Shown here piece by piece: positions 1 to 64,000 of a DNA stretch of 64,000 nucleotides. The notes under the pieces are model-generated. The model made no database searches. It was not told where the DNA came from and worked only from the letters and a program-made list of their open reading frames with translations. The stretch is taken from NCBI GenBank assembly GCA_016791475.1, contig JAEUWI010000028.1:1-64000 (forward strand). Reading direction: 5' to 3'. Origin of the DNA: Candidatus Hydrogenedentota bacterium (GTDB lineage Bacteria; Hydrogenedentota; Hydrogenedentia; Hydrogenedentales; JAEUWI01). The first letter of the stretch is position 1, and each line of letters begins with the position of its first letter. The translations under genes and the position numbers were made by a program.

Positions 1-42
1 ACCGCCGTGGTACCGCGCAGGTATGCCCGGTGGTGTGAGAGG

Positions 43-65
43 GGGAGAGGGGTAACCCCTCCCCC
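43..65. terminator. GC-rich hairpin, possible terminator of an upstream gene
   Basis: A GAGGGG / CCCCTC stem with a three-base loop (TAA) lies at 47-61, extended outward by three more G:C pairs after one mismatch. No T-tract follows on either strand, so a terminator role for a gene left of the window is only a guess. Confidence 0.3.
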
Positions 66-86
66 TACTCGATTGGGGGGCTTCGA

Positions 87-310
87 GGGGACTGTCCTGC
101 ACGTTCGACGACCTGGCAGGGTGTGTCGAACTGCAATGCCCCAAGAGATTAGATGGGGGTGGTGTGTTTACGCGTGCGGGACTGTCCTCCCGCTTTAAAA
201 GCGCGGGACGGTCCCGAACGCCGGGCGGGCGTTGGCGGGCTGGGGCTGCGAGGTTGACCCGCAGTCGTGTGGCGTAGTCGGGAGACCCTTGCGTTCAGGA
301 CGGTCCCGTC
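87..310. repeat. REPIN-like interspersed repeat, copy 1 (two inverted-pair modules)
   Basis: Four boxes built on the palindrome GGACNGTCC occur in order. Box 1 (87-103) and box 2 (172-189) are an inverted pair about 70 bases apart. Box 3 (201-221) and box 4 (291-308) are a second inverted pair ending GAACGC / GCGTTC. Boxes 2 and 3 also form a hairpin around a TTTAAAA centre. Related copies lie at 3195-3340, 12088-12328 and, shortened, 36538-36576. Paired short palindromes with about 70 bases between them are the layout of REPINs, which RAYT (Y1-type) transposases mobilise in other bacteria; no such transposase is in the window. Nothing else is evident in bases 1-381. Confidence 0.75.
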
Positions 311-381
311 GAGGGCGGCCATGCCGACCAAACTTCCATTGACTCCGTTAGATGGGTATGGTTTAACCCAGGAGACGGACA

Positions 382-3102
382 ATGCAGAAATCGGATACGG
401 CGTTAATGGAGCGGTGGATCGCCGCGAGGGACCCGGAGGCCTTCGCCCAACTGGTGGATCGCCACGCGGGCATGGTGCTGGCCGTGTGCCGCCGGGTGTT
501 GGGCAATCATGCGGACGCGGAAGAAACGGCGCAGGAGTGCTTCCTGCAGGTGAGCCAGGCGCAACGGGCCGTCGCGCCATCCATGGGCGGCTGGCTCCAT
601 CGGCTCGCGACGAATCGCGCGCTGGATCGCCTGCGAAGTGACACGGCGCGCGCGGCGCGTGAACGAAACTATGCAGCGGAGCAATCCGGATCGACCGAAC
701 CCACCTGGAACGATATCCAACCCCATGTGGACGCCATCATCGCGCAATTGGCGGACGAACTTCAGGCGCCGCTGGTGCTCCACTTTTTCGAAGGGCACAC
801 CCACCGGGAGGTGGCGCGGGCGCTGGGCATCGGGCGCTCCACCGTGACGGAGCGGATACAGCGGGCCATTGTTGAAATCCGGGAGCAACTCGCGGCAAAG
901 CACATCACCCTGGGCCTCGCCGCGCTGTCCGCGCTGTTCGGGACCCTCGAAGTATCGGCAGCTCCGCCCGCGTTCGTCGCTTCGCTCAAGAAAATTGGTA
1001 TCGCGACGGGGCGGTCGGCACCTCCCACGGGTTTGCCCCTTAAATGGCGGGCAGTGGCGGTTGCCGGGGCGATTGCGGTGCTGGTAGCTGCGTTGTGGGT
1101 ATCCAATACGAGGGCCAACGCGCGAAGTGGAAGAGACGCGAGCACGGTCATCGAGACGGATGTGGAGGCGGGTGGCGAAGGGCCGACCGGCGCGTATGAG
1201 GAAGTGGCGGAGGTGATAACGCCGGTCGCGGAAGCGGCGGATATAAGCCTCGCGCGTGGCGACGTAGTAGAGGCGGCGACACCCGAGGCGGAGAAGCCGG
1301 AAATGCTCCGTCTGCGCTGCGTGGACGAGGAGGGTAAGCCCGTGGCGGGGGCGGAGGTGTATTACGTTAAGTGTGCCTACGCCGACACGCCCACGCCAGG
1401 AAAGAGCGATCCGAAAATACTGATACGGGAACCCTTTGGGCCGACGAATTCGGACACCGATGGATTCGTGAAAGTGCCCGCGGTTGAGGATTCAGCGGAA
1501 TTCTATCAGGCGTACGCCCGTGTTCCAAACGCGCTGGTAGGAACGTGGGGCTATCGACCAACCTCCCAAGTGCTGGACTGGAGCAAGACGATTACGATGG
1601 TCAAGTCCACACGCATTGCGGGAACGGTGAGGGTTCCGAATGGAATGGATCCGTCACAGGTGGATATAAACGTGCTCACGGTGCGCATTGGATTGGGCGT
1701 AGGCCGTGGTGGGCCCTTTGAAGCCTCCTCCAAATATCGCCCGTCGTTCTGGCCCGAGGTGTTTTCCACAAGGCCCGCTCGAGATGGGGCATTCAGTATT
1801 GGCGACCTCCCCACGGGACATTCCTATTACCTCGCATTCACGGGTGCCGGTCTGGGAGAAGCACAGCGTTTTGACTTCAACGCCAATGGCGAAACACCTC
1901 TTGATGTGGAGATGTTCCCGGAGGCGACTATCTCGGGTACCGTCCGTTACGCCGCGGGTGGACCTGCGGCGGATGTGCCCGTATTCGCACATCCATTTTC
2001 AGGGCAAGATATGAAACTTGGCTTCATCACGGCGTTTGAGACGCGCACCGACGCACTGGGGCGATACACATTCAAGGGCCTACCGGATGTCTCGTATTCA
2101 GTGCTGGCGCGGCACGATGGAAATCCTCCTTCAGGGATCTCTCCCGTCGTCCCGATACTGGAACTACTGCCGGGGTCGACGCAGAAAGATATCGACATCA
2201 CCATTGAGCAGGGCGCACTCCAGGAAGGCACGGTGACAGACAAGCTGAGTGGCGACCCCATCGTGGGTGCCCGGCTGGTTGCACTGAATCCGGCGGATGA
2301 GGAGTACGGCCCTTTTGCGCAGGCAATCGGCAATGCCACCACCGATGCCGAGGGCAAATTCGCGTTTCGTCTTCCTGTTGGTGTGTCTCAGATATACATC
2401 TCGGAGGTACCCGAAGAATTCCTCAGTCCGGACCAACAAAACAAAACGCTGATCACGGTCGCCTCGGGCGACACAAGGCTTCAGCCGGTGACCTTTCAAC
2501 TGGCAAAGAAGAGCGAAGCGGAACTGGCTCCCGCAGGAACGGCGACGCTGGAATGCCGGGTGATAGACGCGGAAGGCCGACCACTGGCTGGGGTTCCCAT
2601 GGCCATCGAACGCAAGTACAAGCACGGCGAGAGCAATCATCAGACGCAGACCCCGTCACGCCCGACGGGTGAAGACGGGCGATTCTCCATTGCGAACATC
2701 GCGACTGGCGAGTACCAACTCGTCGTGGGCGGTGGTACCTACAGCCGCATTTCTTCGGAGTGGTTTGCCGTTGAAGCGGACGAAACGAAGTCCCTTGGCG
2801 ACATTGCCGTGGAACGATACGATCAAAAAATCGTGGTGAATATCGAGGGCTTCAATGAGGCCACGACCGTGTCCCGACCCGACGTGATCGTGAAGGTACG
2901 AGATACCGATGAATATATCGCGGACGCCCAGGTGGATGCCTCGGGGCGTGTGGAATTCCATGTTCCCAATCTTCCCCTTGTCGTCTCCGGCGGCCAGGAG
3001 GGCTATAAGTACTTCGAGGTTGATGCCGAGCCAGACACAGAGATGGAGATCGCGCTGGAGCCGGAGGAGGGTGAACCCGACGGTAGCGGTTCGGAAGAGT
3101 AA
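382..3102 (+). CDS. ECF-type sigma factor fused to a membrane anchor and extracytoplasmic carboxypeptidase-regulatory-like repeats
   Basis: Residues 1-175 are an ECF sigma-70 factor: region 2 at about 10-95 (ADAEETAQECFLQV, then WLHRLATNRALDRLR) and a region 4 helix-turn-helix at about 125-172 (REVARALGIGRSTVTERI). A hydrophobic segment at about 222-241 would span the membrane, and the remaining 660 residues would lie outside the cytoplasm. That part repeats a beta-sandwich pattern (VTDKLSGDPIVGARLVAL, then TDAEGKFAF) typical of CarboxypepD_reg/Cna-B-like modules and ends in an acidic tail. The start has a good ribosome site (AGGAGA at 370-375). No separate anti-sigma gene adjoins it. Inference: the membrane-tethered factor senses an envelope signal itself. 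Sigma part secure; role of the tail unknown. Confidence 0.9.
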   Translation: MQKSDTALMERWIAARDPEAFAQLVDRHAGMVLAVCRRVLGNHADAEETAQECFLQVSQAQRAVAPSMGGWLHRLATNRALDRLRSDTARAARERNYAAEQSGSTEPTWNDIQPHVDAIIAQLADELQAPLVLHFFEGHTHREVARALGIGRSTVTERIQRAIVEIREQLAAKHITLGLAALSALFGTLEVSAAPPAFVASLKKIGIATGRSAPPTGLPLKWRAVAVAGAIAVLVAALWVSNTRANARSGRDASTVIETDVEAGGEGPTGAYEEVAEVITPVAEAADISLARGDVVEAATPEAEKPEMLRLRCVDEEGKPVAGAEVYYVKCAYADTPTPGKSDPKILIREPFGPTNSDTDGFVKVPAVEDSAEFYQAYARVPNALVGTWGYRPTSQVLDWSKTITMVKSTRIAGTVRVPNGMDPSQVDINVLTVRIGLGVGRGGPFEASSKYRPSFWPEVFSTRPARDGAFSIGDLPTGHSYYLAFTGAGLGEAQRFDFNANGETPLDVEMFPEATISGTVRYAAGGPAADVPVFAHPFSGQDMKLGFITAFETRTDALGRYTFKGLPDVSYSVLARHDGNPPSGISPVVPILELLPGSTQKDIDITIEQGALQEGTVTDKLSGDPIVGARLVALNPADEEYGPFAQAIGNATTDAEGKFAFRLPVGVSQIYISEVPEEFLSPDQQNKTLITVASGDTRLQPVTFQLAKKSEAELAPAGTATLECRVIDAEGRPLAGVPMAIERKYKHGESNHQTQTPSRPTGEDGRFSIANIATGEYQLVVGGGTYSRISSEWFAVEADETKSLGDIAVERYDQKIVVNIEGFNEATTVSRPDVIVKVRDTDEYIADAQVDASGRVEFHVPNLPLVVSGGQEGYKYFEVDAEPDTEMEIALEPEEGEPDGSGSEE

Positions 3103-3111
3103 CTGATTCAT

Positions 3112-3173
3112 GACGACGGCGGGTGCCACTCGGTCCAAATAATCCGGACAGGGTGGCACCCGTCGTGTTTTTT
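3112..3173 (+). terminator. Rho-independent terminator of the sigma-fusion gene
   Basis: GGGTGCCAC (3121-3129) pairs with GTGGCACCC (3153-3161), and flanking ACGAC/GTCGT arms extend the stem past a three-base bulge. A run of six T residues follows at 3168-3173. It starts ten bases after the stop codon. Confidence 0.85.
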
Positions 3174-3194
3174 GGTTTTCTACCGTAAATGCCT

Positions 3195-3340
3195 TTCGGG
3201 ACAGTCCCCGCCACAAGTGCGGGACGGTCTCGAACGCGTGGCGGGCTTTGGCCGGTTGGGGTTGTTTGATTGATCCGGTGTCGTGATGCTTTGGCGGCGG
3301 GCCCTGGCGTTCAGGACGGTCCCGTTGATGCGGTCCCGTA
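3195..3340. repeat. REPIN-like interspersed repeat, copy 2
   Basis: It contains GGGACAGTCCCC (near 3199-3209), GCGGGACGGTCTCGAACGC (3219-3237) and the inverted partner GCGTTCAGGACGGTCCCG (3307-3324). The roughly 70 bases between the last two closely resemble the same interval of copy 1. It fills the gap between two convergent genes and ends about six bases from the stop codon of the minus-strand gene. Confidence 0.75.
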
Positions 3341-3346
3341 GTGGCG

Positions 3347-4093
3347 CTATTCCATCTTCTCCAGGGGCTGGGCGTTGCCGCGTTTGATGCCGCCGGCGAC
3401 GCGGGTGGGGGCGGCCCATTGGATGCCGTTGGCGATGACTTTGAGGACGGTCTCGTTGTGGTAGATGGGGAGGGTCTCGTGGCCGGGGCGGAAGTAGAAG
3501 ACCTTGCCGAGGCCGCGGTGCCAGCAGCAGCCGCTGCGGAAGACTTCGCCGCCCTGGAACCAACTGATTAGGACGAGCTGGTCGGGCTGAGGGATGTCGA
3601 AGTGTTCGCCGTACATCTCGGCTTTTTCGAGTTCGAACATCTCGGGAAGGCCGTGGGCGATGGGGTGGGCGGGGTCAACCACCCAGAGGCGTTCTTTCTC
3701 GCCTTCGTTGTTGTATTCGCGCCACTTGAGGTCGCAGGAGGTGCCCATGAGGCGCTTGAAGATCTTGGAGAAGTGGCCGCTGTGCAGGACGACGAGGCCC
3801 ATGCCGTGCTCCACGACGCGCAGGCGCACCTTCTCCACGATGGCGTCGTCCACGCGGTCGTGGGCGGTGTGGCCCCACCAGGTCATGACATCGGTATTTT
3901 CGAGGACTTCGTCGGTCAGGCCGTGTTCCGGATCATCCAGTTCGGCGACGCGGACGGAGGCGATGCCGGGGACCTGCTCGATGTAGCGGGCGATCTGGCG
4001 TCCCAGGCCGTCGGGGTAGAGGGCGGAGACTTTGGGATTGGTTTTTTCGTGAACGCCTTCGTTCCAGATGGTGACGCGCAGGCCTTGGCTCAT
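3347..4093 (-). CDS. ThuA-like domain protein (class I glutamine amidotransferase-like fold)
   Basis: This 248-residue protein matches the ThuA (trehalose utilisation) pattern: an N-terminal beta strand with [11 protein letters not shown], a Rossmann-like core containing TWWGHTAHD, a [10 protein letters not shown] segment where amidotransferases carry their nucleophile, and a C-terminal [16 protein letters not shown] stretch close to the end of the fold. No signal peptide is seen, so it should be cytoplasmic. Planctomycete-like genomes often carry ThuA proteins beside sugar-metabolism genes, but the neighbours here give no such hint. A ribosome site (AGGAG) precedes the ATG. Substrate and reaction are not known for most of the family. 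Confidence 0.85.
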
Positions 4094-4130
4094 GGGGGAA
4101 CTCCTTCTACGGGCTGGTGGAACGGATTTG

Positions 4131-4526
4131 TTGAACCACGAATGGACACGAATTTACACGAATAAGAAAAAGAAATGAACCACGGAAATACACGGAAGTT
4201 CACGGAAAATGGGAAGCCCCGGGAGCTAAGGTGTGGCCGAGATGCAACGAGTAATTCGAAATATCAGTCCAGCCGTCCAGGTCTCCTATTCGTACTACTA
4301 CCTGCAATCTTGATGCATTTTTTCGTAGAAATTGAACGGCTTCAAAACCTCTACACATTGCCTAATGTCGGGCCCTTACAGGGCTTATATATTTTTTACG
4401 CGTTTAACCCTGGGCGCTGCCCAGGGCTAATATGTTGGTGGCCCTTCGGGCCGGAATACCATCTTCCTATCAAACGCCAATTTTGATGTTCTTATTCGTG
4501 AAAATTCGTGTCCATTCGTGGTTCAA
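4131..4526. repeat. 396-bp element with near-perfect 38-bp terminal inverted repeats (iterated ACACGAA units)
   Basis: The left arm (4131-4168) matches the reverse complement of the right arm (4489-4526) at 37 of 38 bases. Each arm is built of about 10-base iterations of the type ACCACGAAT-GGACACGAAT-TTACACGAATAAG. A second, related iteration with ACACGGAA units follows at 4179-4212. The core holds three small hairpins (listed separately) and no convincing gene. No clear target-site duplication is visible. It fills the gap between the ThuA-like gene and metG and resembles a small non-autonomous mobile element. Confidence 0.75.
4372..4452. repeat. Three tandem short hairpins inside the 396-bp element
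   Basis: Three perfect short palindromes follow one another: GCCCT-tac-AGGGC (4372-4384), CCCTGGGC-gct-GCCCAGGG (4408-4426) and GGCCC-ttc-GGGCC (4440-4452). They read as a REP-like cluster. An open frame of 103 codons crosses them, but its composition is that of translated repeat DNA. Confidence 0.6.
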
Positions 4527-4550
4527 TTTTTTGTTTAAACGGTTGAGTTC

Positions 4551-6293
4551 TTAGAACGCTTCCCCGTTCAAATGCAACTCGGCCAGGGCGGCGATGGCGT
4601 CTTTGTCGAGCTTGGGGAAGAGGACTTCGGGATTATTCAAGGGCAGTCCGGCGGCGATGGGGGCTTTGCCGAGGATCCACACGTCTTCGCCGCCGCTGGG
4701 GCCGCCTTCGGGTATCGTAATGTTCAGGATGCCGGCAAGTTTCTTCGCGCCGCCGGGCATGAAGGGGGCCATGGCGTGGCACAGGGCATGGACGATCTGA
4801 CAGCAGACGTAAAGCGTCGTGCCGGTGCGCTCCATGTCGGTCTTGCGGGTGGTCCAGGGAGCTTTGCCGTCGAAGTAGACGTTGGCCTTGCGGCCGAGAT
4901 CGATGAAGCGCTCCAGGGCCTGACGGAATCGGAAGCCTTCGAGGGATTCGGCGATGGCGTCGATCCCCTCGGGAATCGCGTCGAGCATGGCCTGATCGTC
5001 GGCATCCAGCGCGCCGGGATGGGGGATGTGTCCGTCGAAGTTTTTCACGGTCATGGTGAGGCAGCGGTGTACGAAGTTGCCGACCACGTCGCAGAGCTCG
5101 CCATTGTAGCGCGTCATGAAATCGTCCCAGTCGAAGTCGGCATCTTTCGATTCCGGGGCGTTGGCGCAGAGGTAATAGCGCAGGACGTCGGGATCGAATT
5201 GCTCCACGGCCCACTTCACGGAGATCATGTTGCCCCGCGACTTGGAGCCCTTTTCCGACTTGCCCGTCTGGCGGTTGAAGATGTTCAGGTATTCATTACC
5301 CACCACGTTGTCGGCCATGATGTAATCGCCCTGGCCAATGAGCATGGCGGGAAAGATCACGGCATGAAAGGGGATGTTGTCTTTGCCGATGAAGTGGAGC
5401 AGGCGCGTGTCGGGCTGTTTCCACCAGCCCTCCCAGGCATCCGGATCGCCGTAGGTGTCGATGCCCCATTGGCGCGTGTTGGAAACGTAGCCGATGGGGG
5501 CGTCAAACCAGACGTAGATTTTCTTGCCCTGGGCCTCGGGCACATCGAGGGGGATCGGCACGCCCCAATCCGTGTCGCGGGTAATGCAGCGTGAGCGGAG
5601 ATCGCCGACCCAGCCATTGGCGATGCCCTTTACATTGGCGCGCCATTCGGGGTGGGTGTCGAGCCAGTCCTTGAGCTGGCCCTGGAACTTGGGCAGGTCG
5701 AGAAACCAGTGGCGCGAATTCTTCAAAATGGGCGTGGAGTTGTCGCCCGGAATATTGGCCCGGGGCGCGACGAGATCCTGAGGAGGGTACTGGGCGCCAC
5801 AACTTTCACATTCGTCGCCGTTGGCGTCTTCATAGCCACACTTCGGGCAGGTGCCGCGCACGTAGCGGTCGGGCAGGAAGCGGTCGGACTGTTCGGAGTA
5901 CCACAGTTCGATGTCTTCCTGGTGGATATAGCCCTCTTCAAAGAGCTTGGTGAAGAAGCGCTGGGTGGTGTCGGCGTGGAGATCCCAGGAGGTGCGGCCA
6001 TAAATGTCGTAGGAGATGCCGAGGCGCTCGAAAGCGATTTTGTTGGCGTGGTGGTAGCGGTCGATGACTTCCTGGGAGGTGATGCCCTCCTTCAGGGCCG
6101 TGAGCGTGATCGGCACGCCATACTCGTCCGAACCGCCAACATAGAGGACAGCCTCGCCGCGCAGGCGAAGGTAGCGGACGTAGACATCGGCGGGGAGATA
6201 GGCGCCGGCGATGTGGCCCAGATGGATGTGGCCATTGGCATAGGGAAGCGCGCTGGTGACGAGGGTGCGCTGGAATTTCTTTTCGGAAGACAT
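4551..6293 (-). CDS. metG: Methionine--tRNA ligase
   Basis: This enzyme charges tRNA-Met with methionine using ATP, in the cytoplasm. Residues 15-27 carry ALPYANGHIHLGH, the class I HIGH signature. A zinc knuckle of two CxxC pairs (CPKCG and CESCG) lies near residues 144-160. The KMSKS-loop position reads KGSKS at 348-352, followed by RGN. The C-terminal half is the anticodon-binding helical bundle. At 580 residues it lacks the extra C-terminal tRNA-binding/dimer domain present in the roughly 680-residue forms. Start codon chosen as the first ATG before the conserved TLVTSALPYANG. The Gly in KGSKS is unusual. Confidence 0.97.
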   Translation of the reverse strand: MSSEKKFQRTLVTSALPYANGHIHLGHIAGAYLPADVYVRYLRLRGEAVLYVGGSDEYGVPITLTALKEGITSQEVIDRYHHANKIAFERLGISYDIYGRTSWDLHADTTQRFFTKLFEEGYIHQEDIELWYSEQSDRFLPDRYVRGTCPKCGYEDANGDECESCGAQYPPQDLVAPRANIPGDNSTPILKNSRHWFLDLPKFQGQLKDWLDTHPEWRANVKGIANGWVGDLRSRCITRDTDWGVPIPLDVPEAQGKKIYVWFDAPIGYVSNTRQWGIDTYGDPDAWEGWWKQPDTRLLHFIGKDNIPFHAVIFPAMLIGQGDYIMADNVVGNEYLNIFNRQTGKSEKGSKSRGNMISVKWAVEQFDPDVLRYYLCANAPESKDADFDWDDFMTRYNGELCDVVGNFVHRCLTMTVKNFDGHIPHPGALDADDQAMLDAIPEGIDAIAESLEGFRFRQALERFIDLGRKANVYFDGKAPWTTRKTDMERTGTTLYVCCQIVHALCHAMAPFMPGGAKKLAGILNITIPEGGPSGGEDVWILGKAPIAAGLPLNNPEVLFPKLDKDAIAALAELHLNGEAF

Positions 6294-6747
6294 GATGAAT
6301 GGACGCCTGTAGATTGCTGGGGCTGTTGGGTTGAATAAGGCCGTATTTTACCTGAAGTCGGGCGGGTGGATCACGGCGGTCTTCCCGAGTGCGACTGAGT
6401 CAGCGGAAGGCGGGGAAGAGGAGTATTCCCACAGATACACCGAGATTTTAACAGATAAGGAAATGAATGGGCGCTGGCGGGTATGAATGCTTCAACCACG
6501 AAGGCTCTGGAGCGGGCATCGGTCGCCATAGAAAGAAATTTGCGCAGATATCGCATGGGAATTCACGAAAGATCTTCCGGAGGAATATTTCTTCGTAAGT
6601 TGCCACCCATTCCATGGATATGGACTCATCAAGTAAATTAACTTGGATTCCTTTGCGTCTTAGCACCTTTGCGAGGCAATAGGTCAAAAAATTTCTCACG
6701 CAAAGGCGCGAAGGCGCAAAGAGAGGGAATAGGGCTGAGACCGGAGG
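6294..6747. other. Intergenic region upstream of metG; one iterated inverted repeat, otherwise nothing recognised
   Basis: The stretch should hold the metG promoter on the minus strand; a TAAAAT box near 6346-6351 is a possible -10 but has no good -35 partner. Its right end carries the CGCAAAGGCGC-type inverted repeat listed separately. Short open frames here lack codon bias and ribosome sites. Confidence 0.4.
6650..6727. repeat. Inverted pair of iterated CGCAAAG-type repeats
   Basis: The left arm (6650-6676, CCTTTGCGTC then TTAGCACCTTTGCGAGG) is roughly the reverse complement of the right arm (6695-6727, CTCACGCAAAGGCGCGAAGG then CGCAAAGAGAGG). About 18 bases separate them. Units are about 8-11 bases long. 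A second pair of the same kind lies at 7638-7719. Both sit immediately outside the flanks of the gene at 6748-7608. Confidence 0.7.
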
Positions 6748-7608
6748 CTACTCCGCGATCACGTCGAAGACCACGACGCCCAGCGGGCCGAAATCGGCTT
6801 CGTAGGTGCCCGGCTCGGCCTTGATGATCTTGCCGAGGGCGCCGTTGGAGATAAATTGATCGGGTTCAATGGTGTAGCCGAGGCCGACGAGGGTATTGAT
6901 GGTCTTGCGCAGGGTTTCCCACTGCCCACCGGCGGCGTCGGCGCCTTTTCCGGTGTTCACGGTCTGTCCGTCGCGCGTAAGGGTGACAGTGACGGCGTCT
7001 TCGTCGATTTTCTCGGGGGACTTGTAGTCACCGGCGATGAAGAGCTTGGCGTTGATATTCCAGGCGGCCAGATCGGCGGCTTTGGGCGGCTGGGTGGATT
7101 CCACGGGACCGCCGGGCACCTCGATCATGGCGAGAACGCTCTTGATATGTTTCTGGAGCGTGGTCACATCCGCGACGGGCTCCGTGATGGCGGCGCCGAT
7201 GATGTAGCCCACTTCCGTTTCGATGTGGCGCGCGGGGTCTTCGGCCAGATTGATCGTGACCGCTTCACACGCGCAAAGCACGCCACCTGCAGGAATAACG
7301 CCAGCGAGGGGGCCCTCGACGCCCATGGCTTTTTGGCCGGGTGCGGCCACGATGGCCGCCTTGAATCCCGCGGGCTTTGCGCCGTTCAGGAGTTGCTTCA
7401 CCACCAGGGTCTGGACCGCATAGCCATCGTCCAGGGCGGCGTCGGGATGGGCCACGCTGAGCAGCGGCATGGGCGTTACGGCGGTGCGGGCGTTCATGAT
7501 CTTGTTCGCTAATTCCGTGTGCCAGTCGTCGGCCCGTGCGGCGCTTGCGGTGGCAAAGGCAAGAATCGCGATTGCGAAGCGTAGTTTCGAAGCCCTTGTG
7601 AAAGACAT
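6748..7608 (-). CDS. Exported 2-keto-4-pentenoate hydratase / fumarylacetoacetase-fold protein
   Basis: The 286-residue product starts with a signal peptide ending near TASAARADD. The body resembles the hydratase branch of the FAH superfamily: DDGYAVQTLVVKQLL, GFKAAIVAAPGQKAMGV, the acidic HIETEVGYIIGAAI that normally supplies metal ligands, and the final FGPLGVVVFDV strand. Cytoplasmic relatives hydrate 2-hydroxypenta-2,4-dienoates in aromatic meta-cleavage. I chose the ATG at 7608 because TCTCCT on the plus strand (7613-7618) gives an AGGAGA ribosome site; an in-frame ATG 18 codons upstream has none. Export of this fold is unusual, so the substrate is uncertain. Confidence 0.8.
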   Translation of the reverse strand: MSFTRASKLRFAIAILAFATASAARADDWHTELANKIMNARTAVTPMPLLSVAHPDAALDDGYAVQTLVVKQLLNGAKPAGFKAAIVAAPGQKAMGVEGPLAGVIPAGGVLCACEAVTINLAEDPARHIETEVGYIIGAAITEPVADVTTLQKHIKSVLAMIEVPGGPVESTQPPKAADLAAWNINAKLFIAGDYKSPEKIDEDAVTVTLTRDGQTVNTGKGADAAGGQWETLRKTINTLVGLGYTIEPDQFISNGALGKIIKAEPGTYEADFGPLGVVVFDVIAE

Positions 7609-7637
7609 AAATTCTCCTGATGTTGATATATCGTACT

Positions 7638-7719
7638 TTTCTTTGCGTCTCTGCGTCATCACGTGCCATCACGCCTGGATATTTTTGCACGCAAAGGCGC
7701 TAAGCCGCAAAGCATAACG
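7638..7719. repeat. Second inverted pair of iterated CGCAAAG-type repeats
   Basis: Left arm 7638-7663 (CTTTGCGTCTCTGCGTCATC) and right arm 7687-7719 (GCACGCAAAGGCGCTAAGCC then GCAAAGC) face each other across about 23 bases. Same family as 6650-6727, on the other side of the exported hydratase-fold gene. Confidence 0.7.
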
Positions 7720-7748
7720 ACCTCGTGAACCGCTCAAGTCGCGGCTGA

Positions 7749-9152
7749 TTACTTCACGAACTTTTCCCACTTTGGCAGGCGAATCAGTTGCACTTCGTAC
7801 ACCATGCGCTCGGTTTCTTCCGGGCCGAAGGCGCGGGCTTTGGCGATGGTGTCCCGCCGTGCGGGATCGATCACTTCGGTCCAGGCCACGCTGTAGAGGT
7901 GGCCGTCCGCACCGATGGCGAGGCTCTCGGTGAAGAAGGGCCGCCGGTCGTCCCGGCCGATAACCAGTCCGTGATTTTTCATCATTCCCTTTGCGATGTC
8001 GTAGCTCAAGAGGTAGATGCCCGACTGTACGTCGGGGCGTCCGGGAATGGTGGCGGCGGGGCCATTGGCAAGGTAGAGGATGGTGTTGTTGTCCGGCGCG
8101 ATGAGGAAGCCGAGCTGGCTGATCTCCGGGTTGCGCGGCATGCCCTTGTAGGCGTCATGGCGGAAATCGCAGAGGGCGCGCAGGTATTCCTTCTCCGGTG
8201 CGAACTCGAAAAGGGCGGTGGTTTCCCATTGCACACCGAAGAAGCTCTTCGTGGCGGGATTCCATTCGAGCACGCGCCAGTTGTACTGGAACTCGCCTCG
8301 TTTGGTTTCCGCCGCCGATTGGGAGAAGACCAGACGGGAGAGATCGAGTCCCTCGATGTACTGGAAGGGGCGGGGACGCAGTCCCGGTTGGAAGCGCCAG
8401 ATCTGGCCGTCCATGGTGGACCCGTAGAGGTTGCCGTTGGGCTCCAGAGCAAGGGTGCGGCAGACCCGGTCCCATTCGTGGGGCAGGTGTCCCCATTCGC
8501 CCCGGCCCTGCACCGCACCCCAGGAGTGGAGGTCGCCGGTCTTCAGTTCATAGGAGATCAGCAGGGCGGAGGGCCACGACAGGCCGTAGAGCACTTCGCG
8601 ATCCTTGTCCAGGATCATGGTGATGAGGCCCTCATCGGGCAGAATCCGGGCGAGGTCTTCGAAGGCGCCCGTTTTCAGATCGTAGGCCATGAAATGGCCG
8701 CCCTGGTAGAGGGACTTGCCCTTGGCGTCATATCCCGGAAGGCCTTCGGCGTAAAACGAAAGGTGGGTGGAGAAGTAGAGCTTTCCGTTGTGCTCATAGA
8801 AGGGTACATGAATCTTGCCCTGAGAGATATCCTTGCGCGCGTCCTCCCCCACGGGCGCATCGAGGGCCGCGATTTGCGTTACGAGCTCCGTGGCCGGCTC
8901 GAAGCTGTAGAAGCGGCATGCGTAGTCCGTGTTGTGGGTGTCGATGGAAAAATAGAGCTTGCCATCCGAAGCCGCGGCAAGCGAATGGTAGTTGCTGTCG
9001 CCCTGGGGGAAATCGGGCTGGAAAAACGCGCAGGGTACGCGGTCTTTGATATCGGTCAGGGGAAAGGTCTTCTTGACGACATCGGCGGGCTGTTCGGGCC
9101 AGGCCGATATGGCGACGAGCACGGCCAGGAGCGGCCAGGTTAGGCGGCGCAT
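7749..9152 (-). CDS. Secreted beta-propeller-like protein of unknown function
   Basis: After an N-terminal signal peptide (RRLTWPLLAVLVAISAWPEQ) the 467-residue product is a run of WD/YVTN-like blade motifs: DGKLYFSIDTHN, NGKLYFSTHLSFY, EVLYGLSWPSALL, NGNLYGSTMDGQIWRF, NTILYLANG and DGHLYSVAW. This suggests a periplasmic or extracellular propeller of about seven blades. No catalytic motif is recognised. I chose the ATG at 9152 since an AGGAG site lies about nine bases upstream and the signal peptide begins there; an in-frame ATG 13 codons earlier would overlap corA. It sits 29 bases downstream of corA and may be co-transcribed with it. Confidence 0.75.
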   Translation of the reverse strand: MRRLTWPLLAVLVAISAWPEQPADVVKKTFPLTDIKDRVPCAFFQPDFPQGDSNYHSLAAASDGKLYFSIDTHNTDYACRFYSFEPATELVTQIAALDAPVGEDARKDISQGKIHVPFYEHNGKLYFSTHLSFYAEGLPGYDAKGKSLYQGGHFMAYDLKTGAFEDLARILPDEGLITMILDKDREVLYGLSWPSALLISYELKTGDLHSWGAVQGRGEWGHLPHEWDRVCRTLALEPNGNLYGSTMDGQIWRFQPGLRPRPFQYIEGLDLSRLVFSQSAAETKRGEFQYNWRVLEWNPATKSFFGVQWETTALFEFAPEKEYLRALCDFRHDAYKGMPRNPEISQLGFLIAPDNNTILYLANGPAATIPGRPDVQSGIYLLSYDIAKGMMKNHGLVIGRDDRRPFFTESLAIGADGHLYSVAWTEVIDPARRDTIAKARAFGPEETERMVYEVQLIRLPKWEKFVK

Positions 9153-9181
9153 ACGATCTTGTCTCCTGCGAGGTTTCGGGC

Positions 9182-10267
9182 TTACAGCCACTTCTGCTTC
9201 CTGAAATAGGTCACCATGCCCCCGCTGAGGGCGAGCATGAAGCCCCAGATACCGAAATAGCCCCAGTGCCAGCGCAGCTCGGGCATGTTTTCGAAGTTCA
9301 TGCCGTACACACCCACGATGAAGGTGAGGGGGATGAAGATGGTGGCGATGATCGTGAGCACCTTCATGACTTCGTTCATGCGGTTGCTCACGCTGGAGAG
9401 GTAGGTGTCGTGCATGCTGCTGAGGATATCGCGGCTTGTTTCCACGATGTCGATGACGCGGATGGTGTGATCGTAGAGATCGCGCAGGAAGACGCCCGTG
9501 CCCTCCTGGATCAGCGTTGATTCCGTCTTGAGTATGGAGCCGATTTCTTCGCGCAGTGGCCAGACCGACTTGCGGACAAAGAGCACTTCGCGCTTGAGGC
9601 GGTGCAGCTCGTGCATGTGCGCGGGTTCCGGGTTGGCCACGATGGCGTCTTCAATGGTTTCTATGTAGTCGCCGAGGCGTTCGAGGGCGACGAAATATTC
9701 ATCCACGACCGCGTCCATCAGGGCGTAGGCCAGGTAGTCCGCGTCGAGTTTCCTGACGCGTCCCTTGGCGTTGCGGATCCGGTCTACGACGGGAAAGAAG
9801 ACATTGCTGTCCCGCTCCTGGAAAGAGATGACGAAGCCCCTGCCGAGAATGATGCTGATGGTATCGATGTCGATATCCTTCTGCACGTCATCGAAGGTCA
9901 AGGTCTTCATCACGATGAAGATGTAGCCCTCGAACTCCTCGGATTTGGGCCGCTGGGCGGTGTTCACAATATCTTCCTGGGTCAGGGGGTGGATCCCAAA
10001 ATGTTCACCCAGCGCCGCGATCTTGTTCACATCGTGAATACCCACGACATTGACCCAGGTGACACCCGGCTGTTCCCGGGCGAGGGCGCAGTCGCCCACC
10101 CGTGCATCGTTGGTCTCCACGGCGAAATCCCCGCAGAATCGGAGTACGTCCATGCGGGTATAGTCGAGCTTCTGTTCGCCGATGAATACCGGTGTGCCGG
10201 GGGAAAGGCCAGCCTTATCGGTGTAGCGGCCCTGCCGCCCATCGCGCTTCCTTTTCTTCTTTTTCAT
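9182..10267 (-). CDS. corA: Magnesium/cobalt transport protein CorA
   Basis: CorA is a pentameric inner-membrane channel for Mg2+ (also Co2+, Ni2+). The 361-residue product has the long N-terminal cytoplasmic funnel (DIVNTAQRPKSEEFEGYIFI), a long stalk helix, and two C-terminal membrane helices (TIIATIFIPLTFIVGVY and WGYFGIWGFMLALSGG) joined by the selectivity motif YGMNF followed by ENMPEL. A basic C-terminal end (RKQKW) follows. The ATG at 10267 is preceded by AAGGAG and gives the Lys/Arg-rich start MKKKKRKRDG; an upstream in-frame ATG lacks a ribosome site. It is divergent from the MFS gene. Confidence 0.95.
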   Translation of the reverse strand: MKKKKRKRDGRQGRYTDKAGLSPGTPVFIGEQKLDYTRMDVLRFCGDFAVETNDARVGDCALAREQPGVTWVNVVGIHDVNKIAALGEHFGIHPLTQEDIVNTAQRPKSEEFEGYIFIVMKTLTFDDVQKDIDIDTISIILGRGFVISFQERDSNVFFPVVDRIRNAKGRVRKLDADYLAYALMDAVVDEYFVALERLGDYIETIEDAIVANPEPAHMHELHRLKREVLFVRKSVWPLREEIGSILKTESTLIQEGTGVFLRDLYDHTIRVIDIVETSRDILSSMHDTYLSSVSNRMNEVMKVLTIIATIFIPLTFIVGVYGMNFENMPELRWHWGYFGIWGFMLALSGGMVTYFRKQKWL

Positions 10268-10367
10268 TCCAAACTCCTTCCGGGGAGCTTCCATGGTGCC
10301 ATGGCGCGCCCGGACGATCCAAGCGTTGGTCGACGCCTGCGAAAAGAATAGTGCGAAAGGCGTTGGA

Positions 10368-10396
10368 TTGACATCGATTTCATGCTTCTATACACT
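10368..10396 (+). promoter_or_regulatory. Sigma-70-type promoter for the MFS gene
   Basis: A perfect -35 box TTGACA (10368-10373) is followed after 17 bases by TACACT (10391-10396). This would leave a leader of roughly 180 bases before the ATG at 10583. I could not assign the leader to any known riboswitch class. Confidence 0.6.
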
Positions 10397-10582
10397 TTCG
10401 GCGGTGGTGGCCCGCGTGGATCCGCTCCGCATATCTGTGTCCCCACCCCCCTCGACATTGTGTATTCATTGGGGATGGTCCTTGCGCGATTGGAGCGCGC
10501 GAGGCCGGTCATTCCTTCGGTGATGGCGTTGCCCCCTGGCAAACCCCAGCTTCATCCTATCTTAACCGCAGGGAAAAAATTG

Positions 10583-12028
10583 ATGACGACCACCATGCCA
10601 GGCCAGGGATCGAATTCCTGGCGCGAGGGCCTGAAGCCCTACCACTATCTCGTACTTGTCGTGGCCTGTCTCGGCTGGCTCTTCGACACGATGGACCAAT
10701 GGCTGTACGTTATGGCGCGGCAACCCGCCATAACCGAGTTGCTCCGAAACGCGGAGTTGTCCACGGCCCCCGATGACGTGCGTTACTACTCGACGCTGGT
10801 GCAGGGCATTTTCCTTTTTGGCTGGGCGACGGGCGGCCTGTTTTTCGGCATCGTGGGTGATCGCTGGGGCCGGACGCGCTGCATGGCGATTACGGTGGGC
10901 ATGTATGCCGTTTTCACGGGTCTGAGCGGCCTGGCGCAGAACTGGGAGATGTTTGCCCTGTTCCGCTTCCTCACGGGCCTGGGTATCGGCGGCGAATTTG
11001 CGGCGGGCGCGGCCCTGATCGCGGAGGTGTTCCCGCAGCACGCGCGGGCCACGGCGCTGGCGATCATGCAGGCGGCGTCCTCGCTGGGCAATATGGCGGC
11101 GGGTTTCATCAGCCTGAGCGTGTTCTCCTATGTGCCGCCGGAATCCGCATGGCGCTGGATCTTCGCCATCGGGTTCATCCCGGCCGTTCTAGTGTTTGTC
11201 ATCCGCATGTTCATCGAGGAACCGGAAAAGTGGAAGGAGGCGCAGGAAGACGCGAAGAAGGGGGACATCAAGCTGGGTGTGATCACCGAGTTGCTCTCGC
11301 CCGCATTGCGGCGCCGGACCTTGTGCGCCGTGGGCCTGGCGGCGGTGGGCGTTATCGGTTTCTGGGGTATTGGCACCTTTTCGCCCGACCTGATGCGCGG
11401 CGCCACCGCCGATCCCACGGGTGACGGCGTTGTGTTCAACGGCGACCAGAACAACGCCGCCGAAGTGGAGGCATTCCGCGCGACGCTCAGCGAGCGCGAT
11501 CAGGCGCGCTTTGACGGCCTGAGCGACAATCCCGAGGGCCGCTCGAAAGAAGATCTCGCAAAAGATGCGAACCAGAAGGCGAGTATCGCCGTCATCATGC
11601 AGAATTTCGGCGCGTTCTTCGGCGTGCTGGCGTGGGGCTGGCTGGCCCAGCGCACGGGCCGCAAACCGGCCTTTGCGGTGGCCCTGATTTGCAGCGCGAT
11701 CATCGTTCCGATCACCTTCCACTTCACCACCTCCTTCACCATCGCCCTGATTCTCTATCCGATCATGGGCTTCTTCCTGACGTCGCTCTTCGGCGGATAC
11801 GCGGTGTACTTCCCGGAACTCTTCCCGACGCGCCTGCGCGCCACGGGCACGGGCGTGTGCTACAACGTGGCGCGTTACATCGCCATCGCCGGTCCTTCCG
11901 CCCTGGCCTTCCTGAGCAAGCCCTACGGTTTCGCCTGGGGCGCCACCATGCTCTCGTCGGTGTTTATCATCGGCCTGATAATCCTGGCCTTTGCCCCGGA
12001 GACCAAGGGCAAGGAGTTGCCGGAGTAA
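10583..12028 (+). CDS. MFS transporter, sugar/metabolite porter type
   Basis: Twelve membrane helices are visible. The motif between helices 2 and 3 is GDRWGRTRCM, the major facilitator signature; helix 4 carries RFLTGLGIGGEFAAG, common in metabolite:H+ and sugar porters; the matching motif in the second half is AQRTGRKPAF. It should be an inner-membrane secondary transporter; the substrate cannot be read. The loop between helices 7 and 8 carries an extra charged segment of about 55 residues (from ADPTGDGVVFNGD to KDANQKAS), which would face the periplasm. The ATG at 10583 fits the conserved N-terminus; the frame is open upstream, but that part looks like leader DNA. Confidence 0.88.
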   Translation: MTTTMPGQGSNSWREGLKPYHYLVLVVACLGWLFDTMDQWLYVMARQPAITELLRNAELSTAPDDVRYYSTLVQGIFLFGWATGGLFFGIVGDRWGRTRCMAITVGMYAVFTGLSGLAQNWEMFALFRFLTGLGIGGEFAAGAALIAEVFPQHARATALAIMQAASSLGNMAAGFISLSVFSYVPPESAWRWIFAIGFIPAVLVFVIRMFIEEPEKWKEAQEDAKKGDIKLGVITELLSPALRRRTLCAVGLAAVGVIGFWGIGTFSPDLMRGATADPTGDGVVFNGDQNNAAEVEAFRATLSERDQARFDGLSDNPEGRSKEDLAKDANQKASIAVIMQNFGAFFGVLAWGWLAQRTGRKPAFAVALICSAIIVPITFHFTTSFTIALILYPIMGFFLTSLFGGYAVYFPELFPTRLRATGTGVCYNVARYIAIAGPSALAFLSKPYGFAWGATMLSSVFIIGLIILAFAPETKGKELPE

Positions 12029-12044
12029 TCATTGCAGCATTCGC

Positions 12045-12087
12045 AGGGCGAGGTGGGTGTCAGTGACACCGCCTCGCCCTTTGCTTT
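12045..12087 (+). terminator. Terminator of the MFS gene
   Basis: AGGGCGAGG (12045-12053) pairs with CCTCGCCCT (12072-12080), and GGTGTCA with TGACACC inside. The sequence after it is TTGCTTT. It lies about 17 bases after the stop codon. Confidence 0.8.
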
Positions 12088-12328
12088 GGGGACTGTCCTG
12101 CACGCAAGGCCACTTGAAACGGGTGTGGCGTCCCAAGGCTATCTCGTTCGACTTGCTTGAGGAACGGTTGCCAGGCGTGCGGGACTGTCCCCCGTTTTCA
12201 AAAGCGCGGGACGGCCCCGAACGCCTGGTGGGCTTTGTTACGGCACGTTTATGGGATTTGTTCGTCGTATCGCTGCCTAATTTGAGTGCCTTTTCGTTCG
12301 GGACGGTCCCGGTGCGGCGGTCCCGTCA
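12088..12328. repeat. REPIN-like interspersed repeat, copy 3
   Basis: It has the same four-box order as copy 1: GGGGACTGTCCTGCACG (12088-12104), GTGCGGGACTGTCCCCCG (12178-12194), GCGCGGGACGGCCCCGAACGC (12204-12224), and GTTCGGGACGGTCCCG (12297-12311). The hairpin centre reads TTTTCAAAA. It lies between two convergent genes, and its right edge overlaps the TGA of the minus-strand gene. Confidence 0.75.
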
Positions 12329-13642
12329 GGCCCTTAAATCGAGGCATTTAATGCTGCGGTAGGTGCGCTCGTTGCGAACGTAGAGGAGGCCCTGGGCCAG
12401 GATGGGCGGTGTCCACACGGGGTAGCGAAGGGCGCGGGCGCGGGCGATCTCCTTGTAGCCTTCGGGGCTGGCCTCGATGAGGGCGATGTCGCCGCGTTCG
12501 CTCACGCCGATGAGGTGACCTTCCGCCAGGATGAACGACGCGCGGCCCAGGCCTTCGTCGGCCGTCCAGCGGACTTTTCCCGTGGCAAATTCAATGCAAC
12601 GCAGGTTGGAGCCCCGTTCGTGGCGACCATCCATGCCGTAGAGAAAACCATCGAGGTAGAGGCTGGTGGCCCAATGGTTCTGCATGGCGAGCTGGTCTCG
12701 CCAGACTTCTTTGAGTCCCGCCGGGTCGAGCTTCAGGGCAACGGCGCCGACGTTGTAGGTGGCGGAGAGGAAGACGATGTTGTCCACCAGCACGGGCGTG
12801 GCGGCGATGGCGGATTCATAGGTCTCGGAGCGGAAGGGATAGCTGAAGCGCTTCGCACCGGTCTTGGCTTCGAGCACGAGGAGACCGTCGGCGGTGTGGA
12901 ATATGGCGAGGCGCTCGCCATGGACCGTGGCCACGATGGGTGTGGAATAACTGGCTTGATCGTCGCTCGCCTGCCACACGGTTGCGCCGGTGGCGGTGTC
13001 AAAGGCCACGACGCCCGCGCCGCTGGGCCCGCCGATATTCAGCAGGAGCAGGTTTTCCTCGATGACGGGCGCGGTGCCCGCGCCGAAGAAGCCCTGGGGC
13101 ACGTTGAATTCCTTATTGACCGGGCGCTGCCAAACGAGTTCGCCGGAGTCGAACTTCAGGCAGGTGACCACGCCCTCGGCCCCGTAGGTGAAGACGTGAT
13201 CGCCATGGATGGTGGGGGAAGAGCGGGGTCCGCCATTGTAACCGTAGGTGTCCACGTACTGGGTCGGGTAGGCGTACTTCCAGTGTACTTCGTCGCCCTT
13301 GAGGGCGTTGACGCACTCGATTATTTCTTCATCGCCGATACGGTGGAAGGTGAGCAAGCGGCCCCTGGCCACGACGGGCGCGCCGTAGCCTTCGCCCACG
13401 GTGCGCTCCCAGAGGAGGGGCGGGCCATCGGCGGGCCAGGTCTTGAGCAGGCCGGTTTCCGCAGAGATTCCATTGCGGTTCGGTCCGAGGAAGCAGGGCC
13501 AGTCGGCGCGCACCGGCGCGGTGGTCACATCGGGCGCGGGCGCGGACTCCTGCGCGCGGGCCAACAGGGGCAGGGAGGCAACGGCGCCGATAAACGCGCG
13601 CCGGGAAAGGTGCTTCTGATACTTGCGGGGGGTCTGGTTCAT
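12326..13642 (-). CDS. Tat-exported PQQ-type beta-propeller protein (BamB-like repeats)
   Basis: The N-terminus carries a twin-arginine signal (SRRAFIGAVASLPLLARAQ), so the protein is exported folded. The mature part starts with DWPCFLGPNRNGIS, the usual opening of planctomycete-type PQQ-repeat proteins, and then shows blade motifs such as GEGYGAPVVARGRLL, GDHVFTYGAEGVVTCL, GELVWQRPV and GATVWQASDD. Length 438. No PQQ-dehydrogenase catalytic Asp/Glu pair could be identified, so a structural or binding role is as likely as an enzyme role. It is a single gene, divergent from the porin operon. Confidence 0.85.
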   Translation of the reverse strand: MNQTPRKYQKHLSRRAFIGAVASLPLLARAQESAPAPDVTTAPVRADWPCFLGPNRNGISAETGLLKTWPADGPPLLWERTVGEGYGAPVVARGRLLTFHRIGDEEIIECVNALKGDEVHWKYAYPTQYVDTYGYNGGPRSSPTIHGDHVFTYGAEGVVTCLKFDSGELVWQRPVNKEFNVPQGFFGAGTAPVIEENLLLLNIGGPSGAGVVAFDTATGATVWQASDDQASYSTPIVATVHGERLAIFHTADGLLVLEAKTGAKRFSYPFRSETYESAIAATPVLVDNIVFLSATYNVGAVALKLDPAGLKEVWRDQLAMQNHWATSLYLDGFLYGMDGRHERGSNLRCIEFATGKVRWTADEGLGRASFILAEGHLIGVSERGDIALIEASPEGYKEIARARALRYPVWTPPILAQGLLYVRNERTYRSIKCLDLRA

Positions 13643-13941
13643 GGCGTGGGCCCTTTCGCGGTCGGAGACTCACTTCCCGACCGGAATTATGGTACGGTGC
13701 CGCGCCGTGGCCGCGCAAGCCGCCGAATTGCCTCACAATAAATCTACTCGAAATGCCTTCGTTGCCTCACGAAGCAGATCTATCCAACGCCGCCCGGCGC
13801 AGCCGCCGCGCCTGTTAGGTTTGGAGGGCAATCCGGTGTCGAATTAAAGTACCAACGTCAGTTTGCGATTCCGCGCCGGACCTGTCAAGATCTCGCCCGA
13901 AGGCCTCTGGTGGCCTGTAGCCCCTTTTCGAGCCCCTGCCG
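13643..13941. other. Divergent intergenic region, no feature recognised
   Basis: This 299-base gap separates the Tat-exported propeller gene (minus) and the porin operon (plus) and should hold both promoters. I found no promoter pair with good spacing, and no clear sigma-54 (GG-N10-GC) site upstream of the porin, although the operon encodes a sigma-54 activator. Confidence 0.35.
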
Positions 13942-15078
13942 ATGAAGTTGACGAGAGAAACATTCCGCATGCGCTTTAACATGATCCCGGTTGTGGTGTC
14001 GCTGGCGGGGTTCATGGCCTTGGGGGGCGTGCCGTTTCGGGTCTGGGCCGGCGAAGAAGAAGACCTGGACGCGCTGGCGCTGGAATCGCCGGGCGGGGAG
14101 CGACAGCTTTCGGTCCACGGTTATGCCGATCTTCAGTATGGCGGCGATTCGAGCGAGCAGGGCGGTTCCTTTATCCAGAACGAGCTCAGCGTATTTGTTC
14201 GGGCTACGACCAAAGACGAAAAATGGACGGCTTTTTCCGAGATTGAGTTTGACCGAATTGACGGCGATGTCTATTTGACGGATCGGGGGGGCAAGTCGAT
14301 AGAAGTCGAGATGGAAACGGGTTGGGTCGAATTTCGAGATTCGGATCGGTTTCGCCTTCGTGGGGGCAAGTTGCTGCTTCCCCAATACTGGCAGTCGAAT
14401 CACTACCCCAATCTGACCATGTCCACGCTGGCGCCTCTGATGTCGGGCAACGTGTTTCCGAAGAGTATAGTGGCCCTTCAGGCCTCGGGCGACTGGTGGA
14501 ATGCCAACGATCGGGGTCTGAGCTACGCATTTTTTGCGGGCGGCGGGGCCAACACGGCGTTGATGGAACTGGAGCAGAACGATAATCCGGCGGCGGGCGG
14601 GCGGCTCACCTTTCGCCTGGCGGGCCGGGACGGGCCCGCGTGGCTCGACACTTTAGATTTCTCCTTGTCAACATTGGTCAGCGAGAACGACCTGGATCAG
14701 GGCGAGTTGATTTTCGGTCTGGACTCCCAGATCCGCCTGGGCCGGCTTGAGATTCTGGCCGAGTTTGCCCGGGGCAGCTTGCCGCGCGTCGACAACAGTC
14801 TCCGGTCCAGACTGGATCAGGAAGAGGGGGATACGGTCGGCGCGTACCTTCAAGCGGCCTACCGCCTGTCGGACAAGTGGCACGGCTTCTATCGCTATGA
14901 CTATCTCGACTTTAACGATGGGATTCCCACGCCACGGGACGAAACGCGTCACACCGTGGGTGCGAATTTCCGGCCCCGGCCCAATGTGTCGCTCAAGCTG
15001 GAGTTGTTCCACAGCGAGCCCGAGCACCCGCGCGACTCCTATGACGGCGTGGCGGCATCGGTCGTGTTCAATTTCTGA
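13942..15078 (+). CDS. Outer-membrane porin-like beta-barrel protein
   Basis: A signal peptide (near VVVSLAGFMALGGVPF, cleavage around VWAGEEE) precedes a body of alternating polar and hydrophobic strands: LSVHGYADLQYGG, WTAFSEIEFDRIDG, FRLRGGKLLLPQYWQ, GAYLQAAYRL and WHGFYRYDYLDFND. The chain ends in a terminal Phe (ASVVFNF), the usual barrel-assembly signal. It would form an outer-membrane channel. Length 378 fits a 16-strand-like porin. It opens an operon with a phosphate-binding-like protein, a sensor kinase and a sigma-54 regulator, so it may carry the sensed solute. The start could be the ATG at 13942 or at 13969; neither has a strong ribosome site. Confidence 0.75.
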   Translation: MKLTRETFRMRFNMIPVVVSLAGFMALGGVPFRVWAGEEEDLDALALESPGGERQLSVHGYADLQYGGDSSEQGGSFIQNELSVFVRATTKDEKWTAFSEIEFDRIDGDVYLTDRGGKSIEVEMETGWVEFRDSDRFRLRGGKLLLPQYWQSNHYPNLTMSTLAPLMSGNVFPKSIVALQASGDWWNANDRGLSYAFFAGGGANTALMELEQNDNPAAGGRLTFRLAGRDGPAWLDTLDFSLSTLVSENDLDQGELIFGLDSQIRLGRLEILAEFARGSLPRVDNSLRSRLDQEEGDTVGAYLQAAYRLSDKWHGFYRYDYLDFNDGIPTPRDETRHTVGANFRPRPNVSLKLELFHSEPEHPRDSYDGVAASVVFNF

Positions 15079-15109
15079 TGGGGCCGAGGCGAAAGCAACA
15101 GAAGCAAGC

Positions 15110-15700
15110 ATGGTTTCCATGAAACATCCGAAACGGCGATGGAACGCGATGGCGGCAGTCTGGCTCCTGGCCGGCCTGCTGACTTCGGCCATTGCCGCCG
15201 CACCCGAGGAGGGGCCCGAGCCCGCTCCGCGCATCGCCGTGGTGACCCATGTGGAGAATGAGACGGCCTCGATCACCCGGACCGAACTTGCGCGCATGTT
15301 CCGGAAGACCCAAACGGAGTGGGAAGACGGCGAGCACTGCATTCCGATCGATCAGGCGGGCGGCGACATTCGCACGGCATTCGGGCGGATTGTGCTGGAG
15401 CAGACGCCCGACGAGTGGAAGCGCTACTGGATCCAGCAGACGATGACGGGCAATGCCCGCCCGCCGATCGCGCTGGACGGCAGCGAGACGGTGAAGAAAT
15501 ACGTGCGAAAACTCAAAGGGGCCGTGGCTTATATTTATGAGTCCGAGGTGGACGACACGGTGCGGGTGCTGGCCATCACCGATGCCCCGGAACTGCTGGC
15601 TCCCGAGGCGCCGGAAGAGCCGCAGGAGCGCCGCGAAAACGGGCCTGCGGCCGAAGAAGGACCCACCCCGGCGCGGGACGGGGCGGAAGCCCCCAAATGA
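15110..15700 (+). CDS. Small periplasmic phosphate-binding-like protein (PstS-type fold)
   Basis: This is a roughly 196-residue product with a signal peptide (WNAMAAVWLLAGLLTSAIAA). The body resembles stand-alone, short PBP-like domains: ARMFRKTQTEWEDGEHCIPI, then the helix IVLEQTPDEWKRYWIQQTMTG, then GSETVKKYVRKLKGAVAYIY. These lack the second lobe of full PstS proteins. The tail is Pro/Glu-rich. It begins about 30 bases after the porin, and its stop overlaps the kinase start by four bases (ATGA), so translation is coupled. No ABC transporter genes are nearby, suggesting it presents a ligand to the kinase (inference). ATGs at 15110 and 15119 are both possible. Confidence 0.75.
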   Translation: MVSMKHPKRRWNAMAAVWLLAGLLTSAIAAAPEEGPEPAPRIAVVTHVENETASITRTELARMFRKTQTEWEDGEHCIPIDQAGGDIRTAFGRIVLEQTPDEWKRYWIQQTMTGNARPPIALDGSETVKKYVRKLKGAVAYIYESEVDDTVRVLAITDAPELLAPEAPEEPQERRENGPAAEEGPTPARDGAEAPK

Positions 15701-17697
15701 ACATGTTTGCGAAAGTGCTGCTCAGCCTCCTGGCCACGGCACTTGCCCCGCTGCTTCTGGTTACCTACGTCACCAATCGCACCAGTCAGGAGTCTTTGCT
15801 GGCCGTGGCGGGCGATTCGCTGGAGGCCAGTGCCGAGACCCTGGCCCAGTCGGTCGTGGTCGCCGTGGATGACGCGGTAAAGGAGTTGGTTTCCTGGTCC
15901 GAGCTCGACATGCTGCAGGTCGGCGTATTCATGGGAGACGACCAGAATCTGAAACTGGCGGAGTTGCTGGCGGACCAGCAGCAGCGAAGCGATTTCTCCG
16001 AGATCTGGTGCACGGATCTGGCCGGCAGAATCGTGGCGTCGAGCAACTACACTCGGATCGACACCACGATGAGCGGCTATGAGCCACTGCGGCGGGCTTC
16101 GAGAGAACACCCCTTCATAGGCGAGATCGAGCCGTCGATCCTGCCCGACGGGGAGCCGGTCCGGGAAATCATCATGGCCAGCCCGATCCTGGGGGATTTC
16201 GACGGCGAGACGGTGATAGGCACTATTGTGGGCTCCTTCAACTGGGACAAGGCCAGTAGCCGCAGTGTTCGCCAAAGCCGGTCCGCGGTCGAACGGGGGA
16301 TCCGACTCTATCTTGCCGACGAGCAGGCATCCTTTGTGGCCGCGCTGGAGGACAACGATTCGATATTTGAATTGCTGGCGGCGGAGTATCCCGCGCTGGC
16401 GCGCCAGGTGTCCGCGAATGGCGGGCGTGCCCACGCCCTTTCGGACGGCACTCTCGACGGCTCGCGGCAGGTCCTGGCGGCGGTGAAGGTTCGCGGAATT
16501 CTGTCGGGCATGGTGCTGGACGGCGTGGCGATCGCGCCGGAGGCGCTGGTACTTCAGCCGGCGCGGCAGTTGACGGCCTTCACGTTGGCCACCTGCGCGG
16601 CGGCGGCGGCGGGCATCTTCGTGCTGGCGCTGATTCTCAGCCGCAATATCAGCCGGCCCCTGACGGCCCTGGCCGCCACGGCGCAGCAGATTGCCGAGGG
16701 CGATCTGGATCGGTCGCCGCCCCGGGTCGCCGGCGTGGAGACGCGCCGCCTCGCCGCGGGCCTGGACACGATGCGCCTGAGTCTGAAACGCCAGATTGAC
16801 ACGCTGGACTCTTCGGTGCGCGAGCGGACCGCCCAGTTGGAGGCTTCGGTGCGGCAGTTGCAGGGCGAGATCCGGGCGCGCGAAGAGGCCCAGCGCCAGG
16901 CCTCGCTGCGGGAGCAGCAACTGCGCCAGGCCGACAAGATGGTGTCTCTCGGGATTCTGGTCTCCGGTGTGGCCCACGAAATAAACAATCCCAACGGCTT
17001 GATCGCCTTGAATCTCGGGCTGCTTGCCGAAGTATGGGAGAAGGCCCTCCCCGTGCTGGACACGTACTACAGGGAACACGGCGATTTCAGTCTCGGGCCC
17101 ATGAACTATTCCGAACTGCGCGATCAGCTTCCCCTGATGCTGGCCGATGCCGCCGCGGGCTCGGAACGGATCAAGGCGATTGTGGATGACCTCAAGGGCT
17201 TCTCCCGCCAGTCGGAAGAGCGGTTGGACGATCCCGTCGACGTGAACCAGGTGGTCCAGTCGTCGGTCAATCTGGTATCCAGCCACCTGAAAAAGGCCAC
17301 ACGCCATCTGAGTGTTGTCCTGGCGCGGGACCTGCCGAGTGTGTATGGAAACGGACGGCGTCTGGAGCAGGTGGTGATCAATCTGCTGCTGAACAGTTGC
17401 GACGCCCTTGATTCGCCCGAGGGCGGGATTCGCATTTCCACGGGCACCGGCAGTGATGGCCGCGTGGCCATCGAGGTGGCCGACACGGGCCGGGGTATCG
17501 CGGAAGAGGATATGCCGCGCATTACCGATCCCTTCTTTACGACCCGGCGCACCGCGGGCGGCACCGGTCTTGGACTCTCCATCTCGGCCGGAATCATCGA
17601 GGAGCATGGCGGCGAGCTTGTTTTTGAATCGAAACAGGGTGCGGGAACGACCGCACGCATCTTGCTGCCAACGGGCGGCAGGGGAGAACGAAATTGA
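15697..17697 (+). CDS. Membrane sensor histidine kinase (Cache-like sensor, HAMP, HisKA, HATPase)
   Basis: Two membrane helices (about residues 5-24 and 290-313) enclose a periplasmic Cache-like sensor (IWCTDLAGRIVASSN). A HAMP linker (SRNISRPLTALAATAQQI) and a coiled coil follow. The phosphoacceptor is His427 in GVAHEINNPNG. The ATP-binding domain shows the N box (VINLLLNSCDAL), G1 (DTGRGI) and G2 (GGTGLGLSIS). The NNP after the His-Glu is typical of kinases paired with NtrC-type regulators. It is translationally coupled to the binding-protein gene upstream and to the response regulator downstream (four-base overlaps on both sides). Confidence 0.95.
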   Translation: MNMFAKVLLSLLATALAPLLLVTYVTNRTSQESLLAVAGDSLEASAETLAQSVVVAVDDAVKELVSWSELDMLQVGVFMGDDQNLKLAELLADQQQRSDFSEIWCTDLAGRIVASSNYTRIDTTMSGYEPLRRASREHPFIGEIEPSILPDGEPVREIIMASPILGDFDGETVIGTIVGSFNWDKASSRSVRQSRSAVERGIRLYLADEQASFVAALEDNDSIFELLAAEYPALARQVSANGGRAHALSDGTLDGSRQVLAAVKVRGILSGMVLDGVAIAPEALVLQPARQLTAFTLATCAAAAAGIFVLALILSRNISRPLTALAATAQQIAEGDLDRSPPRVAGVETRRLAAGLDTMRLSLKRQIDTLDSSVRERTAQLEASVRQLQGEIRAREEAQRQASLREQQLRQADKMVSLGILVSGVAHEINNPNGLIALNLGLLAEVWEKALPVLDTYYREHGDFSLGPMNYSELRDQLPLMLADAAAGSERIKAIVDDLKGFSRQSEERLDDPVDVNQVVQSSVNLVSSHLKKATRHLSVVLARDLPSVYGNGRRLEQVVINLLLNSCDALDSPEGGIRISTGTGSDGRVAIEVADTGRGIAEEDMPRITDPFFTTRRTAGGTGLGLSISAGIIEEHGGELVFESKQGAGTTARILLPTGGRGERN

Positions 17698-19097
17698 CCG
17701 CGGCGCGACACCTGGCGGAACCCGTATTGCTGATTGACGACGAGGAGGCTTGGCTGCGCAGTTTCAGCATGACCCTTCGCGCGGCCGGTATTTCCAATGT
17801 CCACACCTGCTCCGACAGCCGGGAGGGGCGTGCCCGGGCGGTGGAGCTTTCCGCAGCCCTGGTGATCCTCGATCTCACAATGCCGCACCTTTCCGGGGTG
17901 GAGGTACTCCGGGAACTCGCCGAGGCGTGCCCCGAGGTTCCTGTGGTGATGCTTACGGGCGTCAACGATGTGGGTTCGGCTGTCGCGTGCATGCGCGAGG
18001 GCGCCTTTGATTACTATGTGAAGACCACGGAGACCGAGCGGCTTGTCAGCGGGGTGAAACGGGCCCTGGAGCTCCAGCAGCTCCGGCGCGAGAACTTGCG
18101 CCTGAAAGAAAGCGTGCTGGACGACGCCCTGGCCCACCCCGAAGCCTTCGAGGGCATTGTGACGGCGTCCCAGCGGGTCTGGGGTATCTTCAAGTATCTG
18201 GAGGCCGTGTCCGCATCGCCCATGGCCGTATTGATTGCCGGGGAAACGGGCGTGGGCAAGGAACTCTTTGCGCAGGCCGTTCACCGCGTCAGCGGCCGGG
18301 GTGGGCGCTTCGTTCCGGTGAATGCGGCGGGTCTTGAAGATCAGGCCTTTTCCGATACGCTCTTTGGCCATGTGAAAGGCGCCTTCACCGGCGCGGATTC
18401 GGCCCGGCCCGGCCTCATCGAGCAGGCGGCCGGCGGCACGCTCTTTCTGGACGAGATCGGTGATCTGGACAGCTCGGGGCAAATCAAATTGCTTCGGCTG
18501 CTTCAGGAAGGGGAATACTATCCGCTGGGATCGGATGTGGCCCGAAAATCGGACGCGCGCATCGTGGCGGCGACGAATCGCGATCTGAAGACGCTGAGTG
18601 ATTCCGGGACATTTCGCAAGGATCTCTATTTCCGGCTCCAGACCCATCGGGTGGTTGTTCCGCCGCTGCGCGAACGGCGGGAAGACATCGCGCCGCTGTT
18701 GGAACTGTTTCTCGACGAAGCGGCCGGCATGCTGCAGAAGAAGCGTCCCTCGGCCCCCCGGGAGCTCACCGCCCTGCTGAAGACCTATCACTTTCCGGGG
18801 AATGTGCGGGAGTTGCGCTCCATGGTGGTGGACGCCGTGACCCATCACCCCGGCGGCATTCTTTCCATGGCGCGCTTCAAGGAGCACCTGCAACAGTTTG
18901 CGCCGTTGCAGGATCCGGCGCCGCGTCCCGGCGCGGGTGTAACGTTTGGGGAGGTCCTGCCCACCATGAAAGAAAACACGGAATTGCTCATTGAAGAAGC
19001 GCTGCGACGGGCCGATGGCAATCAGGCGATAGCCGCCGAGATGCTGGGTATTTCGCGTCAGGCGCTCAACAAGCGCTTGAAGCAGTCGGGCGAATAG
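17694..19097 (+). CDS. Sigma-54-dependent response regulator, NtrC family
   Basis: A receiver domain (phosphorylated Asp60 in ILDLTMPH) is followed by a sigma-54 AAA+ domain with Walker A GETGVGKE (about 183-190), the sigma-54 contact loop GAFTGA, Walker B TLFLDEIGDL and an arginine-finger helix region (FRKDLYFRL). A Fis-type helix-turn-helix ends the chain (NQAIAAEMLGISRQALNKRL). It partners the kinase with which it overlaps. The start is TTG at 17694, coupled to the kinase stop; no ATG with a ribosome site precedes the receiver. All residues needed for sigma-54 activation look intact. Confidence 0.95.
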   Translation: MTAARHLAEPVLLIDDEEAWLRSFSMTLRAAGISNVHTCSDSREGRARAVELSAALVILDLTMPHLSGVEVLRELAEACPEVPVVMLTGVNDVGSAVACMREGAFDYYVKTTETERLVSGVKRALELQQLRRENLRLKESVLDDALAHPEAFEGIVTASQRVWGIFKYLEAVSASPMAVLIAGETGVGKELFAQAVHRVSGRGGRFVPVNAAGLEDQAFSDTLFGHVKGAFTGADSARPGLIEQAAGGTLFLDEIGDLDSSGQIKLLRLLQEGEYYPLGSDVARKSDARIVAATNRDLKTLSDSGTFRKDLYFRLQTHRVVVPPLRERREDIAPLLELFLDEAAGMLQKKRPSAPRELTALLKTYHFPGNVRELRSMVVDAVTHHPGGILSMARFKEHLQQFAPLQDPAPRPGAGVTFGEVLPTMKENTELLIEEALRRADGNQAIAAEMLGISRQALNKRLKQSGE

Positions 19098-19111
19098 GAC
19101 GGATCCGAGAT

Positions 19112-19465
19112 TTCTAACCACGAGGAGCCTGAAGCCGCCGCTTGGCGAGATCTGAGAAAGTGGAACCGCAAATTCACGCGAATTTTCGCAAATTGTTGAA
19201 GAGGGAAACGAAAGAGATCTGAACCGCGAATGAACGCGGATATTTGGTTGCGTATCGTGCACCGGGCTTTAAAAAGCGGCGCTTAACATGTTCGTTCCGT
19301 GGAATTCCGTGTTTTCCGTGGTCAAAAAAACACTGACCACGGAAGGGCACGGAAGTAAGCAATGCTCAAATCAGCATAGTCTAAGCCCTGTACACCCCGG
19401 ATAAAACCAACTATTCTCGACCCGAGGAAGAATGTGCGCTAATTTGCGTTAATTTGCGGTTCGAT
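19112..19465. repeat. Nested inverted pairs of iterated ACCACGGAA / AACCGCAAATT repeats
   Basis: An outer pair: GAACCGCAAATTCACGCGAA at 19163-19182 with its continuation to about 19195, facing the reverse-complement type TGTGCGCTAATTTGCGTTAA continuing to GCGGTTC at about 19434-19462. An inner pair around 19303-19321 (TTCCGTGTTTTCCGTGG) and 19336-19354 (ACCACGGAAGGGCACGG) faces across about 13 bases. Extra degenerate copies lie at 19115-19130 and 19219-19240. The region lies between the end of the response-regulator gene and the sialidase gene. No gene is recognised in it. Confidence 0.65.
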
Positions 19466-19600
19466 CTCTCTTTGAGCGTCATAGCCAACTTATGTGTTTC
19501 CGATGTGGAAGCCTTGTTGGGCCCCGATTGGAATAGAAACGGAACACCCCATTTCATGGTAGTATTCAAAAAATTAGTTGCAAGGCAAAAGGGGATTGCT

Positions 19601-20722
19601 GTGGCGTTCAAGAAAACGACAGTTCAGTTTATTCAGTGCCTCGCCTTGACCAGCCTGGCCCTTTGGGCCGCGTGCTGTCCGGCGGAGGAGTTGGCCGCCA
19701 CGACCGTGTTCAGATCGGGTACGGAGGGTTACCACACTTTCCGCATTCCCGCCCTCATTCGCACACCGGGCCGGCTTATTGCCTTTTGCGAGGGGCGTCT
19801 GAATGATCGCAGCGATTCCGGTGAGATCGATCTGGTGATGAAATACAGCGTGGATGAGGGCGTCACGTGGTCGCCCCTTGCCGTCGTGGCGCATGACGCC
19901 GGTTTTACCTGCGGGAATCCCGCGCCGGTGTACGACGGGCGATCGGGGAAGCTGGTGCTGGTGTGGACGAAGAATCTTGCTTCCGCGAGGGAAAATCGAA
20001 TCCTTACCGGGGAGGATCCGCCCAGGACGGTCTGGGTGATGGACAGCCGCGACGAGGGCGCGACCTGGAGCGCGCCGGTGGAGATCAGCGCGACGGCGAG
20101 CAAACCGGAATGGCGGTGGTACGCCACGGGGCCGTGCCACGCGATTCAACTGAAGTCGGGCCGATTGCTGGTGCCCGCCAACCACTCGCTGGGGCCAGAA
20201 TTTACCGGGTGGCACTCCCATGTTATCTTCAGCGATGACGGGGGCACGACCTGGGCCATCGGCGGCATACACGAGGGCTTTACCAACGAGTCTACAGTCG
20301 CCGAATTGCCGGATGGGCGCGTTTACCAGAACATGCGGAGTTATACCGGGGAGAATCGACGTCGTGTATCCTACAGTGAGGATGGCGGACTAACATGGTC
20401 GGCGGATCGGAGCGATCCCGCGCTGGTCGAGCCGGTTTGCCAGGCGAGCGCATTGAGCGACGGCGTTCGTCCTCTGTTACTGTTCTCCAATCCGGCCAGT
20501 GCGAGTCGGGAGAAGATGACCGTGCGCGCGAGCGGCGATGGCGGTGCGACGTGGCCCAATGCGGTTGAGCTGTACGCCGGGCCGAGCGCCTACTCCGATC
20601 TTGCTTTCTTGAATGAAACGACGGTGGCCTGCGTCTATGAGCGGGGCACGCAAAGCGCCTATGAAGAAATTGTGGTAACCCGGATTCCGCTGGACCGGCT
20701 GGCGCCGGAAGCGATCCGATAG
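19601..20722 (+). CDS. Exo-alpha-sialidase (neuraminidase), exported
   Basis: It cleaves terminal sialic acids from glycoconjugates, probably in the periplasm or outside the cell. The mature part begins with the FRIP motif (YHTFRIPALIRT), which supplies one of the arginines binding the carboxylate, and carries five canonical Asp boxes SxDxGxxW: SVDEGVTW, SRDEGATW, SDDGGTTW, SEDGGLTW and SGDGGATW. These define a six-blade sialidase propeller (GH33-like). A signal peptide (ALTSLALWAACCPAEE) precedes it; LWAAC could be a lipobox. I chose GTG at 19601 because of the AAGGGGAT site just upstream; the frame is open further upstream, through repeat-flanking DNA. Confidence 0.9.
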   Translation: MAFKKTTVQFIQCLALTSLALWAACCPAEELAATTVFRSGTEGYHTFRIPALIRTPGRLIAFCEGRLNDRSDSGEIDLVMKYSVDEGVTWSPLAVVAHDAGFTCGNPAPVYDGRSGKLVLVWTKNLASARENRILTGEDPPRTVWVMDSRDEGATWSAPVEISATASKPEWRWYATGPCHAIQLKSGRLLVPANHSLGPEFTGWHSHVIFSDDGGTTWAIGGIHEGFTNESTVAELPDGRVYQNMRSYTGENRRRVSYSEDGGLTWSADRSDPALVEPVCQASALSDGVRPLLLFSNPASASREKMTVRASGDGGATWPNAVELYAGPSAYSDLAFLNETTVACVYERGTQSAYEEIVVTRIPLDRLAPEAIR

Positions 20723-20762
20723 AAGCGCGGGGCCCGCGTGGCCCGCAAGGAGAAGATATCGT

Positions 20763-22262
20763 ATGCATCGATTATTAATCGGGGCGGCTTTGTGCGCCCT
20801 GGCGCTGAGTGCGGTCGCGGAGTTTGCCGACTACCGGTTTATTCCGCCCGCGAAGGCCCTGTCCGATGGCGAGTCCGATGCCGTGGCGGCCGGGGCCGCC
20901 GCCGCGTGGAATGCCGACTTGGTGCCCCAATACCAGATCGATGACTTCGCGGGACAAACCGAAGCACTGAAGTCGGCCGTGGAAACGCCCGCGCTTCAGG
21001 TCGGCTCGGGCGCGATACTCGGCTGGGCCTCCGCGGACCTTTTCGAGGCTCAGGTCGCGCAGGATGGCCTGAATATCTGGCGGTCCTCCATCACCTCGGT
21101 GGATGCCTCCGCACTCCGGCTCCGGGTCAACCTGGCCCGCCTTCACCCGGACGACGAGGTTTGGCTGGTGGACCTCTCGGCGCCCCACGCCTTTGGCCCC
21201 TTCACGCTGGCCAACACGAGCAGCAACGGCCGTTGGTTGCCCACGACGATGGGCGACACGGTGATCGTGGAGCTTCGCTCACCCCGGAAGATCATGCCGG
21301 ACATTACGCTGGAGATGCTTTCCCACTATTTCAGCAGCCCGGCAACGAAGCAACTGGATTGTCCCCTTTCGGCGGACTGCACCGACAACACGTCCCTTCA
21401 GGAGGTGAGCGCGGGTATCGGGCGCATGACCGTTACGGACGAAGACGGCACCTCCTTTCTCTGTTCCGGCGCCCTGCTGAATAACGCGGCGACGGATGTG
21501 GCCGAAGGGCTCTTCCTGACGGCGGATCACTGCTTTCAGGGCACGAGCGACACCATCTTTGCGGATGGCGTAGAGGTGATCTGGGACCTGCGCACGAACG
21601 GCTGCCCCGGGACCGAACCGAGTGCGGGTACGATCGCGGGATTGCCCCGCAGCACGGGCACGGCTTTCCTGCGCAACAGCACGGCGCTGGATGGCATGCT
21701 CCTGCGGCTGGACACGGTGCCCGTGGGCACGCGCGGTCGCGCCTATCTCGGCTGGGACACGCGTGCGCCCCGCATCGGCGATGGCGCGGTGGGCCTTCAC
21801 CATCCCGACGGCACGGCAATGAAAGAGAGTATAGGCCGCGTAAACGAGATCAATCTGGACACCCGTTTTGGCGACTTGCAGACCACGCTGTCGTGGGATG
21901 AAGGGCTCACCGAGGGCGGTTCTTCCGGTTCGCCCGTCATGTTCGACGATGCGAACTTCCGGGTCTTCGGCATGCTCAGCAACGGCAATTTTCAGGCCTG
22001 TGGTATTTCGAACGCGCGACTGGATCAGTATTCATCCTTCCGTGAGTTCTTCGCACTGGCGGGCGGCTTCCTGACCCTGGCCACACCGCCGGATGACGGG
22101 AGTGACTTTTATTCGCGCAATGGCTCGCCGCGCGGCGCTGGAAGCTCCGGTTGCGTCTTCGAGGCCCAGTCCATCGAGAAGTCCTCGGGAAACATTTTAG
22201 TATCGGGGCTGGCGCTCCTGACGCTCGCGGCCATGGGCGCGCTGGGTCGCTGGAAGGCGTAG
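20763..22262 (+). CDS. Secreted trypsin-like serine protease with C-terminal membrane-anchor tail
   Basis: A signal peptide (LLIGAALCALALSAVA) is followed by an uncharacterised N-terminal domain (to about 215) and a chymotrypsin-fold domain with a full triad: His256 in FLTADHCF, Asp310 in STALDGMLL and Ser388 in EGGSSGSPV. The pattern resembles lysyl-endopeptidase-type proteases. The end has GSSGCVFE, a linker, one hydrophobic helix (ILVSGLALLTLAAMGAL) and GRWKA, a tripartite sorting tail like those of CTERM-type surface proteins. It sits 40 bases after the sialidase, probably in the same transcript, with AAGGAG before its ATG. Confidence 0.88.
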   Translation: MHRLLIGAALCALALSAVAEFADYRFIPPAKALSDGESDAVAAGAAAAWNADLVPQYQIDDFAGQTEALKSAVETPALQVGSGAILGWASADLFEAQVAQDGLNIWRSSITSVDASALRLRVNLARLHPDDEVWLVDLSAPHAFGPFTLANTSSNGRWLPTTMGDTVIVELRSPRKIMPDITLEMLSHYFSSPATKQLDCPLSADCTDNTSLQEVSAGIGRMTVTDEDGTSFLCSGALLNNAATDVAEGLFLTADHCFQGTSDTIFADGVEVIWDLRTNGCPGTEPSAGTIAGLPRSTGTAFLRNSTALDGMLLRLDTVPVGTRGRAYLGWDTRAPRIGDGAVGLHHPDGTAMKESIGRVNEINLDTRFGDLQTTLSWDEGLTEGGSSGSPVMFDDANFRVFGMLSNGNFQACGISNARLDQYSSFREFFALAGGFLTLATPPDDGSDFYSRNGSPRGAGSSGCVFEAQSIEKSSGNILVSGLALLTLAAMGALGRWKA

Positions 22263-22296
22263 CGCCGGATTCGCAACGTGTCGATCCAAATAGAAT

Positions 22297-22326
22297 CGGC
22301 CCGGATGGTTGTCGCCATCCGGGCCG
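22297..22326 (-). terminator. Rho-independent terminator of the pilin-like gene
   Basis: A perfect 12-bp stem, CGGCCCGGATGG with CCATCCGGGCCG, encloses a six-base loop. Read on the minus strand it is followed by ATTCTATTT, a T-rich tract. It lies between two convergent genes and could block read-through both ways. Confidence 0.85.
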
Positions 22327-22353
22327 CGCTGTACTCGGGAAGGGGTGGGGGGT

Positions 22354-23241
22354 TTACACGCCGTTGAAGGGGCGATTGTAGCGGCCAAAGGTACGGGCGC
22401 TGTCCTCGGTCATGGGGAACTTCTCATCCGGGTACTTGAGGAAGTTGACGTGTCCATCCAGGTAAAGCACGTTGCCACCGCCGGGGATGTGGTTGAAGTC
22501 GATGGTGTTGGTGGTGACGTGGTCCCACATGACGGCCACATTGCTCTGGGCCTTCGCGCTGCCGCCGGGATTGTTGATATCGGTAATGAGGAAGCGTTCG
22601 ACGCCCTCGCGGAGACGGAGCATCACGTTGCTGCCCCCGGCCTGGGTGCCGGCATAGGCGGCGGGAACGGTGAAGTCGTTGTCGCTCTGGGCTCCGAGCG
22701 TAGTGACGTTGGCCTGGGCCAGCGCGCCCAGGGGGGTGCTCGAATTGATTTCGGCTTCCGAGAAACGACCGCCCACGTCCGAGCCCACCGTGCCGACCAG
22801 GGGGCCGAGGAGGTTCACGTCCTCCGTGAAGAGCCAGCCAATATAATCATAGGGCTCCTTGGCGAACTCGCAGGGATCCACGCGACCGTTGCCATCGGCG
22901 TCGTAGCGATCCACGGCGTCCACATCCTTGCCCCAGGACGGGCAGAAGACGACCTGCGCGTCGGTCAGGTATTCGGGCATGAGCTGGGTGCCGTCGAAGA
23001 TCATGGTGTCGCTGAGGGTCCCGTTGCAGTTGAAGGTCTTGCGGCGGGGGAACTTCTCGCCGTCGGATTCGTTGGCGTACATTTTGAAGATGACGCCCAA
23101 CTGCTTGAGGTTGTTCTGGCAGGAAGCGCGCCGTGCGGCCTCCCGTGCGCGGGCCAGGGCAGGAAGCAGGATGGCGGCGAGGATGCCGATGATGGCGATA
23201 ACGACGAGGAGTTCGATGAGGGTGAAGCCACGTTTCTTCAT
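22354..23241 (-). CDS. Type IV pilin-like / DUF1559-type protein with prepilin N-terminus
   Basis: The N-terminus [20 protein letters not shown] is a textbook prepilin signal: cleavage after Gly, N-methylated Phe, Glu5, and a long hydrophobic helix. It is followed by [20 protein letters not shown], seen in the large prepilin-like families expanded in Planctomycetes and related phyla. The C-terminal half carries the H-x-type tail ([20 protein letters not shown]). It should be processed by a prepilin peptidase and form a pseudopilus or surface fibre; none of the assembly genes is nearby. Length 295. It has its own promoter and terminator. Confidence 0.92.
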
Positions 23242-23382
23242 GATTTAAGTCCTTTCAATTGAATGGATTAAAGATGGTGTACCGGCGGCGTTGCCGCGTT
23301 GGGTTAGAACTGCTGTATACGCCGGAAGCCATTCCCACGACTGGCTGAATTAATGAGAGGCGGTGCAGAATAATGTTTAGTA

Positions 23383-23411
23383 AGTATAACATAAGGCTGA
23401 TAGCTATGCAA
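23383..23411 (-). promoter_or_regulatory. Extended -10 promoter for the pilin-like gene
   Basis: On the minus strand TTGCAT (23411-23406) is followed after 17 bases by TATACT (23388-23383), with TG one base upstream of the -10 (extended -10). The transcript would have about 135 bases of leader. The surrounding DNA is notably AT-rich for this genome. Confidence 0.6.
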
Positions 23412-23538
23412 GGGTTTTGTGTGCCACTTTTTCGCATAGTCGTGTCCACTGACGACAAGGGGGCTGATGCCCCCATGGGATCGGGACTCCCCGGCCTGCT
23501 ATGATGGAGGTCGTATTGACGTCTTTCAGGAGTACCCC

Positions 23539-25167
23539 ATGTCATTCATTCGAGAGCATAAGATATTCAGCGCCTGCATGATCCTTATTCTGGTGGGCGC
23601 TGTCTGGTTTCGCGGTCGCCTCAAGGGGCAGTATCCCGACTATGAGTTGAATCTGCAGGTGCCGGACCATACGCAAGTGGCGGTCGCGCCCGAGGGACTT
23701 CAGGTGGGGGTGGGGATGGAGGAAATCAGTCCGGATTTCGCCCTGTACGACGACTGGGTGGACGTGAACGAAAACAGCAAATACGACGAGGGGACGGATA
23801 CCTTTACGGACCGCAACGGGAACGGCGAGTTTGACGCCGTTTGGATGGCGGGATTCAGTTCAAACCGACCGGCGAAGGGGATCAACGACACGCCGTGGAC
23901 CCGGGCCATTGCCTTGCGCAACAACGGCGTAACGCTGGTGCTGGTTACCATTGACAGCGTCGGCATTTTCCAGAACGATTTCATTGCGGTGCGCGAGTCG
24001 GTGAGCAAGGACCTGGGTATCGACCATATCTTGTTTTCCAGCAGCCACACCCATGAGACGCCCGACACGATGAAGATCTGGAGCGGCCCCACGCCCATCT
24101 TCGGCTACGACGAGCGCTACATGGACATGGTCCGGGAGAAGACCCGCGCGGCGGTGGAGCGCGCGGTGCTGTCGATGCGCCCGGCGGAGATGGAGTGCAC
24201 CACGGTGGAGATCGCCCCGGAGGGCTTTGTGGACGATTCCCGGAAGCCGGTGGTGATGGACAACACGATGTACCTCATGCGCTTCACGAAGAAGGACAGC
24301 GAGGACACGATCGCGACGTTTGTGAACTGGGGGAACCACCCCGAGGCGCTGGGCGGCAAGAACGGCATGATCACCTCCGACTTTCCCCACTGGCTGCGGG
24401 AGGGTGTGGAGAAGGGCGTGCCCGCGCCCAACGGCGTGGAGGGCTTTGGCGGGATGTGCCTCTTTTTTCAGGGGCAGGTGGGCGGTCTGATGACGCAGCT
24501 CCACACCACCGTACCCCACCGCGACGGGCAGCGGAGTTTCAGCGAGGCGAGCTTTGAGAAGGCCCAGGCGCTGGGCGAGAATCTAGCGATTGTGGCGTGC
24601 AACGCATTGCGCAGCGACCGCGTCTGGAAGAACGAAAATCCGCGCCTGGCCGTTTCCGCGCGGACGATCCGGGTGCCGGTCACGGGGATGTACAAATACG
24701 CCATGATGATGGGCCTTATCCACGACGGCTACAAACTCTTTCAAGGGGCGCGCACCGAGCTGAATGTGATCCGCATTGGCGGCGTGCTGCTGCTGAGCGT
24801 GCCCGGCGAAATCTATCCCGAGATCGTGGAAGGGGGCGTGGAAGCCCTGCCGGGGCGCGATTATGAGATCGAGCCGGTGGAAGTGCCGCCGCTGCGCGAT
24901 GAAATGGAGCGCAAGGCCCGCATGGCCCTGGTCATCGGCCTGGCCAATGATCAGATCGGCTATATGGTGCCCAAGTCTCAATGGGACGTGAAGGCGCCCT
25001 TTATCTACGATGGCGAAGCCCAGTACGGCGAGGAGAACTCCGGCGGACCGGACGTGGCCCCCACGATCCACCGTGAATCCATGAAGATGCTCGAAGAGAT
25101 GAACGCGGTGTTTCCCGAGCCGGCGTCCGGGGACGAACCCGCGGCCACGGGCGGCGCGGCGAGGTAG
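23539..25167 (+). CDS. Neutral/alkaline ceramidase-like membrane-anchored protein
   Basis: A single N-terminal helix (FSACMILILVGAVWF) anchors a domain resembling the N-terminal region of neutral ceramidases: VGVGMEEISPDF, VLVTIDSVGIF, the zinc-ligand-like SSSHTHETPD and FVNWGNHPEALGG, and a final LSVPGEIYPE. Neutral ceramidases hydrolyse the amide of ceramide. The usual nucleophile motif (GDVSPN) seems replaced by GQVGGLM, so the activity may differ. Two Ca-binding-like repeats (DVNENSKYDEG and DRNGNGEFDAVW) are inserted early. The start at 23539 has CAGGAG nine bases upstream. The following gene is 115 bases away. Confidence 0.8.
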   Translation: MSFIREHKIFSACMILILVGAVWFRGRLKGQYPDYELNLQVPDHTQVAVAPEGLQVGVGMEEISPDFALYDDWVDVNENSKYDEGTDTFTDRNGNGEFDAVWMAGFSSNRPAKGINDTPWTRAIALRNNGVTLVLVTIDSVGIFQNDFIAVRESVSKDLGIDHILFSSSHTHETPDTMKIWSGPTPIFGYDERYMDMVREKTRAAVERAVLSMRPAEMECTTVEIAPEGFVDDSRKPVVMDNTMYLMRFTKKDSEDTIATFVNWGNHPEALGGKNGMITSDFPHWLREGVEKGVPAPNGVEGFGGMCLFFQGQVGGLMTQLHTTVPHRDGQRSFSEASFEKAQALGENLAIVACNALRSDRVWKNENPRLAVSARTIRVPVTGMYKYAMMMGLIHDGYKLFQGARTELNVIRIGGVLLLSVPGEIYPEIVEGGVEALPGRDYEIEPVEVPPLRDEMERKARMALVIGLANDQIGYMVPKSQWDVKAPFIYDGEAQYGEENSGGPDVAPTIHRESMKMLEEMNAVFPEPASGDEPAATGGAAR

Positions 25168-25281
25168 CATTCGGCACGGCGGTGCACTCCGCGCCACAAG
25201 GACTTTCCGCGACGTTTCGGTTGACGCCCTTCGCTCGTTCTGCCATGATGGCGGCGGAATCAATCGAAGGAGCTGACCATC

Positions 25282-26076
25282 GTGGGCGTGGATTATGTAC
25301 AGAGCCGCAATTGCAAGGTAAAGCGGGAGCTGGGCGTGGATGTGCTGGTGTCCCGCATCAAGGCGCGGGGCCAGGCGGCGTTGCTGGTACAACGCATCCG
25401 CGATGGCGGGCAGGACCCGATGACGGCCACCATCACGCGGGTGGTGCAGTACCCCAGTGGCCCGGTGGCGGAGCAGGTGACGGTGGCGTCGCTGCTGGAA
25501 ACGGGGCGCAGCCTTGATCCCTATGCGCCGTTGTGCGACGGGTGCACGGCCAACTTCCGCCAGGCGTCTTTCGGCTGCTGCGGCTTTCTCAACTACCCCA
25601 TCGCCCGCGCGGAGGAGGAGTGGTTGATGTCCCGGTTGCCCGAGTCCATGGATTCCGTCGCCGGAGTCTATCTTCGCAACGTGTTCGGGGAGTTACGAAT
25701 TGACGGTGCGACCGTGGCGTCAATTCGCGAGCGGAAGGGGCTCTATTTCGAGCAATGCGAGGCCCCCACGCGGCAGTGGAGCGACGGAAATAGTCAACAC
25801 GCCGTTTCCTCGAATCAGTTGATTCAGTTTCTGTTTTACTCGGGGCCCGTTACGCCGTCGCACGCGATCTTTACGTGCCTGTTTCTCGGGCTTTTGCCGC
25901 ACGATATCGCGCCGGACACGGTGCAATCGATTTTGCGGAATCCGGCCCACCTCCAGGATCATCTGGTCATCGACAGCGGGGCGCTCGCGATGCTTCAGGA
26001 AACGCAGATGGGGATGTTTCTCATGGGGGTAATGAGCGCCGCACTTAGTTTGGAAATCCTCACCATCGACGCGTAG
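25282..26076 (+). CDS. Conserved-looking protein of unknown function with a cysteine cluster
   Basis: A 264-residue protein without signal peptide. I do not recognise the family. Residues 85-106 hold four cysteines in CDGCTANF and SFGCCGFLNYPI, which could bind a metal or cluster. The rest is mixed alpha/beta with a hydrophobic C-terminal helix (MFLMGVMSAALSLEIL). It begins at GTG (25282) with an AAGGAG site 14 bases upstream, 115 bases after the ceramidase-like gene, and ends 12 bases from a convergent gene. Codon use resembles its neighbours, so it is probably real. Confidence 0.7.
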   Translation: MGVDYVQSRNCKVKRELGVDVLVSRIKARGQAALLVQRIRDGGQDPMTATITRVVQYPSGPVAEQVTVASLLETGRSLDPYAPLCDGCTANFRQASFGCCGFLNYPIARAEEEWLMSRLPESMDSVAGVYLRNVFGELRIDGATVASIRERKGLYFEQCEAPTRQWSDGNSQHAVSSNQLIQFLFYSGPVTPSHAIFTCLFLGLLPHDIAPDTVQSILRNPAHLQDHLVIDSGALAMLQETQMGMFLMGVMSAALSLEILTIDA

Positions 26077-26088
26077 GGGAGCTTTCTC

Positions 26089-27111
26089 TTACTGCTCCTT
26101 TTCGAGCCGGACAAATTTCTGCACGCGGTGGGTGGGGCTGTTTTCGTCCACGTCGCCGAAATAGACGTTGCCTGCGTCGTCGAAGCCCATGCCGTGCATC
26201 CAGTCGAGGTGACCGGGTACCAATTCGCCCTCCTTTGCCAGGGGGAAGGCCCAGAGTTCCAAGGCGCGCCCGGTGGTGTCGAATTTCATCAGGATTTGAT
26301 CGTGGGGCGGGTTGCCCAGATTGCCCCGCTCCGTCCATCGGGCGGGGGTGCTCCCGCAGACGAAGATCTCGTCGCGGGAGTTTATGTGGATGCCCCAGGG
26401 GTTGATCAGATTGCGCCACTGTGCGAGGGATTCGCCCGCCTGGTTGAAGACTTGAATGCGGCCGTTGTTACGCTCGCATACATACAGCAGGCCCTGGGAA
26501 TCCATGGCAATGCCATGGGGCTGGCTGAGCTGGCCGGGCCCCACGCCCAGGGTTCCCCACGTCTTCACGAATTTCCCATCCCTGTCGAAGTGGACGATGC
26601 GATTGTTGCCATAGCCGTCCGAAATGAAAACGTCGCCGGCGGGCGATATCGCCATGTCGGTGGGCCCGCTGAGGTGCGATTCATCCTCGCCTGCTTCGTC
26701 GGGTGTTCCGATGGTGAGGAGCAGTTTGCCGTCCTGCTCGAACTTGCGCACGAGGTGCCGCTGGTAGTCCGCGGTCCAGATCCTTCCCTCCCGATCGATC
26801 CGAAGGTAGTGGGGTCCTCTGAAGAGGCCTTCGCCCCAGGAAAACAAGAAATCGCCCGCCGCACTAAAGACCTGCACCGGTGGTTCCGCGCGGTTGAAGG
26901 TCCACACACGGCCCTGACCATCCACGGCTACCCCCGCGATTTGCTCCCACGGAAGAGACGCGGGCTTCTTGGGCCACGCGGGATCCACCTCGTAGCCTGC
27001 CGAAAGATTAACCTTGGGATAGGGTGCGGCGAAAGAGGGCATGGATTGGATCGCCGTTGTGACGCAGGCGATACACAAGACCGCGCGGTTAAGCTCTCGG
27101 ATCGGGGGCAT
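26089..27111 (-). CDS. Exported NHL-repeat beta-propeller protein
   Basis: A signal peptide (to about PSFAAPYPK) is followed by NHL-type blades: IAGVAVDGQGRVWTFNR, GPHYLRIDREGRIWTAD, PTDMAISPAGDVFISDG, QPHGIAMDSQGLLYVCER, NPWGIHINSRDEIFVCG and WMHGMGFDDAGNVYFGD. This resembles the peptidylglycine-lyase (PAL)-like propellers often annotated in these phyla, without proof of that reaction. Length 340. No partner gene is evident; it converges with the unknown Cys-cluster gene. Confidence 0.87.
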   Translation of the reverse strand: MPPIRELNRAVLCIACVTTAIQSMPSFAAPYPKVNLSAGYEVDPAWPKKPASLPWEQIAGVAVDGQGRVWTFNRAEPPVQVFSAAGDFLFSWGEGLFRGPHYLRIDREGRIWTADYQRHLVRKFEQDGKLLLTIGTPDEAGEDESHLSGPTDMAISPAGDVFISDGYGNNRIVHFDRDGKFVKTWGTLGVGPGQLSQPHGIAMDSQGLLYVCERNNGRIQVFNQAGESLAQWRNLINPWGIHINSRDEIFVCGSTPARWTERGNLGNPPHDQILMKFDTTGRALELWAFPLAKEGELVPGHLDWMHGMGFDDAGNVYFGDVDENSPTHRVQKFVRLEKEQ

Positions 27112-27360
27112 TGGGATTGGTCTCCTGGCTGGTCTACCAGGCCATTATCCGATGCCCGCTTGCGTAATGCAACGTGACCAACCTGATTCGCGCTGCTTTT
27201 ACTGGTGGCGATCCAGGCGGTCCTGGTTTGGGCGTATGAGTGTGCCGATCGGTCTGGAGCGATTTTGCCCCTCGAAAACTCGTTCCATACGGAGATGGAT
27301 CCGGCACGCTGAGGAATGGCTGCAGCCGGAGGCGACCGTTGCCGTACATCGCGTCCGAAA

Positions 27361-27389
27361 TTGACTACGGCAACCTGAATCCGTCAAAT
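27361..27389 (+). promoter_or_regulatory. Possible sigma-70 promoter of the Mrp operon
   Basis: TTGACT (27361-27366) is followed after 17 bases by TCAAAT (27384-27389), about 130 bases before the mrpA start. The match is moderate. Otherwise the 407-base gap 27112-27518 shows no gene, hairpin or repeat that I recognise. Confidence 0.4.
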
Positions 27390-27518
27390 CAGCGTGAGCA
27401 AGAATAAAACGCCCCCAGGATTTGTAGAGTAAGTCGTGGCCTGCTCAACCGGTATTTGGGCTTCGACCCGATTTGGCGTGATCCGCGAATGCAAGGAAAG
27501 CAGGGGGCCTAACCTGAT

Positions 27519-29828
27519 TTGTTGACTGATTTAATGCTCTTTCTGTTAATTCTGATTCCACTGGTGGCTGCGGTAGTGTCTGCTCCCTTTTCCCGTCCGG
27601 CGGGCCGGACCTTCGGCTGGGTCATGGCCCTCGCTCCGGCGGGTCTTTGCGTCTGGCTGCTTTTCTTGGTCGATCACGTGGACGAGGGGTGGGTGCAGTC
27701 GCTCCCCTGGGCCCCGCTGGCCGGGCTTGAGCTCAGTCTGCGCCTGGACAGTCTCAGTCTGGCTTTCGGCCTTCTGATTACGGGGATTGGGGCCCTGATC
27801 GTTGTCTATGCGGCTTCCTATTTCGAGGGCGATCCCCGCCGGGGCCGTTTCATGGCCTTTCTCTTTCTCTTCATGGCGGCCATGCTCGGCGTGGTATTCG
27901 CCGACAACGTGATTGCACTCTTCCTATTCTGGGAAATGACCAGTGTCGCGTCCTACCTGTTGATCGGCTTCGAGCATCAGAAAGAAAGCGCGCGACAGGC
28001 GGCCTTGCAGGCGCTACTTACCACGGGTGCGGGCGCCCTGGCGCTTCTCGCGGGCCTGATTCTCCTCGGCAATGCGGCGGGTACCTTTCGGCTGGGCGAG
28101 ATTATCGCAACACCGGGCCTCGCGGAGCACCCCCACTATGTGGCGATCGTCCTGCTGATAGTCGCGGGCGCGGCAACGAAATCGGCCCAGTTTCCGTTCC
28201 ATTTCTGGCTTCCCAATGCGATGGCGGCTCCCACGCCCGCGAGCGCTTATCTCCACAGCTCCACGATGGTAAAAGCCGGTGTTTACCTCCTTGCGCGTCT
28301 CAGCCCGGCGTTGGGGGGGACGGAGCTCTGGTTCTGGCTGCTGGTGGGTCTGGGCACGGCGACGATGTTCGCGGGCGGGTGGCTATCCATGCAGCAGACG
28401 GCCTTGAAGCCCATGCTCGCCTATTCGACTGTTACCGCGCTCGGCACGCTCGTTTTATGTATCGGCCTGGGTACGCCGATGGCCATCAAAGCCTTCAAGG
28501 TTTTCCTTTTTGTGCACGCGTTCTATAAGGCGGCCTTGTTCATGACGGCGGGCACAATGATCCACGCGACCCACGAAGCCCACGTGGAGAAGCTGGGCGG
28601 GCTGGGCCGCGCGATGCCGGCTTCGGCCCTGGCGGCATTGATTGCCAGCCTCTCCATGGGGGGGCTGCCTCCCTTGCTGGGATTTGTGGGCAAGGAATCG
28701 GTCTATGAGGCCCTGCTCTATGCGCCCGTGGCGGGTCCGTGGCTGGTCGGCGCGGCCGTGTTGGCCAACGCGGCCAATGTCTACGTAGCCATCGTCGTCG
28801 GCGTGCTGCCTTTCTGGCGACGGCACGGCGCGCATCCGTCTGTATCGGGCGAGGCTCCCTTTTCGCTCTGGCTGGGTCCCATGGTGTTGGGCGCGCTCGG
28901 CCTGACCTTCGGGCTCTACCCGACCCTGCTGAGTCATCATATTCTCGGTCCCGGTGCCTCGGATGTCATCGGAGCAACGGTGGAGATCAAACTCAAGCTG
29001 TGGCACGGGTTCAATACCGCCCTGCTCCTCAGTATCTCGACCCTGGTGCTGGGTATGGTTGCCGTGTTGTTAAGGCGCCTTCTTCAGCGTTCCGCATCCG
29101 GACTCGCGCCCTTGTACCGCCTGGGGCCGGAAGGGGGCTATCATGGCGCGGTGGCGGGTATGCTCTGGTTCTCAGGGGTGCAAACGAGCTTTCTTCAGCA
29201 CGGCTATCTCCGCTACTACCTGCTGGTCGTAATTGCCTGCGTTATCGGCATGGCGTGCAGCGTACTACCGGACGAAGGCCACGCCCCCGCCTTCCTACTG
29301 GCCGATGCGCGGGTTCACGAACTGATCATCGTCGGCATGATTGCCATCGCGGCCATCGCGCTCACCCGTGTGGAGTCCCGCTTTGGAGCCCTCGCCTGCC
29401 TCGGCGTGGTGGGCTACGGCATGGCCCTGCTCTATGTTTTTTATGGTGCGCCCGATCTTGCGAAAACCCAGATCATCGTGGAATCCCTGTCGGTGGTGTT
29501 GTTCGCCCTGCTTGCGGCGGCCATGCCGGGCTTTAAGAACCTCGCGCCCGTCTCGGTTCGCCGCCGCGATGCGGCCCTCGCCGCGATGGCTGGCATCCTG
29601 ATGGGTCTGCTCGCTTATTTCACTCTGGCAACGGGGCAGGCTCGTTCGGTTTCCGACTTCTATCGCGAGAACAGTCTGCTCCTGGCCCACGGGCGCAACG
29701 TGGTGAATGTGATCCTGGTGGACTTTCGTGCCCTCGATACTCTGGGTGAAATAACGGTGCTGGCTGTTGCCGCCTTCGGTGCCCAGGCGCTCATGCGCCG
29801 CCGCCGCGCGCGAAAGGCCCGCGTATGA
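27519..29828 (+). CDS. mrpA: Mrp Na+/H+ antiporter subunit A, with MbhD/MbhE-like C-terminus
   Basis: MrpA is the large proton-pumping subunit of the multi-subunit Na+/H+ antiporter, homologous to complex I NuoL. The core shows [40 protein letters not shown] (the NuoL-like channel helix) and [18 protein letters not shown]. After about residue 560 the MbhD-like (DUF4040) part ([18 protein letters not shown]) and the MbhE-like end ([18 protein letters not shown]) follow. Length 769 fits. Start: TTG at 27519 or 27522 with an AGGGGGC site, or ATG at 27534. It overlaps mrpB by four bases. Confidence 0.95.
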
Positions 29829-30250
29829 ATTCCGCCCTCCTTCGAAATTGGACGCCCCTGCTGAAGGCCGTCATGCTGCTGATTTCAGTGCTCCTGCTCC
29901 TGCGAGGGCACAACGAGCCCGGCGGCGGCTTCGTGGGGGGGCTGGTGGCGGCCACCGCGTTCACCGTGCATGCCCTGGCCTACAATGTGAATGCGGCGCG
30001 CCGCTCCGCGCGTTTCTCGCCGCGCACGCTCATGGCCTCGGGCCTACTGGTCGCGCTGATCAGCGGACTGCCGGGATTGTGGAAGGGAGAGCCCTTTTTG
30101 ACGGGTGTCTGGGGTACGCCCGACATTCCCTATCTGGGCAAGATAACACTGGGCACGCCCCTGCTGTTCGACGTCGGCGTCTATCTCGTCGTCGCGGGAG
30201 TCGTGCTGACCATGGTATTTGCCATGCTGGAGGACTACGATGCAACTTAG
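29825..30250 (+). CDS. mrpB: Mrp antiporter subunit B
   Basis: A 141-residue MnhB/MrpB membrane subunit with the family signature [20 protein letters not shown] and a second conserved stretch [20 protein letters not shown]. Four helices are expected. It is coupled to mrpA by an ATGA overlap and overlaps the start of mrpC by 11 bases, as in other Mrp operons. Confidence 0.95.
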
Positions 30251-30587
30251 TATCGTCGTCCTGATCGCGGTGCTCTTCGGCTGCGGATTTTATCTGTTGC
30301 TTCGGCGAAGCTTTCTCCGGGTCATTCTCGGGCTGATGCTGCTGGGACATGCGGCCAATCTGCTTGTCTTCGTGTCCGCCGGCGTGGCGCGAGGCCCCGC
30401 GCCCCTCGTGGCCGAGGGTATGACCGCCGTGCCCGCACACTCCGCCGATCCGCTGCCTCAGGCCCTGGTGCTAACGGCCATCGTGATCAGCTTCGGCGTT
30501 TCGGCTTTCGCCCTGGTCTTGTTTCGCCGGGCCTATGACATGATCGATTCCGACGACACGGATCAATTGCGCGACACGGTGCATTGA
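30240..30587 (+). CDS. mrpC: Mrp antiporter subunit C
   Basis: A 115-residue NuoK-like subunit with three helices: [38 protein letters not shown] and [20 protein letters not shown]. The last contains the [14 protein letters not shown] signature of MnhC. The ATG at 30240 lies inside the end of mrpB. A 53-base gap then precedes mrpD, the only real spacing in the operon. Confidence 0.95.
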
Positions 30588-30640
30588 TCCGACAAAGGGC
30601 CGACAAGCCAGTTACGCGCATCGTGTAGAAGGATTCTTCA

Positions 30641-32143
30641 TTGCTGTTGTTTCTACCAATTGTGATTCCCCTGGCCGCGGGGGCGCTCTGCGCGGCCGCC
30701 GCGACGGCGTGGCCCCGCACAACCCGGTGGATCGGCCTTGCGGGAACGATCGCCTTGCTCGCCGCCGTGATCGCCCTGGCAGTGGAAGTCCAGGGTGGGA
30801 TTCAAGTGGCTCACACGGGGGCCTGGCCCGCACCCTACGGAATCTCTCTTGTGGCCGACGGTCTCTCCGCCATCATGGTGCTCATGACGGGCATCACCGC
30901 CTTGCTTATGGCGATTTTCTCCAACGCCACCATGGATACGCGCCGCTTGAAGGACGGGTACTACTTTCTTTTCTTTGTGCTGCTGGCCGGGGTCAACGGC
31001 GCCTTTCTTACGGGAGATCTATTTAATCTATACGTATGGTTTGAAGTGTTGTTGATCGCGTCCTTCGTGCTCATCGTTCTCGGCGGTACCCGTCGACAGT
31101 TCGGCGGTGCGGTGAAGTATGTCACGATGAACCTTGTGGGATCGGTCGTTTTTCTCTCCGCCGTCGGGATCATCTACGGCAATACCGGCACTCTGAACAT
31201 GGCCCATCTGGCCACGCGCATTCCGGAGATTGAGAGCGGGTCCGTGAGGCAGGCATCCTACGGGCTACTCCTGGTGGCTTTCGGGATCAAGGCGGGCGTT
31301 TTTCCACTATTTTCCTGGCTGCCCGCTTCCTACCATACGCCGCCTCACGTGGTCACGACTCTCTTTTCTGCGCTCCTCACAAAAGTGGGCGTCTACGCAC
31401 TCATCCGCGCCAGCACCCTGTTGTTCCCGGCCGAGCACGCCCAGTTTCAGCCCTTTGTGCTGGTCGTGGCGTCATTGACGATGGTGGCGGGGGTGCTGGG
31501 GGCCGTCGCACAGTACAACCTGCGAAAGCTCCTTTCTTTTCATATCGTAAGCCAGATCGGTTACTTGATCTTTGGCGTTGCGCTGGCCACCGCCGGCAGT
31601 CTGGCGGCCTCGATTTGCTTCATGGTTCACGTCATGGCGGCCAAAGGGGCGCTCTTTGTTTCGGGGGCCTTTATGCACTACCTTCGCGGGACCTCGGACT
31701 TGAAGCAGCTCGGCTCCTTCGCCGCGACCCGACCCGCCTTCGCCCTTTTATTCGCCGTGCCAGCGTTGTCTCTGGCGGGCCTGCCGCCCTTTTCGGGCTT
31801 CGTGGGCAAATATGCCCTCGTGAAGGCGGGTCTGGAGGGCGGTGCCTATATCACGGTTTTTGTATCGCTGGCGGTCAGCATCCTCACCCTCTATTCCATG
31901 ACGAAGATCTGGAACGAGGCCTTTTGGAAGGCCGCCCCCCGTGAAGTCCATGCACACGTGCCGGAGCGCCAACTTTCGCGCGTGCAAACCTGGGGTATAC
32001 TGGCACCCGGCGTGGTGTTGGCGGCCTTCAGTGTGCTCCTTTCCGTCGCCGCCGCCCCGCTCCTCGCCGTGTCGACCGCCGCCGCCGCAGAGCTTCTCGA
32101 CCCTCAGGCGTATATTTCGGCGGTGCTGGGAGTTGCGCCATGA
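30641..32143 (+). CDS. mrpD: Mrp antiporter subunit D
   Basis: MrpD is the second NuoM/N-like proton-translocating subunit. Seen: NLYVWFEVLLIASFVLIVLG, with the conserved helix Glu, then GIKAGVFPLFSWLPASYHTP with the Lys and Pro of the antiporter family, and LAGLPPFSGFVGKYALVKAG. Length 500 is normal. It starts at TTG (30641) with AAGGA eight bases upstream and overlaps mrpE by four bases. Confidence 0.95.
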   Translation: MLLFLPIVIPLAAGALCAAAATAWPRTTRWIGLAGTIALLAAVIALAVEVQGGIQVAHTGAWPAPYGISLVADGLSAIMVLMTGITALLMAIFSNATMDTRRLKDGYYFLFFVLLAGVNGAFLTGDLFNLYVWFEVLLIASFVLIVLGGTRRQFGGAVKYVTMNLVGSVVFLSAVGIIYGNTGTLNMAHLATRIPEIESGSVRQASYGLLLVAFGIKAGVFPLFSWLPASYHTPPHVVTTLFSALLTKVGVYALIRASTLLFPAEHAQFQPFVLVVASLTMVAGVLGAVAQYNLRKLLSFHIVSQIGYLIFGVALATAGSLAASICFMVHVMAAKGALFVSGAFMHYLRGTSDLKQLGSFAATRPAFALLFAVPALSLAGLPPFSGFVGKYALVKAGLEGGAYITVFVSLAVSILTLYSMTKIWNEAFWKAAPREVHAHVPERQLSRVQTWGILAPGVVLAAFSVLLSVAAAPLLAVSTAAAAELLDPQAYISAVLGVAP

Positions 32144-32613
32144 AGGCTCTCTTCCTGAATCTGCTCCTCGCCCTGACCTGGTGCGCCGCATCCGGGGCGG
32201 TGAATACCCAGAACTTTGCTCTGGGCTTCCTGGTGGGCTTCACGATTCTGAGCGTCCAGACCGAGATCAGCCGCGGCGGGAAGTACCGCAAGAAGGTCTG
32301 GTACGTGTTTGTGTTCGCGCTGTATTTCCTGCGCGAGGTGCTTGTCGGAGCACTTCAAGTGGCCTGGGCGGTCATCTGGCCTTTTCGCGCAATCCGACCG
32401 GGCATTGTGGCGCTGCCCCTGTCGGCGCGAACGACGATCCAGCAGACCTTGCTGGCGAATGCCATGACGCTGACGCCGGGAACAATGAGCGTCGAGCTCA
32501 GCGCCGACGGCAAGACCCTTTATGTACACGTGATGGATATGGAGAATGCGGACGAAGTGCGCCGGAAATTCAAGAGCGGCCTGGAAGCGCACCTGTTGAG
32601 GATGCTGTCCTGA
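32140..32613 (+). CDS. mrpE: Mrp antiporter subunit E
   Basis: A 157-residue MnhE family subunit: N-terminal helices (LNLLLALTWCAASG and ALGFLVGFTIL), the middle YFLREVLVGALQVAWAVI, and the conserved cytoplasmic part LLANAMTLTPGTMSVELS, followed by LYVHVMD. It is coupled to mrpD by ATGA and followed 12 bases later by mrpF. Confidence 0.95.
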   Translation: MKALFLNLLLALTWCAASGAVNTQNFALGFLVGFTILSVQTEISRGGKYRKKVWYVFVFALYFLREVLVGALQVAWAVIWPFRAIRPGIVALPLSARTTIQQTLLANAMTLTPGTMSVELSADGKTLYVHVMDMENADEVRRKFKSGLEAHLLRMLS

Positions 32614-32625
32614 GGAGATCCCGAG

Positions 32626-32892
32626 ATGATAGAAACCCATATTAAGTACATCATGGTTGTCTATGGGGTCGCACTTCTCCTTGCGCTCGCACGGCTTATC
32701 AAGGGGCCCACACTGGCGGACCGCGTGATCTCGCTCGACTTTATCATGACCTGCGTCATCGGAATGATCGTGGTCGATGCTATCGCCACGGGCGAGTCCC
32801 ACTTCCTCAGCGTGGCCATTGTGGCCGCATTACTCGGCTTTGTAGGAACCCTGGCCTTCGCCATGTATATCCAACGGAGGGCGGGGCAATGA
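32626..32892 (+). CDS. mrpF: Mrp antiporter subunit F
   Basis: An 88-residue three-helix subunit with the MnhF pattern LARLIKGPTLADRVISLDFI, containing the conserved Asp of DRV. AGGAGAT precedes the ATG. It overlaps mrpG by four bases. Confidence 0.95.
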   Translation: MIETHIKYIMVVYGVALLLALARLIKGPTLADRVISLDFIMTCVIGMIVVDAIATGESHFLSVAIVAALLGFVGTLAFAMYIQRRAGQ

Positions 32893-33236
32893 CCGATCAT
32901 CTGGTCGTAGGACTCTTGTGGGTCGGTGCCGTCTTCACACTGGTCGCCGCGATCGGCATCGTCCGACTGCCCGACGTTTTTCTCCGCATGCATGCGGCGG
33001 CGAAGGCGGGCACCGTTGGCGTCATCTCGGGCCTGCTTGCGCTGACCCTGCATTTCGATGAACCCGCCATCCGCGCGCGCGCCGTGTTAATCGCTCTCTT
33101 TCTGTGCATCACCGCGCCCATCGTGGCGCAGGTGCTGGCGCGGGCCGCACTCGCCGCCCGGACCCCCATGTGTCCCCGAACCCGGTGTGAGGAGTGGACG
33201 GCCGACGAGGCCCACAAGCGAGGTGACACAAAGTAG
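32889..33236 (+). CDS. mrpG: Mrp antiporter subunit G
   Basis: A 115-residue MnhG subunit with the signature GIVRLPDVFLRMHAAAKAGT and two further helices. It closes a complete A-B-C-D-E-F-G set, so the complex should be functional in Na+ extrusion and pH homeostasis. The C-terminal tail is charged (RTRCEEWTADEAHKRGDTK). No clear terminator follows in the 217 bases before the next gene. Confidence 0.94.
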   Translation: MTDHLVVGLLWVGAVFTLVAAIGIVRLPDVFLRMHAAAKAGTVGVISGLLALTLHFDEPAIRARAVLIALFLCITAPIVAQVLARAALAARTPMCPRTRCEEWTADEAHKRGDTK

Positions 33237-33453
33237 CGTTGTTGGCCCACGATCACCCGCCCGTGATCCGCGGCCAGCAAGCGCCCTACGGACCTGTCGT
33301 GCAGACTCTGATAAAGGGCGATACAGCGCCGGACCGGAAATGGCATCGCACTCAGCGAAGGGCTATGATACCGGCTGCGGGTTCCGACCGTGAAGGTTCT
33401 TCGACAATGAAGGAGCCCGCTCCATTTTCCACGGTTTACTCTGGAGTTCTCTC

Positions 33454-36400
33454 ATGTTTGTGCGAATGACCTGCTCCATCCTCGGTGTGGCGATCCTGGC
33501 TCTTCTGCCCGCCCACGCCGATCTCCTTCCGCCGATCTCCCGCGCGCCTCAGTATCCCCTGAAGACGCAGCGCATGCTGTGGACCGATGCCGAAGTGGCG
33601 ATGGCCCGGGAGAACATCGCGAAATATCCAGCGGCGCGGGCGATTGCGGATGCCACCATAAAGCGGGCCGATGTCTGGATGGCCTGGGAGGACACCGCGT
33701 TGCGGGCCATTGTGACGACGGCGGACGTGCCGCGCGCCTTCAACGACGCGACGGCGGGCTGTCCGAAATGCGGTATGGAACTCTATGAGAAGGGCGGGAC
33801 ATATCCCTGGATTATCGACCCGAAGGTACCGTTCAAGGTGACGTGCCCGGTGGACGGCAGCACCTATCCGAGCAACGATTTCGCGGCCTATTATGCATCG
33901 GGTATGAACGATCGTTCGCTGCTCACGGGCGACTACGCGGACGACGGACGGGGCTGGGTGTCACCGAGCGGCGAGAAGCACTGGTTTGTGGCGTATGCGA
34001 ATCACTGGACGTGGATGAACCACATCATTCCCGCGGCGCAGGATCTGGCCCGGGCCTACATTCTGACGGGCGATGCGACCTATGGGCGGAAAGCGGCGGT
34101 GCTGCTGGATCGCATCGCGGAAGTTTACCCGAACATGGATCACCATCCGCAGTCGCGCTATGGGGAACTCCAGGGCGCGCGGGGCGGGCGCTATGAAGGG
34201 AAGATCCTGAACCACATCTGGGAGACGGGCACGTTGACGTCGCTGGCCGAGGCCTATGACTATTGCTGGGACGCGATTGGAGATGACACCGTGTCGGGGA
34301 AGACGGCGGCGCAGGTGCGGGCGAACATCGAGGCGAATCTGCTCGAGGAAGGTATCGACGGCTATTTCTCCGGGAAGATTCGCGGCAATTTCGGCATGCA
34401 CCAGAAAGCTTTGGTCTTTGCGGGGCTGGCGCGTCAGTTTGGCAAGCAGGATGAATGGTTCGACGGCATCATGAACGACGCGGGCAGTGGAGAAGCAACG
34501 ACCGGGCTGAACTACGCGCTTTACAACCTGGTCTATCGCGACGGGCCGCCTTTCGAGACGGCGCCGGGCTACAACTTTTCCTGGGTGGCCAATATCACCA
34601 CGGTGGCGGAGGCCCTGCACCGCGCGAATCGCGACGTGTACGCCATTCCCAAGATGCGCCGGCTCTACGATGGCGTAATCGACGTGGTGAACATTGGCCA
34701 GCACACGCCTTCCGTGGGCGACAGCGGCTCGGTGTATGGCGGCTTTGTCGGGCGCGATGCCTACGTATACCAACGGGCCTGGCAGGTCTATCAAGACCCG
34801 AGATTTCTCGCGCACCTTCAGGGCTTCAACGCCACCGGCGACGGGGGCTTCATCGATTTCGAGAGCCTCTTTGCGCCGGTGATTCCTTCCGCGCCGCCCG
34901 TGAAGGCTCCGGTGCGATCAAGGCTGATGGACGGCTACGGCATGGCGATCTTGAACAATCCCGCGAACACGATTTCGCTGGCGCTCTACTACGGCTACAT
35001 GGGGGGACACGGCCACTTTGACCGGTTGAACTTCGAGCTCTATGCGAACAATCTTGTGATGATGCCCGATCTGGGCTATCCCGATTTCATGAACGCCTAT
35101 GTGCCCGGCATCTATACCTGGAGCAAGAACACCATCGCCCACAACACGGTCACGGTGGACGCCGCGCGGCAGCGGACCAACTACCCCGGCACGGTGCAGC
35201 GCTTTGTGGATGAGGGATTCGCCCGAGCGCTGGATATCGACGCCGCGCCGACCTATGGCCAGACGAGCGAGTACCGGCGGCGGCTGGTGATGGTGGACCT
35301 GGATGATGCCCGGAGCTACTTGGTGGATTGCTTTACGGTGAAGGGCGGCGGTCAGCACGACTATAGCCTGCACGGCCCGCCCGGGACCTTTACTCCATTG
35401 TCGGGCGAATGGAGCGAGCCGGCGGCGGGCACGCTGGCGGGTCCGGACGTCCCGCTGGAATATATCTACGACAATCCGGCGATGGCCACACCGGGGTACA
35501 CCGGCGGCTACTCGGACTACCGCGGTTCGGGTTTCCAGCACTTGTTTAACGTGCAGCGGCTGACCGGGGGCAGCGCCGCGGGCGAATGGATCCATGAGAA
35601 GAATCCCGAGGCGAAGCTCAGGCTTTACCGGCTGGATGCGCCGAAGGAGGCGATGCTTGCGGATGCGTTTATCTCGCCCGTGAAGTACAAGACGCCGGTA
35701 AAGTATGTGATTGGGCGCAATCAGGGTGATCAAATGGAATCCCAGTTTGTCTCGATTGCCGAGCCGTTCAGCGGTTCGGCGGCCATCCAGCAAGCCCGCA
35801 ATTTACCCTTGCGTGAAGGTTCCGGCGTGGCCGCGGAGGTGCGCTGGACCGGACCCGCGGCTGAGGTCATGCGCGATGTGGTGTTGATCAACACGGCGGG
35901 CGGAACGATGCGTCTCGCCGATGAAGACCTGCACACCGACGCGGCCATGGCCGTTGTGCGTTTTGCGAATGGGACGGTGTCGCGCCGATGGGCCACCGGC
36001 GGTACCTATCTCATGGCCGGAGGCGTCAGCTCCAGCCAGTCGGCCCCCCTCACGGGCACGGTCACTTCGGTCGACGCGGGTTCGGGTCGCATTCTTATCG
36101 CATGCGAAATGCTTTCGGCGGATGTCGGTTCGCTGGCCGGCAAGGTGATTCACTTTCAGAACGACTTTCGCCGCACGGCCCACCCCATCCTCGGGGCGGC
36201 ACCCGCGCCAGGCGGACTTCTGGTTACCGTGGGCGACGATCTGCTTGTGGGTCGCGTACGCATCGGCGCACTCCGCGCGGACGGCTTCACCACGGCCACG
36301 GGCATGGCCTTTGCCCCGGTCTACGATGGCGCCTACGCGACGGACGAGGCTTTCAGCGCCTTCGTGCCGATTACGGGCGTGAAAGGCGGCGTGGTGACCT

Positions 36401-36516
36401 ACACCGCACCCCGCGCGGACAGTGCGCCCTTTGTGTCGGGGGAGGACGCGTGGATCGTGAATGTGGGCCCTGGGGACCGTGTGGAGGTACCGATGGCGAC
36501 TGTTGGCGGTGGGTGA
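33454..36516 (+). CDS. Heparinase II/III family polysaccharide lyase, secreted
   Basis: A signal peptide (LGVAILALLPAHADLLPP) is followed by the alpha/alpha-toroid half (about 60-480; WTWMNHIIPAAQDLARAYIL, QSRYGELQGARGGRYEGKIL) and a beta-sandwich half starting near 500 (YMGGHGHFDRLNFELYANN, the heparinase II/III signature with its conserved His). Such enzymes cut uronic-acid glycans by beta-elimination; the glycan cannot be read here. An unusual insert at about 105-135 holds CPKCGMELYEKGG and a later TCPVDG, suggesting a zinc knuckle. Length 1,020 is large for the family; extra beta domains at the C-terminus explain this. Confidence 0.85.
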   Translation: MFVRMTCSILGVAILALLPAHADLLPPISRAPQYPLKTQRMLWTDAEVAMARENIAKYPAARAIADATIKRADVWMAWEDTALRAIVTTADVPRAFNDATAGCPKCGMELYEKGGTYPWIIDPKVPFKVTCPVDGSTYPSNDFAAYYASGMNDRSLLTGDYADDGRGWVSPSGEKHWFVAYANHWTWMNHIIPAAQDLARAYILTGDATYGRKAAVLLDRIAEVYPNMDHHPQSRYGELQGARGGRYEGKILNHIWETGTLTSLAEAYDYCWDAIGDDTVSGKTAAQVRANIEANLLEEGIDGYFSGKIRGNFGMHQKALVFAGLARQFGKQDEWFDGIMNDAGSGEATTGLNYALYNLVYRDGPPFETAPGYNFSWVANITTVAEALHRANRDVYAIPKMRRLYDGVIDVVNIGQHTPSVGDSGSVYGGFVGRDAYVYQRAWQVYQDPRFLAHLQGFNATGDGGFIDFESLFAPVIPSAPPVKAPVRSRLMDGYGMAILNNPANTISLALYYGYMGGHGHFDRLNFELYANNLVMMPDLGYPDFMNAYVPGIYTWSKNTIAHNTVTVDAARQRTNYPGTVQRFVDEGFARALDIDAAPTYGQTSEYRRRLVMVDLDDARSYLVDCFTVKGGGQHDYSLHGPPGTFTPLSGEWSEPAAGTLAGPDVPLEYIYDNPAMATPGYTGGYSDYRGSGFQHLFNVQRLTGGSAAGEWIHEKNPEAKLRLYRLDAPKEAMLADAFISPVKYKTPVKYVIGRNQGDQMESQFVSIAEPFSGSAAIQQARNLPLREGSGVAAEVRWTGPAAEVMRDVVLINTAGGTMRLADEDLHTDAAMAVVRFANGTVSRRWATGGTYLMAGGVSSSQSAPLTGTVTSVDAGSGRILIACEMLSADVGSLAGKVIHFQNDFRRTAHPILGAAPAPGGLLVTVGDDLLVGRVRIGALRADGFTTATGMAFAPVYDGAYATDEAFSAFVPITGVKGGVVTYTAPRADSAPFVSGEDAWIVNVGPGDRVEVPMATVGGG

Positions 36517-36537
36517 ACCATAATGCAATCCGAGTGG

Positions 36538-36576
36538 GCCGTTCCCCGCACGTAATGCGCGGGACGGTCCCGTCTC
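36538..36576. repeat. Shortened REPIN-like repeat, copy 4
   Basis: TTCCCCGCAC, a TAATG spacer and GCGGGACGGTCCCGTC form the box 2 / box 3 hairpin of the family; the outer boxes are missing. It lies between the convergent heparinase-type gene and lpdA, directly before the lpdA terminator. Confidence 0.65.
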
Positions 36577-36584
36577 AAATAGAA

Positions 36585-36616
36585 CCGGGCAGCCTCGCTG
36601 GTTGCGGGCTGCCCGG
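36585..36616 (-). terminator. Rho-independent terminator of the pyruvate dehydrogenase operon
   Basis: CCGGGCAGCC (36585-36594) pairs perfectly with GGCTGCCCGG (36607-36616) around a 12-base loop. On the minus strand it is followed by TTCTATTTGAGA. It lies about 16 bases after the lpdA stop. Confidence 0.85.
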
Positions 36617-36632
36617 ATGGTCTCTGGACTGC

Positions 36633-38054
36633 TTAGTGTTTCTTCGGGCGGTAGATGTGGGTGGCGGTGCCGAAGACGGAGCCGGCGGCTTCCATGACGG
36701 TTTCGCTGAGGGTGGGGTGGGGGTGGATGGTGAGGTCCATGTCGCTCACCAGGGCGCCCATCTCGATGGCCAGGGTACCTTCCGCGATGAGCTCGCCCGC
36801 GCCCGCGCCGACGATGCCCATGCCCAGCAGGCGGTGGGTTTCGGGATCGGAAATAATCTTGGTCATGCCTTCCATACGATTGATGGTGGTGGCGCGACCG
36901 GAGGCGGCCCAGGGGAAACGTGCGATGTGCACGTTGCGTTCCGTGCGCCTGGCCTCTTCTTCCGTGAGGCCGCACCAGGCGACTTCGGGGTCGGTAAAGA
37001 CGACGGCGGGGATGGCCTGGGGTTCGAAGGCGGCGTGGTGGCCGGCGATGACTTCGGCCGCGACGCGCCCTTCGGCGGAGGCTTTATGGGCGAGCATGGC
37101 ACCGCCCACGATGTCGCCGATGGCGAAGATATTGGGATCGGCGGTGCGCATCTGGGCATCGACTTCGATGAAGCCGCGATCATTGACCACGACGCCGGTG
37201 CTCTTGAGGCCGAGGCCGCTGGAGTTGGGTTTGCGGCCGATGCTCACGAGCACCTTGTCGAAGGTGCGCTGGGGCTTCTTGAGGTTCTCGCCTTCGAGGG
37301 TGACCTTGATGCCGGTCTTCTGCTCTTTCATATCGGCGATTTTGGTGTTCAGGAGGATTTCCTTGAACTGGGTCTCCAAGCGGGCCTGAAGGGGCTTCAC
37401 CAGGTCGCGGTCCGCGCCGGGCAAGAGTCCACCGGTCATTTCCACGCAGGTGACTTCGGAGCCGAGGGCCGAGTAGACGGTGCCGAGTTCCAGGCCGATA
37501 TAGCCGCCGCCCACGAGGAGCAGGGATTCGGGAATGTCGGTAAGCTTCAGAGCGCCGGTGGAGTTCATGATGCGCTCGGACTCGATCAGGGGCCCGAATC
37601 GGGCCGGACGCGAGCCGGCGGCGATGATGGTGTATTCCGCAGCCAGCTTGATCTGCTTGCCGTCGGCCAGGGTGACGACGAGGTTCTTCGAGTTTACGAA
37701 GGTGCCCCGGCCCTGAATGTAATTGATTTTGCGCGCTTTGACGAGCTGTCCGAGTCCGCCGGTCATCTGGTTGACGACGGCGTCGGTGGCGTTGCGTACG
37801 CGATTCAGGTCAATCTGGGGCTCGCCAAAGGTCAGTCCGAAGTGGGTGGATTCCCGGGCCTCGTTGATGACCTTGGCCACGTGGAGCAGGGCCTTGGACG
37901 GGATGCAGCCGCGGTAGAGGCAGGTGCCCCCGGGATTGGCTTCCACATCGATGAGGGTCACGTCGAGGCCGAGGTCCGCGGCCATAAATGCCGCGGCGTA
38001 ACCGCCGGGCCCGCCGCCCAGCACCGCGACCTGTGTGCTCTGATTGCTGCTCAT
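36633..38054 (-). CDS. lpdA: Dihydrolipoyl dehydrogenase (E3)
   Basis: E3 reoxidises dihydrolipoyl groups of 2-oxoacid dehydrogenases with NAD+. The FAD-binding GGGPGGYAAAF lies at about 13-23, the redox-active disulfide in GGTCLYRGCIPSK at about 43-55, the NAD-binding GGGYIGLELGTVYSALGSEV near 183-202, and the active-site His-Glu in TIHPHPTLSE near the end. Length 473 is standard and there is no N-terminal lipoyl domain. It is the last gene of the minus-strand aceE-aceF-lpdA operon, 62 bases after aceF. Confidence 0.96.
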   Translation of the reverse strand: MSSNQSTQVAVLGGGPGGYAAAFMAADLGLDVTLIDVEANPGGTCLYRGCIPSKALLHVAKVINEARESTHFGLTFGEPQIDLNRVRNATDAVVNQMTGGLGQLVKARKINYIQGRGTFVNSKNLVVTLADGKQIKLAAEYTIIAAGSRPARFGPLIESERIMNSTGALKLTDIPESLLLVGGGYIGLELGTVYSALGSEVTCVEMTGGLLPGADRDLVKPLQARLETQFKEILLNTKIADMKEQKTGIKVTLEGENLKKPQRTFDKVLVSIGRKPNSSGLGLKSTGVVVNDRGFIEVDAQMRTADPNIFAIGDIVGGAMLAHKASAEGRVAAEVIAGHHAAFEPQAIPAVVFTDPEVAWCGLTEEEARRTERNVHIARFPWAASGRATTINRMEGMTKIISDPETHRLLGMGIVGAGAGELIAEGTLAIEMGALVSDMDLTIHPHPTLSETVMEAAGSVFGTATHIYRPKKH

Positions 38055-38116
38055 ACGTTTATCCTCTTCCCCCTTCGGGGTCGTTTTCGTTGTTCTATCG
38101 TTGGTCGTCCGGGGGG

Positions 38117-39481
38117 TCAGGATTCCAGGATGAGTTTCCAGGGGTTTTCGAGGGCCTCGGCTACCCAGCGCATGAAGCGCGCGGCGTCCGCCCCGTCGAT
38201 GAGGCGGTGGTCGTAGGAGAGGCTCAGGGGCAACATGGTGCGGGGCACGAGCTGGCCATTCTGGAAGACGCCTTCGACGGCGGAGCGGGAGACGCCGAGA
38301 ATGGCGACTTCCGGCGAGTTGACGATGGGGGTAAAGCCGGTGCCGCCCAGGCCGCCCAGATTGCTGATGGTGAAGGTCGTTCCGGACATGTCGTCCAGGC
38401 TGAGCTTGCGATCACGGGCTTTCTTCGCGATTACGGGCAACTCCAGGGCGAGGTCCTGAAGGCTCTTCTGGTCCACATTGCGGATAGCGGGGACGAGCAG
38501 GCCGGCGGGGGTTTCCACGGCGACGCCGATGTTGTAGTACTGCTTGAAGATGATCTCTTCCGTGGCCAGATCGATGCTCGCATTGAACTTCGGGAAGCGG
38601 CGCAGGGCCTCGGTGACGACCTTCATGAGAAAGACCGTGACCGTCAGACTGCCGCCCTTGGCCTTGATGCCGGGGGCGTACTGCTGGCGGATCTGCTCGA
38701 GGGCGGTAATATCCGCCTTGTCGAAGTGGGTCACGTGGGGAATGGTGGTCCAGCAGTGGGTCATGTGCTCGGTGGTCTTCTTGCGGACGCCGTTCATGGC
38801 TTCGCGCACCACCTTTCCCCAGCGGTCATCGGCTACGGAACCGGCCAAGGCCACCGGCGCGGGGGTTACCGCCACAGGGGCGGGCGCAACGACCGGAGCG
38901 GGTGCGGGCGGGGCCGTGACGACGGGCGTGGCGCCGGAGGCGGCGGCGAACTGCTCCACATCGTGGGCGCTGATGCGGCCCGAGGGATCGGCCGTGGGGA
39001 CATCTTCCAGGCGGACACCGAGGACGCGGGCGAGCTTGCGGACGGAGGGGGAGGCCTGGATGTGCGCGCTCGAACGGGCCACGGGCGCGACTGGAGCCGT
39101 GGCGCGTGGCGCGGGCGCCGCCACAGTCGCCGCGGGCGCTACGGGTGCGGGAGCAACCGGAGGGGCCACAGGCGCGGGCGCCGGGGTCGGAGCTGGTGCG
39201 GGAGCGGGAGCGGGCTTTTCCGCCTTGGGCGCCGCGGCGCCGTCCGCCTTTTCGTACACAAGGATAACCTGGCCCACGCTGACCTTGTCTCCGGTCTTGA
39301 CGTTGATCTTCGTGATCTTTCCAGAAACCGGAATCGGGATTTCCGCCACGGCCTTGTCGGTCTCGATTTCGATGATGGGCGAATTCGCGGCCACCGTGTC
39401 GCCCACTTTGGCCAGTAGGGTCGCAACCGTACCCGACGTGACGCCTTCACCCAGTTCAGGGAGCTTGAATTCTGTCGCCAT
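38117..39481 (-). CDS. aceF: Dihydrolipoamide acetyltransferase (E2 of pyruvate dehydrogenase)
   Basis: One lipoyl domain (residues 1-75; lipoyl-Lys in EIETDKAVAEIP) is followed by an Ala/Pro linker, the E1/E3-binding domain (SPSVRKLARVLGVRLEDVPT), a second Ala/Pro linker, and the catalytic domain with DHRLIDGADAARF at its active site. E2 transfers acetyl from lipoyl to CoA and forms the complex core. A single lipoyl domain contrasts with three in E. coli. I chose the ATG at 39481, giving MATEFKLPELGEGV and an AGGA site; an in-frame ATG six codons earlier has none. Confidence 0.96.
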   Translation of the reverse strand: MATEFKLPELGEGVTSGTVATLLAKVGDTVAANSPIIEIETDKAVAEIPIPVSGKITKINVKTGDKVSVGQVILVYEKADGAAAPKAEKPAPAPAPAPTPAPAPVAPPVAPAPVAPAATVAAPAPRATAPVAPVARSSAHIQASPSVRKLARVLGVRLEDVPTADPSGRISAHDVEQFAAASGATPVVTAPPAPAPVVAPAPVAVTPAPVALAGSVADDRWGKVVREAMNGVRKKTTEHMTHCWTTIPHVTHFDKADITALEQIRQQYAPGIKAKGGSLTVTVFLMKVVTEALRRFPKFNASIDLATEEIIFKQYYNIGVAVETPAGLLVPAIRNVDQKSLQDLALELPVIAKKARDRKLSLDDMSGTTFTISNLGGLGGTGFTPIVNSPEVAILGVSRSAVEGVFQNGQLVPRTMLPLSLSYDHRLIDGADAARFMRWVAEALENPWKLILES

Positions 39482-39611
39482 GGATTTCTGTTCCTGCATG
39501 GTTCGGGCCGTGCAATCACCGCTGGAATAATGGTGTCATTCTCTGGTGAAGCTGGACGTGAGCTCTGCCCACAACCCGGTTTCTCAATCGTGTTCAAGGA
39601 CTACATGCGCG

Positions 39612-39675
39612 TCTCAGGGACAACAGGGACTTCAGGGACAGCAGTAACGTCTCATTCTGCTGTCCCTGAAGTCGC
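39612..39675. repeat. Perfect 17-bp hairpin of AGGGACTTC-type repeat between aceE and aceF
   Basis: GACTTCAGGGACAGCAG (39628-39644) and CTGCTGTCCCTGAAGTC (39657-39673) are perfect reverse complements around a 12-base loop. An extra iteration (CAGGGACAACAGGGAC) precedes the left arm. It resembles the GGGACTCAAGGGAC repeats near 62600. It lies in the 284-base aceE-aceF gap, where it could protect or attenuate the mRNA. Confidence 0.75.
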
Positions 39676-39765
39676 TGCCGTCGCTGGAAGCGATAAGAAT
39701 GGCCCGGCTTCTCGCCGCGAGGGCATTCCCGTCAAATCGCGTGACTGCGTACTAATGCTGAGTTT

Positions 39766-42432
39766 CTAGGCCGAGGCGGGATCGGGCTTGTGGGGCGCGA
39801 TCTTCAATTCCTTCATGGCCGCCTTGACCACATCGATTTTGATCTTGCCCGCGCGGGCCAGTGCCGACAGGGTGGCGAAGACGATGTGGCGCGCATCCAC
39901 TTCGAAGTGATCGCGCAGGGCCTCTCGGGACTCGCTGCGGCCGAAACCGTCGGTGCCGAGGCTTTCGATGCCCTGGGGCACCCACTTATACAGTCCGTCG
40001 GGCAGTACTTTCATGTAGTCGGAAGCGGCCACAACCACGCCCTCTTCCCCGGCCAGGCACTTGGTGACATAGGGCACACGGGGCTTCGAGCCGGGGTGGA
40101 GGCGGTTCCAGCGTTCGGCGGCCAGTCCGTCGCGGCGCAGTTCGCCATAGCTCGTCACGCTCCAGACGTCGGCGGAGACTTTGTACTTCTCCAACATCTC
40201 CTGGGCCTTGAGCACTTCATTCATGATGGCGCCGCTGCCGAGCAACTGGGCGCGGAGTTTGGTGGGCTTCATCTCGGAGGGCCTGAACTTGTACATGCCC
40301 TTGAGGATGCCCTCGCGGACGCCTTTGCCCTTGGGCATGGCGGGCATCGCGTAGGGTTCATTTTCCACCGTGAGGTAGTAGAAGACCGCTTCCTGCTCCT
40401 GGTACATGCGCCGGATGCCGTCCTGAACGATGACAGCCAGTTCAAAGGCGAAGGCCGGGTCGTAGCAGAGCATGTTGGGGACGGTGCTGCCGAGGACCAG
40501 GCTGTGCCCGTCCTGGTGCTGGAGGCCTTCGCCGTTCAGGGTCGTACGGCCGGCGGTGCCGCCGACGAGGAAGCCCCGGCAGCGGATATCGCCCGCCAGC
40601 CACACCAGGTCGCCGATGCGCTGCATGCCGAACATGGAGTAGTAAATATAGAAGGGGATGGTGTTGATGCCGTGGGTGGCATAAGCCGTGCCCGCCGCCA
40701 GGAAAGAGGCCATGGAGCCGGCTTCGTTGATGCCCTCTTCCAGAATCTGGCCGTCGGTGGCTTCACGGTAATAAAGCAGGTTGTCCGCGTCCACGGGCTC
40801 ATAAAGCTGGCCCTTGGAAGAATAGATGCCGACCTGGCGGAAGAGGCCGTCCATGCCGAAGGTGCGGGCTTCATCGGGCACGATGGGCACCACGAGTTTG
40901 CCCAGGGCCTTGTCGCGCAACAGGATGGCCAGGATGCGCACGAAGACCATGGTGGTCGACACGGCCCGGTCGTTGCCGGTAAGGAATTCCTTGATGAGCT
41001 CGTCGCCCGGGGCCTTGAGGGCGGGCGCCGTAACTTCGCGGCGGGGCAGCGAGCCGCCCAGCGCGGCGCGGCGCGCCTTGAGGTACTGAATTTCCGGGCT
41101 GTCCTCGGCGGGTTTGTAGAAGGGCGCGTAGGCCACGTCGTCGTCGGTGATGGGGATGCCGAAGTTGCCGCGAAACTCGCGCAGCTCGTCTTCGTTCATT
41201 TTTTTCTGCTGGTGGGTGATGTTCTTGCCTTCACCCGCCTCGCCCAGACCGTAGCCCTTGACGGTTTTGGCCAGAATTACTGTGGGGCGGCCTTCGGTAT
41301 CCACCGCCTTCTTGTAGGCCGCATAGACCTTGATCGGGTCGTGGCCGCCGCGCTTGATTTTGCGCAGTTGCTCGTCGGTGACGGTATCCAGAAGCGGTTT
41401 CAGCTCGGGGTCGCGTTCCAGAAACCAGCGGCGGATATAATCGCCGGATTCCACGGTGAACTTCTGGTAGTCGCCGTCCACCGCGCCTTCCAGCACGTTG
41501 ATCAGGCGACCGCCCAGTTCGGACTTAAAGATGGGGTCCCACTCGCTGCCCCAGATCACCTTGATGACGTTCCAGCCCGCGCCGCGGAAGATTCGCTCCA
41601 GTTCCTGGATGATCTTGCCATTGCCGCGCACGGGACCGTCAAGGCGCTGGAGATTGCAATTGATTACAAAGATCAGGTTGTCGAGCTGCTCGCGCACGGC
41701 CAGGCCGATGGCGCCGAGGGTTTCGGGCTCGTCGCACTCGCCATCGCCCAGGAAAGCCCACACATGGCCGCCGTTATTGGGCTTCAGACCCCGGTGCTCC
41801 AGGTAGCGGTTGAAGCGCGCCTGGTAGATAGCCATGATTGGACCAAGGCCCATGGATACGGTGGGGAACTGCCAGAAGTTGGGCATGAGCCACGGGTGCG
41901 GGTAGGACGACAGGCCGCCGCCCTTCGCCAGCTCGCGGCGGAAGTTCTTGAGGTCTTTTTCGTTCAGACGGCCTTCCACATAGGCGCGGGCATACATGCC
42001 GGGGGAGGCGTGGCCCTGGAAGTAGATCTGGTCGCCGCCGTGGGATTCCGTGCGGCCGTGGAAGAAGTGGTTGAAGCCCACTTCATAGAGGTTTGCCGAG
42101 GAGGCATAGGTGGAGATATGGCCGCCGATGCCGTCCAGTTCGCGGTTGGCGCGCACGACCATGGCCATGGCGTTCCAGCGGATGGTGGATTTGTTCAGGC
42201 GCTCCAGCTCGCGATCACCGGGATATTCCGGTTCATCATCCGCTGGGATGGTGTTGATATAAGGCGTATTGGCCGTAAACGGCAGGCGGACGCCGTGGGC
42301 GTAGGCATAATCCGACAGGCGGTACATGAGGGCGGTCGCCGCGGCAACGCCCGATTCCGCGACCAGATCGTCCAGCGCGTCCATCCATTCCTGGGCTACT
42401 TGTTCTTCCAAAGGTTCGGGTTCTACACTCAC
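39766..42432 (-). CDS. aceE: Pyruvate dehydrogenase E1 component, homodimeric type
   Basis: E1 decarboxylates pyruvate with thiamine diphosphate and reductively acetylates the lipoyl group of E2. Length 888 and overall pattern match the single-chain E1 of gamma-proteobacteria, not the split alpha/beta form. Seen: the substrate-channel HISTYASSANLYEVGFNHFF, the ThDP motif GDGECDEPETLGAI, continuing to NLIFVINCNLQ, and the transketolase-like pyrimidine and C-terminal domains (EGLQHQDGHSLVLGSTVPN). It starts at GTG (42432) with AAAGG upstream. It opens the aceE-aceF-lpdA operon. Confidence 0.97.
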   Translation of the reverse strand: MSVEPEPLEEQVAQEWMDALDDLVAESGVAAATALMYRLSDYAYAHGVRLPFTANTPYINTIPADDEPEYPGDRELERLNKSTIRWNAMAMVVRANRELDGIGGHISTYASSANLYEVGFNHFFHGRTESHGGDQIYFQGHASPGMYARAYVEGRLNEKDLKNFRRELAKGGGLSSYPHPWLMPNFWQFPTVSMGLGPIMAIYQARFNRYLEHRGLKPNNGGHVWAFLGDGECDEPETLGAIGLAVREQLDNLIFVINCNLQRLDGPVRGNGKIIQELERIFRGAGWNVIKVIWGSEWDPIFKSELGGRLINVLEGAVDGDYQKFTVESGDYIRRWFLERDPELKPLLDTVTDEQLRKIKRGGHDPIKVYAAYKKAVDTEGRPTVILAKTVKGYGLGEAGEGKNITHQQKKMNEDELREFRGNFGIPITDDDVAYAPFYKPAEDSPEIQYLKARRAALGGSLPRREVTAPALKAPGDELIKEFLTGNDRAVSTTMVFVRILAILLRDKALGKLVVPIVPDEARTFGMDGLFRQVGIYSSKGQLYEPVDADNLLYYREATDGQILEEGINEAGSMASFLAAGTAYATHGINTIPFYIYYSMFGMQRIGDLVWLAGDIRCRGFLVGGTAGRTTLNGEGLQHQDGHSLVLGSTVPNMLCYDPAFAFELAVIVQDGIRRMYQEQEAVFYYLTVENEPYAMPAMPKGKGVREGILKGMYKFRPSEMKPTKLRAQLLGSGAIMNEVLKAQEMLEKYKVSADVWSVTSYGELRRDGLAAERWNRLHPGSKPRVPYVTKCLAGEEGVVVAASDYMKVLPDGLYKWVPQGIESLGTDGFGRSESREALRDHFEVDARHIVFATLSALARAGKIKIDVVKAAMKELKIAPHKPDPASA

Positions 42433-42674
42433 CGGGGACCTTTATCCTTTCCGCTTCGATGCACACGCATACGCGTACCGCAAAACTATAGATATCGCTG
42501 ACTCGCGAAGGGCATCCTTGTCCAAAACCCGGCAAGCACCGGGCGACATGGTATTGTATGCCAGTCATGCGCCATACATCAAGGCGGGGGACCCCGCGCG
42601 CTCTATCGACAAGGGTTGCAAGCGCTTATAGCTGGGGCGACGGCGCCTGTTCAGGAAGGCATAAAAGCGAAATT

Positions 42675-42703
42675 CGAGAAAAACGCGTGACGGGTTTTTC
42701 TCG
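42675..42703 (-). terminator. Terminator of the HAD phosphatase gene
   Basis: CGAGAAAAAC (42675-42684) pairs with GTTTTTCTCG (42694-42703). The stem itself brings a run of five T on either strand. It follows the stop codon by about 25 bases. Confidence 0.65.
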
Positions 42704-42727
42704 CGGCTTTCCGCAGGCCGCGATCCG

Positions 42728-43501
42728 TCAGGGCTCGATTTCGGCCACCGAGTCGATGACACGGGTCGGTTGGAAGGGGAACTGGCGCAGATGCTCGCGA
42801 TCGGTGATCCCGCTGAGCACCAGGATGGTGCCGAGGCCGGTTTGAACGCCCGCGATGATATCGGTGTCCATGTTGTCACCGATCATGATGGTGTTTTCCG
42901 AGTGCACGCCCAGGTGGTTGAGCGCGAGGCGCATCATGAGGGGATTGGGCTTGCCGATGAACAGGGGGCGACGCCCGGCGGCCTGCTCGATCAAGGCGGC
43001 CATGGCGCCGCAGGCGGGCACGATGCCGTACTCACTGGGGCCGGACTTGTCCGGGTTCGTGGCGATGAAGTGGGCTCCTCCAGTCACCAGGCGGATGGCG
43101 GTGGTAATCTGGTCGAAGCTGTAGGCGTGGGTTTCGCCAAGGACGACATAGTCGGGGTTGCGATCGGTGATGACATAGCCCACATCGTGGATGGCGTGGG
43201 TCAACCCGCTCTCGCCGACGACATACGCGGTGCCTTCGGGTTTCTGGAGGTGTAGGAACTGTGCGGTGGCCATGGCGGAGGTGTAGATGCGCTCCGGCTC
43301 GATGTCGAGCCCCGTGGCGCGGAGGCGGTAGGCCAGGTCGCGGGTGGTATAGAGGGGGTTGTTGGTGAGGACCATGAATTTACAGTCCGCCGCGCGGAGC
43401 CGGGCAATGAACTCGGCCGCGCCGGGAATGGGCTGCTGGCCGCGCACGAGTACGCCGTCCATATCGATCAAGTAATTCTTCTTCTCGTTCGCGTTGCTCA
43501 T
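42728..43501 (-). CDS. HAD-IIA family sugar phosphatase (NagD-like)
   Basis: Residues 11-16 contain LIDMDGVL, with the nucleophile and acid/base aspartates. Motif II is MVLTNNP, motif III includes [14 protein letters not shown], and motif IV is [13 protein letters not shown]. This is the NagD/AraL-type C2-cap phosphatase family acting on small sugar or nucleotide phosphates. Length 257. I chose the ATG at 43501; a GTG five codons earlier is also in frame. It is separated from the giant gene upstream by that gene's terminator, so it probably has its own promoter or depends on read-through. Confidence 0.9.
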
Positions 43502-43600
43502 GGCCTCTATCCTCACTTCAATTGTCGCGCCGTAAGTGGCTTCTATTGTCGCACAGGCTGTCGGGGGAAGGGTACAGGCAATGGTCTAATCCAAAACGGC

Positions 43601-43632
43601 GCGGGCGGTCCCGGAACTCCAGGACCGCCCGC
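43601..43632 (-). terminator. Terminator of the giant lipoprotein gene
   Basis: GCGGGCGGTCC (43601-43611) pairs perfectly with GGACCGCCCGC (43622-43632) around a ten-base loop, followed on the minus strand by GCCGTTTTGG. It lies about 14 bases beyond the stop codon. Confidence 0.8.
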
Positions 43633-43646
43633 CGCGAAATCCGTCT

Positions 43647-46600
43647 CTACGGGCGGAGGATGACGCCGTCGGCGTCGTTGGTGAAGATTACGCGGTCCAC
43701 GGGAAAGGTGGCGAGCTTCGATACATCGATCTGAGCCGCTTCGCCGGCCGCGTTGATGGAGAGGCGGTCGGCGTAGGCGGTCTCCCCCTCCCCTCCGGCG
43801 CCGAGCTCGATGGTGACCAACTCGGGCAGGCTGATACTGCCGCCGGCGGCCGCCTGGATCCCGAGGGGATCGTAGAAGGGCGCGCAGCGACCGCCGCTAT
43901 CGACGACGATGGTTTGCAGGGCGGGCAGGCTGATCGTGGCCCCGCCGTCGCGGGCGTCCAGGGCGGGTACGCCAAGACAGTGGTCACGCCACTCAAACTG
44001 CGTCAGGAGAGGCAATTCGAGGTGGCCGCCGTTGTTGGTCCACAACTCCACATTCGTCATGGTTTCCACGGGGAGCGACAGGTTGCCCTCGCTCCCAATC
44101 TCCACGCGGGTCAGCAGATTTGCGGCCCGCATGGCGTTCAGCAGGGGTGCGTTCAGCGTGCCCCCGGTGCCGATAGTGATCGATACGTCGCTCAACTCGG
44201 TGACCGCGGGCAGATTCAACGTACCGCCGGAGACAATGTTCATAAACTTGCCGCCGAGTACCGCCTCCGCGCCCCCCAGGGTAACGGTCGCCCCCTCGTT
44301 CACATAGAGTTCCAGCGCTTCGATGGTCGTCAGGTTTGGCAAATCGAGTGTGGCATTTGAGACGTCCAGCCCTCCGGTGAGTTCCGTGACCAGAGAGAGA
44401 GCCGGCGGCGAGTCGCCAACAACCCGCATAGAGCCGTGAATCGCGGTGATGGCGTCGAGCCGCACCTCTCCATTGCCAATGTAGACATGGACACGTTCCT
44501 GCACGCTCGCCATGGAGGGGAGGTCAACCCGACTGGCGTTTCCGCTGGCGTTGACCTCGGCATAGTCAAACTCGCCCAGGGTAAAGGCCGTGAGCATGGG
44601 CATCTCCACCCGTCCGCCTTCAACGGCGCTAATGCCGTAGTTGCAGGGGTAGTCGAGGTTCCGGTCGAAGAGCACCGTGGTAAGGGCGGGCAGGGACACG
44701 AGGCTGTTGGATTCGAAGGCGGCGATCAAGGTGCCGCCAAAACAGGAGGTCGCTGCGTAGGTTTCCAGTTCCGGCAGGGCGATGGTGGCCCCATCCCATG
44801 CGTGCAGGTAAATGTTTTCAACGTAGTTGAGCGGCGCGTTGAAGTCGAACGGGCCATCGAAAACGGTCAGCTCGCCGCCGCCTTCGTCGGCCACCCATTC
44901 GGTAAGTTGCGGGGCGTTGAAGCGGTTGTTGCCATAGAAACGGAAGCGCATGTTTTCCAGGCGCCGGACGTTGAGCAGGTCCACGTTTGCGCCGTTTGCC
45001 ACGGTAAAATCGCCGTTTCGGATGACGACAGGGTCGCCCGGCGGATTGATGATTACCGAGTCTTCCTCGGTCGGCACGCGGCCCTCGCTCCAGTTCGCAG
45101 GATTGTTCCAGTCGGCCCCGTCGGCCCCGATCCACTCCAGCGGTACTTTGGGCGCCACGTTGAAAAAGGTCAAGGTATAGGGTATGACCATGGCATTGTC
45201 CGCGACATCGCGAATGGACCCCGAGGCCACGGAAAGGACATTCCGGCCATAGGGTACGGGCCCGGCGGGCGAAACGATGAGCGTTCGTCCATCCATCAGC
45301 GCCACGCCGTCGATGGGCACATCGACCGGGTCGCTCTTACCCGGCACAGGGTCTTCTCCATAGGCGGTCAGGGTGAAGTCATCGGGTGAGAGCGATTCCG
45401 GATTGATCGCCTCATTGGTGAAGAGCGTCACATTGGCGAGATCCTCTCCTTCTCCACCCTCTCGCGGCAAAGAGCCCGAGATGCGCGGCGGGGTGGTGTC
45501 CGCCGTGGTGGTGATGGTCTGGACGGGGGCCGCCGCGCTGTTGCCGGAGGTATCCACGGCCACGACGGAGAGACTGGCCGTCGCGCCGACAGTCTGCGCG
45601 GGAGTGAAGTAGAACTCGAAGGGGAAGTTCCCATCGCGTTCGACCACCTGACCGTTCACCAGCAGCTCCACATGGCGCACCTGGATATCGTCGGTGGCCT
45701 CCACGGCGATCAGCGCGGACTGGCCGATCTCCACATTGCCCGTTCCATCGCCGACGGTGAAGCTCACGCCGGGTGGTGTGCTGCCCGCGTCGAAGCGGGT
45801 ATAGCTGATGACCTGGAGTCCCGCATCGGAATCGGCGGCGTAGGCCAGGCCGTTGTAGAGCGCCACGGCGCGGGCGATACCCGGCGTGGGGAACTCGGTG
45901 ATGAACTGATCGGTGTTCAGGGGGTCGCTCAGATCATAGAGGGACACATGATGGGGGCCATCCAGGGTGCTGTTCGGGCTCACCGCCGCGATGCCTAGGC
46001 CCTGTCCGTCGTGGAGCAGTTGCTTCCAGCCGAAGAGCTGGGTGTCGGCGGTGGCCAGCGAGCTCAGCGCGGCGGGATTCTGGATGTCCACCACGGTGTA
46101 GCCCGTGCGGTGCGTGGCGAAGGCCAGATCGCCGCCGGCGAAGACCTTGCGGCTCAGTTCCTCATCGCCATAGGAATCGGGCAGGCTGGTCGAGCTTGTG
46201 AAGTCGAGGGCGCCCTGGCCGATGCGGAAGGCCATCAGGCGATAAGACTGATAGGAGGCGCCCTTCTTGGGGATCTGGCCTTGGACGGAAGCCACAGTGG
46301 CGTAGAGCACGTTTCCAGAGACCGTCAGGTCCATGGCCTGCTCGTTGGTAAGGGTGTACTGGGCGACCACCTGTCCCGTGGCGAGCTCCACCATGCCGAT
46401 GCTGTTTGCACCCGCGTTGGACCCCGCGAAGTCCTTCTCTTCCTGGACCACGCCGCCGTTTCCACCCTGACCGGCGGCGAAGGCGTATCCGCCCGCGACG
46501 GCGACGGCGCCAATACTCTCGCCGAAGGCGCCGGCGGGCACCACGTGGATTTCGCTCGCGGTGATCGGGTTGGTCGCGTCGATAATCGACAGGCCCGCGC

Positions 46601-49600
46601 TACCGCAGGCGGCGGCAACATGGTTCGCACCCACGGCAACGGCCGTCGCATTGCCGACGGTCTCCACCTGAGCGACGATGGCGGGGTTCATGCCGTTGTA
46701 GACGTTGAAGAGGGCCACGCCGCCGTCGCCATCCGCCACAGCGATGAGGTTGTCCGCCGCGTCCACATCCACCGCCGTGCCGGGGGTGTCGGTGGCGGCG
46801 ATGATGCCATTTTCCACGATGAACCCGTCCAGCGGATTGGAGCCCTGCTGGATCTCGGCGCCGTCCAGCGTGCCGTCGCCGTCGGTGTCGGGATCGGCGC
46901 CGTCCGTGCCCACGATTTCCTCGGCCGCGTCGGGCAGGCCATCCTCGTCGGCGTCGTCCGGACCACAGGGGGCCAGCACGGGCGCCTGGAGCGCGGTTTC
47001 AAAGCCTGACTCCGCGGACACGCCGACGTAGTCGCCGCAGGTCATGGCGAGGGGATCGAAGACGGAGAGAACAAAGACTGCCTGGGGCGGGAGAATGAAA
47101 TCGTACACACCCTGCTGGGAGGCGCGCGTGCGGAAGGTATTGCCGTTTACATCGAGGCGCACGAAGGCGTTGGGCGTCCAGCCCCGCGCGGCGAGATAGG
47201 CCCGGCCATAGCCGCCGAGGGCCGACGACAGCGCGGGTAGCGCGCCGAGGAAGGCCTCCGCCTCTTCGGGCGTCACCTCCTCCAGCGCCACGGTGTGGGC
47301 GAGGATAGCCTCGAGGAGATCGGTCAGTTCCTCGTCCGTCAGGTCGGCCTTGGCCGCCGAGAGGGCGTTGATGGCGATCTCCACGTCGAGGCACAGATTG
47401 TCCAGGGAGAAATCGGCAAGAGCCGTCTGGGCCTGGGCAAGTGTCGCGGCGGTATTGGTCAGGTTTTCGGCAATGACGGCGATTTGCAGGCAAACCGCCC
47501 GTGCGTCCGCCGGGGCGCACTCGCTATCGAGCAGCGCGTCGCAATAGGGTTGGATGAGCTCCAGGGCCGACTGGGCGCAGGTTACGGCGTTGGACGCCTG
47601 CACGAGGGGCGAGTTCTCCCCCCGCACCGCGGCGAGGAGCGCGTTTATCTCCGCGATTACAGGCTCTTTACCGGCCAGAATGGATTCCAGCAGCAGCAGG
47701 GTGTTGGCGTCGTTTCGTGCGCCGCTGGCCACCTCGCTGATGACCTGGGCCGTCTGGGCCCGGATGCCCTGGACGAGGCTTGCGGTCTGCATTACGGTCG
47801 CGAGTGACGACTGGGCGTCGGCCAACTGGCTTGCGCAGTTCGCCAGGCTCTGTACGTCGAAGGCATCGGGCAGGGCCCACTCCTCTTCCTCGCAGTCCGT
47901 GGGCGGATCCTGGGGCGGATCATTCGGCCGCGGGCGGGGCCTCTGCGGTTGTTCGGGGTTTTCCCGCTCGGGGCGCTCGGGTGTTTCGGGGCCCTCGGCC
48001 TCGGTGCCCGGTGCGTTGCCGTGCCACCCCGGCTGGACGATGCCAACGCCGGGGTCGGTGCAGACGGTGGCGCCGTCTTCGCTGACGGTCATGGGGCCTA
48101 CAATCTCCCATTCGCCGGAATCATGGTTGAAGCTCCAGAGGGCGCTTGGCGCGCCGGGCGGCAGCAGCGCGCCGGTCTCGGGGTCCGGCAGATTGGGAAA
48201 ACAGGCCGGTACGGGCGTATCGAAGTTGTTTGGCCCATCGGTCTGCACCGTGATGACGAGCGGCAGATCCAGTCCTTCGGGCAGGGGGCTCGGCAGGCGG
48301 TCCGGGGCCACCGGCGCGATGCCCACGCGACCACCGCGCTCGCCGAAGTCATTGTAGAGGCTGTCTGGCGGCACGATGACGCGCACGCCCGCGAAATCGG
48401 GATTGGCTTCGATGATTTCATCCACAAAGCCGATTTCGGTGGGTTCTGTCTCGCTCACCTCTCGCAGGGCGCCCGGCTGGATGAGTGGGAGATAGATGTC
48501 TCCCACGTTGGTTTCCGCGCCGGGATTCGCTTCCCACGCCTTGCCGACGGTAGGGTAGTAGGGGCCATCGGGGAAGCTGGTATCAACGGGCGCGCCGTCC
48601 ACGAAGGCCGTGGCCACTTCCAGGCCGCGAATGTGCACGAAGAAGCGGCCCGAGGGGGCGGGATCGAGGCGGAAATTACCCTCCGCGTCGGTGGTGGTGG
48701 CCATGTCGAAGCGGCCATCGACCATGATCTCCACGCCCTCCAGAGGCATGTTGACCTCCGCGCCCTTCGCACCGAGCGCGAGCTCCGAGGCGAAGATGCG
48801 GCCGTAGACCGCGGTGCCGGGCACGGAGGTGAGACCGAGGGTCGTGAAGGTGATGGTGCGGGTGCCGCCGGGCTCGCCGTCGTCGTCCGCATCGATTGTG
48901 CGACCGTCGACGGTGGTGAGCAGGTCGCCGTTGATGGTTACATCGATCGATGCGTTGCCCGGAAGGGGCGCGGTATAGAAGAGGGTTACCTGGCGACCAT
49001 CGGGCGAGAGGTGGCGTCGAACCCCCTGGAGTTGATTGCCGCGCTTCGCAAAGACCGACGTCTCCGTGAGGCTGTCGGGGTCCAGCGGCGCACTGAAGTT
49101 CAAAATGGTCTCGCGGGTCACCGCGATGTCGCCCTCGCCGTCGAAGGGCGCGGAATCCACAAACTTCGCGTCACTCAAGGTCGCCACGCGCACCAGGCCG
49201 ACCTCCGTGGTCGTGTTCTGCGCGATGGCCGTGGTGACGGTGAGGCGCACGTCGTATTCGCCCGGTTCCGTGTAGGTGTGGGTGGGATTGGGATCCGTGC
49301 TGACGCCGCCATCGCCGAAATCCCACGACCAGGCGGTAATGGCTTCGTCGCCGGGCTGGGAACGGTCGAAGAATCGGGCCAGCAGGGGCGCCTGACCTTC
49401 CACGCCGAGGGAAAGGAACGCCGCTGTGGGGCCCCCTTCCACTTCACCCTCGCCTTCACCTTCACCCTCGCCTTCACCTTCACCCTCGCCTTCACCTTCA
49501 CCCTCGCCTTCGCCTTCACCCTCGCCTTCACCTTCACCACCCGTATCGGGTCCCAGCGAGATGGTGATGGCAACGGAGGTGTTGGGCGATACAAGGTCGC

Positions 49601-49826
49601 CCGCGCTGGGGCGCTGGGAGATAACAAGCCCGACCGCGACGGTGTCGCTATGGGCCTGCGAGACGGTGCCGAGGCTCAGTCCGGCATTCTCCAGCGCGGT
49701 TTCCGCCGCCGCCTGGGTCGAGCCCTGAAGATCCGGGACGGAGATGGTGCGGGGTGGACAGCCCGACAAGAGGGCGAGCATCGGCACCAACAAGAATAGA
49801 CACGTAACGACGGACCTGATTTGCAT
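43647..49826 (-). CDS. Giant multidomain surface lipoprotein (PASTA, Gly-Glu linker, PKD, Ig-like, LVIVD-type propeller, repeat domain)
   Basis: A 2,059-residue protein whose signal ends in a lipobox (LALLSGC, Cys23). Modules in order: a PASTA domain (about 27-92, SVPDLQGSTQAAAETALENA); a Gly-Glu linker (about 96-130); a PKD domain (WSWDFGDGG); a Big_5/Ig-like domain (LNFSAPLDPDSL); a carboxypeptidase-regulatory-like domain; a helical part (about 600-870); thrombospondin-type-3 Ca repeats (DADEDGLPDAAEEI, DTDGDGTLDGAEI); an LVIVD-type propeller; two more Ig-like domains; and a 450-residue C-terminal repeat region (LPALTTV, LDLPNLTTIEALEL) that looks like a beta-helix. No catalytic motif seen; adhesion is likely. 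Start at 49826 with AAGGGTGA upstream; a long in-frame upstream extension has no signal logic. Confidence 0.88.
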   Translation of the reverse strand: MQIRSVVTCLFLLVPMLALLSGCPPRTISVPDLQGSTQAAAETALENAGLSLGTVSQAHSDTVAVGLVISQRPSAGDLVSPNTSVAITISLGPDTGGEGEGEGEGEGEGEGEGEGEGEGEGEGEGEGEVEGGPTAAFLSLGVEGQAPLLARFFDRSQPGDEAITAWSWDFGDGGVSTDPNPTHTYTEPGEYDVRLTVTTAIAQNTTTEVGLVRVATLSDAKFVDSAPFDGEGDIAVTRETILNFSAPLDPDSLTETSVFAKRGNQLQGVRRHLSPDGRQVTLFYTAPLPGNASIDVTINGDLLTTVDGRTIDADDDGEPGGTRTITFTTLGLTSVPGTAVYGRIFASELALGAKGAEVNMPLEGVEIMVDGRFDMATTTDAEGNFRLDPAPSGRFFVHIRGLEVATAFVDGAPVDTSFPDGPYYPTVGKAWEANPGAETNVGDIYLPLIQPGALREVSETEPTEIGFVDEIIEANPDFAGVRVIVPPDSLYNDFGERGGRVGIAPVAPDRLPSPLPEGLDLPLVITVQTDGPNNFDTPVPACFPNLPDPETGALLPPGAPSALWSFNHDSGEWEIVGPMTVSEDGATVCTDPGVGIVQPGWHGNAPGTEAEGPETPERPERENPEQPQRPRPRPNDPPQDPPTDCEEEEWALPDAFDVQSLANCASQLADAQSSLATVMQTASLVQGIRAQTAQVISEVASGARNDANTLLLLESILAGKEPVIAEINALLAAVRGENSPLVQASNAVTCAQSALELIQPYCDALLDSECAPADARAVCLQIAVIAENLTNTAATLAQAQTALADFSLDNLCLDVEIAINALSAAKADLTDEELTDLLEAILAHTVALEEVTPEEAEAFLGALPALSSALGGYGRAYLAARGWTPNAFVRLDVNGNTFRTRASQQGVYDFILPPQAVFVLSVFDPLAMTCGDYVGVSAESGFETALQAPVLAPCGPDDADEDGLPDAAEEIVGTDGADPDTDGDGTLDGAEIQQGSNPLDGFIVENGIIAATDTPGTAVDVDAADNLIAVADGDGGVALFNVYNGMNPAIVAQVETVGNATAVAVGANHVAAACGSAGLSIIDATNPITASEIHVVPAGAFGESIGAVAVAGGYAFAAGQGGNGGVVQEEKDFAGSNAGANSIGMVELATGQVVAQYTLTNEQAMDLTVSGNVLYATVASVQGQIPKKGASYQSYRLMAFRIGQGALDFTSSTSLPDSYGDEELSRKVFAGGDLAFATHRTGYTVVDIQNPAALSSLATADTQLFGWKQLLHDGQGLGIAAVSPNSTLDGPHHVSLYDLSDPLNTDQFITEFPTPGIARAVALYNGLAYAADSDAGLQVISYTRFDAGSTPPGVSFTVGDGTGNVEIGQSALIAVEATDDIQVRHVELLVNGQVVERDGNFPFEFYFTPAQTVGATASLSVVAVDTSGNSAAAPVQTITTTADTTPPRISGSLPREGGEGEDLANVTLFTNEAINPESLSPDDFTLTAYGEDPVPGKSDPVDVPIDGVALMDGRTLIVSPAGPVPYGRNVLSVASGSIRDVADNAMVIPYTLTFFNVAPKVPLEWIGADGADWNNPANWSEGRVPTEEDSVIINPPGDPVVIRNGDFTVANGANVDLLNVRRLENMRFRFYGNNRFNAPQLTEWVADEGGGELTVFDGPFDFNAPLNYVENIYLHAWDGATIALPELETYAATSCFGGTLIAAFESNSLVSLPALTTVLFDRNLDYPCNYGISAVEGGRVEMPMLTAFTLGEFDYAEVNASGNASRVDLPSMASVQERVHVYIGNGEVRLDAITAIHGSMRVVGDSPPALSLVTELTGGLDVSNATLDLPNLTTIEALELYVNEGATVTLGGAEAVLGGKFMNIVSGGTLNLPAVTELSDVSITIGTGGTLNAPLLNAMRAANLLTRVEIGSEGNLSLPVETMTNVELWTNNGGHLELPLLTQFEWRDHCLGVPALDARDGGATISLPALQTIVVDSGGRCAPFYDPLGIQAAAGGSISLPELVTIELGAGGEGETAYADRLSINAAGEAAQIDVSKLATFPVDRVIFTNDADGVILRP
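49438..49538. repeat. Low-complexity repeat encoding (Gly-Glu)n
   Basis: About 100 bases of six-base iterations (CCTTCA/CCCTCG on the plus strand) encode roughly 17 Gly-Glu pairs in the lipoprotein on the minus strand. The unit is imperfect at third positions, so it is not a recent slippage product. Confidence 0.9.
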
Positions 49827-50091
49827 TGAATCACCCTTGCCCACGGTCGAAAGCCAGACGCATCTTCCGATCACCGCATGGGATATCTGGTGCGTTGAGA
49901 TACCGCACCTGATCCGTTGCGGCGGATCGGAAGAATCACCACCTCGATGAGCCCGACCGGACAGCCAATCGTGCGGTTTCGGGCCCATGCTCGGACATGG
50001 GGAGTGTAGCAGACGACTCGCTAACCGTCAATCCAATGTGGGAGGCGCGACGTTTCCGCCGCCCCCGAATCAAGGGGGTAACGCGGGGTGG

Positions 50092-51324
50092 TCACGGCAG
50101 CAGAAAGAGCCGCCCGTCGCCCGCGCCGAGGGAGATCTGGATCCCATCCATCAGCGGGCTGTCGTCGATCACGGGGTGTTGTTCGCCGGTCTCTTTGTTT
50201 ACCTCAATGACCGACGCCAAAGGGGCATTGAAGGTGACGGTGGGCCAGGCGGTGTAGGCGAAGTGGTAGTTGTTCAGGAGCACGGCGCGGCGGCCATCGG
50301 CATGCTTGAAGGCGCCCACGAGGTAGTCGCCTTTCGGGTCTTCCGGCGCGCGGGTCAGGTTGGTGATGGGCAGGCCGGCGAGCTTGTCGGTCGGCACATC
50401 GCCCGCCGCTTCATCGACGTGGACGATTTTCTCGCTGGTGAGTTGCATCAGCACCGGCCCCAGGTGTTTCAATTCCGCGTTGATACGCTGTGCCTCGCCG
50501 TAGTGGCGGGATTTGCGTCCGTCGACGTGAATGATGGCGCCGCCTTTGGGGAACTCCGCGCCCTGGGGCGTGTAGTAGCAGAAGTACATGACGCCCTTTG
50601 CGCCATAGGCGATGGAGGTGTAGATTTGCCAGCGGACCTGGGCCTCGGTGGGGTCGGTCTGGGGGCCGTAGGGCATGATGTTGAAGAAATTCCAGAAGGG
50701 CACACCCGCCTTCATAGCGTGCGTGCGAAGTGTGTCGAGATTCTCACAGTAGCCCGCGCGACCGTCCCGGCCCGGGTTGCCGGGGTGGAACTGGGGATAG
50801 TGGTCCATGCTGAGCACTTCGGGCTGGACGATTTCCATGAACTTCCGCACGTGTTCGTCGTAGGTGGGGGCGTCGAGCTGGCCGGGGACGGCGTAGTTCG
50901 GGAAGAGATTAATATAGGGCAGTTTGCCCGGCCGCGCCTTGCGCACGCCGTCGGCCAACTCGCGGAGGGCGGGGAAATCGTCGGCACCGGGTTCGTCGCG
51001 CAGGGCATAGCCCCAGATGGCGGGGCTGTCGGGCAGGGTTGCGGGGTCTGCCGTGCCGGCATAGCCGATCAGCCTGAGGTCCAGCTTCTCGCAGAGCTCC
51101 ACCAGCGTGTCGTGCTCCCCGCCGCCGAAGCCGCCGATGACCATATTGAAATTCGCGTCGGCCACGTCCTGATAGCGCGCCGCCGCCTGATCATCCACGG
51201 GTGGATTCACCCAAAGGCCGATGGCGAAGCGATCCTGCTTGAAGCGTTCCTGGGCGTGAGTGGGAAGGACGCAGAACAGCAGGGCGGAGAGAACGAAGAG
51301 GGAGAGGGGGGCGGCGTGTTTCAT
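50092..51324 (-). CDS. Secreted TIM-barrel-like protein, glycosidase-like, function unknown
   Basis: After a signal peptide (LFVLSALLFCVLPTHAQ) the 410-residue product reads like a glycoside-hydrolase TIM barrel: RFAIGLWVNPPVDD, FNMVIGGFGG, LRLIGYAGTAD, IWGYALRDEPGADDF (a likely acidic active-site strand), YINLFPNYAVPG, VLSMDHYPQF, and a C-terminal beta domain (LGAGDGRLFLLP). Similar proteins are often placed near GH2/GH42-like families, but I cannot assign one. A clean AGGAAG site precedes the ATG. It is transcribed toward the giant lipoprotein gene, 265 bases away. Confidence 0.75.
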   Translation of the reverse strand: MKHAAPLSLFVLSALLFCVLPTHAQERFKQDRFAIGLWVNPPVDDQAAARYQDVADANFNMVIGGFGGGEHDTLVELCEKLDLRLIGYAGTADPATLPDSPAIWGYALRDEPGADDFPALRELADGVRKARPGKLPYINLFPNYAVPGQLDAPTYDEHVRKFMEIVQPEVLSMDHYPQFHPGNPGRDGRAGYCENLDTLRTHAMKAGVPFWNFFNIMPYGPQTDPTEAQVRWQIYTSIAYGAKGVMYFCYYTPQGAEFPKGGAIIHVDGRKSRHYGEAQRINAELKHLGPVLMQLTSEKIVHVDEAAGDVPTDKLAGLPITNLTRAPEDPKGDYLVGAFKHADGRRAVLLNNYHFAYTAWPTVTFNAPLASVIEVNKETGEQHPVIDDSPLMDGIQISLGAGDGRLFLLP

Positions 51325-51542
51325 GGGGTACTTCCTATGAATTGGGTGGACGCGGGAGAAGGGTCATTAAAGCAAAGGCGCGAGCGCATTGCAAGACGTC
51401 AATCGCCGATGTCCGGGAGCGACAACAGGAATCGCCACGCGGGCACTACGTGGATCAATCCATGGGCGGTTTCGACCGTCTCCCCGGTGTGCCGCGTGAC
51501 CCACGGCCGTGATCAGCCGCGGTTATTCAAAATCCGTGGTTC

Positions 51543-51600
51543 AAACCGGTCATAATTCTGTCCAGTTGGCCCTTAAACTGGACAGCATCATGACCGGTTT
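51543..51600. repeat. 58-bp two-tier palindrome upstream of the MoxR operon
   Basis: AAACCGGTCAT (51543-51553) pairs with ATGACCGGTTT (51590-51600), and TGTCCAGTT (51559-51567) with AACTGGACA (51576-51584); the internal bases AATTC and GCATC do not pair. It could be an operator, a folded leader or an old insertion scar. The surrounding 544-base gap (51325-51868) otherwise holds only a possible promoter. Confidence 0.7.
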
Positions 51601-51711
51601 ACTTTTTCGCGGTTGACTGGGGCTGCCCGTGACGCAGGAGCGGAGCTCGACCGGGAATGTTGCTGGAAGGCTCGCCCGCCATCCCCGGCACCGAAATAAA
51701 AATTCACCCTA

Positions 51712-51740
51712 TTGCCAACGGCGGCGTTAACGTATATGCT
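51712..51740 (+). promoter_or_regulatory. Possible sigma-70 promoter of the MoxR operon
   Basis: TTGCCA (51712-51717) and TATGCT (51735-51740) are separated by 17 bases. It would give a leader of about 120 bases before the moxR-like ATG at 51869, whose ribosome site GGAGGG lies at 51858-51863. Confidence 0.5.
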
Positions 51741-51868
51741 AGTGAGTATCGTTACTACGACATGAATAAAACTGGCAGGGTTGGCGTAATGACATCACAG
51801 GCTGGGGCGCTCTTGGGGCGGATTCCAGGCATAGCTTTCAGGCAATCACCGTACATGGAGGGTATTGC

Positions 51869-52900
51869 ATGACACCGAGGTCGTTGGAAACTGCCGAGCC
51901 GGGGGCCGATCTGGAGGCCGCCCGGGAGTTTCTGGAGCGATTCAACACGCTCCGGGCCGAGATCCACAAGGTGGTCATCGGGCAGGAACACATTATTCTG
52001 CAATTACTTACGGCGATGTTCGCCCAGGGCCACGTGCTGGTTATTGGGGTGCCGGGACTTGCCAAGACGCTGCTGGTGAAGACCCTGGCCCAGTCGCTGG
52101 GCTGGGATTTCAAACGGATTCAATTCACGCCGGATTTGATGCCTTCGGACATTACGGGCACGGAGATTCTGCAGATCGATCCCCAGACGGGCGGCCGCGT
52201 GATGCATTTTGTGAAGGGTCCCATCTTCGCGAACCTCATTCTGGCGGACGAAATCAACCGCACCTCCCCAAAAACGCAGGCGGCACTCCTGGAGGCGATG
52301 CAGGAATACACGGTGACGGCGGCGGGCACGACCTACACCCTGCAGAAGCCGTTCTTCGTCGTGGCCACGCAGAACCCGATTGAGCACGAGGGCACCTATC
52401 CCCTGCCCGAGGCCCAGTTGGACCGCTTCATGTTCAGCATCAACATCGGCTATCCCTCGGCGGAGGAAGAGTGCGATATCGTGGAGGGCACCACCACCGA
52501 CGCGGTGCAGGACGTGCTGCCCGTCTTTGGTCCGGAAGATATCCTGCGTTATCAGGCGCTGGTGCGCAGTGTTCCCGTGTCGCGCCACGTAACGGAGTAT
52601 GCCGTGCGCCTGGCGCGGGCATCTCGGCCCAAATTGGATGACAGTCCCGAGTATATTAACAATTATGTGGAGTGGGGCGCCGGACCCCGAGCCTCTCAGT
52701 ACCTCATCCTCGCGGCGAAGTGCCTGGCGCTTTTGAAGGGCAAAGCGGCCCCTTCGGCGCTGGAGGTGCAGGAGGTCGCCATGCCCGTGCTCCAGCATCG
52801 CATCATTCCCAACTACAATGCGGCGGGCGAGGATATTTCTTCCCGGCAGATCGTGAAGTGGATTCTCGAACATGTCGAACAGCCGTCTTACAAGCATTAG
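51869..52900 (+). CDS. MoxR family AAA+ ATPase
   Basis: MoxR proteins are chaperone-like ATPases that work with VWA-domain proteins in assembly of envelope or metal-enzyme complexes. Seen: Walker A GVPGLAKT, the QFTPDLMPSDITGTEI motif, Walker B LILADEINRTSPKTQAALLE, sensor 1 VVATQNPIEHEGTYPLPEAQ, and the C-terminal lid (GAGPRASQYLILAAKCLALL). Length 343. The end overlaps the DUF58 gene by 29 bases in another frame, so the two are coupled. Confidence 0.95.
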   Translation: MTPRSLETAEPGADLEAAREFLERFNTLRAEIHKVVIGQEHIILQLLTAMFAQGHVLVIGVPGLAKTLLVKTLAQSLGWDFKRIQFTPDLMPSDITGTEILQIDPQTGGRVMHFVKGPIFANLILADEINRTSPKTQAALLEAMQEYTVTAAGTTYTLQKPFFVVATQNPIEHEGTYPLPEAQLDRFMFSINIGYPSAEEECDIVEGTTTDAVQDVLPVFGPEDILRYQALVRSVPVSRHVTEYAVRLARASRPKLDDSPEYINNYVEWGAGPRASQYLILAAKCLALLKGKAAPSALEVQEVAMPVLQHRIIPNYNAAGEDISSRQIVKWILEHVEQPSYKH

Positions 52901-53891
52901 GCAGCGTATCGAAGCGGGCCGCGAAAACCTGCGCCGCTGGCGCCAGGCGGAGCCCCCGCCCATGCCCAGGCACAAGCCGAAGGAGTTCAAGTACCTCAAG
53001 CCCCGCGACCTGCGGAGCATGAAGAACATGCTCTTTGCGGCGCGGGCCATCGTGGAGGGTTTTTACAGCGGTCGGCACCGTTCGCGCTTCAAGGGCAACG
53101 CGCCGGAGTTCGTGGACTACCGACAATACAATCCCGGCGACGAAATTCGCAGCATCGACTGGAAGGCCTACGCCCGTACGGACCGACACTACATCAAGCT
53201 CTTCGAGAAGGAGACGGATCTTTCGGCCACCATACTCCTGGACGTGAGCGCTTCCATGGCCTTTGGCGGCACGGTGAACCGGCCCGCACTGCCTTTCTGT
53301 GGATTGACCAAACTGGAGTACGGCAGCTATCTCGCGGCGGCGCTGTCGTACGTGCTCATCAAACAGGGCGACAAAGCAGGACTGGTGCTTTTCGATCGGC
53401 GGATACGGAGCCACATTCCCGCAGGCGGCACGGTGCGCCATCTCTACAGCATGCTGAGTGCGCTGGAACTGACCAGGCCCGGCGGACACACCTCGGTGGC
53501 GTCGGCGCTGCGCAAGGCCTTCACCTTGTTCAAGCAGCGGGGCGTGTTGATCATCATTTCCGATCTGCTGGACGAACCCGACGAGCTGTTCAGCGCACTG
53601 GCGATGTACACCCACCGTGGTTTCGAAATCGTTGTCTTTCACCTGCTCCACGAGAATGAAGTGCGACTGCCCGACGTGGCCAATGCGAACTTTGTGGACG
53701 CGGAAACGGGCGGCTCTATCACGATCCAGCCGAAAGACGTGGCGGAATCCTATGGCGCGCTGCTGGAGGCCTTCCGCAGCGATATCGAAGCCCGTTGCCG
53801 CGCGCGGAATATCACCTACACCTTCATGACGACGGAAACGCCCTACCCCGAAGTGCTGGGGCGCTTTCTCGCGCACCGGGGAAGGGGATGA
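52872..53891 (+). CDS. DUF58 domain protein (VWA-like)
   Basis: A 339-residue DUF58 protein with the signature DEIRSIDWKAYARTDRHYIK, followed by a VWA-like MIDAS motif in LLDVSASMAFGG. No signal peptide, but a basic N-terminus (KPKEFKYLKP) and cytoplasmic character. DUF58 is the regular partner of MoxR ATPases in aerotolerance-type operons and is thought to help load VWA subunits. It starts inside the end of the moxR gene. Confidence 0.95.
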   Translation: MSNSRLTSIRQRIEAGRENLRRWRQAEPPPMPRHKPKEFKYLKPRDLRSMKNMLFAARAIVEGFYSGRHRSRFKGNAPEFVDYRQYNPGDEIRSIDWKAYARTDRHYIKLFEKETDLSATILLDVSASMAFGGTVNRPALPFCGLTKLEYGSYLAAALSYVLIKQGDKAGLVLFDRRIRSHIPAGGTVRHLYSMLSALELTRPGGHTSVASALRKAFTLFKQRGVLIIISDLLDEPDELFSALAMYTHRGFEIVVFHLLHENEVRLPDVANANFVDAETGGSITIQPKDVAESYGALLEAFRSDIEARCRARNITYTFMTTETPYPEVLGRFLAHRGRG

Positions 53892-53899
53892 AGATGAAG

Positions 53900-54147
53900 A
53901 GTTTAACCACGATGGATACGAATTTACACGAATGGGAGTAGCGAAGACATCGCCTAAGCCGACAGAAAAGTTTAACCACGAAGAGCACGAAGTACACGAA
54001 GGAAAGAGACCGCAGTTATCGAGCCACGGATCCAGATAGCGAAAGCTCGCCGATTCAATGTGCTCCGCGTTCAATCGTGCTGGGTCATCAATTTAGGAAA
54101 ACTTCTCTTTTCTTCTTCGTGCGCTTCGTGACCTTCGTGGTGAAAGT
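53900..54147. repeat. Iterated ACCACGAA repeats interrupting the MoxR/Bat operon
   Basis: Forward copies lie at 53900-53935 (TTTAACCACGATGGATACGA, then ATTTACACGAAT) and 53970-54007 (TTTAACCACGAAGAGCACGA, then AGTACACGAAGG). The inverted copy at 54105-54147 (TTCTTCGTGCGCTTCGTGAC, then CTTCGTGGTG) faces the second across about 97 bases. The block makes a 300-base gap in an otherwise gapless operon, so it is probably an insertion. Confidence 0.75.
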
Positions 54148-54195
54148 TTGTTGATGGCGGTTAAGGCGTTACACTTCGGTTATGCGGGACACATT

Positions 54196-56304
54196 ATGGG
54201 CGGTTTAACATTTATCAATCCGGCGATGGCCATCGGGGCCCTGGCGATAGCCATACCCCTGGCGATTCACCTGCTCACCCGCAGGACGCCCGTGTTGATC
54301 GTTTTCCCCACGCTGCGCTTCCTCTACAAGGCTCAGGCGAATCAGTCGCGTCTTTTTCGCGTCCGCCATTATCTGCTCCTCTTCATCCGCACGCTTATCA
54401 TCCTGCTGGTGCTCTTTGCCTTCCTGCGGCCCGTGCTCGCCAAGGGCACGCTCGCCGCAACAAAGACTCCCGAAGGCGGCGCGGCGGCCATTATCATCGT
54501 GGACGCATCGCTCAGCATGGGCTATTCCGGCGCGGGCGTCTCCCATTTTGGGCGGGCGCTCAGTGCTGCGGAATCGGTGCTGGACGCGCTGGGCGCCGCC
54601 GACATCGCGAACGTCATCTTTGCGGGAAACGTGCCCGAGGCGATCTATGACGCGCCCCGGGCCACGCGGGCTCAGTTGCGCGCGGAACTCGCCAACAGGC
54701 ACTACCAGGCCGCCCGAAGCGACATCGACGGGGCCATCGCGCTGGCGTTGGAGCAATTGGACGATCAATCGACGCGCAGTCAGGAGATTCACTTCATCTC
54801 CGATTTCCAGCGATCCAACTGGGCCTCGGTCAACTTTTCGGCAATTCCCGAACACGTCAAGACAGTCTTCGTCCCCGTGTCGGATGCGGCACTTCGCAAT
54901 GCTGCGATCACGGAGATGAAAGTGCGGCCCGCGAGTCCCGCCATCGGCGAGCCTGCGGAGATTCACTGCACCGTGGCGAACTACGGCCCCGAGTTCCAGG
55001 CGCTGCCCGTGTCCCTCACGCTGGAGGGCGAAGCGCCCCTGGAATCGACCGTGAAGGTCGACGCGGGCATGAGCGCCACGGCGGGTTTTCGCGTGCGCTT
55101 CAACGGCAGTGGTGTTTTCGAGGCCGTGGCGTCTATTCCAGCCGATGGCCTCCGCGAGGACGACACACGCCACGCGGCGGTAACGGTTTCCGAACGCTTT
55201 CCCGTCGTTATTCTGTCCGATGCGCCTAGCGCCGCGCGGGATGCCTCCCACCGTTTTTTAGCGGCGGCCCTCGATCCCTTCGGCGGTGGCGCATCTGTAT
55301 TCGTGCCGGAGGTGATGGCGCTGGATGCCTTTGATCGTTTCGCGGCGGCCCGCGCCCACGCGGTGATCGTGTCGCAGGCGGGTGCGATGAGCGAATCGAC
55401 GGCGGTAGCGCTGGCGAGCTATCTCAGAGACGGCGGACGCGTGGCCTGGTTCGTGGAAGGGCCTGCGGATCCCGGCAATCTGACGCTGCTCCTCGCCAAG
55501 TCCGAGGGCGCATTGAAACTGCCCTTCACACTCGCGGGGCATGTGGCCCCCGACGCGAACGAAGCGGGCTTCGCGACGTTGGCCTCGGCGAACTACGACG
55601 ACCCGATGCTGAAGAAGTTTCGCGAGTCGGGCGCGCTGGCGGACCTCCATTTCTTCAGCTATTTCACCACAAAGCGGGAGGAGACCCAGGGGCAGGTGCT
55701 CATGAAATACGACAACGGCAACATCGCCCTGGCGCGGACCAACTTCGGGCGCGGCTCCCTGTTGCTGGCAAATTTCTCGCCGGGACTCGAGGGCAGCGAC
55801 GTGCAGAAGAGCACCGTCTTCGTGCCGCTGGTTCACGAGATGGTGAAGGCCCTTGGGCTCGAAGGCGGAGGCGCGCGATCCTTCGAGGCGGGCCTCCCCT
55901 GCTCCACATCGATCACGCTGGCCACACCGGAGACGCCCGTGCGCTTTGCGAATCCCGCCGGGGAATCGGTGAGCGCCGTGCTCGACCTGAACGGCGCGAC
56001 CGGCTCGGTCATCTTCGCTGAAACGAAGCAAACCGGCTTCTATCGCGTGTACAGCGGAGACGCAAAACTCGCGTCCATCGCGGTGAATACCGACCCGCGG
56101 GAGAGCAACCTGGAGACACTCTCGGCGGCCCAGCTCCAGGAAATGGCGAAGCGATCGCAGGAAAGCTTCCTCGCGGCGACGGGCTCCGACGCGGGCACGC
56201 TGCGGGCCATGCGCGAAGGCGCGCCTCTGTGGCATTTCTTCCTTGCGGCCGCGCTGGCCTTCCTCGCGATTGAGCAGGGCTTCGCCCTGGCGTGGAGGCG
56301 CTGA
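54196..56304 (+). CDS. BatA-type membrane protein with VWA-like domain
   Basis: The N-terminus (TFINPAMAIGALAIAIPLAI, then HLLTRR) is the BatA double-helix domain, with a second helix FIRTLIILLVLFAFLRP. A VWA-like domain follows with MIDAS IIVDASLSMGYSG, then Ig-like regions, a GATase-like stretch and one C-terminal helix (FFLAAALAFLAIEQGFAL). It should sit in the inner membrane with the VWA part outside. I chose the ATG at 54196, where the family normally begins; TTG (54148) and ATG (54154) are in frame but lie next to the inserted repeat. Followed by the next gene after three bases. Confidence 0.9.
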   Translation: MGGLTFINPAMAIGALAIAIPLAIHLLTRRTPVLIVFPTLRFLYKAQANQSRLFRVRHYLLLFIRTLIILLVLFAFLRPVLAKGTLAATKTPEGGAAAIIIVDASLSMGYSGAGVSHFGRALSAAESVLDALGAADIANVIFAGNVPEAIYDAPRATRAQLRAELANRHYQAARSDIDGAIALALEQLDDQSTRSQEIHFISDFQRSNWASVNFSAIPEHVKTVFVPVSDAALRNAAITEMKVRPASPAIGEPAEIHCTVANYGPEFQALPVSLTLEGEAPLESTVKVDAGMSATAGFRVRFNGSGVFEAVASIPADGLREDDTRHAAVTVSERFPVVILSDAPSAARDASHRFLAAALDPFGGGASVFVPEVMALDAFDRFAAARAHAVIVSQAGAMSESTAVALASYLRDGGRVAWFVEGPADPGNLTLLLAKSEGALKLPFTLAGHVAPDANEAGFATLASANYDDPMLKKFRESGALADLHFFSYFTTKREETQGQVLMKYDNGNIALARTNFGRGSLLLANFSPGLEGSDVQKSTVFVPLVHEMVKALGLEGGGARSFEAGLPCSTSITLATPETPVRFANPAGESVSAVLDLNGATGSVIFAETKQTGFYRVYSGDAKLASIAVNTDPRESNLETLSAAQLQEMAKRSQESFLAATGSDAGTLRAMREGAPLWHFFLAAALAFLAIEQGFALAWRR

Positions 56305-56307
56305 GCC

Positions 56308-58548
56308 ATGTTCAAGAACATCGCCTTCGACCCGCCCTTTCCCGCCGAATATATTGTGCTGCTCGGTTGTGTCGTGGGCCTGCTCACCATCGCGAATTAC
56401 TTTCGCGCGCGTAACGACGCTGGCGCCTTCAAGCGCACACTGCTCACGGCAATGCGCCTCTCGGTCGTGGCGGGCATGACGATTCTGCTGCTGCGCCCCA
56501 TGAAACTTGCGACGGAAGACAGCGCCCAGGGCAAGAATGTCTTCACCGTGCTGGTGGACGGTTCCCGGAGCATGGGGACGGCGGATGTGGAAGGCGGCAC
56601 CCGTTTCGAGGTCGTGCGCGAGGCCCTCATCGCGTCGGAAGATCTTTTCATGACCGAATTGCGGCGCAACTACGACGTGCGCTTTACGCTCTTCGACGAC
56701 CGAGCGGGTCGGATGCCTTTCGACGAGCTGCTTGCGAGCCAGCCGCGCGAAAGCATCGCGACGGACATTGCCACGACCCTGAGCAACGCGGGCGTTACCA
56801 GCCAGGGCCAGCACCACGCGGGCATCCTGCTCATCTCCGATGGACGCGACAACAACGGCAACGATCCGGCCACCGCCGCAATATCACTCCGCGCGGCGGG
56901 CATCCCGGTGTGGACCACCACGGTGGGCACGACCGACGAGACGAAAGACCTCGCCGTGGCCGCGCGCTTCGATCAGAGCTTCCTTTTTCGCAATCAGCCC
57001 TCCAGTCTGAAAGTGGATCTGCATCAGCGCGGCTTCGATGGCTGGTATGGCAAAGTGGAGCTGTTTCGCGATGGCGTGTCCATGGGCGTGCAGCAGTGCA
57101 TGCTGGAAAAGGGCATGCAGCCCCTTTCCTTCCCCATCAAGGAAGCGGTCAAGGGCACCTATCGCTATACCGTGCGCGTGGAAGCGCTGGAGGGCGAGTC
57201 CGACCTGAAGAACAACGAGCGCACGGTCTTCGTGCAGGTGGCGGATGATCGCGCGAAGGTGCTGCTGGCCGAAGCCTCGCCCTATTGGGACAGCAAGTTT
57301 CTGCTGCGCGCGCTCCAGGCCGACCCGAACCTGGAGGTGTCCGCCATCTTCGATATGAGCGAGCGCCACGACAAGATGATCTACGTGACTCAGGCCGCGC
57401 CCGAGGGGGTGGAGGGCACCGCCGAAGGCGTGAGCGCGCTCCGGGTGCCCCGGACGCGCGAGGAACTTTTCCAGTACGACTGCGTAATCCTCGGCAAGGG
57501 CGTGGAGGAAATCTTTGACCCGGTGCAGGTGGCTTTGCTCAAGGAGTACGTGGAAGTGCGCGGGGGCAACATCATTTTCGCGCGGGGCAAGCCCTATGAA
57601 GCGGCAAGCAGCGCCCTGGCGGAGATCGAGCCGGTGATCTGGGACGACGGCGCCCTCGCGAAAGCGCGCTTCGCTCTGACCAGCGCGGGCAGCAAGAACC
57701 CGATGTTCAACTTCGGCGCGGGCCAGTCCGCCGATGTGATCATCCGCGAATTGCCCGAAATGATCAGCGTGACCAAAGTGAAAGAGGAGAAGTCCCTCGC
57801 GGTGATCCTCGCGAAGGGCGTGGGCGCGGCGGCCAACGAGGAGATTGCCGCGATCTCCTATCAGCGCTACGGCAAGGGCAAAGTCATGACCGTGGGCGCT
57901 TCGGGCCTTTGGCAATGGGCCTTCATGAAGGACGAACTTTCAAAGTACGACGAGGTCTACGCCCGTTTCTGGGGACAGATGATTCGCTGGCTGGTCTACG
58001 ACTCCGAGTTTCTGCCGGGACAGAGCATCGCCTTCAAGACGGACCAGTTTTCCTACAACGCGGGCGAGTCGGCGTCGCTCATTGTCCAGACGAAGGACGT
58101 GGCGGCGGACTTCGCGCCGCAGATTCGCGTGACCGCGCCCAGCGGCACCACGACAACGCTGGAGCCCGCCGGCAACGGCACGGGCGACGGGTTCTTCAGC
58201 ACGCTCTACACGCCGGAAGAGGAAGGAGCCTATCAAGCGGTGCTCCTCGACAATGGCCACGGCCAGGGCGAACAGACCATCGAGTTTTCCGTCTATGCCA
58301 ACGATCAGGAGGCCCGCTTCGTGGGGGCGAACCCGGAGCTCATGGCGCAGATCGCGGCGGCCAGCGGCGGCGAGGTGCTCGCGGTGGAGGACTGGAAAGC
58401 CCTGCCGGAGAAACTAAAACGGCACGAGCTGTCTCTCAAAGAGGAAACAAAACCGGAGGACGCGTGGGACCAGGGCCGTTTCTTCGTGCTGCTGGTGTGC
58501 GTGCTGGGCGTGGAGTGGTTCATCCGCCGCCGGACGGGGCTGTTGTGA
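56308..58548 (+). CDS. VWA-domain membrane protein with glutamine-amidotransferase-like C-terminal region
   Basis: N-terminal helices (YIVLLGCVVGLLTIANYF and SVVAGMTILLLRP) precede a VWA domain with MIDAS VLVDGSRSMGTAD, DARF-like ILLISDGRDNNGND and an Ig-like CARDB-type region. Further on, NIIFARGKPYEAAS and the surrounding fold resemble class I amidotransferase-like domains of planctomycete VWA proteins, but without a clear catalytic Cys. One helix ends the chain (FFVLLVCVLGVEWFI). Length 746. It follows the BatA-type gene after three bases and precedes the next by one base. Confidence 0.9.
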   Translation: MFKNIAFDPPFPAEYIVLLGCVVGLLTIANYFRARNDAGAFKRTLLTAMRLSVVAGMTILLLRPMKLATEDSAQGKNVFTVLVDGSRSMGTADVEGGTRFEVVREALIASEDLFMTELRRNYDVRFTLFDDRAGRMPFDELLASQPRESIATDIATTLSNAGVTSQGQHHAGILLISDGRDNNGNDPATAAISLRAAGIPVWTTTVGTTDETKDLAVAARFDQSFLFRNQPSSLKVDLHQRGFDGWYGKVELFRDGVSMGVQQCMLEKGMQPLSFPIKEAVKGTYRYTVRVEALEGESDLKNNERTVFVQVADDRAKVLLAEASPYWDSKFLLRALQADPNLEVSAIFDMSERHDKMIYVTQAAPEGVEGTAEGVSALRVPRTREELFQYDCVILGKGVEEIFDPVQVALLKEYVEVRGGNIIFARGKPYEAASSALAEIEPVIWDDGALAKARFALTSAGSKNPMFNFGAGQSADVIIRELPEMISVTKVKEEKSLAVILAKGVGAAANEEIAAISYQRYGKGKVMTVGASGLWQWAFMKDELSKYDEVYARFWGQMIRWLVYDSEFLPGQSIAFKTDQFSYNAGESASLIVQTKDVAADFAPQIRVTAPSGTTTTLEPAGNGTGDGFFSTLYTPEEEGAYQAVLLDNGHGQGEQTIEFSVYANDQEARFVGANPELMAQIAAASGGEVLAVEDWKALPEKLKRHELSLKEETKPEDAWDQGRFFVLLVCVLGVEWFIRRRTGLL

Positions 58549-58549
58549 T

Positions 58550-60892
58550 ATGAACGTGCGCGATTTCATTCGAGAGCTCGAAACGACCTATCGGGACCGC
58601 GTGCTCGTGCTGATGGTCATCCGCGTGGCGTGGATTTTTCTCGCCCTCGCGCTGGCGCTCATCGCCCTCGATGGGGCCTTCGCCTTCTCCAGCGCCATTC
58701 GCCTCATGCTGGATGGCCTGTTGGCCGTTGTGTTGCTCGGGTGCGTGGCGTGGTCCCTGCGCCAGGCCTTTCAGTCGCGCGAACGGGGTCGCATGCTGGT
58801 GCGCCTGGTGGAGGAGGGCAACCCCGACCTCCAGAATGTGCTCACCAACGCCATGGACTTTGAGCAGCGCCTGGACAGCGAGAAGGGCGTCCCTTTCTCT
58901 CCCGCGCTCATGCGCCGCGAGATCGAAAATGCCACCGAGCGGGCCGCAACCCCGGTGAATTACGACGCGCTTACACCGCCAACCTTGAGTCGCGAACGCT
59001 GGGCCCTCGCGGGGCTGGCACTGCTCTTCTTCGTGAGTGCGGCCATGTCTTACGTGCTCTTTCTGGCGGTGGTACCCCGTTACCTCCTGCCCTTCGCGGA
59101 TTTCCCGCCCTACAGCCCGTTTCACTTCGCGGTGAATCCGGGCGACACCAGCGTGGACTTCGGCGACAGCCTCAAGATCGAAGTGCTCGCCTCGAATCGT
59201 ATCCCCGATGCGCTGTCGCTCGTGCTACTGGATCGGCAAGGCAAGGAAATCGCCGTCGTGGACATGCACGACGCGGGCGAAGGAAATTTCTTTCAGACCC
59301 TGGAGAACCTGCGCGAACCGGTGATTTATTTCGCCCGAACGGGCCGCGCGCGGACCCATCGCCACGATATCGCGATCAACACCGTGCCGCGCATTGAGGA
59401 CGTGGTGATCAACTACGAATACCCCGCCTACACCCACAAGGACCCCGAGACACGCGTCCTGTCCGAGGAGCCGATCAAGGGCTACGTGGACACGAAGGTC
59501 ACGATGCGGGTTCGCTCCAACCGACCGCTGCAAGGCGGCCAGGTGGAAGTGAACGGTGTGGCCCATCCCTTCGCACCGGCGGACGAGGAGAACATCGTCG
59601 AGGCGACCTTCGCGCTGGCCGAGGCGGGCACCTTTTCCGCCAGTATTGTGGATATCGATGGGAATACCGCGAAAGACAGCGCGCAAGGCACCGTCGAGAT
59701 CATCCCCGACAACAAGCCCGAGGTCGTGATTGATCAACCGGGCATGGACTCCTTCGCGGTGCCGGATTCGAAGATTCCGATTCTGGTGGATGCCAGCGAC
59801 GACCTGGGCATCACGAAAGTCGCGTTTTTCCGCCGCCACAACCAGTCCGACGACGCGCGCAAATCGATCTACGAGGATGATGGCGCGACGAGCTTTGTGA
59901 CCGTGGACGACACGCTGGATTTGAAAGATCTCGGTGTAAAGCCCGGCGACAGCATCGAATATTACGCCACGGCGACGGACAGCAGGCCGGGCGCGCCGCA
60001 GACGGCCACCTCGGAAATGTTTCGTCTTCAGATTGTTTCCTTCGAGGAATATCGCAGGTTCGCGCAATCGCAAATGACGGCGGAGGATCTCCGCCAGAAG
60101 TACGACGCGATTCTGGAAGAGATGGAGGCCATCGCCGAAGCGCAACAGGCGCTGAAGGAAAAAACCGATGCGCTCCAGGAGAAGATGAATCAACCCGGTG
60201 GCCTGACCGAAGAGGAAAAAGAGCAATTGGCGCAGGCGGCGGGCGAACAGGCGGAGCTCGCGAAGGAGGCGGCGGACATGGCGAAGCGACTGGAGGAGAT
60301 GGCGGATGGTGAAGTGGTCTTCGACATTGAGAACGAATACAAGGCCTCGCTCCGCGATTTTGCGCAGCGCCTCGAGAAAGCGAACGAACAAATGTCGCAG
60401 GCCGGCGCGGAGATGGGCAAGGCGGGTGAGCCGGGCGAAGCACAGCAGCCTGGAGAAGCCGGAGAAAGCCCCGAGGGCGAATCGGGCGAGCCGCAGTCCG
60501 GCACACCGCAGGGGCGCATGGCGGCGGCATCGCAGGCGCAACAGGAGGCCCTGGATCAACTCGCGGAGAACGCACAGCAGTTCAAGGACGGCATCCAGCA
60601 GGCGAACGAGAACCTGGAGCACGTCGCCAAGGTCATGGGCGACACGGAGCAGTTCAAGTACCTCTACGGTGTGCAGAAGAGCCTGGAGCGCAGCATCAGC
60701 TATTACAAACAGTTGACGACCCTGTCCCCGGAGGATCGGATCCGGCTCGACGAGTTGTCGGTACAGCAGCAGGAAGTGCAGGCGGCGCTGGCGGAACTGA
60801 AAGAGACGATCCGGCTGCATGCGGATGAACTGGACGCCCTCGCGGCGAAACAAAAAGGAACGGAAAATGAAACAACGCCTGCTGCGGAATAG
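58550..60892 (+). CDS. DUF4175-like membrane protein with coiled-coil C-terminal half
   Basis: Three helices near the N-terminus (VAWIFLALALALIAL, LMLDGLLAVVLLGCVAW, LAGLALLFFVSAAMSYVL) anchor Ig-like beta domains (about 200-500). From about 505 the chain is a long coiled coil (LRQKYDAILEEMEAIAEAQQ and on), broken by a Gly/Pro/Glu-rich segment around 625-655. DUF4175-type proteins are common in VWA/MoxR operons. It has no recognised catalytic site. The last 26 bases overlap the next gene. Confidence 0.82.
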   Translation: MNVRDFIRELETTYRDRVLVLMVIRVAWIFLALALALIALDGAFAFSSAIRLMLDGLLAVVLLGCVAWSLRQAFQSRERGRMLVRLVEEGNPDLQNVLTNAMDFEQRLDSEKGVPFSPALMRREIENATERAATPVNYDALTPPTLSRERWALAGLALLFFVSAAMSYVLFLAVVPRYLLPFADFPPYSPFHFAVNPGDTSVDFGDSLKIEVLASNRIPDALSLVLLDRQGKEIAVVDMHDAGEGNFFQTLENLREPVIYFARTGRARTHRHDIAINTVPRIEDVVINYEYPAYTHKDPETRVLSEEPIKGYVDTKVTMRVRSNRPLQGGQVEVNGVAHPFAPADEENIVEATFALAEAGTFSASIVDIDGNTAKDSAQGTVEIIPDNKPEVVIDQPGMDSFAVPDSKIPILVDASDDLGITKVAFFRRHNQSDDARKSIYEDDGATSFVTVDDTLDLKDLGVKPGDSIEYYATATDSRPGAPQTATSEMFRLQIVSFEEYRRFAQSQMTAEDLRQKYDAILEEMEAIAEAQQALKEKTDALQEKMNQPGGLTEEEKEQLAQAAGEQAELAKEAADMAKRLEEMADGEVVFDIENEYKASLRDFAQRLEKANEQMSQAGAEMGKAGEPGEAQQPGEAGESPEGESGEPQSGTPQGRMAAASQAQQEALDQLAENAQQFKDGIQQANENLEHVAKVMGDTEQFKYLYGVQKSLERSISYYKQLTTLSPEDRIRLDELSVQQQEVQAALAELKETIRLHADELDALAAKQKGTENETTPAAE

Positions 60893-61613
60893 CGTGTGGT
60901 GCGCCATGCTGATGACGGCGGTGGCGAGCGCCTGGAGCCAGGAAGCGCCGGTGGATGTGGAGGCGCCGGTGGCGCAGCGCGTGCCTTCGGTGACCGAGGA
61001 CGAGAAACTCGCCGAGCCGGACTACGCCACCGTGGCGGCGGACGCGCGGAAGATCGCCGACGAAATAGAGAAGCGCCTCATCGAGTCTGACATGGACGAA
61101 GCCTCAACGCGCCTCTCGGAAAAGAAGGCCCTCGATGGCCACGTGAAAGCGGAAGAGGCGGCGACGGATATGAAAGAAATGATCAAGGTCTGCGAGTCCG
61201 CCAGCGCCGGTGCGGGAAGCGCCTGCAAGTTCAAGCTCGAGATTAAGATGGGCATGAACGCGGGCAACACGTTGGGGCAACTCGGCGCGGGCATGAAGCC
61301 GGGCTCCAGTGGCCTCACGGGCAACGGCCAGTCCGGTCAGGGCGGCGGCGGTGCGCCCTTCGGCATATTTGGTCCCGATCAGTTCGGTGAGAAGTCGAAT
61401 GAGAAGTCGCGCATGCTCGGTGATCGCAAGGCGAAGTCCGACGCGGAAGCGGAAGAGCCAGGCAAGGCCGCGCAGAACGTGGACGAGGTTTCGGCGGCGA
61501 AGAAATTCGATGTGGACTTCGAGGCCAGCGGTGGCGAGCGCGTGATGGAAGAATACCGCGGGCACATCGACCAGTATTTCAAGAAGCTGGCCGAAGAGGA
61601 GACGAAAAAATGA
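60867..61613 (+). CDS. Small exported protein of unknown function in the MoxR operon
   Basis: A signal peptide (KQRLLRNSVWCAMLMTAVAS) is followed by an acidic helical region (DARKIADEIEKRLIES), a Gly-rich stretch (LTGNGQSGQGGGGAPFGIFG) and a charged C-terminal helix. No family recognised. I chose the ATG at 60867 with an AAAGGAACGG site; the frame is open 16 codons upstream. It overlaps both neighbours (26 and 4 bases), so it belongs to the operon and its product probably assists the large coiled-coil protein. Confidence 0.75.
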   Translation: MKQRLLRNSVWCAMLMTAVASAWSQEAPVDVEAPVAQRVPSVTEDEKLAEPDYATVAADARKIADEIEKRLIESDMDEASTRLSEKKALDGHVKAEEAATDMKEMIKVCESASAGAGSACKFKLEIKMGMNAGNTLGQLGAGMKPGSSGLTGNGQSGQGGGGAPFGIFGPDQFGEKSNEKSRMLGDRKAKSDAEAEEPGKAAQNVDEVSAAKKFDVDFEASGGERVMEEYRGHIDQYFKKLAEEETKK

Positions 61614-62569
61614 GGGGCACACGATTCACAATCTTGCAGGGAAATCGTCGGGGTTTTACGGGTTCTACGGTCGTGCCACGCGATCCGGCAACGCCGGTTC
61701 GTGTGCCCGCCGCAAACCCGAATCTACACGTTCGGAGAAGCCACCGAGCGAGCGTCGTGTACCTCCCTTGTGTCGCACCGCCTCCGCGCAGACAACTCGC
61801 AAGTGTCGGGCAATTTTCACTCGTCACACACGAACCGGCGTTGCCGGATCGCGTGGCACGACCGGGTTGGCGTTTAATCGCCCTGGTCACACTTTTTGCT
61901 TTGGCGGTAGCACCCTTAATTCATGCCTCCGCCGATACCAAACCCAAAGTCCGCCGCGGGGCACAGGCCGCACAGTCGACCGACGCCGTCGTGCGCTGCG
62001 CCAACCTGATCTACGCGGGCTCAAAGAGCTCGAAATGTTTCAGCGACAAGTTTCTCGCCACGACGCGCGTGGAGACGAACATCGAGACCCAGTCAAGTTT
62101 CGACCCGGTGAAGCTCAGCAAGGATGAGCTCTTCGAGTATCCCTTCTCGGTGATGACGGGCGAGGGTGTGTTTAATCTGCTGGAGGAGGAGCGGGTAAAC
62201 TTGCGGGCCTACCTCGAACGCGGCGGCTTTCTTCTGGCCTCGGCGGGGTGCTCGTCAAAGGAGTGGGATCAGTCCTTTCGCCGTGAGATCAAGAAGGTCT
62301 TCCCCGAGCTTGAACTGGTGAAGATACCGATGGAGCACAAGATCTTCAAGACGGTCTTCGATGTGACCTCGGTTCGCCTGAAAAAGAGCCAGGGCACCGC
62401 CTCGCTGGAGGGCCTCGAAATCGACGGGCGCATCGTACTGATTTACAGTCCCGAAGGTCTGAACGACACGGGCAACGCGGGGGGCGGGTGCTGCTGTTGC
62501 GGTGGAAACGAAGTGCGCAATAGCCAAGAAATCAACGTGAACGTGTTGACCTATTCGTTGACGCATTGA
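61610..62569 (+). CDS. DUF4159-domain exported protein with insertion-modified N-terminus
   Basis: Residues from about 125 on match DUF4159: KFLATTRVETNIETQSSFDP, FEYPFSVMTGEGVFNLLEEE and NLRAYLERGGFLLAS, a GATase-like fold. Near the end four consecutive cysteines occur (GGGCCCCGGNE). The true signal peptide begins only at residue 82 (RPGWRLIALVTLFALAVAPL). The first 81 codons cover an inverted-repeat element (61668-61864) and look non-native. The ATG at 61610 overlaps the upstream stop as expected for an operon gene; a GTG at 61853 in the right arm would yield a normal signal peptide. Which start is used cannot be decided here. Confidence 0.85.
   Translation: MRGTRFTILQGNRRGFTGSTVVPRDPATPVRVPAANPNLHVRRSHRASVVYLPCVAPPPRRQLASVGQFSLVTHEPALPDRVARPGWRLIALVTLFALAVAPLIHASADTKPKVRRGAQAAQSTDAVVRCANLIYAGSKSSKCFSDKFLATTRVETNIETQSSFDPVKLSKDELFEYPFSVMTGEGVFNLLEEERVNLRAYLERGGFLLASAGCSSKEWDQSFRREIKKVFPELELVKIPMEHKIFKTVFDVTSVRLKKSQGTASLEGLEIDGRIVLIYSPEGLNDTGNAGGGCCCCGGNEVRNSQEINVNVLTYSLTH
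61668..61864. repeat. 197-bp element with perfect 38-bp inverted arms inside the DUF4159 gene
   Basis: Bases 61668-61705 are the exact reverse complement of 61827-61864 (38 of 38), around a 121-base spacer. Each arm contains the small hairpin CCGGC-AAC-GCCGG, a REP-like feature. The element is in frame and has no stop codon in the coding frame. No second copy is in the window. Confidence 0.85.
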
Positions 62570-62590
62570 AAGGGCCAAGATGTGGGAGAG

Positions 62591-62742
62591 GTGAACGACC
62601 TAAAGGACCGAAGGGACTCAAGGGACATCAACAGTCAACGCGGTATCGTGCCGATACCGAAGCGGTTGAAGTGCGCTCCTGTACCCCGTTTTACGGCAAC
62701 TATAGCGTCCTTCAGGTCCTTTTTGTCCTTTGTGTCCCTGGC
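62591..62742. repeat. Facing GGGACTC / GTCCTTT iterated repeats at the start of the cytochrome gene
   Basis: GACCTAAAGGACCGAAGGGA with CTCAAGGGAC (62597-62626) is a forward iteration of about ten-base units. GTCCTTCAGGTCCTTTTTGT and CCTTTGTGTCCCTGG (62707-62741) is the inverted type. About 80 bases separate them. The right arm overlaps the coding sequence of the signal peptide of the next gene. Confidence 0.6.
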
Positions 62743-64000
62743 TTTGACATTCGCTGCGTGCTCCCCGGAATCCGCCCGCGAGTCCGTCGCGCCGCCCACA
62801 CTCTCCATCATTTACTCCTGCGACACGCGGGGTCACATCGAGCCCTGCGGATGCTCCTCCGGCCAGGCGGGCGGCATATCGCGCCGCATGACCTTCCTCA
62901 AGGAACAGGCCCCCGGACCGCGTCTTCTCGTCGATGTCGGCGATATCACGGCGGGTCCGCGCAACTGGGAAGTTTTCGAGATGGAGTACATCCTCAAGGG
63001 CTACGCCGCGATGGGCTATCACGCGGTCAACGTGGGCCATCGCGAGGTGTCCCTCGGCGCGGAAAAGCTCAAGGAGGTCGGTGGAGAATCGGGACTGTTC
63101 ATTTCGGCGAATGTGATGGATGCCTCGGGCGCGCTGCTCTTCCCGCCCTACAAGGTGGTGACGGTGGAGGGTGGCTATCGGATAGGGATTCTCGGGGTGA
63201 CGGATGAGAATGTGGCTCCGGAGGATCAGGGGGAGGGCATAGTGATTGCACCCGCGGCGGATGCCGTGGGGAAGTATCTGCCCGAGCTCACGCCCAAGGC
63301 CGATTTCATTGTGGTGCTCGCCTTTGTCGACGAGGAGACGATGAAGCGACTGGCCGAGCGCTACTTCGAGATTGGCGTGATCGTTGGCGGTCGGGTGCTC
63401 CAGCCTACGCACGCACCCGTGGAAGTAAACCAGTCGCGCTTGGTCTACATCACCGACAAGGGCAAGGCGGTGGGCAAGCTGGACATCGCTTTCGGCGCGG
63501 ATGGACAGGCGACGTACACCAACGCCATCCACATGCTGGCCGATACGATGGTGGAAGCGCCGGAAATCACGCCCATCGTGGATGAGTTCAAAGTGCGCCT
63601 GGCCGAGATGGACTTTCAGCCGCACCGCGACGATGATGAAGGACTCACAACGATCACGGCGGCGCGCAGCGGCACGGCGAATAAATACGTCTCCGAGGCC
63701 GCCTGCGTGGCGTGTCACCCGAAGACGGTGGAGGCGTGGAAGGGCTTCAAGCATGCCCACGCGCTGGAGAGTCTGGCGGCCAAGGGCCACGACAGCAATC
63801 CCCGCTGCCTCCAGTGCCACACGGTGGGTTATGGCGCGACGGACGGTTATGTGAACCAGCGACTCACGCCCGCGCTCGGTTCGGTAAGCTGCGAGAGCTG
63901 CCACGGGCGCGGCGATCACCATGTGAAGTTTTACAACGGCGAAGACATCCCCGAGCGCGCCGCGAAGATGGCCACCATCGCCTGCGAGAGCTGCCACGAT
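62648..64000 (+). CDS. Lipoprotein joining a 5'-nucleotidase-like metallophosphatase domain to a multihaem cytochrome c domain (3' end outside the window)
   Basis: A lipoprotein signal (SFLSFVSLALTFAACSPES) is followed by a metallophosphatase-like domain: SIIYSCDTRGHIEPCGCSSG, LLVDVGDITAGPRNWEVFE, GYHAVNVGHREV, IGILGVTDENV. From about residue 350 come CxxCH haem sites: CVACH, CLQCH, CESCH and again CESCH at the window edge, resembling cytochrome c554-type proteins. The frame has no stop to base 64000. The start is uncertain: GTG at 62591 or 62648, or TTG at 62723; I used 62648. It lies 78 bases after the DUF4159 gene and may share its operon. It should be an exported electron carrier. Confidence 0.8.
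   Translation, partial: MPIPKRLKCAPVPRFTATIASFRSFLSFVSLALTFAACSPESARESVAPPTLSIIYSCDTRGHIEPCGCSSGQAGGISRRMTFLKEQAPGPRLLVDVGDITAGPRNWEVFEMEYILKGYAAMGYHAVNVGHREVSLGAEKLKEVGGESGLFISANVMDASGALLFPPYKVVTVEGGYRIGILGVTDENVAPEDQGEGIVIAPAADAVGKYLPELTPKADFIVVLAFVDEETMKRLAERYFEIGVIVGGRVLQPTHAPVEVNQSRLVYITDKGKAVGKLDIAFGADGQATYTNAIHMLADTMVEAPEITPIVDEFKVRLAEMDFQPHRDDDEGLTTITAARSGTANKYVSEAACVACHPKTVEAWKGFKHAHALESLAAKGHDSNPRCLQCHTVGYGATDGYVNQRLTPALGSVSCESCHGRGDHHVKFYNGEDIPERAAKMATIACESCHD

Follow-up and report, generated by a model that had tools for sequence, protein, structure and literature searches.

An inverted repeat with identical arms lies within the 5' end of a coding gene in the window, as we call the whole 64-kb stretch of DNA that was analysed, and its position raises the question of what the repeat is, how it came to lie in the gene and from which codon the gene is now translated. 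The gene is a 319-aa ORF on the + strand (61610..62569) encoding a DUF4159 protein (PF13709); its ATG at 61610 is coupled to the upstream stop (ATGA), as in the orthologues, and a GAGGAG Shine-Dalgarno-like sequence (61596..61601, + strand) stands 8 nt before it. Our analysis indicated that the element is very probably a REPIN, i.e., an inverted doublet of REP units, inserted in the 5' end of this gene.

The inverted repeat and its REP hairpins

The two arms, located at 61668-61705 and 61827-61864, are 38 nt each, 100% complementary and 121 nt apart, and the outer ends of the element (61668..61864) enclose 197 nt. The perfect 38-bp inverted repeat claimed in an earlier note on this DNA is thus real, and the note was also right that a repeat element has been inserted at the 5' end of a gene, but it had not recognised that each arm is an REP hairpin and the whole a REPIN. 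No further match to the arm was found within the 64-kb window at up to 3 mismatches, and 0 were found in 100 shuffles. The left REP unit (GTGC-CACGCGAT-CCGGC-AAC-GCCGG-TTCGTGTG; 61673..61705, + strand) points its tag outward and folds on itself, and the right unit (61827..61859, - strand) is its inverted counterpart, with an in-frame GTG at 61853 within its foot. The spacer between them (61706..61826) is diverged, as judged from matches to other copies; the best of these, 83% over 86 nt, comprises the arm and just the first part of the spacer. The Rfam search gave just meaningless long-hairpin miRNA matches, all of them under the gathering cut-offs. The hexamer CGGGTT occurs on either side of the element in the window, and we claim no target-site duplication; by-eye inspection of the flanks of other copies revealed none that was clear or consistent.

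A whole REP hairpin is contained in each arm: the GTGC tag points outward, the foot (CACGCGAT...TTCGTGTG) is constant and the apex is variable. The consensus of the unit is GTGCCACGCGATYCGGCNACGCCGRTTCGTGTG, in which the core is tight and the flanks are loosely conserved. The foot pairs as CACGCGA/TCGTGTG and is followed by a T-T mismatch and then by the apex. Apex pairs 1, 2 and 3 are paired in 54, 54 and 55 of 56 distinct apices, respectively, as compared to shuffled means of 29, 27 and 31, so the hairpin is kept by compensatory change, as in REP and REPIN families. In at least four pairs (L021, L022, L026 and L029) the two arms have different apices, each of them self-consistent, which argues that the hairpin of each single unit is kept and not the pairing of arm with arm. 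Nearly all of the 44 REP units examined carry GTGC as their 5' tag; the canonical tags GT[AG]G or CGTC are absent at the hairpin foot, which places the family outside the GTAG-/CGTC-tagged superfamily. The earlier note had taken the identical arms as the mark of a recent event. This does not hold, because most copies of the genome carry the 33-nt core without change or with hardly any, and identical arms are therefore uninformative on age.

Two variants were also seen. Another Y1 transposase gene of the genome has a different hairpin nearby, TAGCCCAGGGCAACGCCCTGGGTT (L071, ~1330-1367), whose apex is likewise of the GGC-AAC-GCC style, and REPs at 1315 and 2149 of L158, near an RAYT gene, have a far longer apex (CCTGCCCTTCAYGGGGC...) and the variant foot GTGCCGCGCGAT/TTCGTGCG.

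Copies, arrangement and transposase partner

With the region as query, the own genome gave 86 matches, nearly all on the arms. When copies were counted with the foot fixed and exact and the apex free, the own genome held 44 REPs, its congeners G001, G002 and G003 held 123, 13 and 122, respectively, G005 from another genus of the family held 6, and two others held none. The reversed control pattern gave zero matches in the genomes counted, and the exact REP pattern was not found in viral contigs. One named contig with the exact motif puts the REP family in Candidatus Hydrogenedentota. A search for other copies of the arm had been suggested in the earlier note, and more than 40 related copies are indeed present in the genome.

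These copies are arranged in a regular manner. The own genome has 51 units, of which 38 form 19 neighbouring pairs and 13 are singlets. All 19 pairs (19/19) are inverted (+/-) with their GTGC tags outward, the same layout as in the window, and the spacing is 136-201 nt start to start with a single exception of 486. Most of the examined copies are intergenic, commonly 15-90 nt from gene ends and mainly between tandem or convergent genes; a like extragenic placement near genes has been reported for REPs (PMC3733652). The copy at L012 is missing at the orthologous junction of the congener G001, an empty site at which the aligned flanks are ~164 nt apart versus 387 nt, and this speaks for mobility of the family. 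In the congeners, REP units also occur as direct tandem arrays, unlike the inverted pairs that dominate the own genome, and the arrays at L132 (724-1425), L122 (872-1138) and L137 (99-607) have fixed periods of ~223, 117 and 238 nt, respectively.

Genes for Y1 transposases (PF01797) occur in genomes of the genus, and two REP-adjacent proteins of one subfamily exceed the NCBIfam cut-off for the REP-associated tyrosine transposase (RAYT), NF047646. RAYT and control Y1 loci were scored under one rule, which held the foot constant and let the apex vary, and REPs were found within ~1.5 kb of 6/12 RAYT-subfamily loci versus 2/37 other Y1 loci (one-sided Fisher P 0.0014); a stricter motif gave 4/12 versus 1/37 (P 0.010). 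Several REP units surround the RAYT gene at L154 and at L151. In the own genome, no REP lies within 1.5 kb of the two RAYT genes (C10 and C36) or of the Y1 transposase genes. Judging from this association, the RAYT (TnpA-REP) subfamily of the same genomes would most likely mobilise the REPIN family.

The REPIN/BIME-type identity thus follows from the hairpin arms, the scattered copies, the outward inverted pairs and the association with RAYT. The family consists of short, multi-copy and mainly extragenic palindromes in which inverted doublets predominate, and it is associated with RAYT genes as in a REPtron. The 38-nt inverted ends around a spacer of ~120 nt also resemble a MITE, i.e., the terminal inverted repeats of a DDE-type transposon, and both kinds of element are short and non-autonomous with inverted ends. 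A MITE is nevertheless improbable here: each arm folds into a hairpin of its own, with covariation inside its apex, the apices within an element often differ between the arms (the four pairs named above), singlets and direct arrays exist, and the associated transposase is the HuH-type RAYT, an association scored among Y1 transposases. Chimeric fold-backs in draft metagenome assemblies can yield perfect inverted repeats, and an assembly artefact had been named in the earlier note as what could undo its reading. We consider it highly improbable, given that the family of the arms counts dozens of copies, more than 40 of them in this genome, that these copies occur in several separate genomes and that their spacers are diverged and unique.

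The interrupted gene and its start codon

The insert is absent in 8/8 DUF4159 orthologues, which come from two other families at ~60-71% identity and show the absence of the insert, not its exact boundaries or the ancestral n-region. In these eight the same gene lies upstream, the ATG is at its stop or a few nt away, and the signal peptide begins within a few residues of the ATG, so the comparison proposed in the earlier note gave no orthologue with the N-terminal stretch. Because the orthologues and ATG 61610 share the coupled position, the signal peptide was most likely cut off from the ancestral start by the insert. The hydrophobic core of this signal peptide, together with its cleavage region (WRLIALVTLFALAVAPLIHASA; 61868..61933, + strand), was read directly from the sequence and occupies the position of the signal peptides of the orthologues. 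The REPIN would have landed between the ancestral coupled ATG 61610 and this hydrophobic core, and it would by chance have left the reading frame open. Translation from ATG 61610 would then place ~85 residues, most of them derived from the element, before the signal sequence as an N-region, and the export of such a protein would be a matter of prediction. Otherwise the gene may restart at GTG 61853 in the right REP.

The open frame claimed in the earlier note was confirmed: ORF 61610-62569 crosses the element with no stop, and its ATG overlaps the TGA of the upstream ORF. In 14 other copies 25/84 frames are stop-free, which makes it unremarkable that one insertion left the frame open. The codon use of 61610-61852 scores -31.8 over 81 codons, which is non-coding, whereas 81-codon windows of the gene body score +12 to +44. 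The 19 codons preceding the element also score negative, and their coding status is therefore uncertain.

In-frame starts within the element are GTG 61673, 61703 and 61757, TTG 61841 and GTG 61853, the last of which (61853..61855, + strand; MARPGWRLIALVTLFALAVAPLIHASA...) came from the start scan and the predicted fold as the alternative start in the right arm. On balance, we consider it somewhat more likely than not that translation of the DUF4159 gene still begins at ATG 61610. It is also quite conceivable, though we do not favour it, that the right REP supplies the start (GTG 61853 or TTG 61841) and that the element forms an untranslated structured leader before the gene; this reading shares the REPIN identity and differs just in the start used, and a small remainder of probability goes to other possibilities. 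From GTG 61853 the product would begin with a textbook signal peptide (MARPGWRLIALVTLFALAVAPLIHASA), its n-region no longer than those of the orthologues, and the extension ahead of it has the non-coding codon use described above. At the copies L015 and L018 the ORF can be drawn into the element, but this extension seems spurious and an ATG further downstream fits better as the start, and a like conclusion was reached for most N-terminal REPs in three species (PMC3733652). Unlike at L015 and L018, no downstream ATG precedes the signal core in the DUF4159 gene. GTG 61853 lacks a Shine-Dalgarno sequence and is buried in the stem, base-paired, in all of the predicted folds (unpaired probability <=0.01), whereas the ancestral ATG 61610 retains GAGGAG and the coupling, has an open frame and is largely unpaired in the predicted fold (0.80), with its Shine-Dalgarno sequence partly paired (0.32). 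The new start codon supplied by the repeat, which the earlier note had raised, is thus possible and unproven.

The foot of every REP in the family reads ...CGC GTG GCA C outward, and a REPIN inserted in frame would therefore bring a GTG start of its own to the following gene. It is doubtful, although possible, that this GTG has replaced the ancestral coupled start and uncoupled the DUF4159 gene from its operon behind a structured leader.

A second, imperfect inverted repeat was noticed downstream in the window, at 62597-62626 and 62707-62736. It is made of purine-rich 9-nt units (AAAGGACCG.../...GTCCTTTTTGTCC) and occupies the 5' part of the following ORF, which has a cytochrome c554 domain (PF13435); the part of the ORF that holds it may again be a mechanical N-terminal extension.

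Relation to known palindromic repeats

The REPIN/RAYT system has been described previously (PMC3116915; PMC6006769), and the present family resembles it in arrangement, except that its tag is GTGC instead of GT[AG]G. As in the REPINs/BIMEs of Bertels and Rainey 2011 (PMC3116915), short palindromes form inverted pairs with conserved ends and a diverged spacer, show compensatory changes, spread in extragenic space and have RAYT genes nearby. The pairs of Pseudomonas fluorescens SBW25 are spaced at 71 and 110 (PMC3116915), unlike the wider pairs found here. The tag, the phylum Hydrogenedentota and the location of the window copy inside a coding frame, at its 5' end, also differ from known REPINs/BIMEs.

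Other bacteria are already known to have REPs in frame at the N-terminus, and this REPIN at a gene start is a new example. A published catalogue of such REPs warns that many of them could precede the actual start codon (PMC3733652), and the DUF4159 gene shares this ambiguity between an extended protein and a downstream start. As with intragenic REPs and the Rickettsia palindromic elements (RPE), the palindromic repeat lies in frame inside an ORF; known cases add up to 82 residues, and rickettsial proteins with N-terminal RPE-1 inserts were reported to be expressed (PMC3733652). Unlike those intragenic REPs, the tag is neither GTAG nor CGTC, and the orthologues suggest that the ancestral start was upstream, not downstream, of the insert. 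A limited literature search found no REP report for the phylum Hydrogenedentota. Our results add to this phylum an REP/REPIN family with a non-canonical GTGC tag, which is linked to an RAYT subfamily. With its eight uninterrupted orthologues, the DUF4159 gene offers a clean case for the fate of a translation-coupled exported protein after a hairpin lands between its start and its signal peptide.
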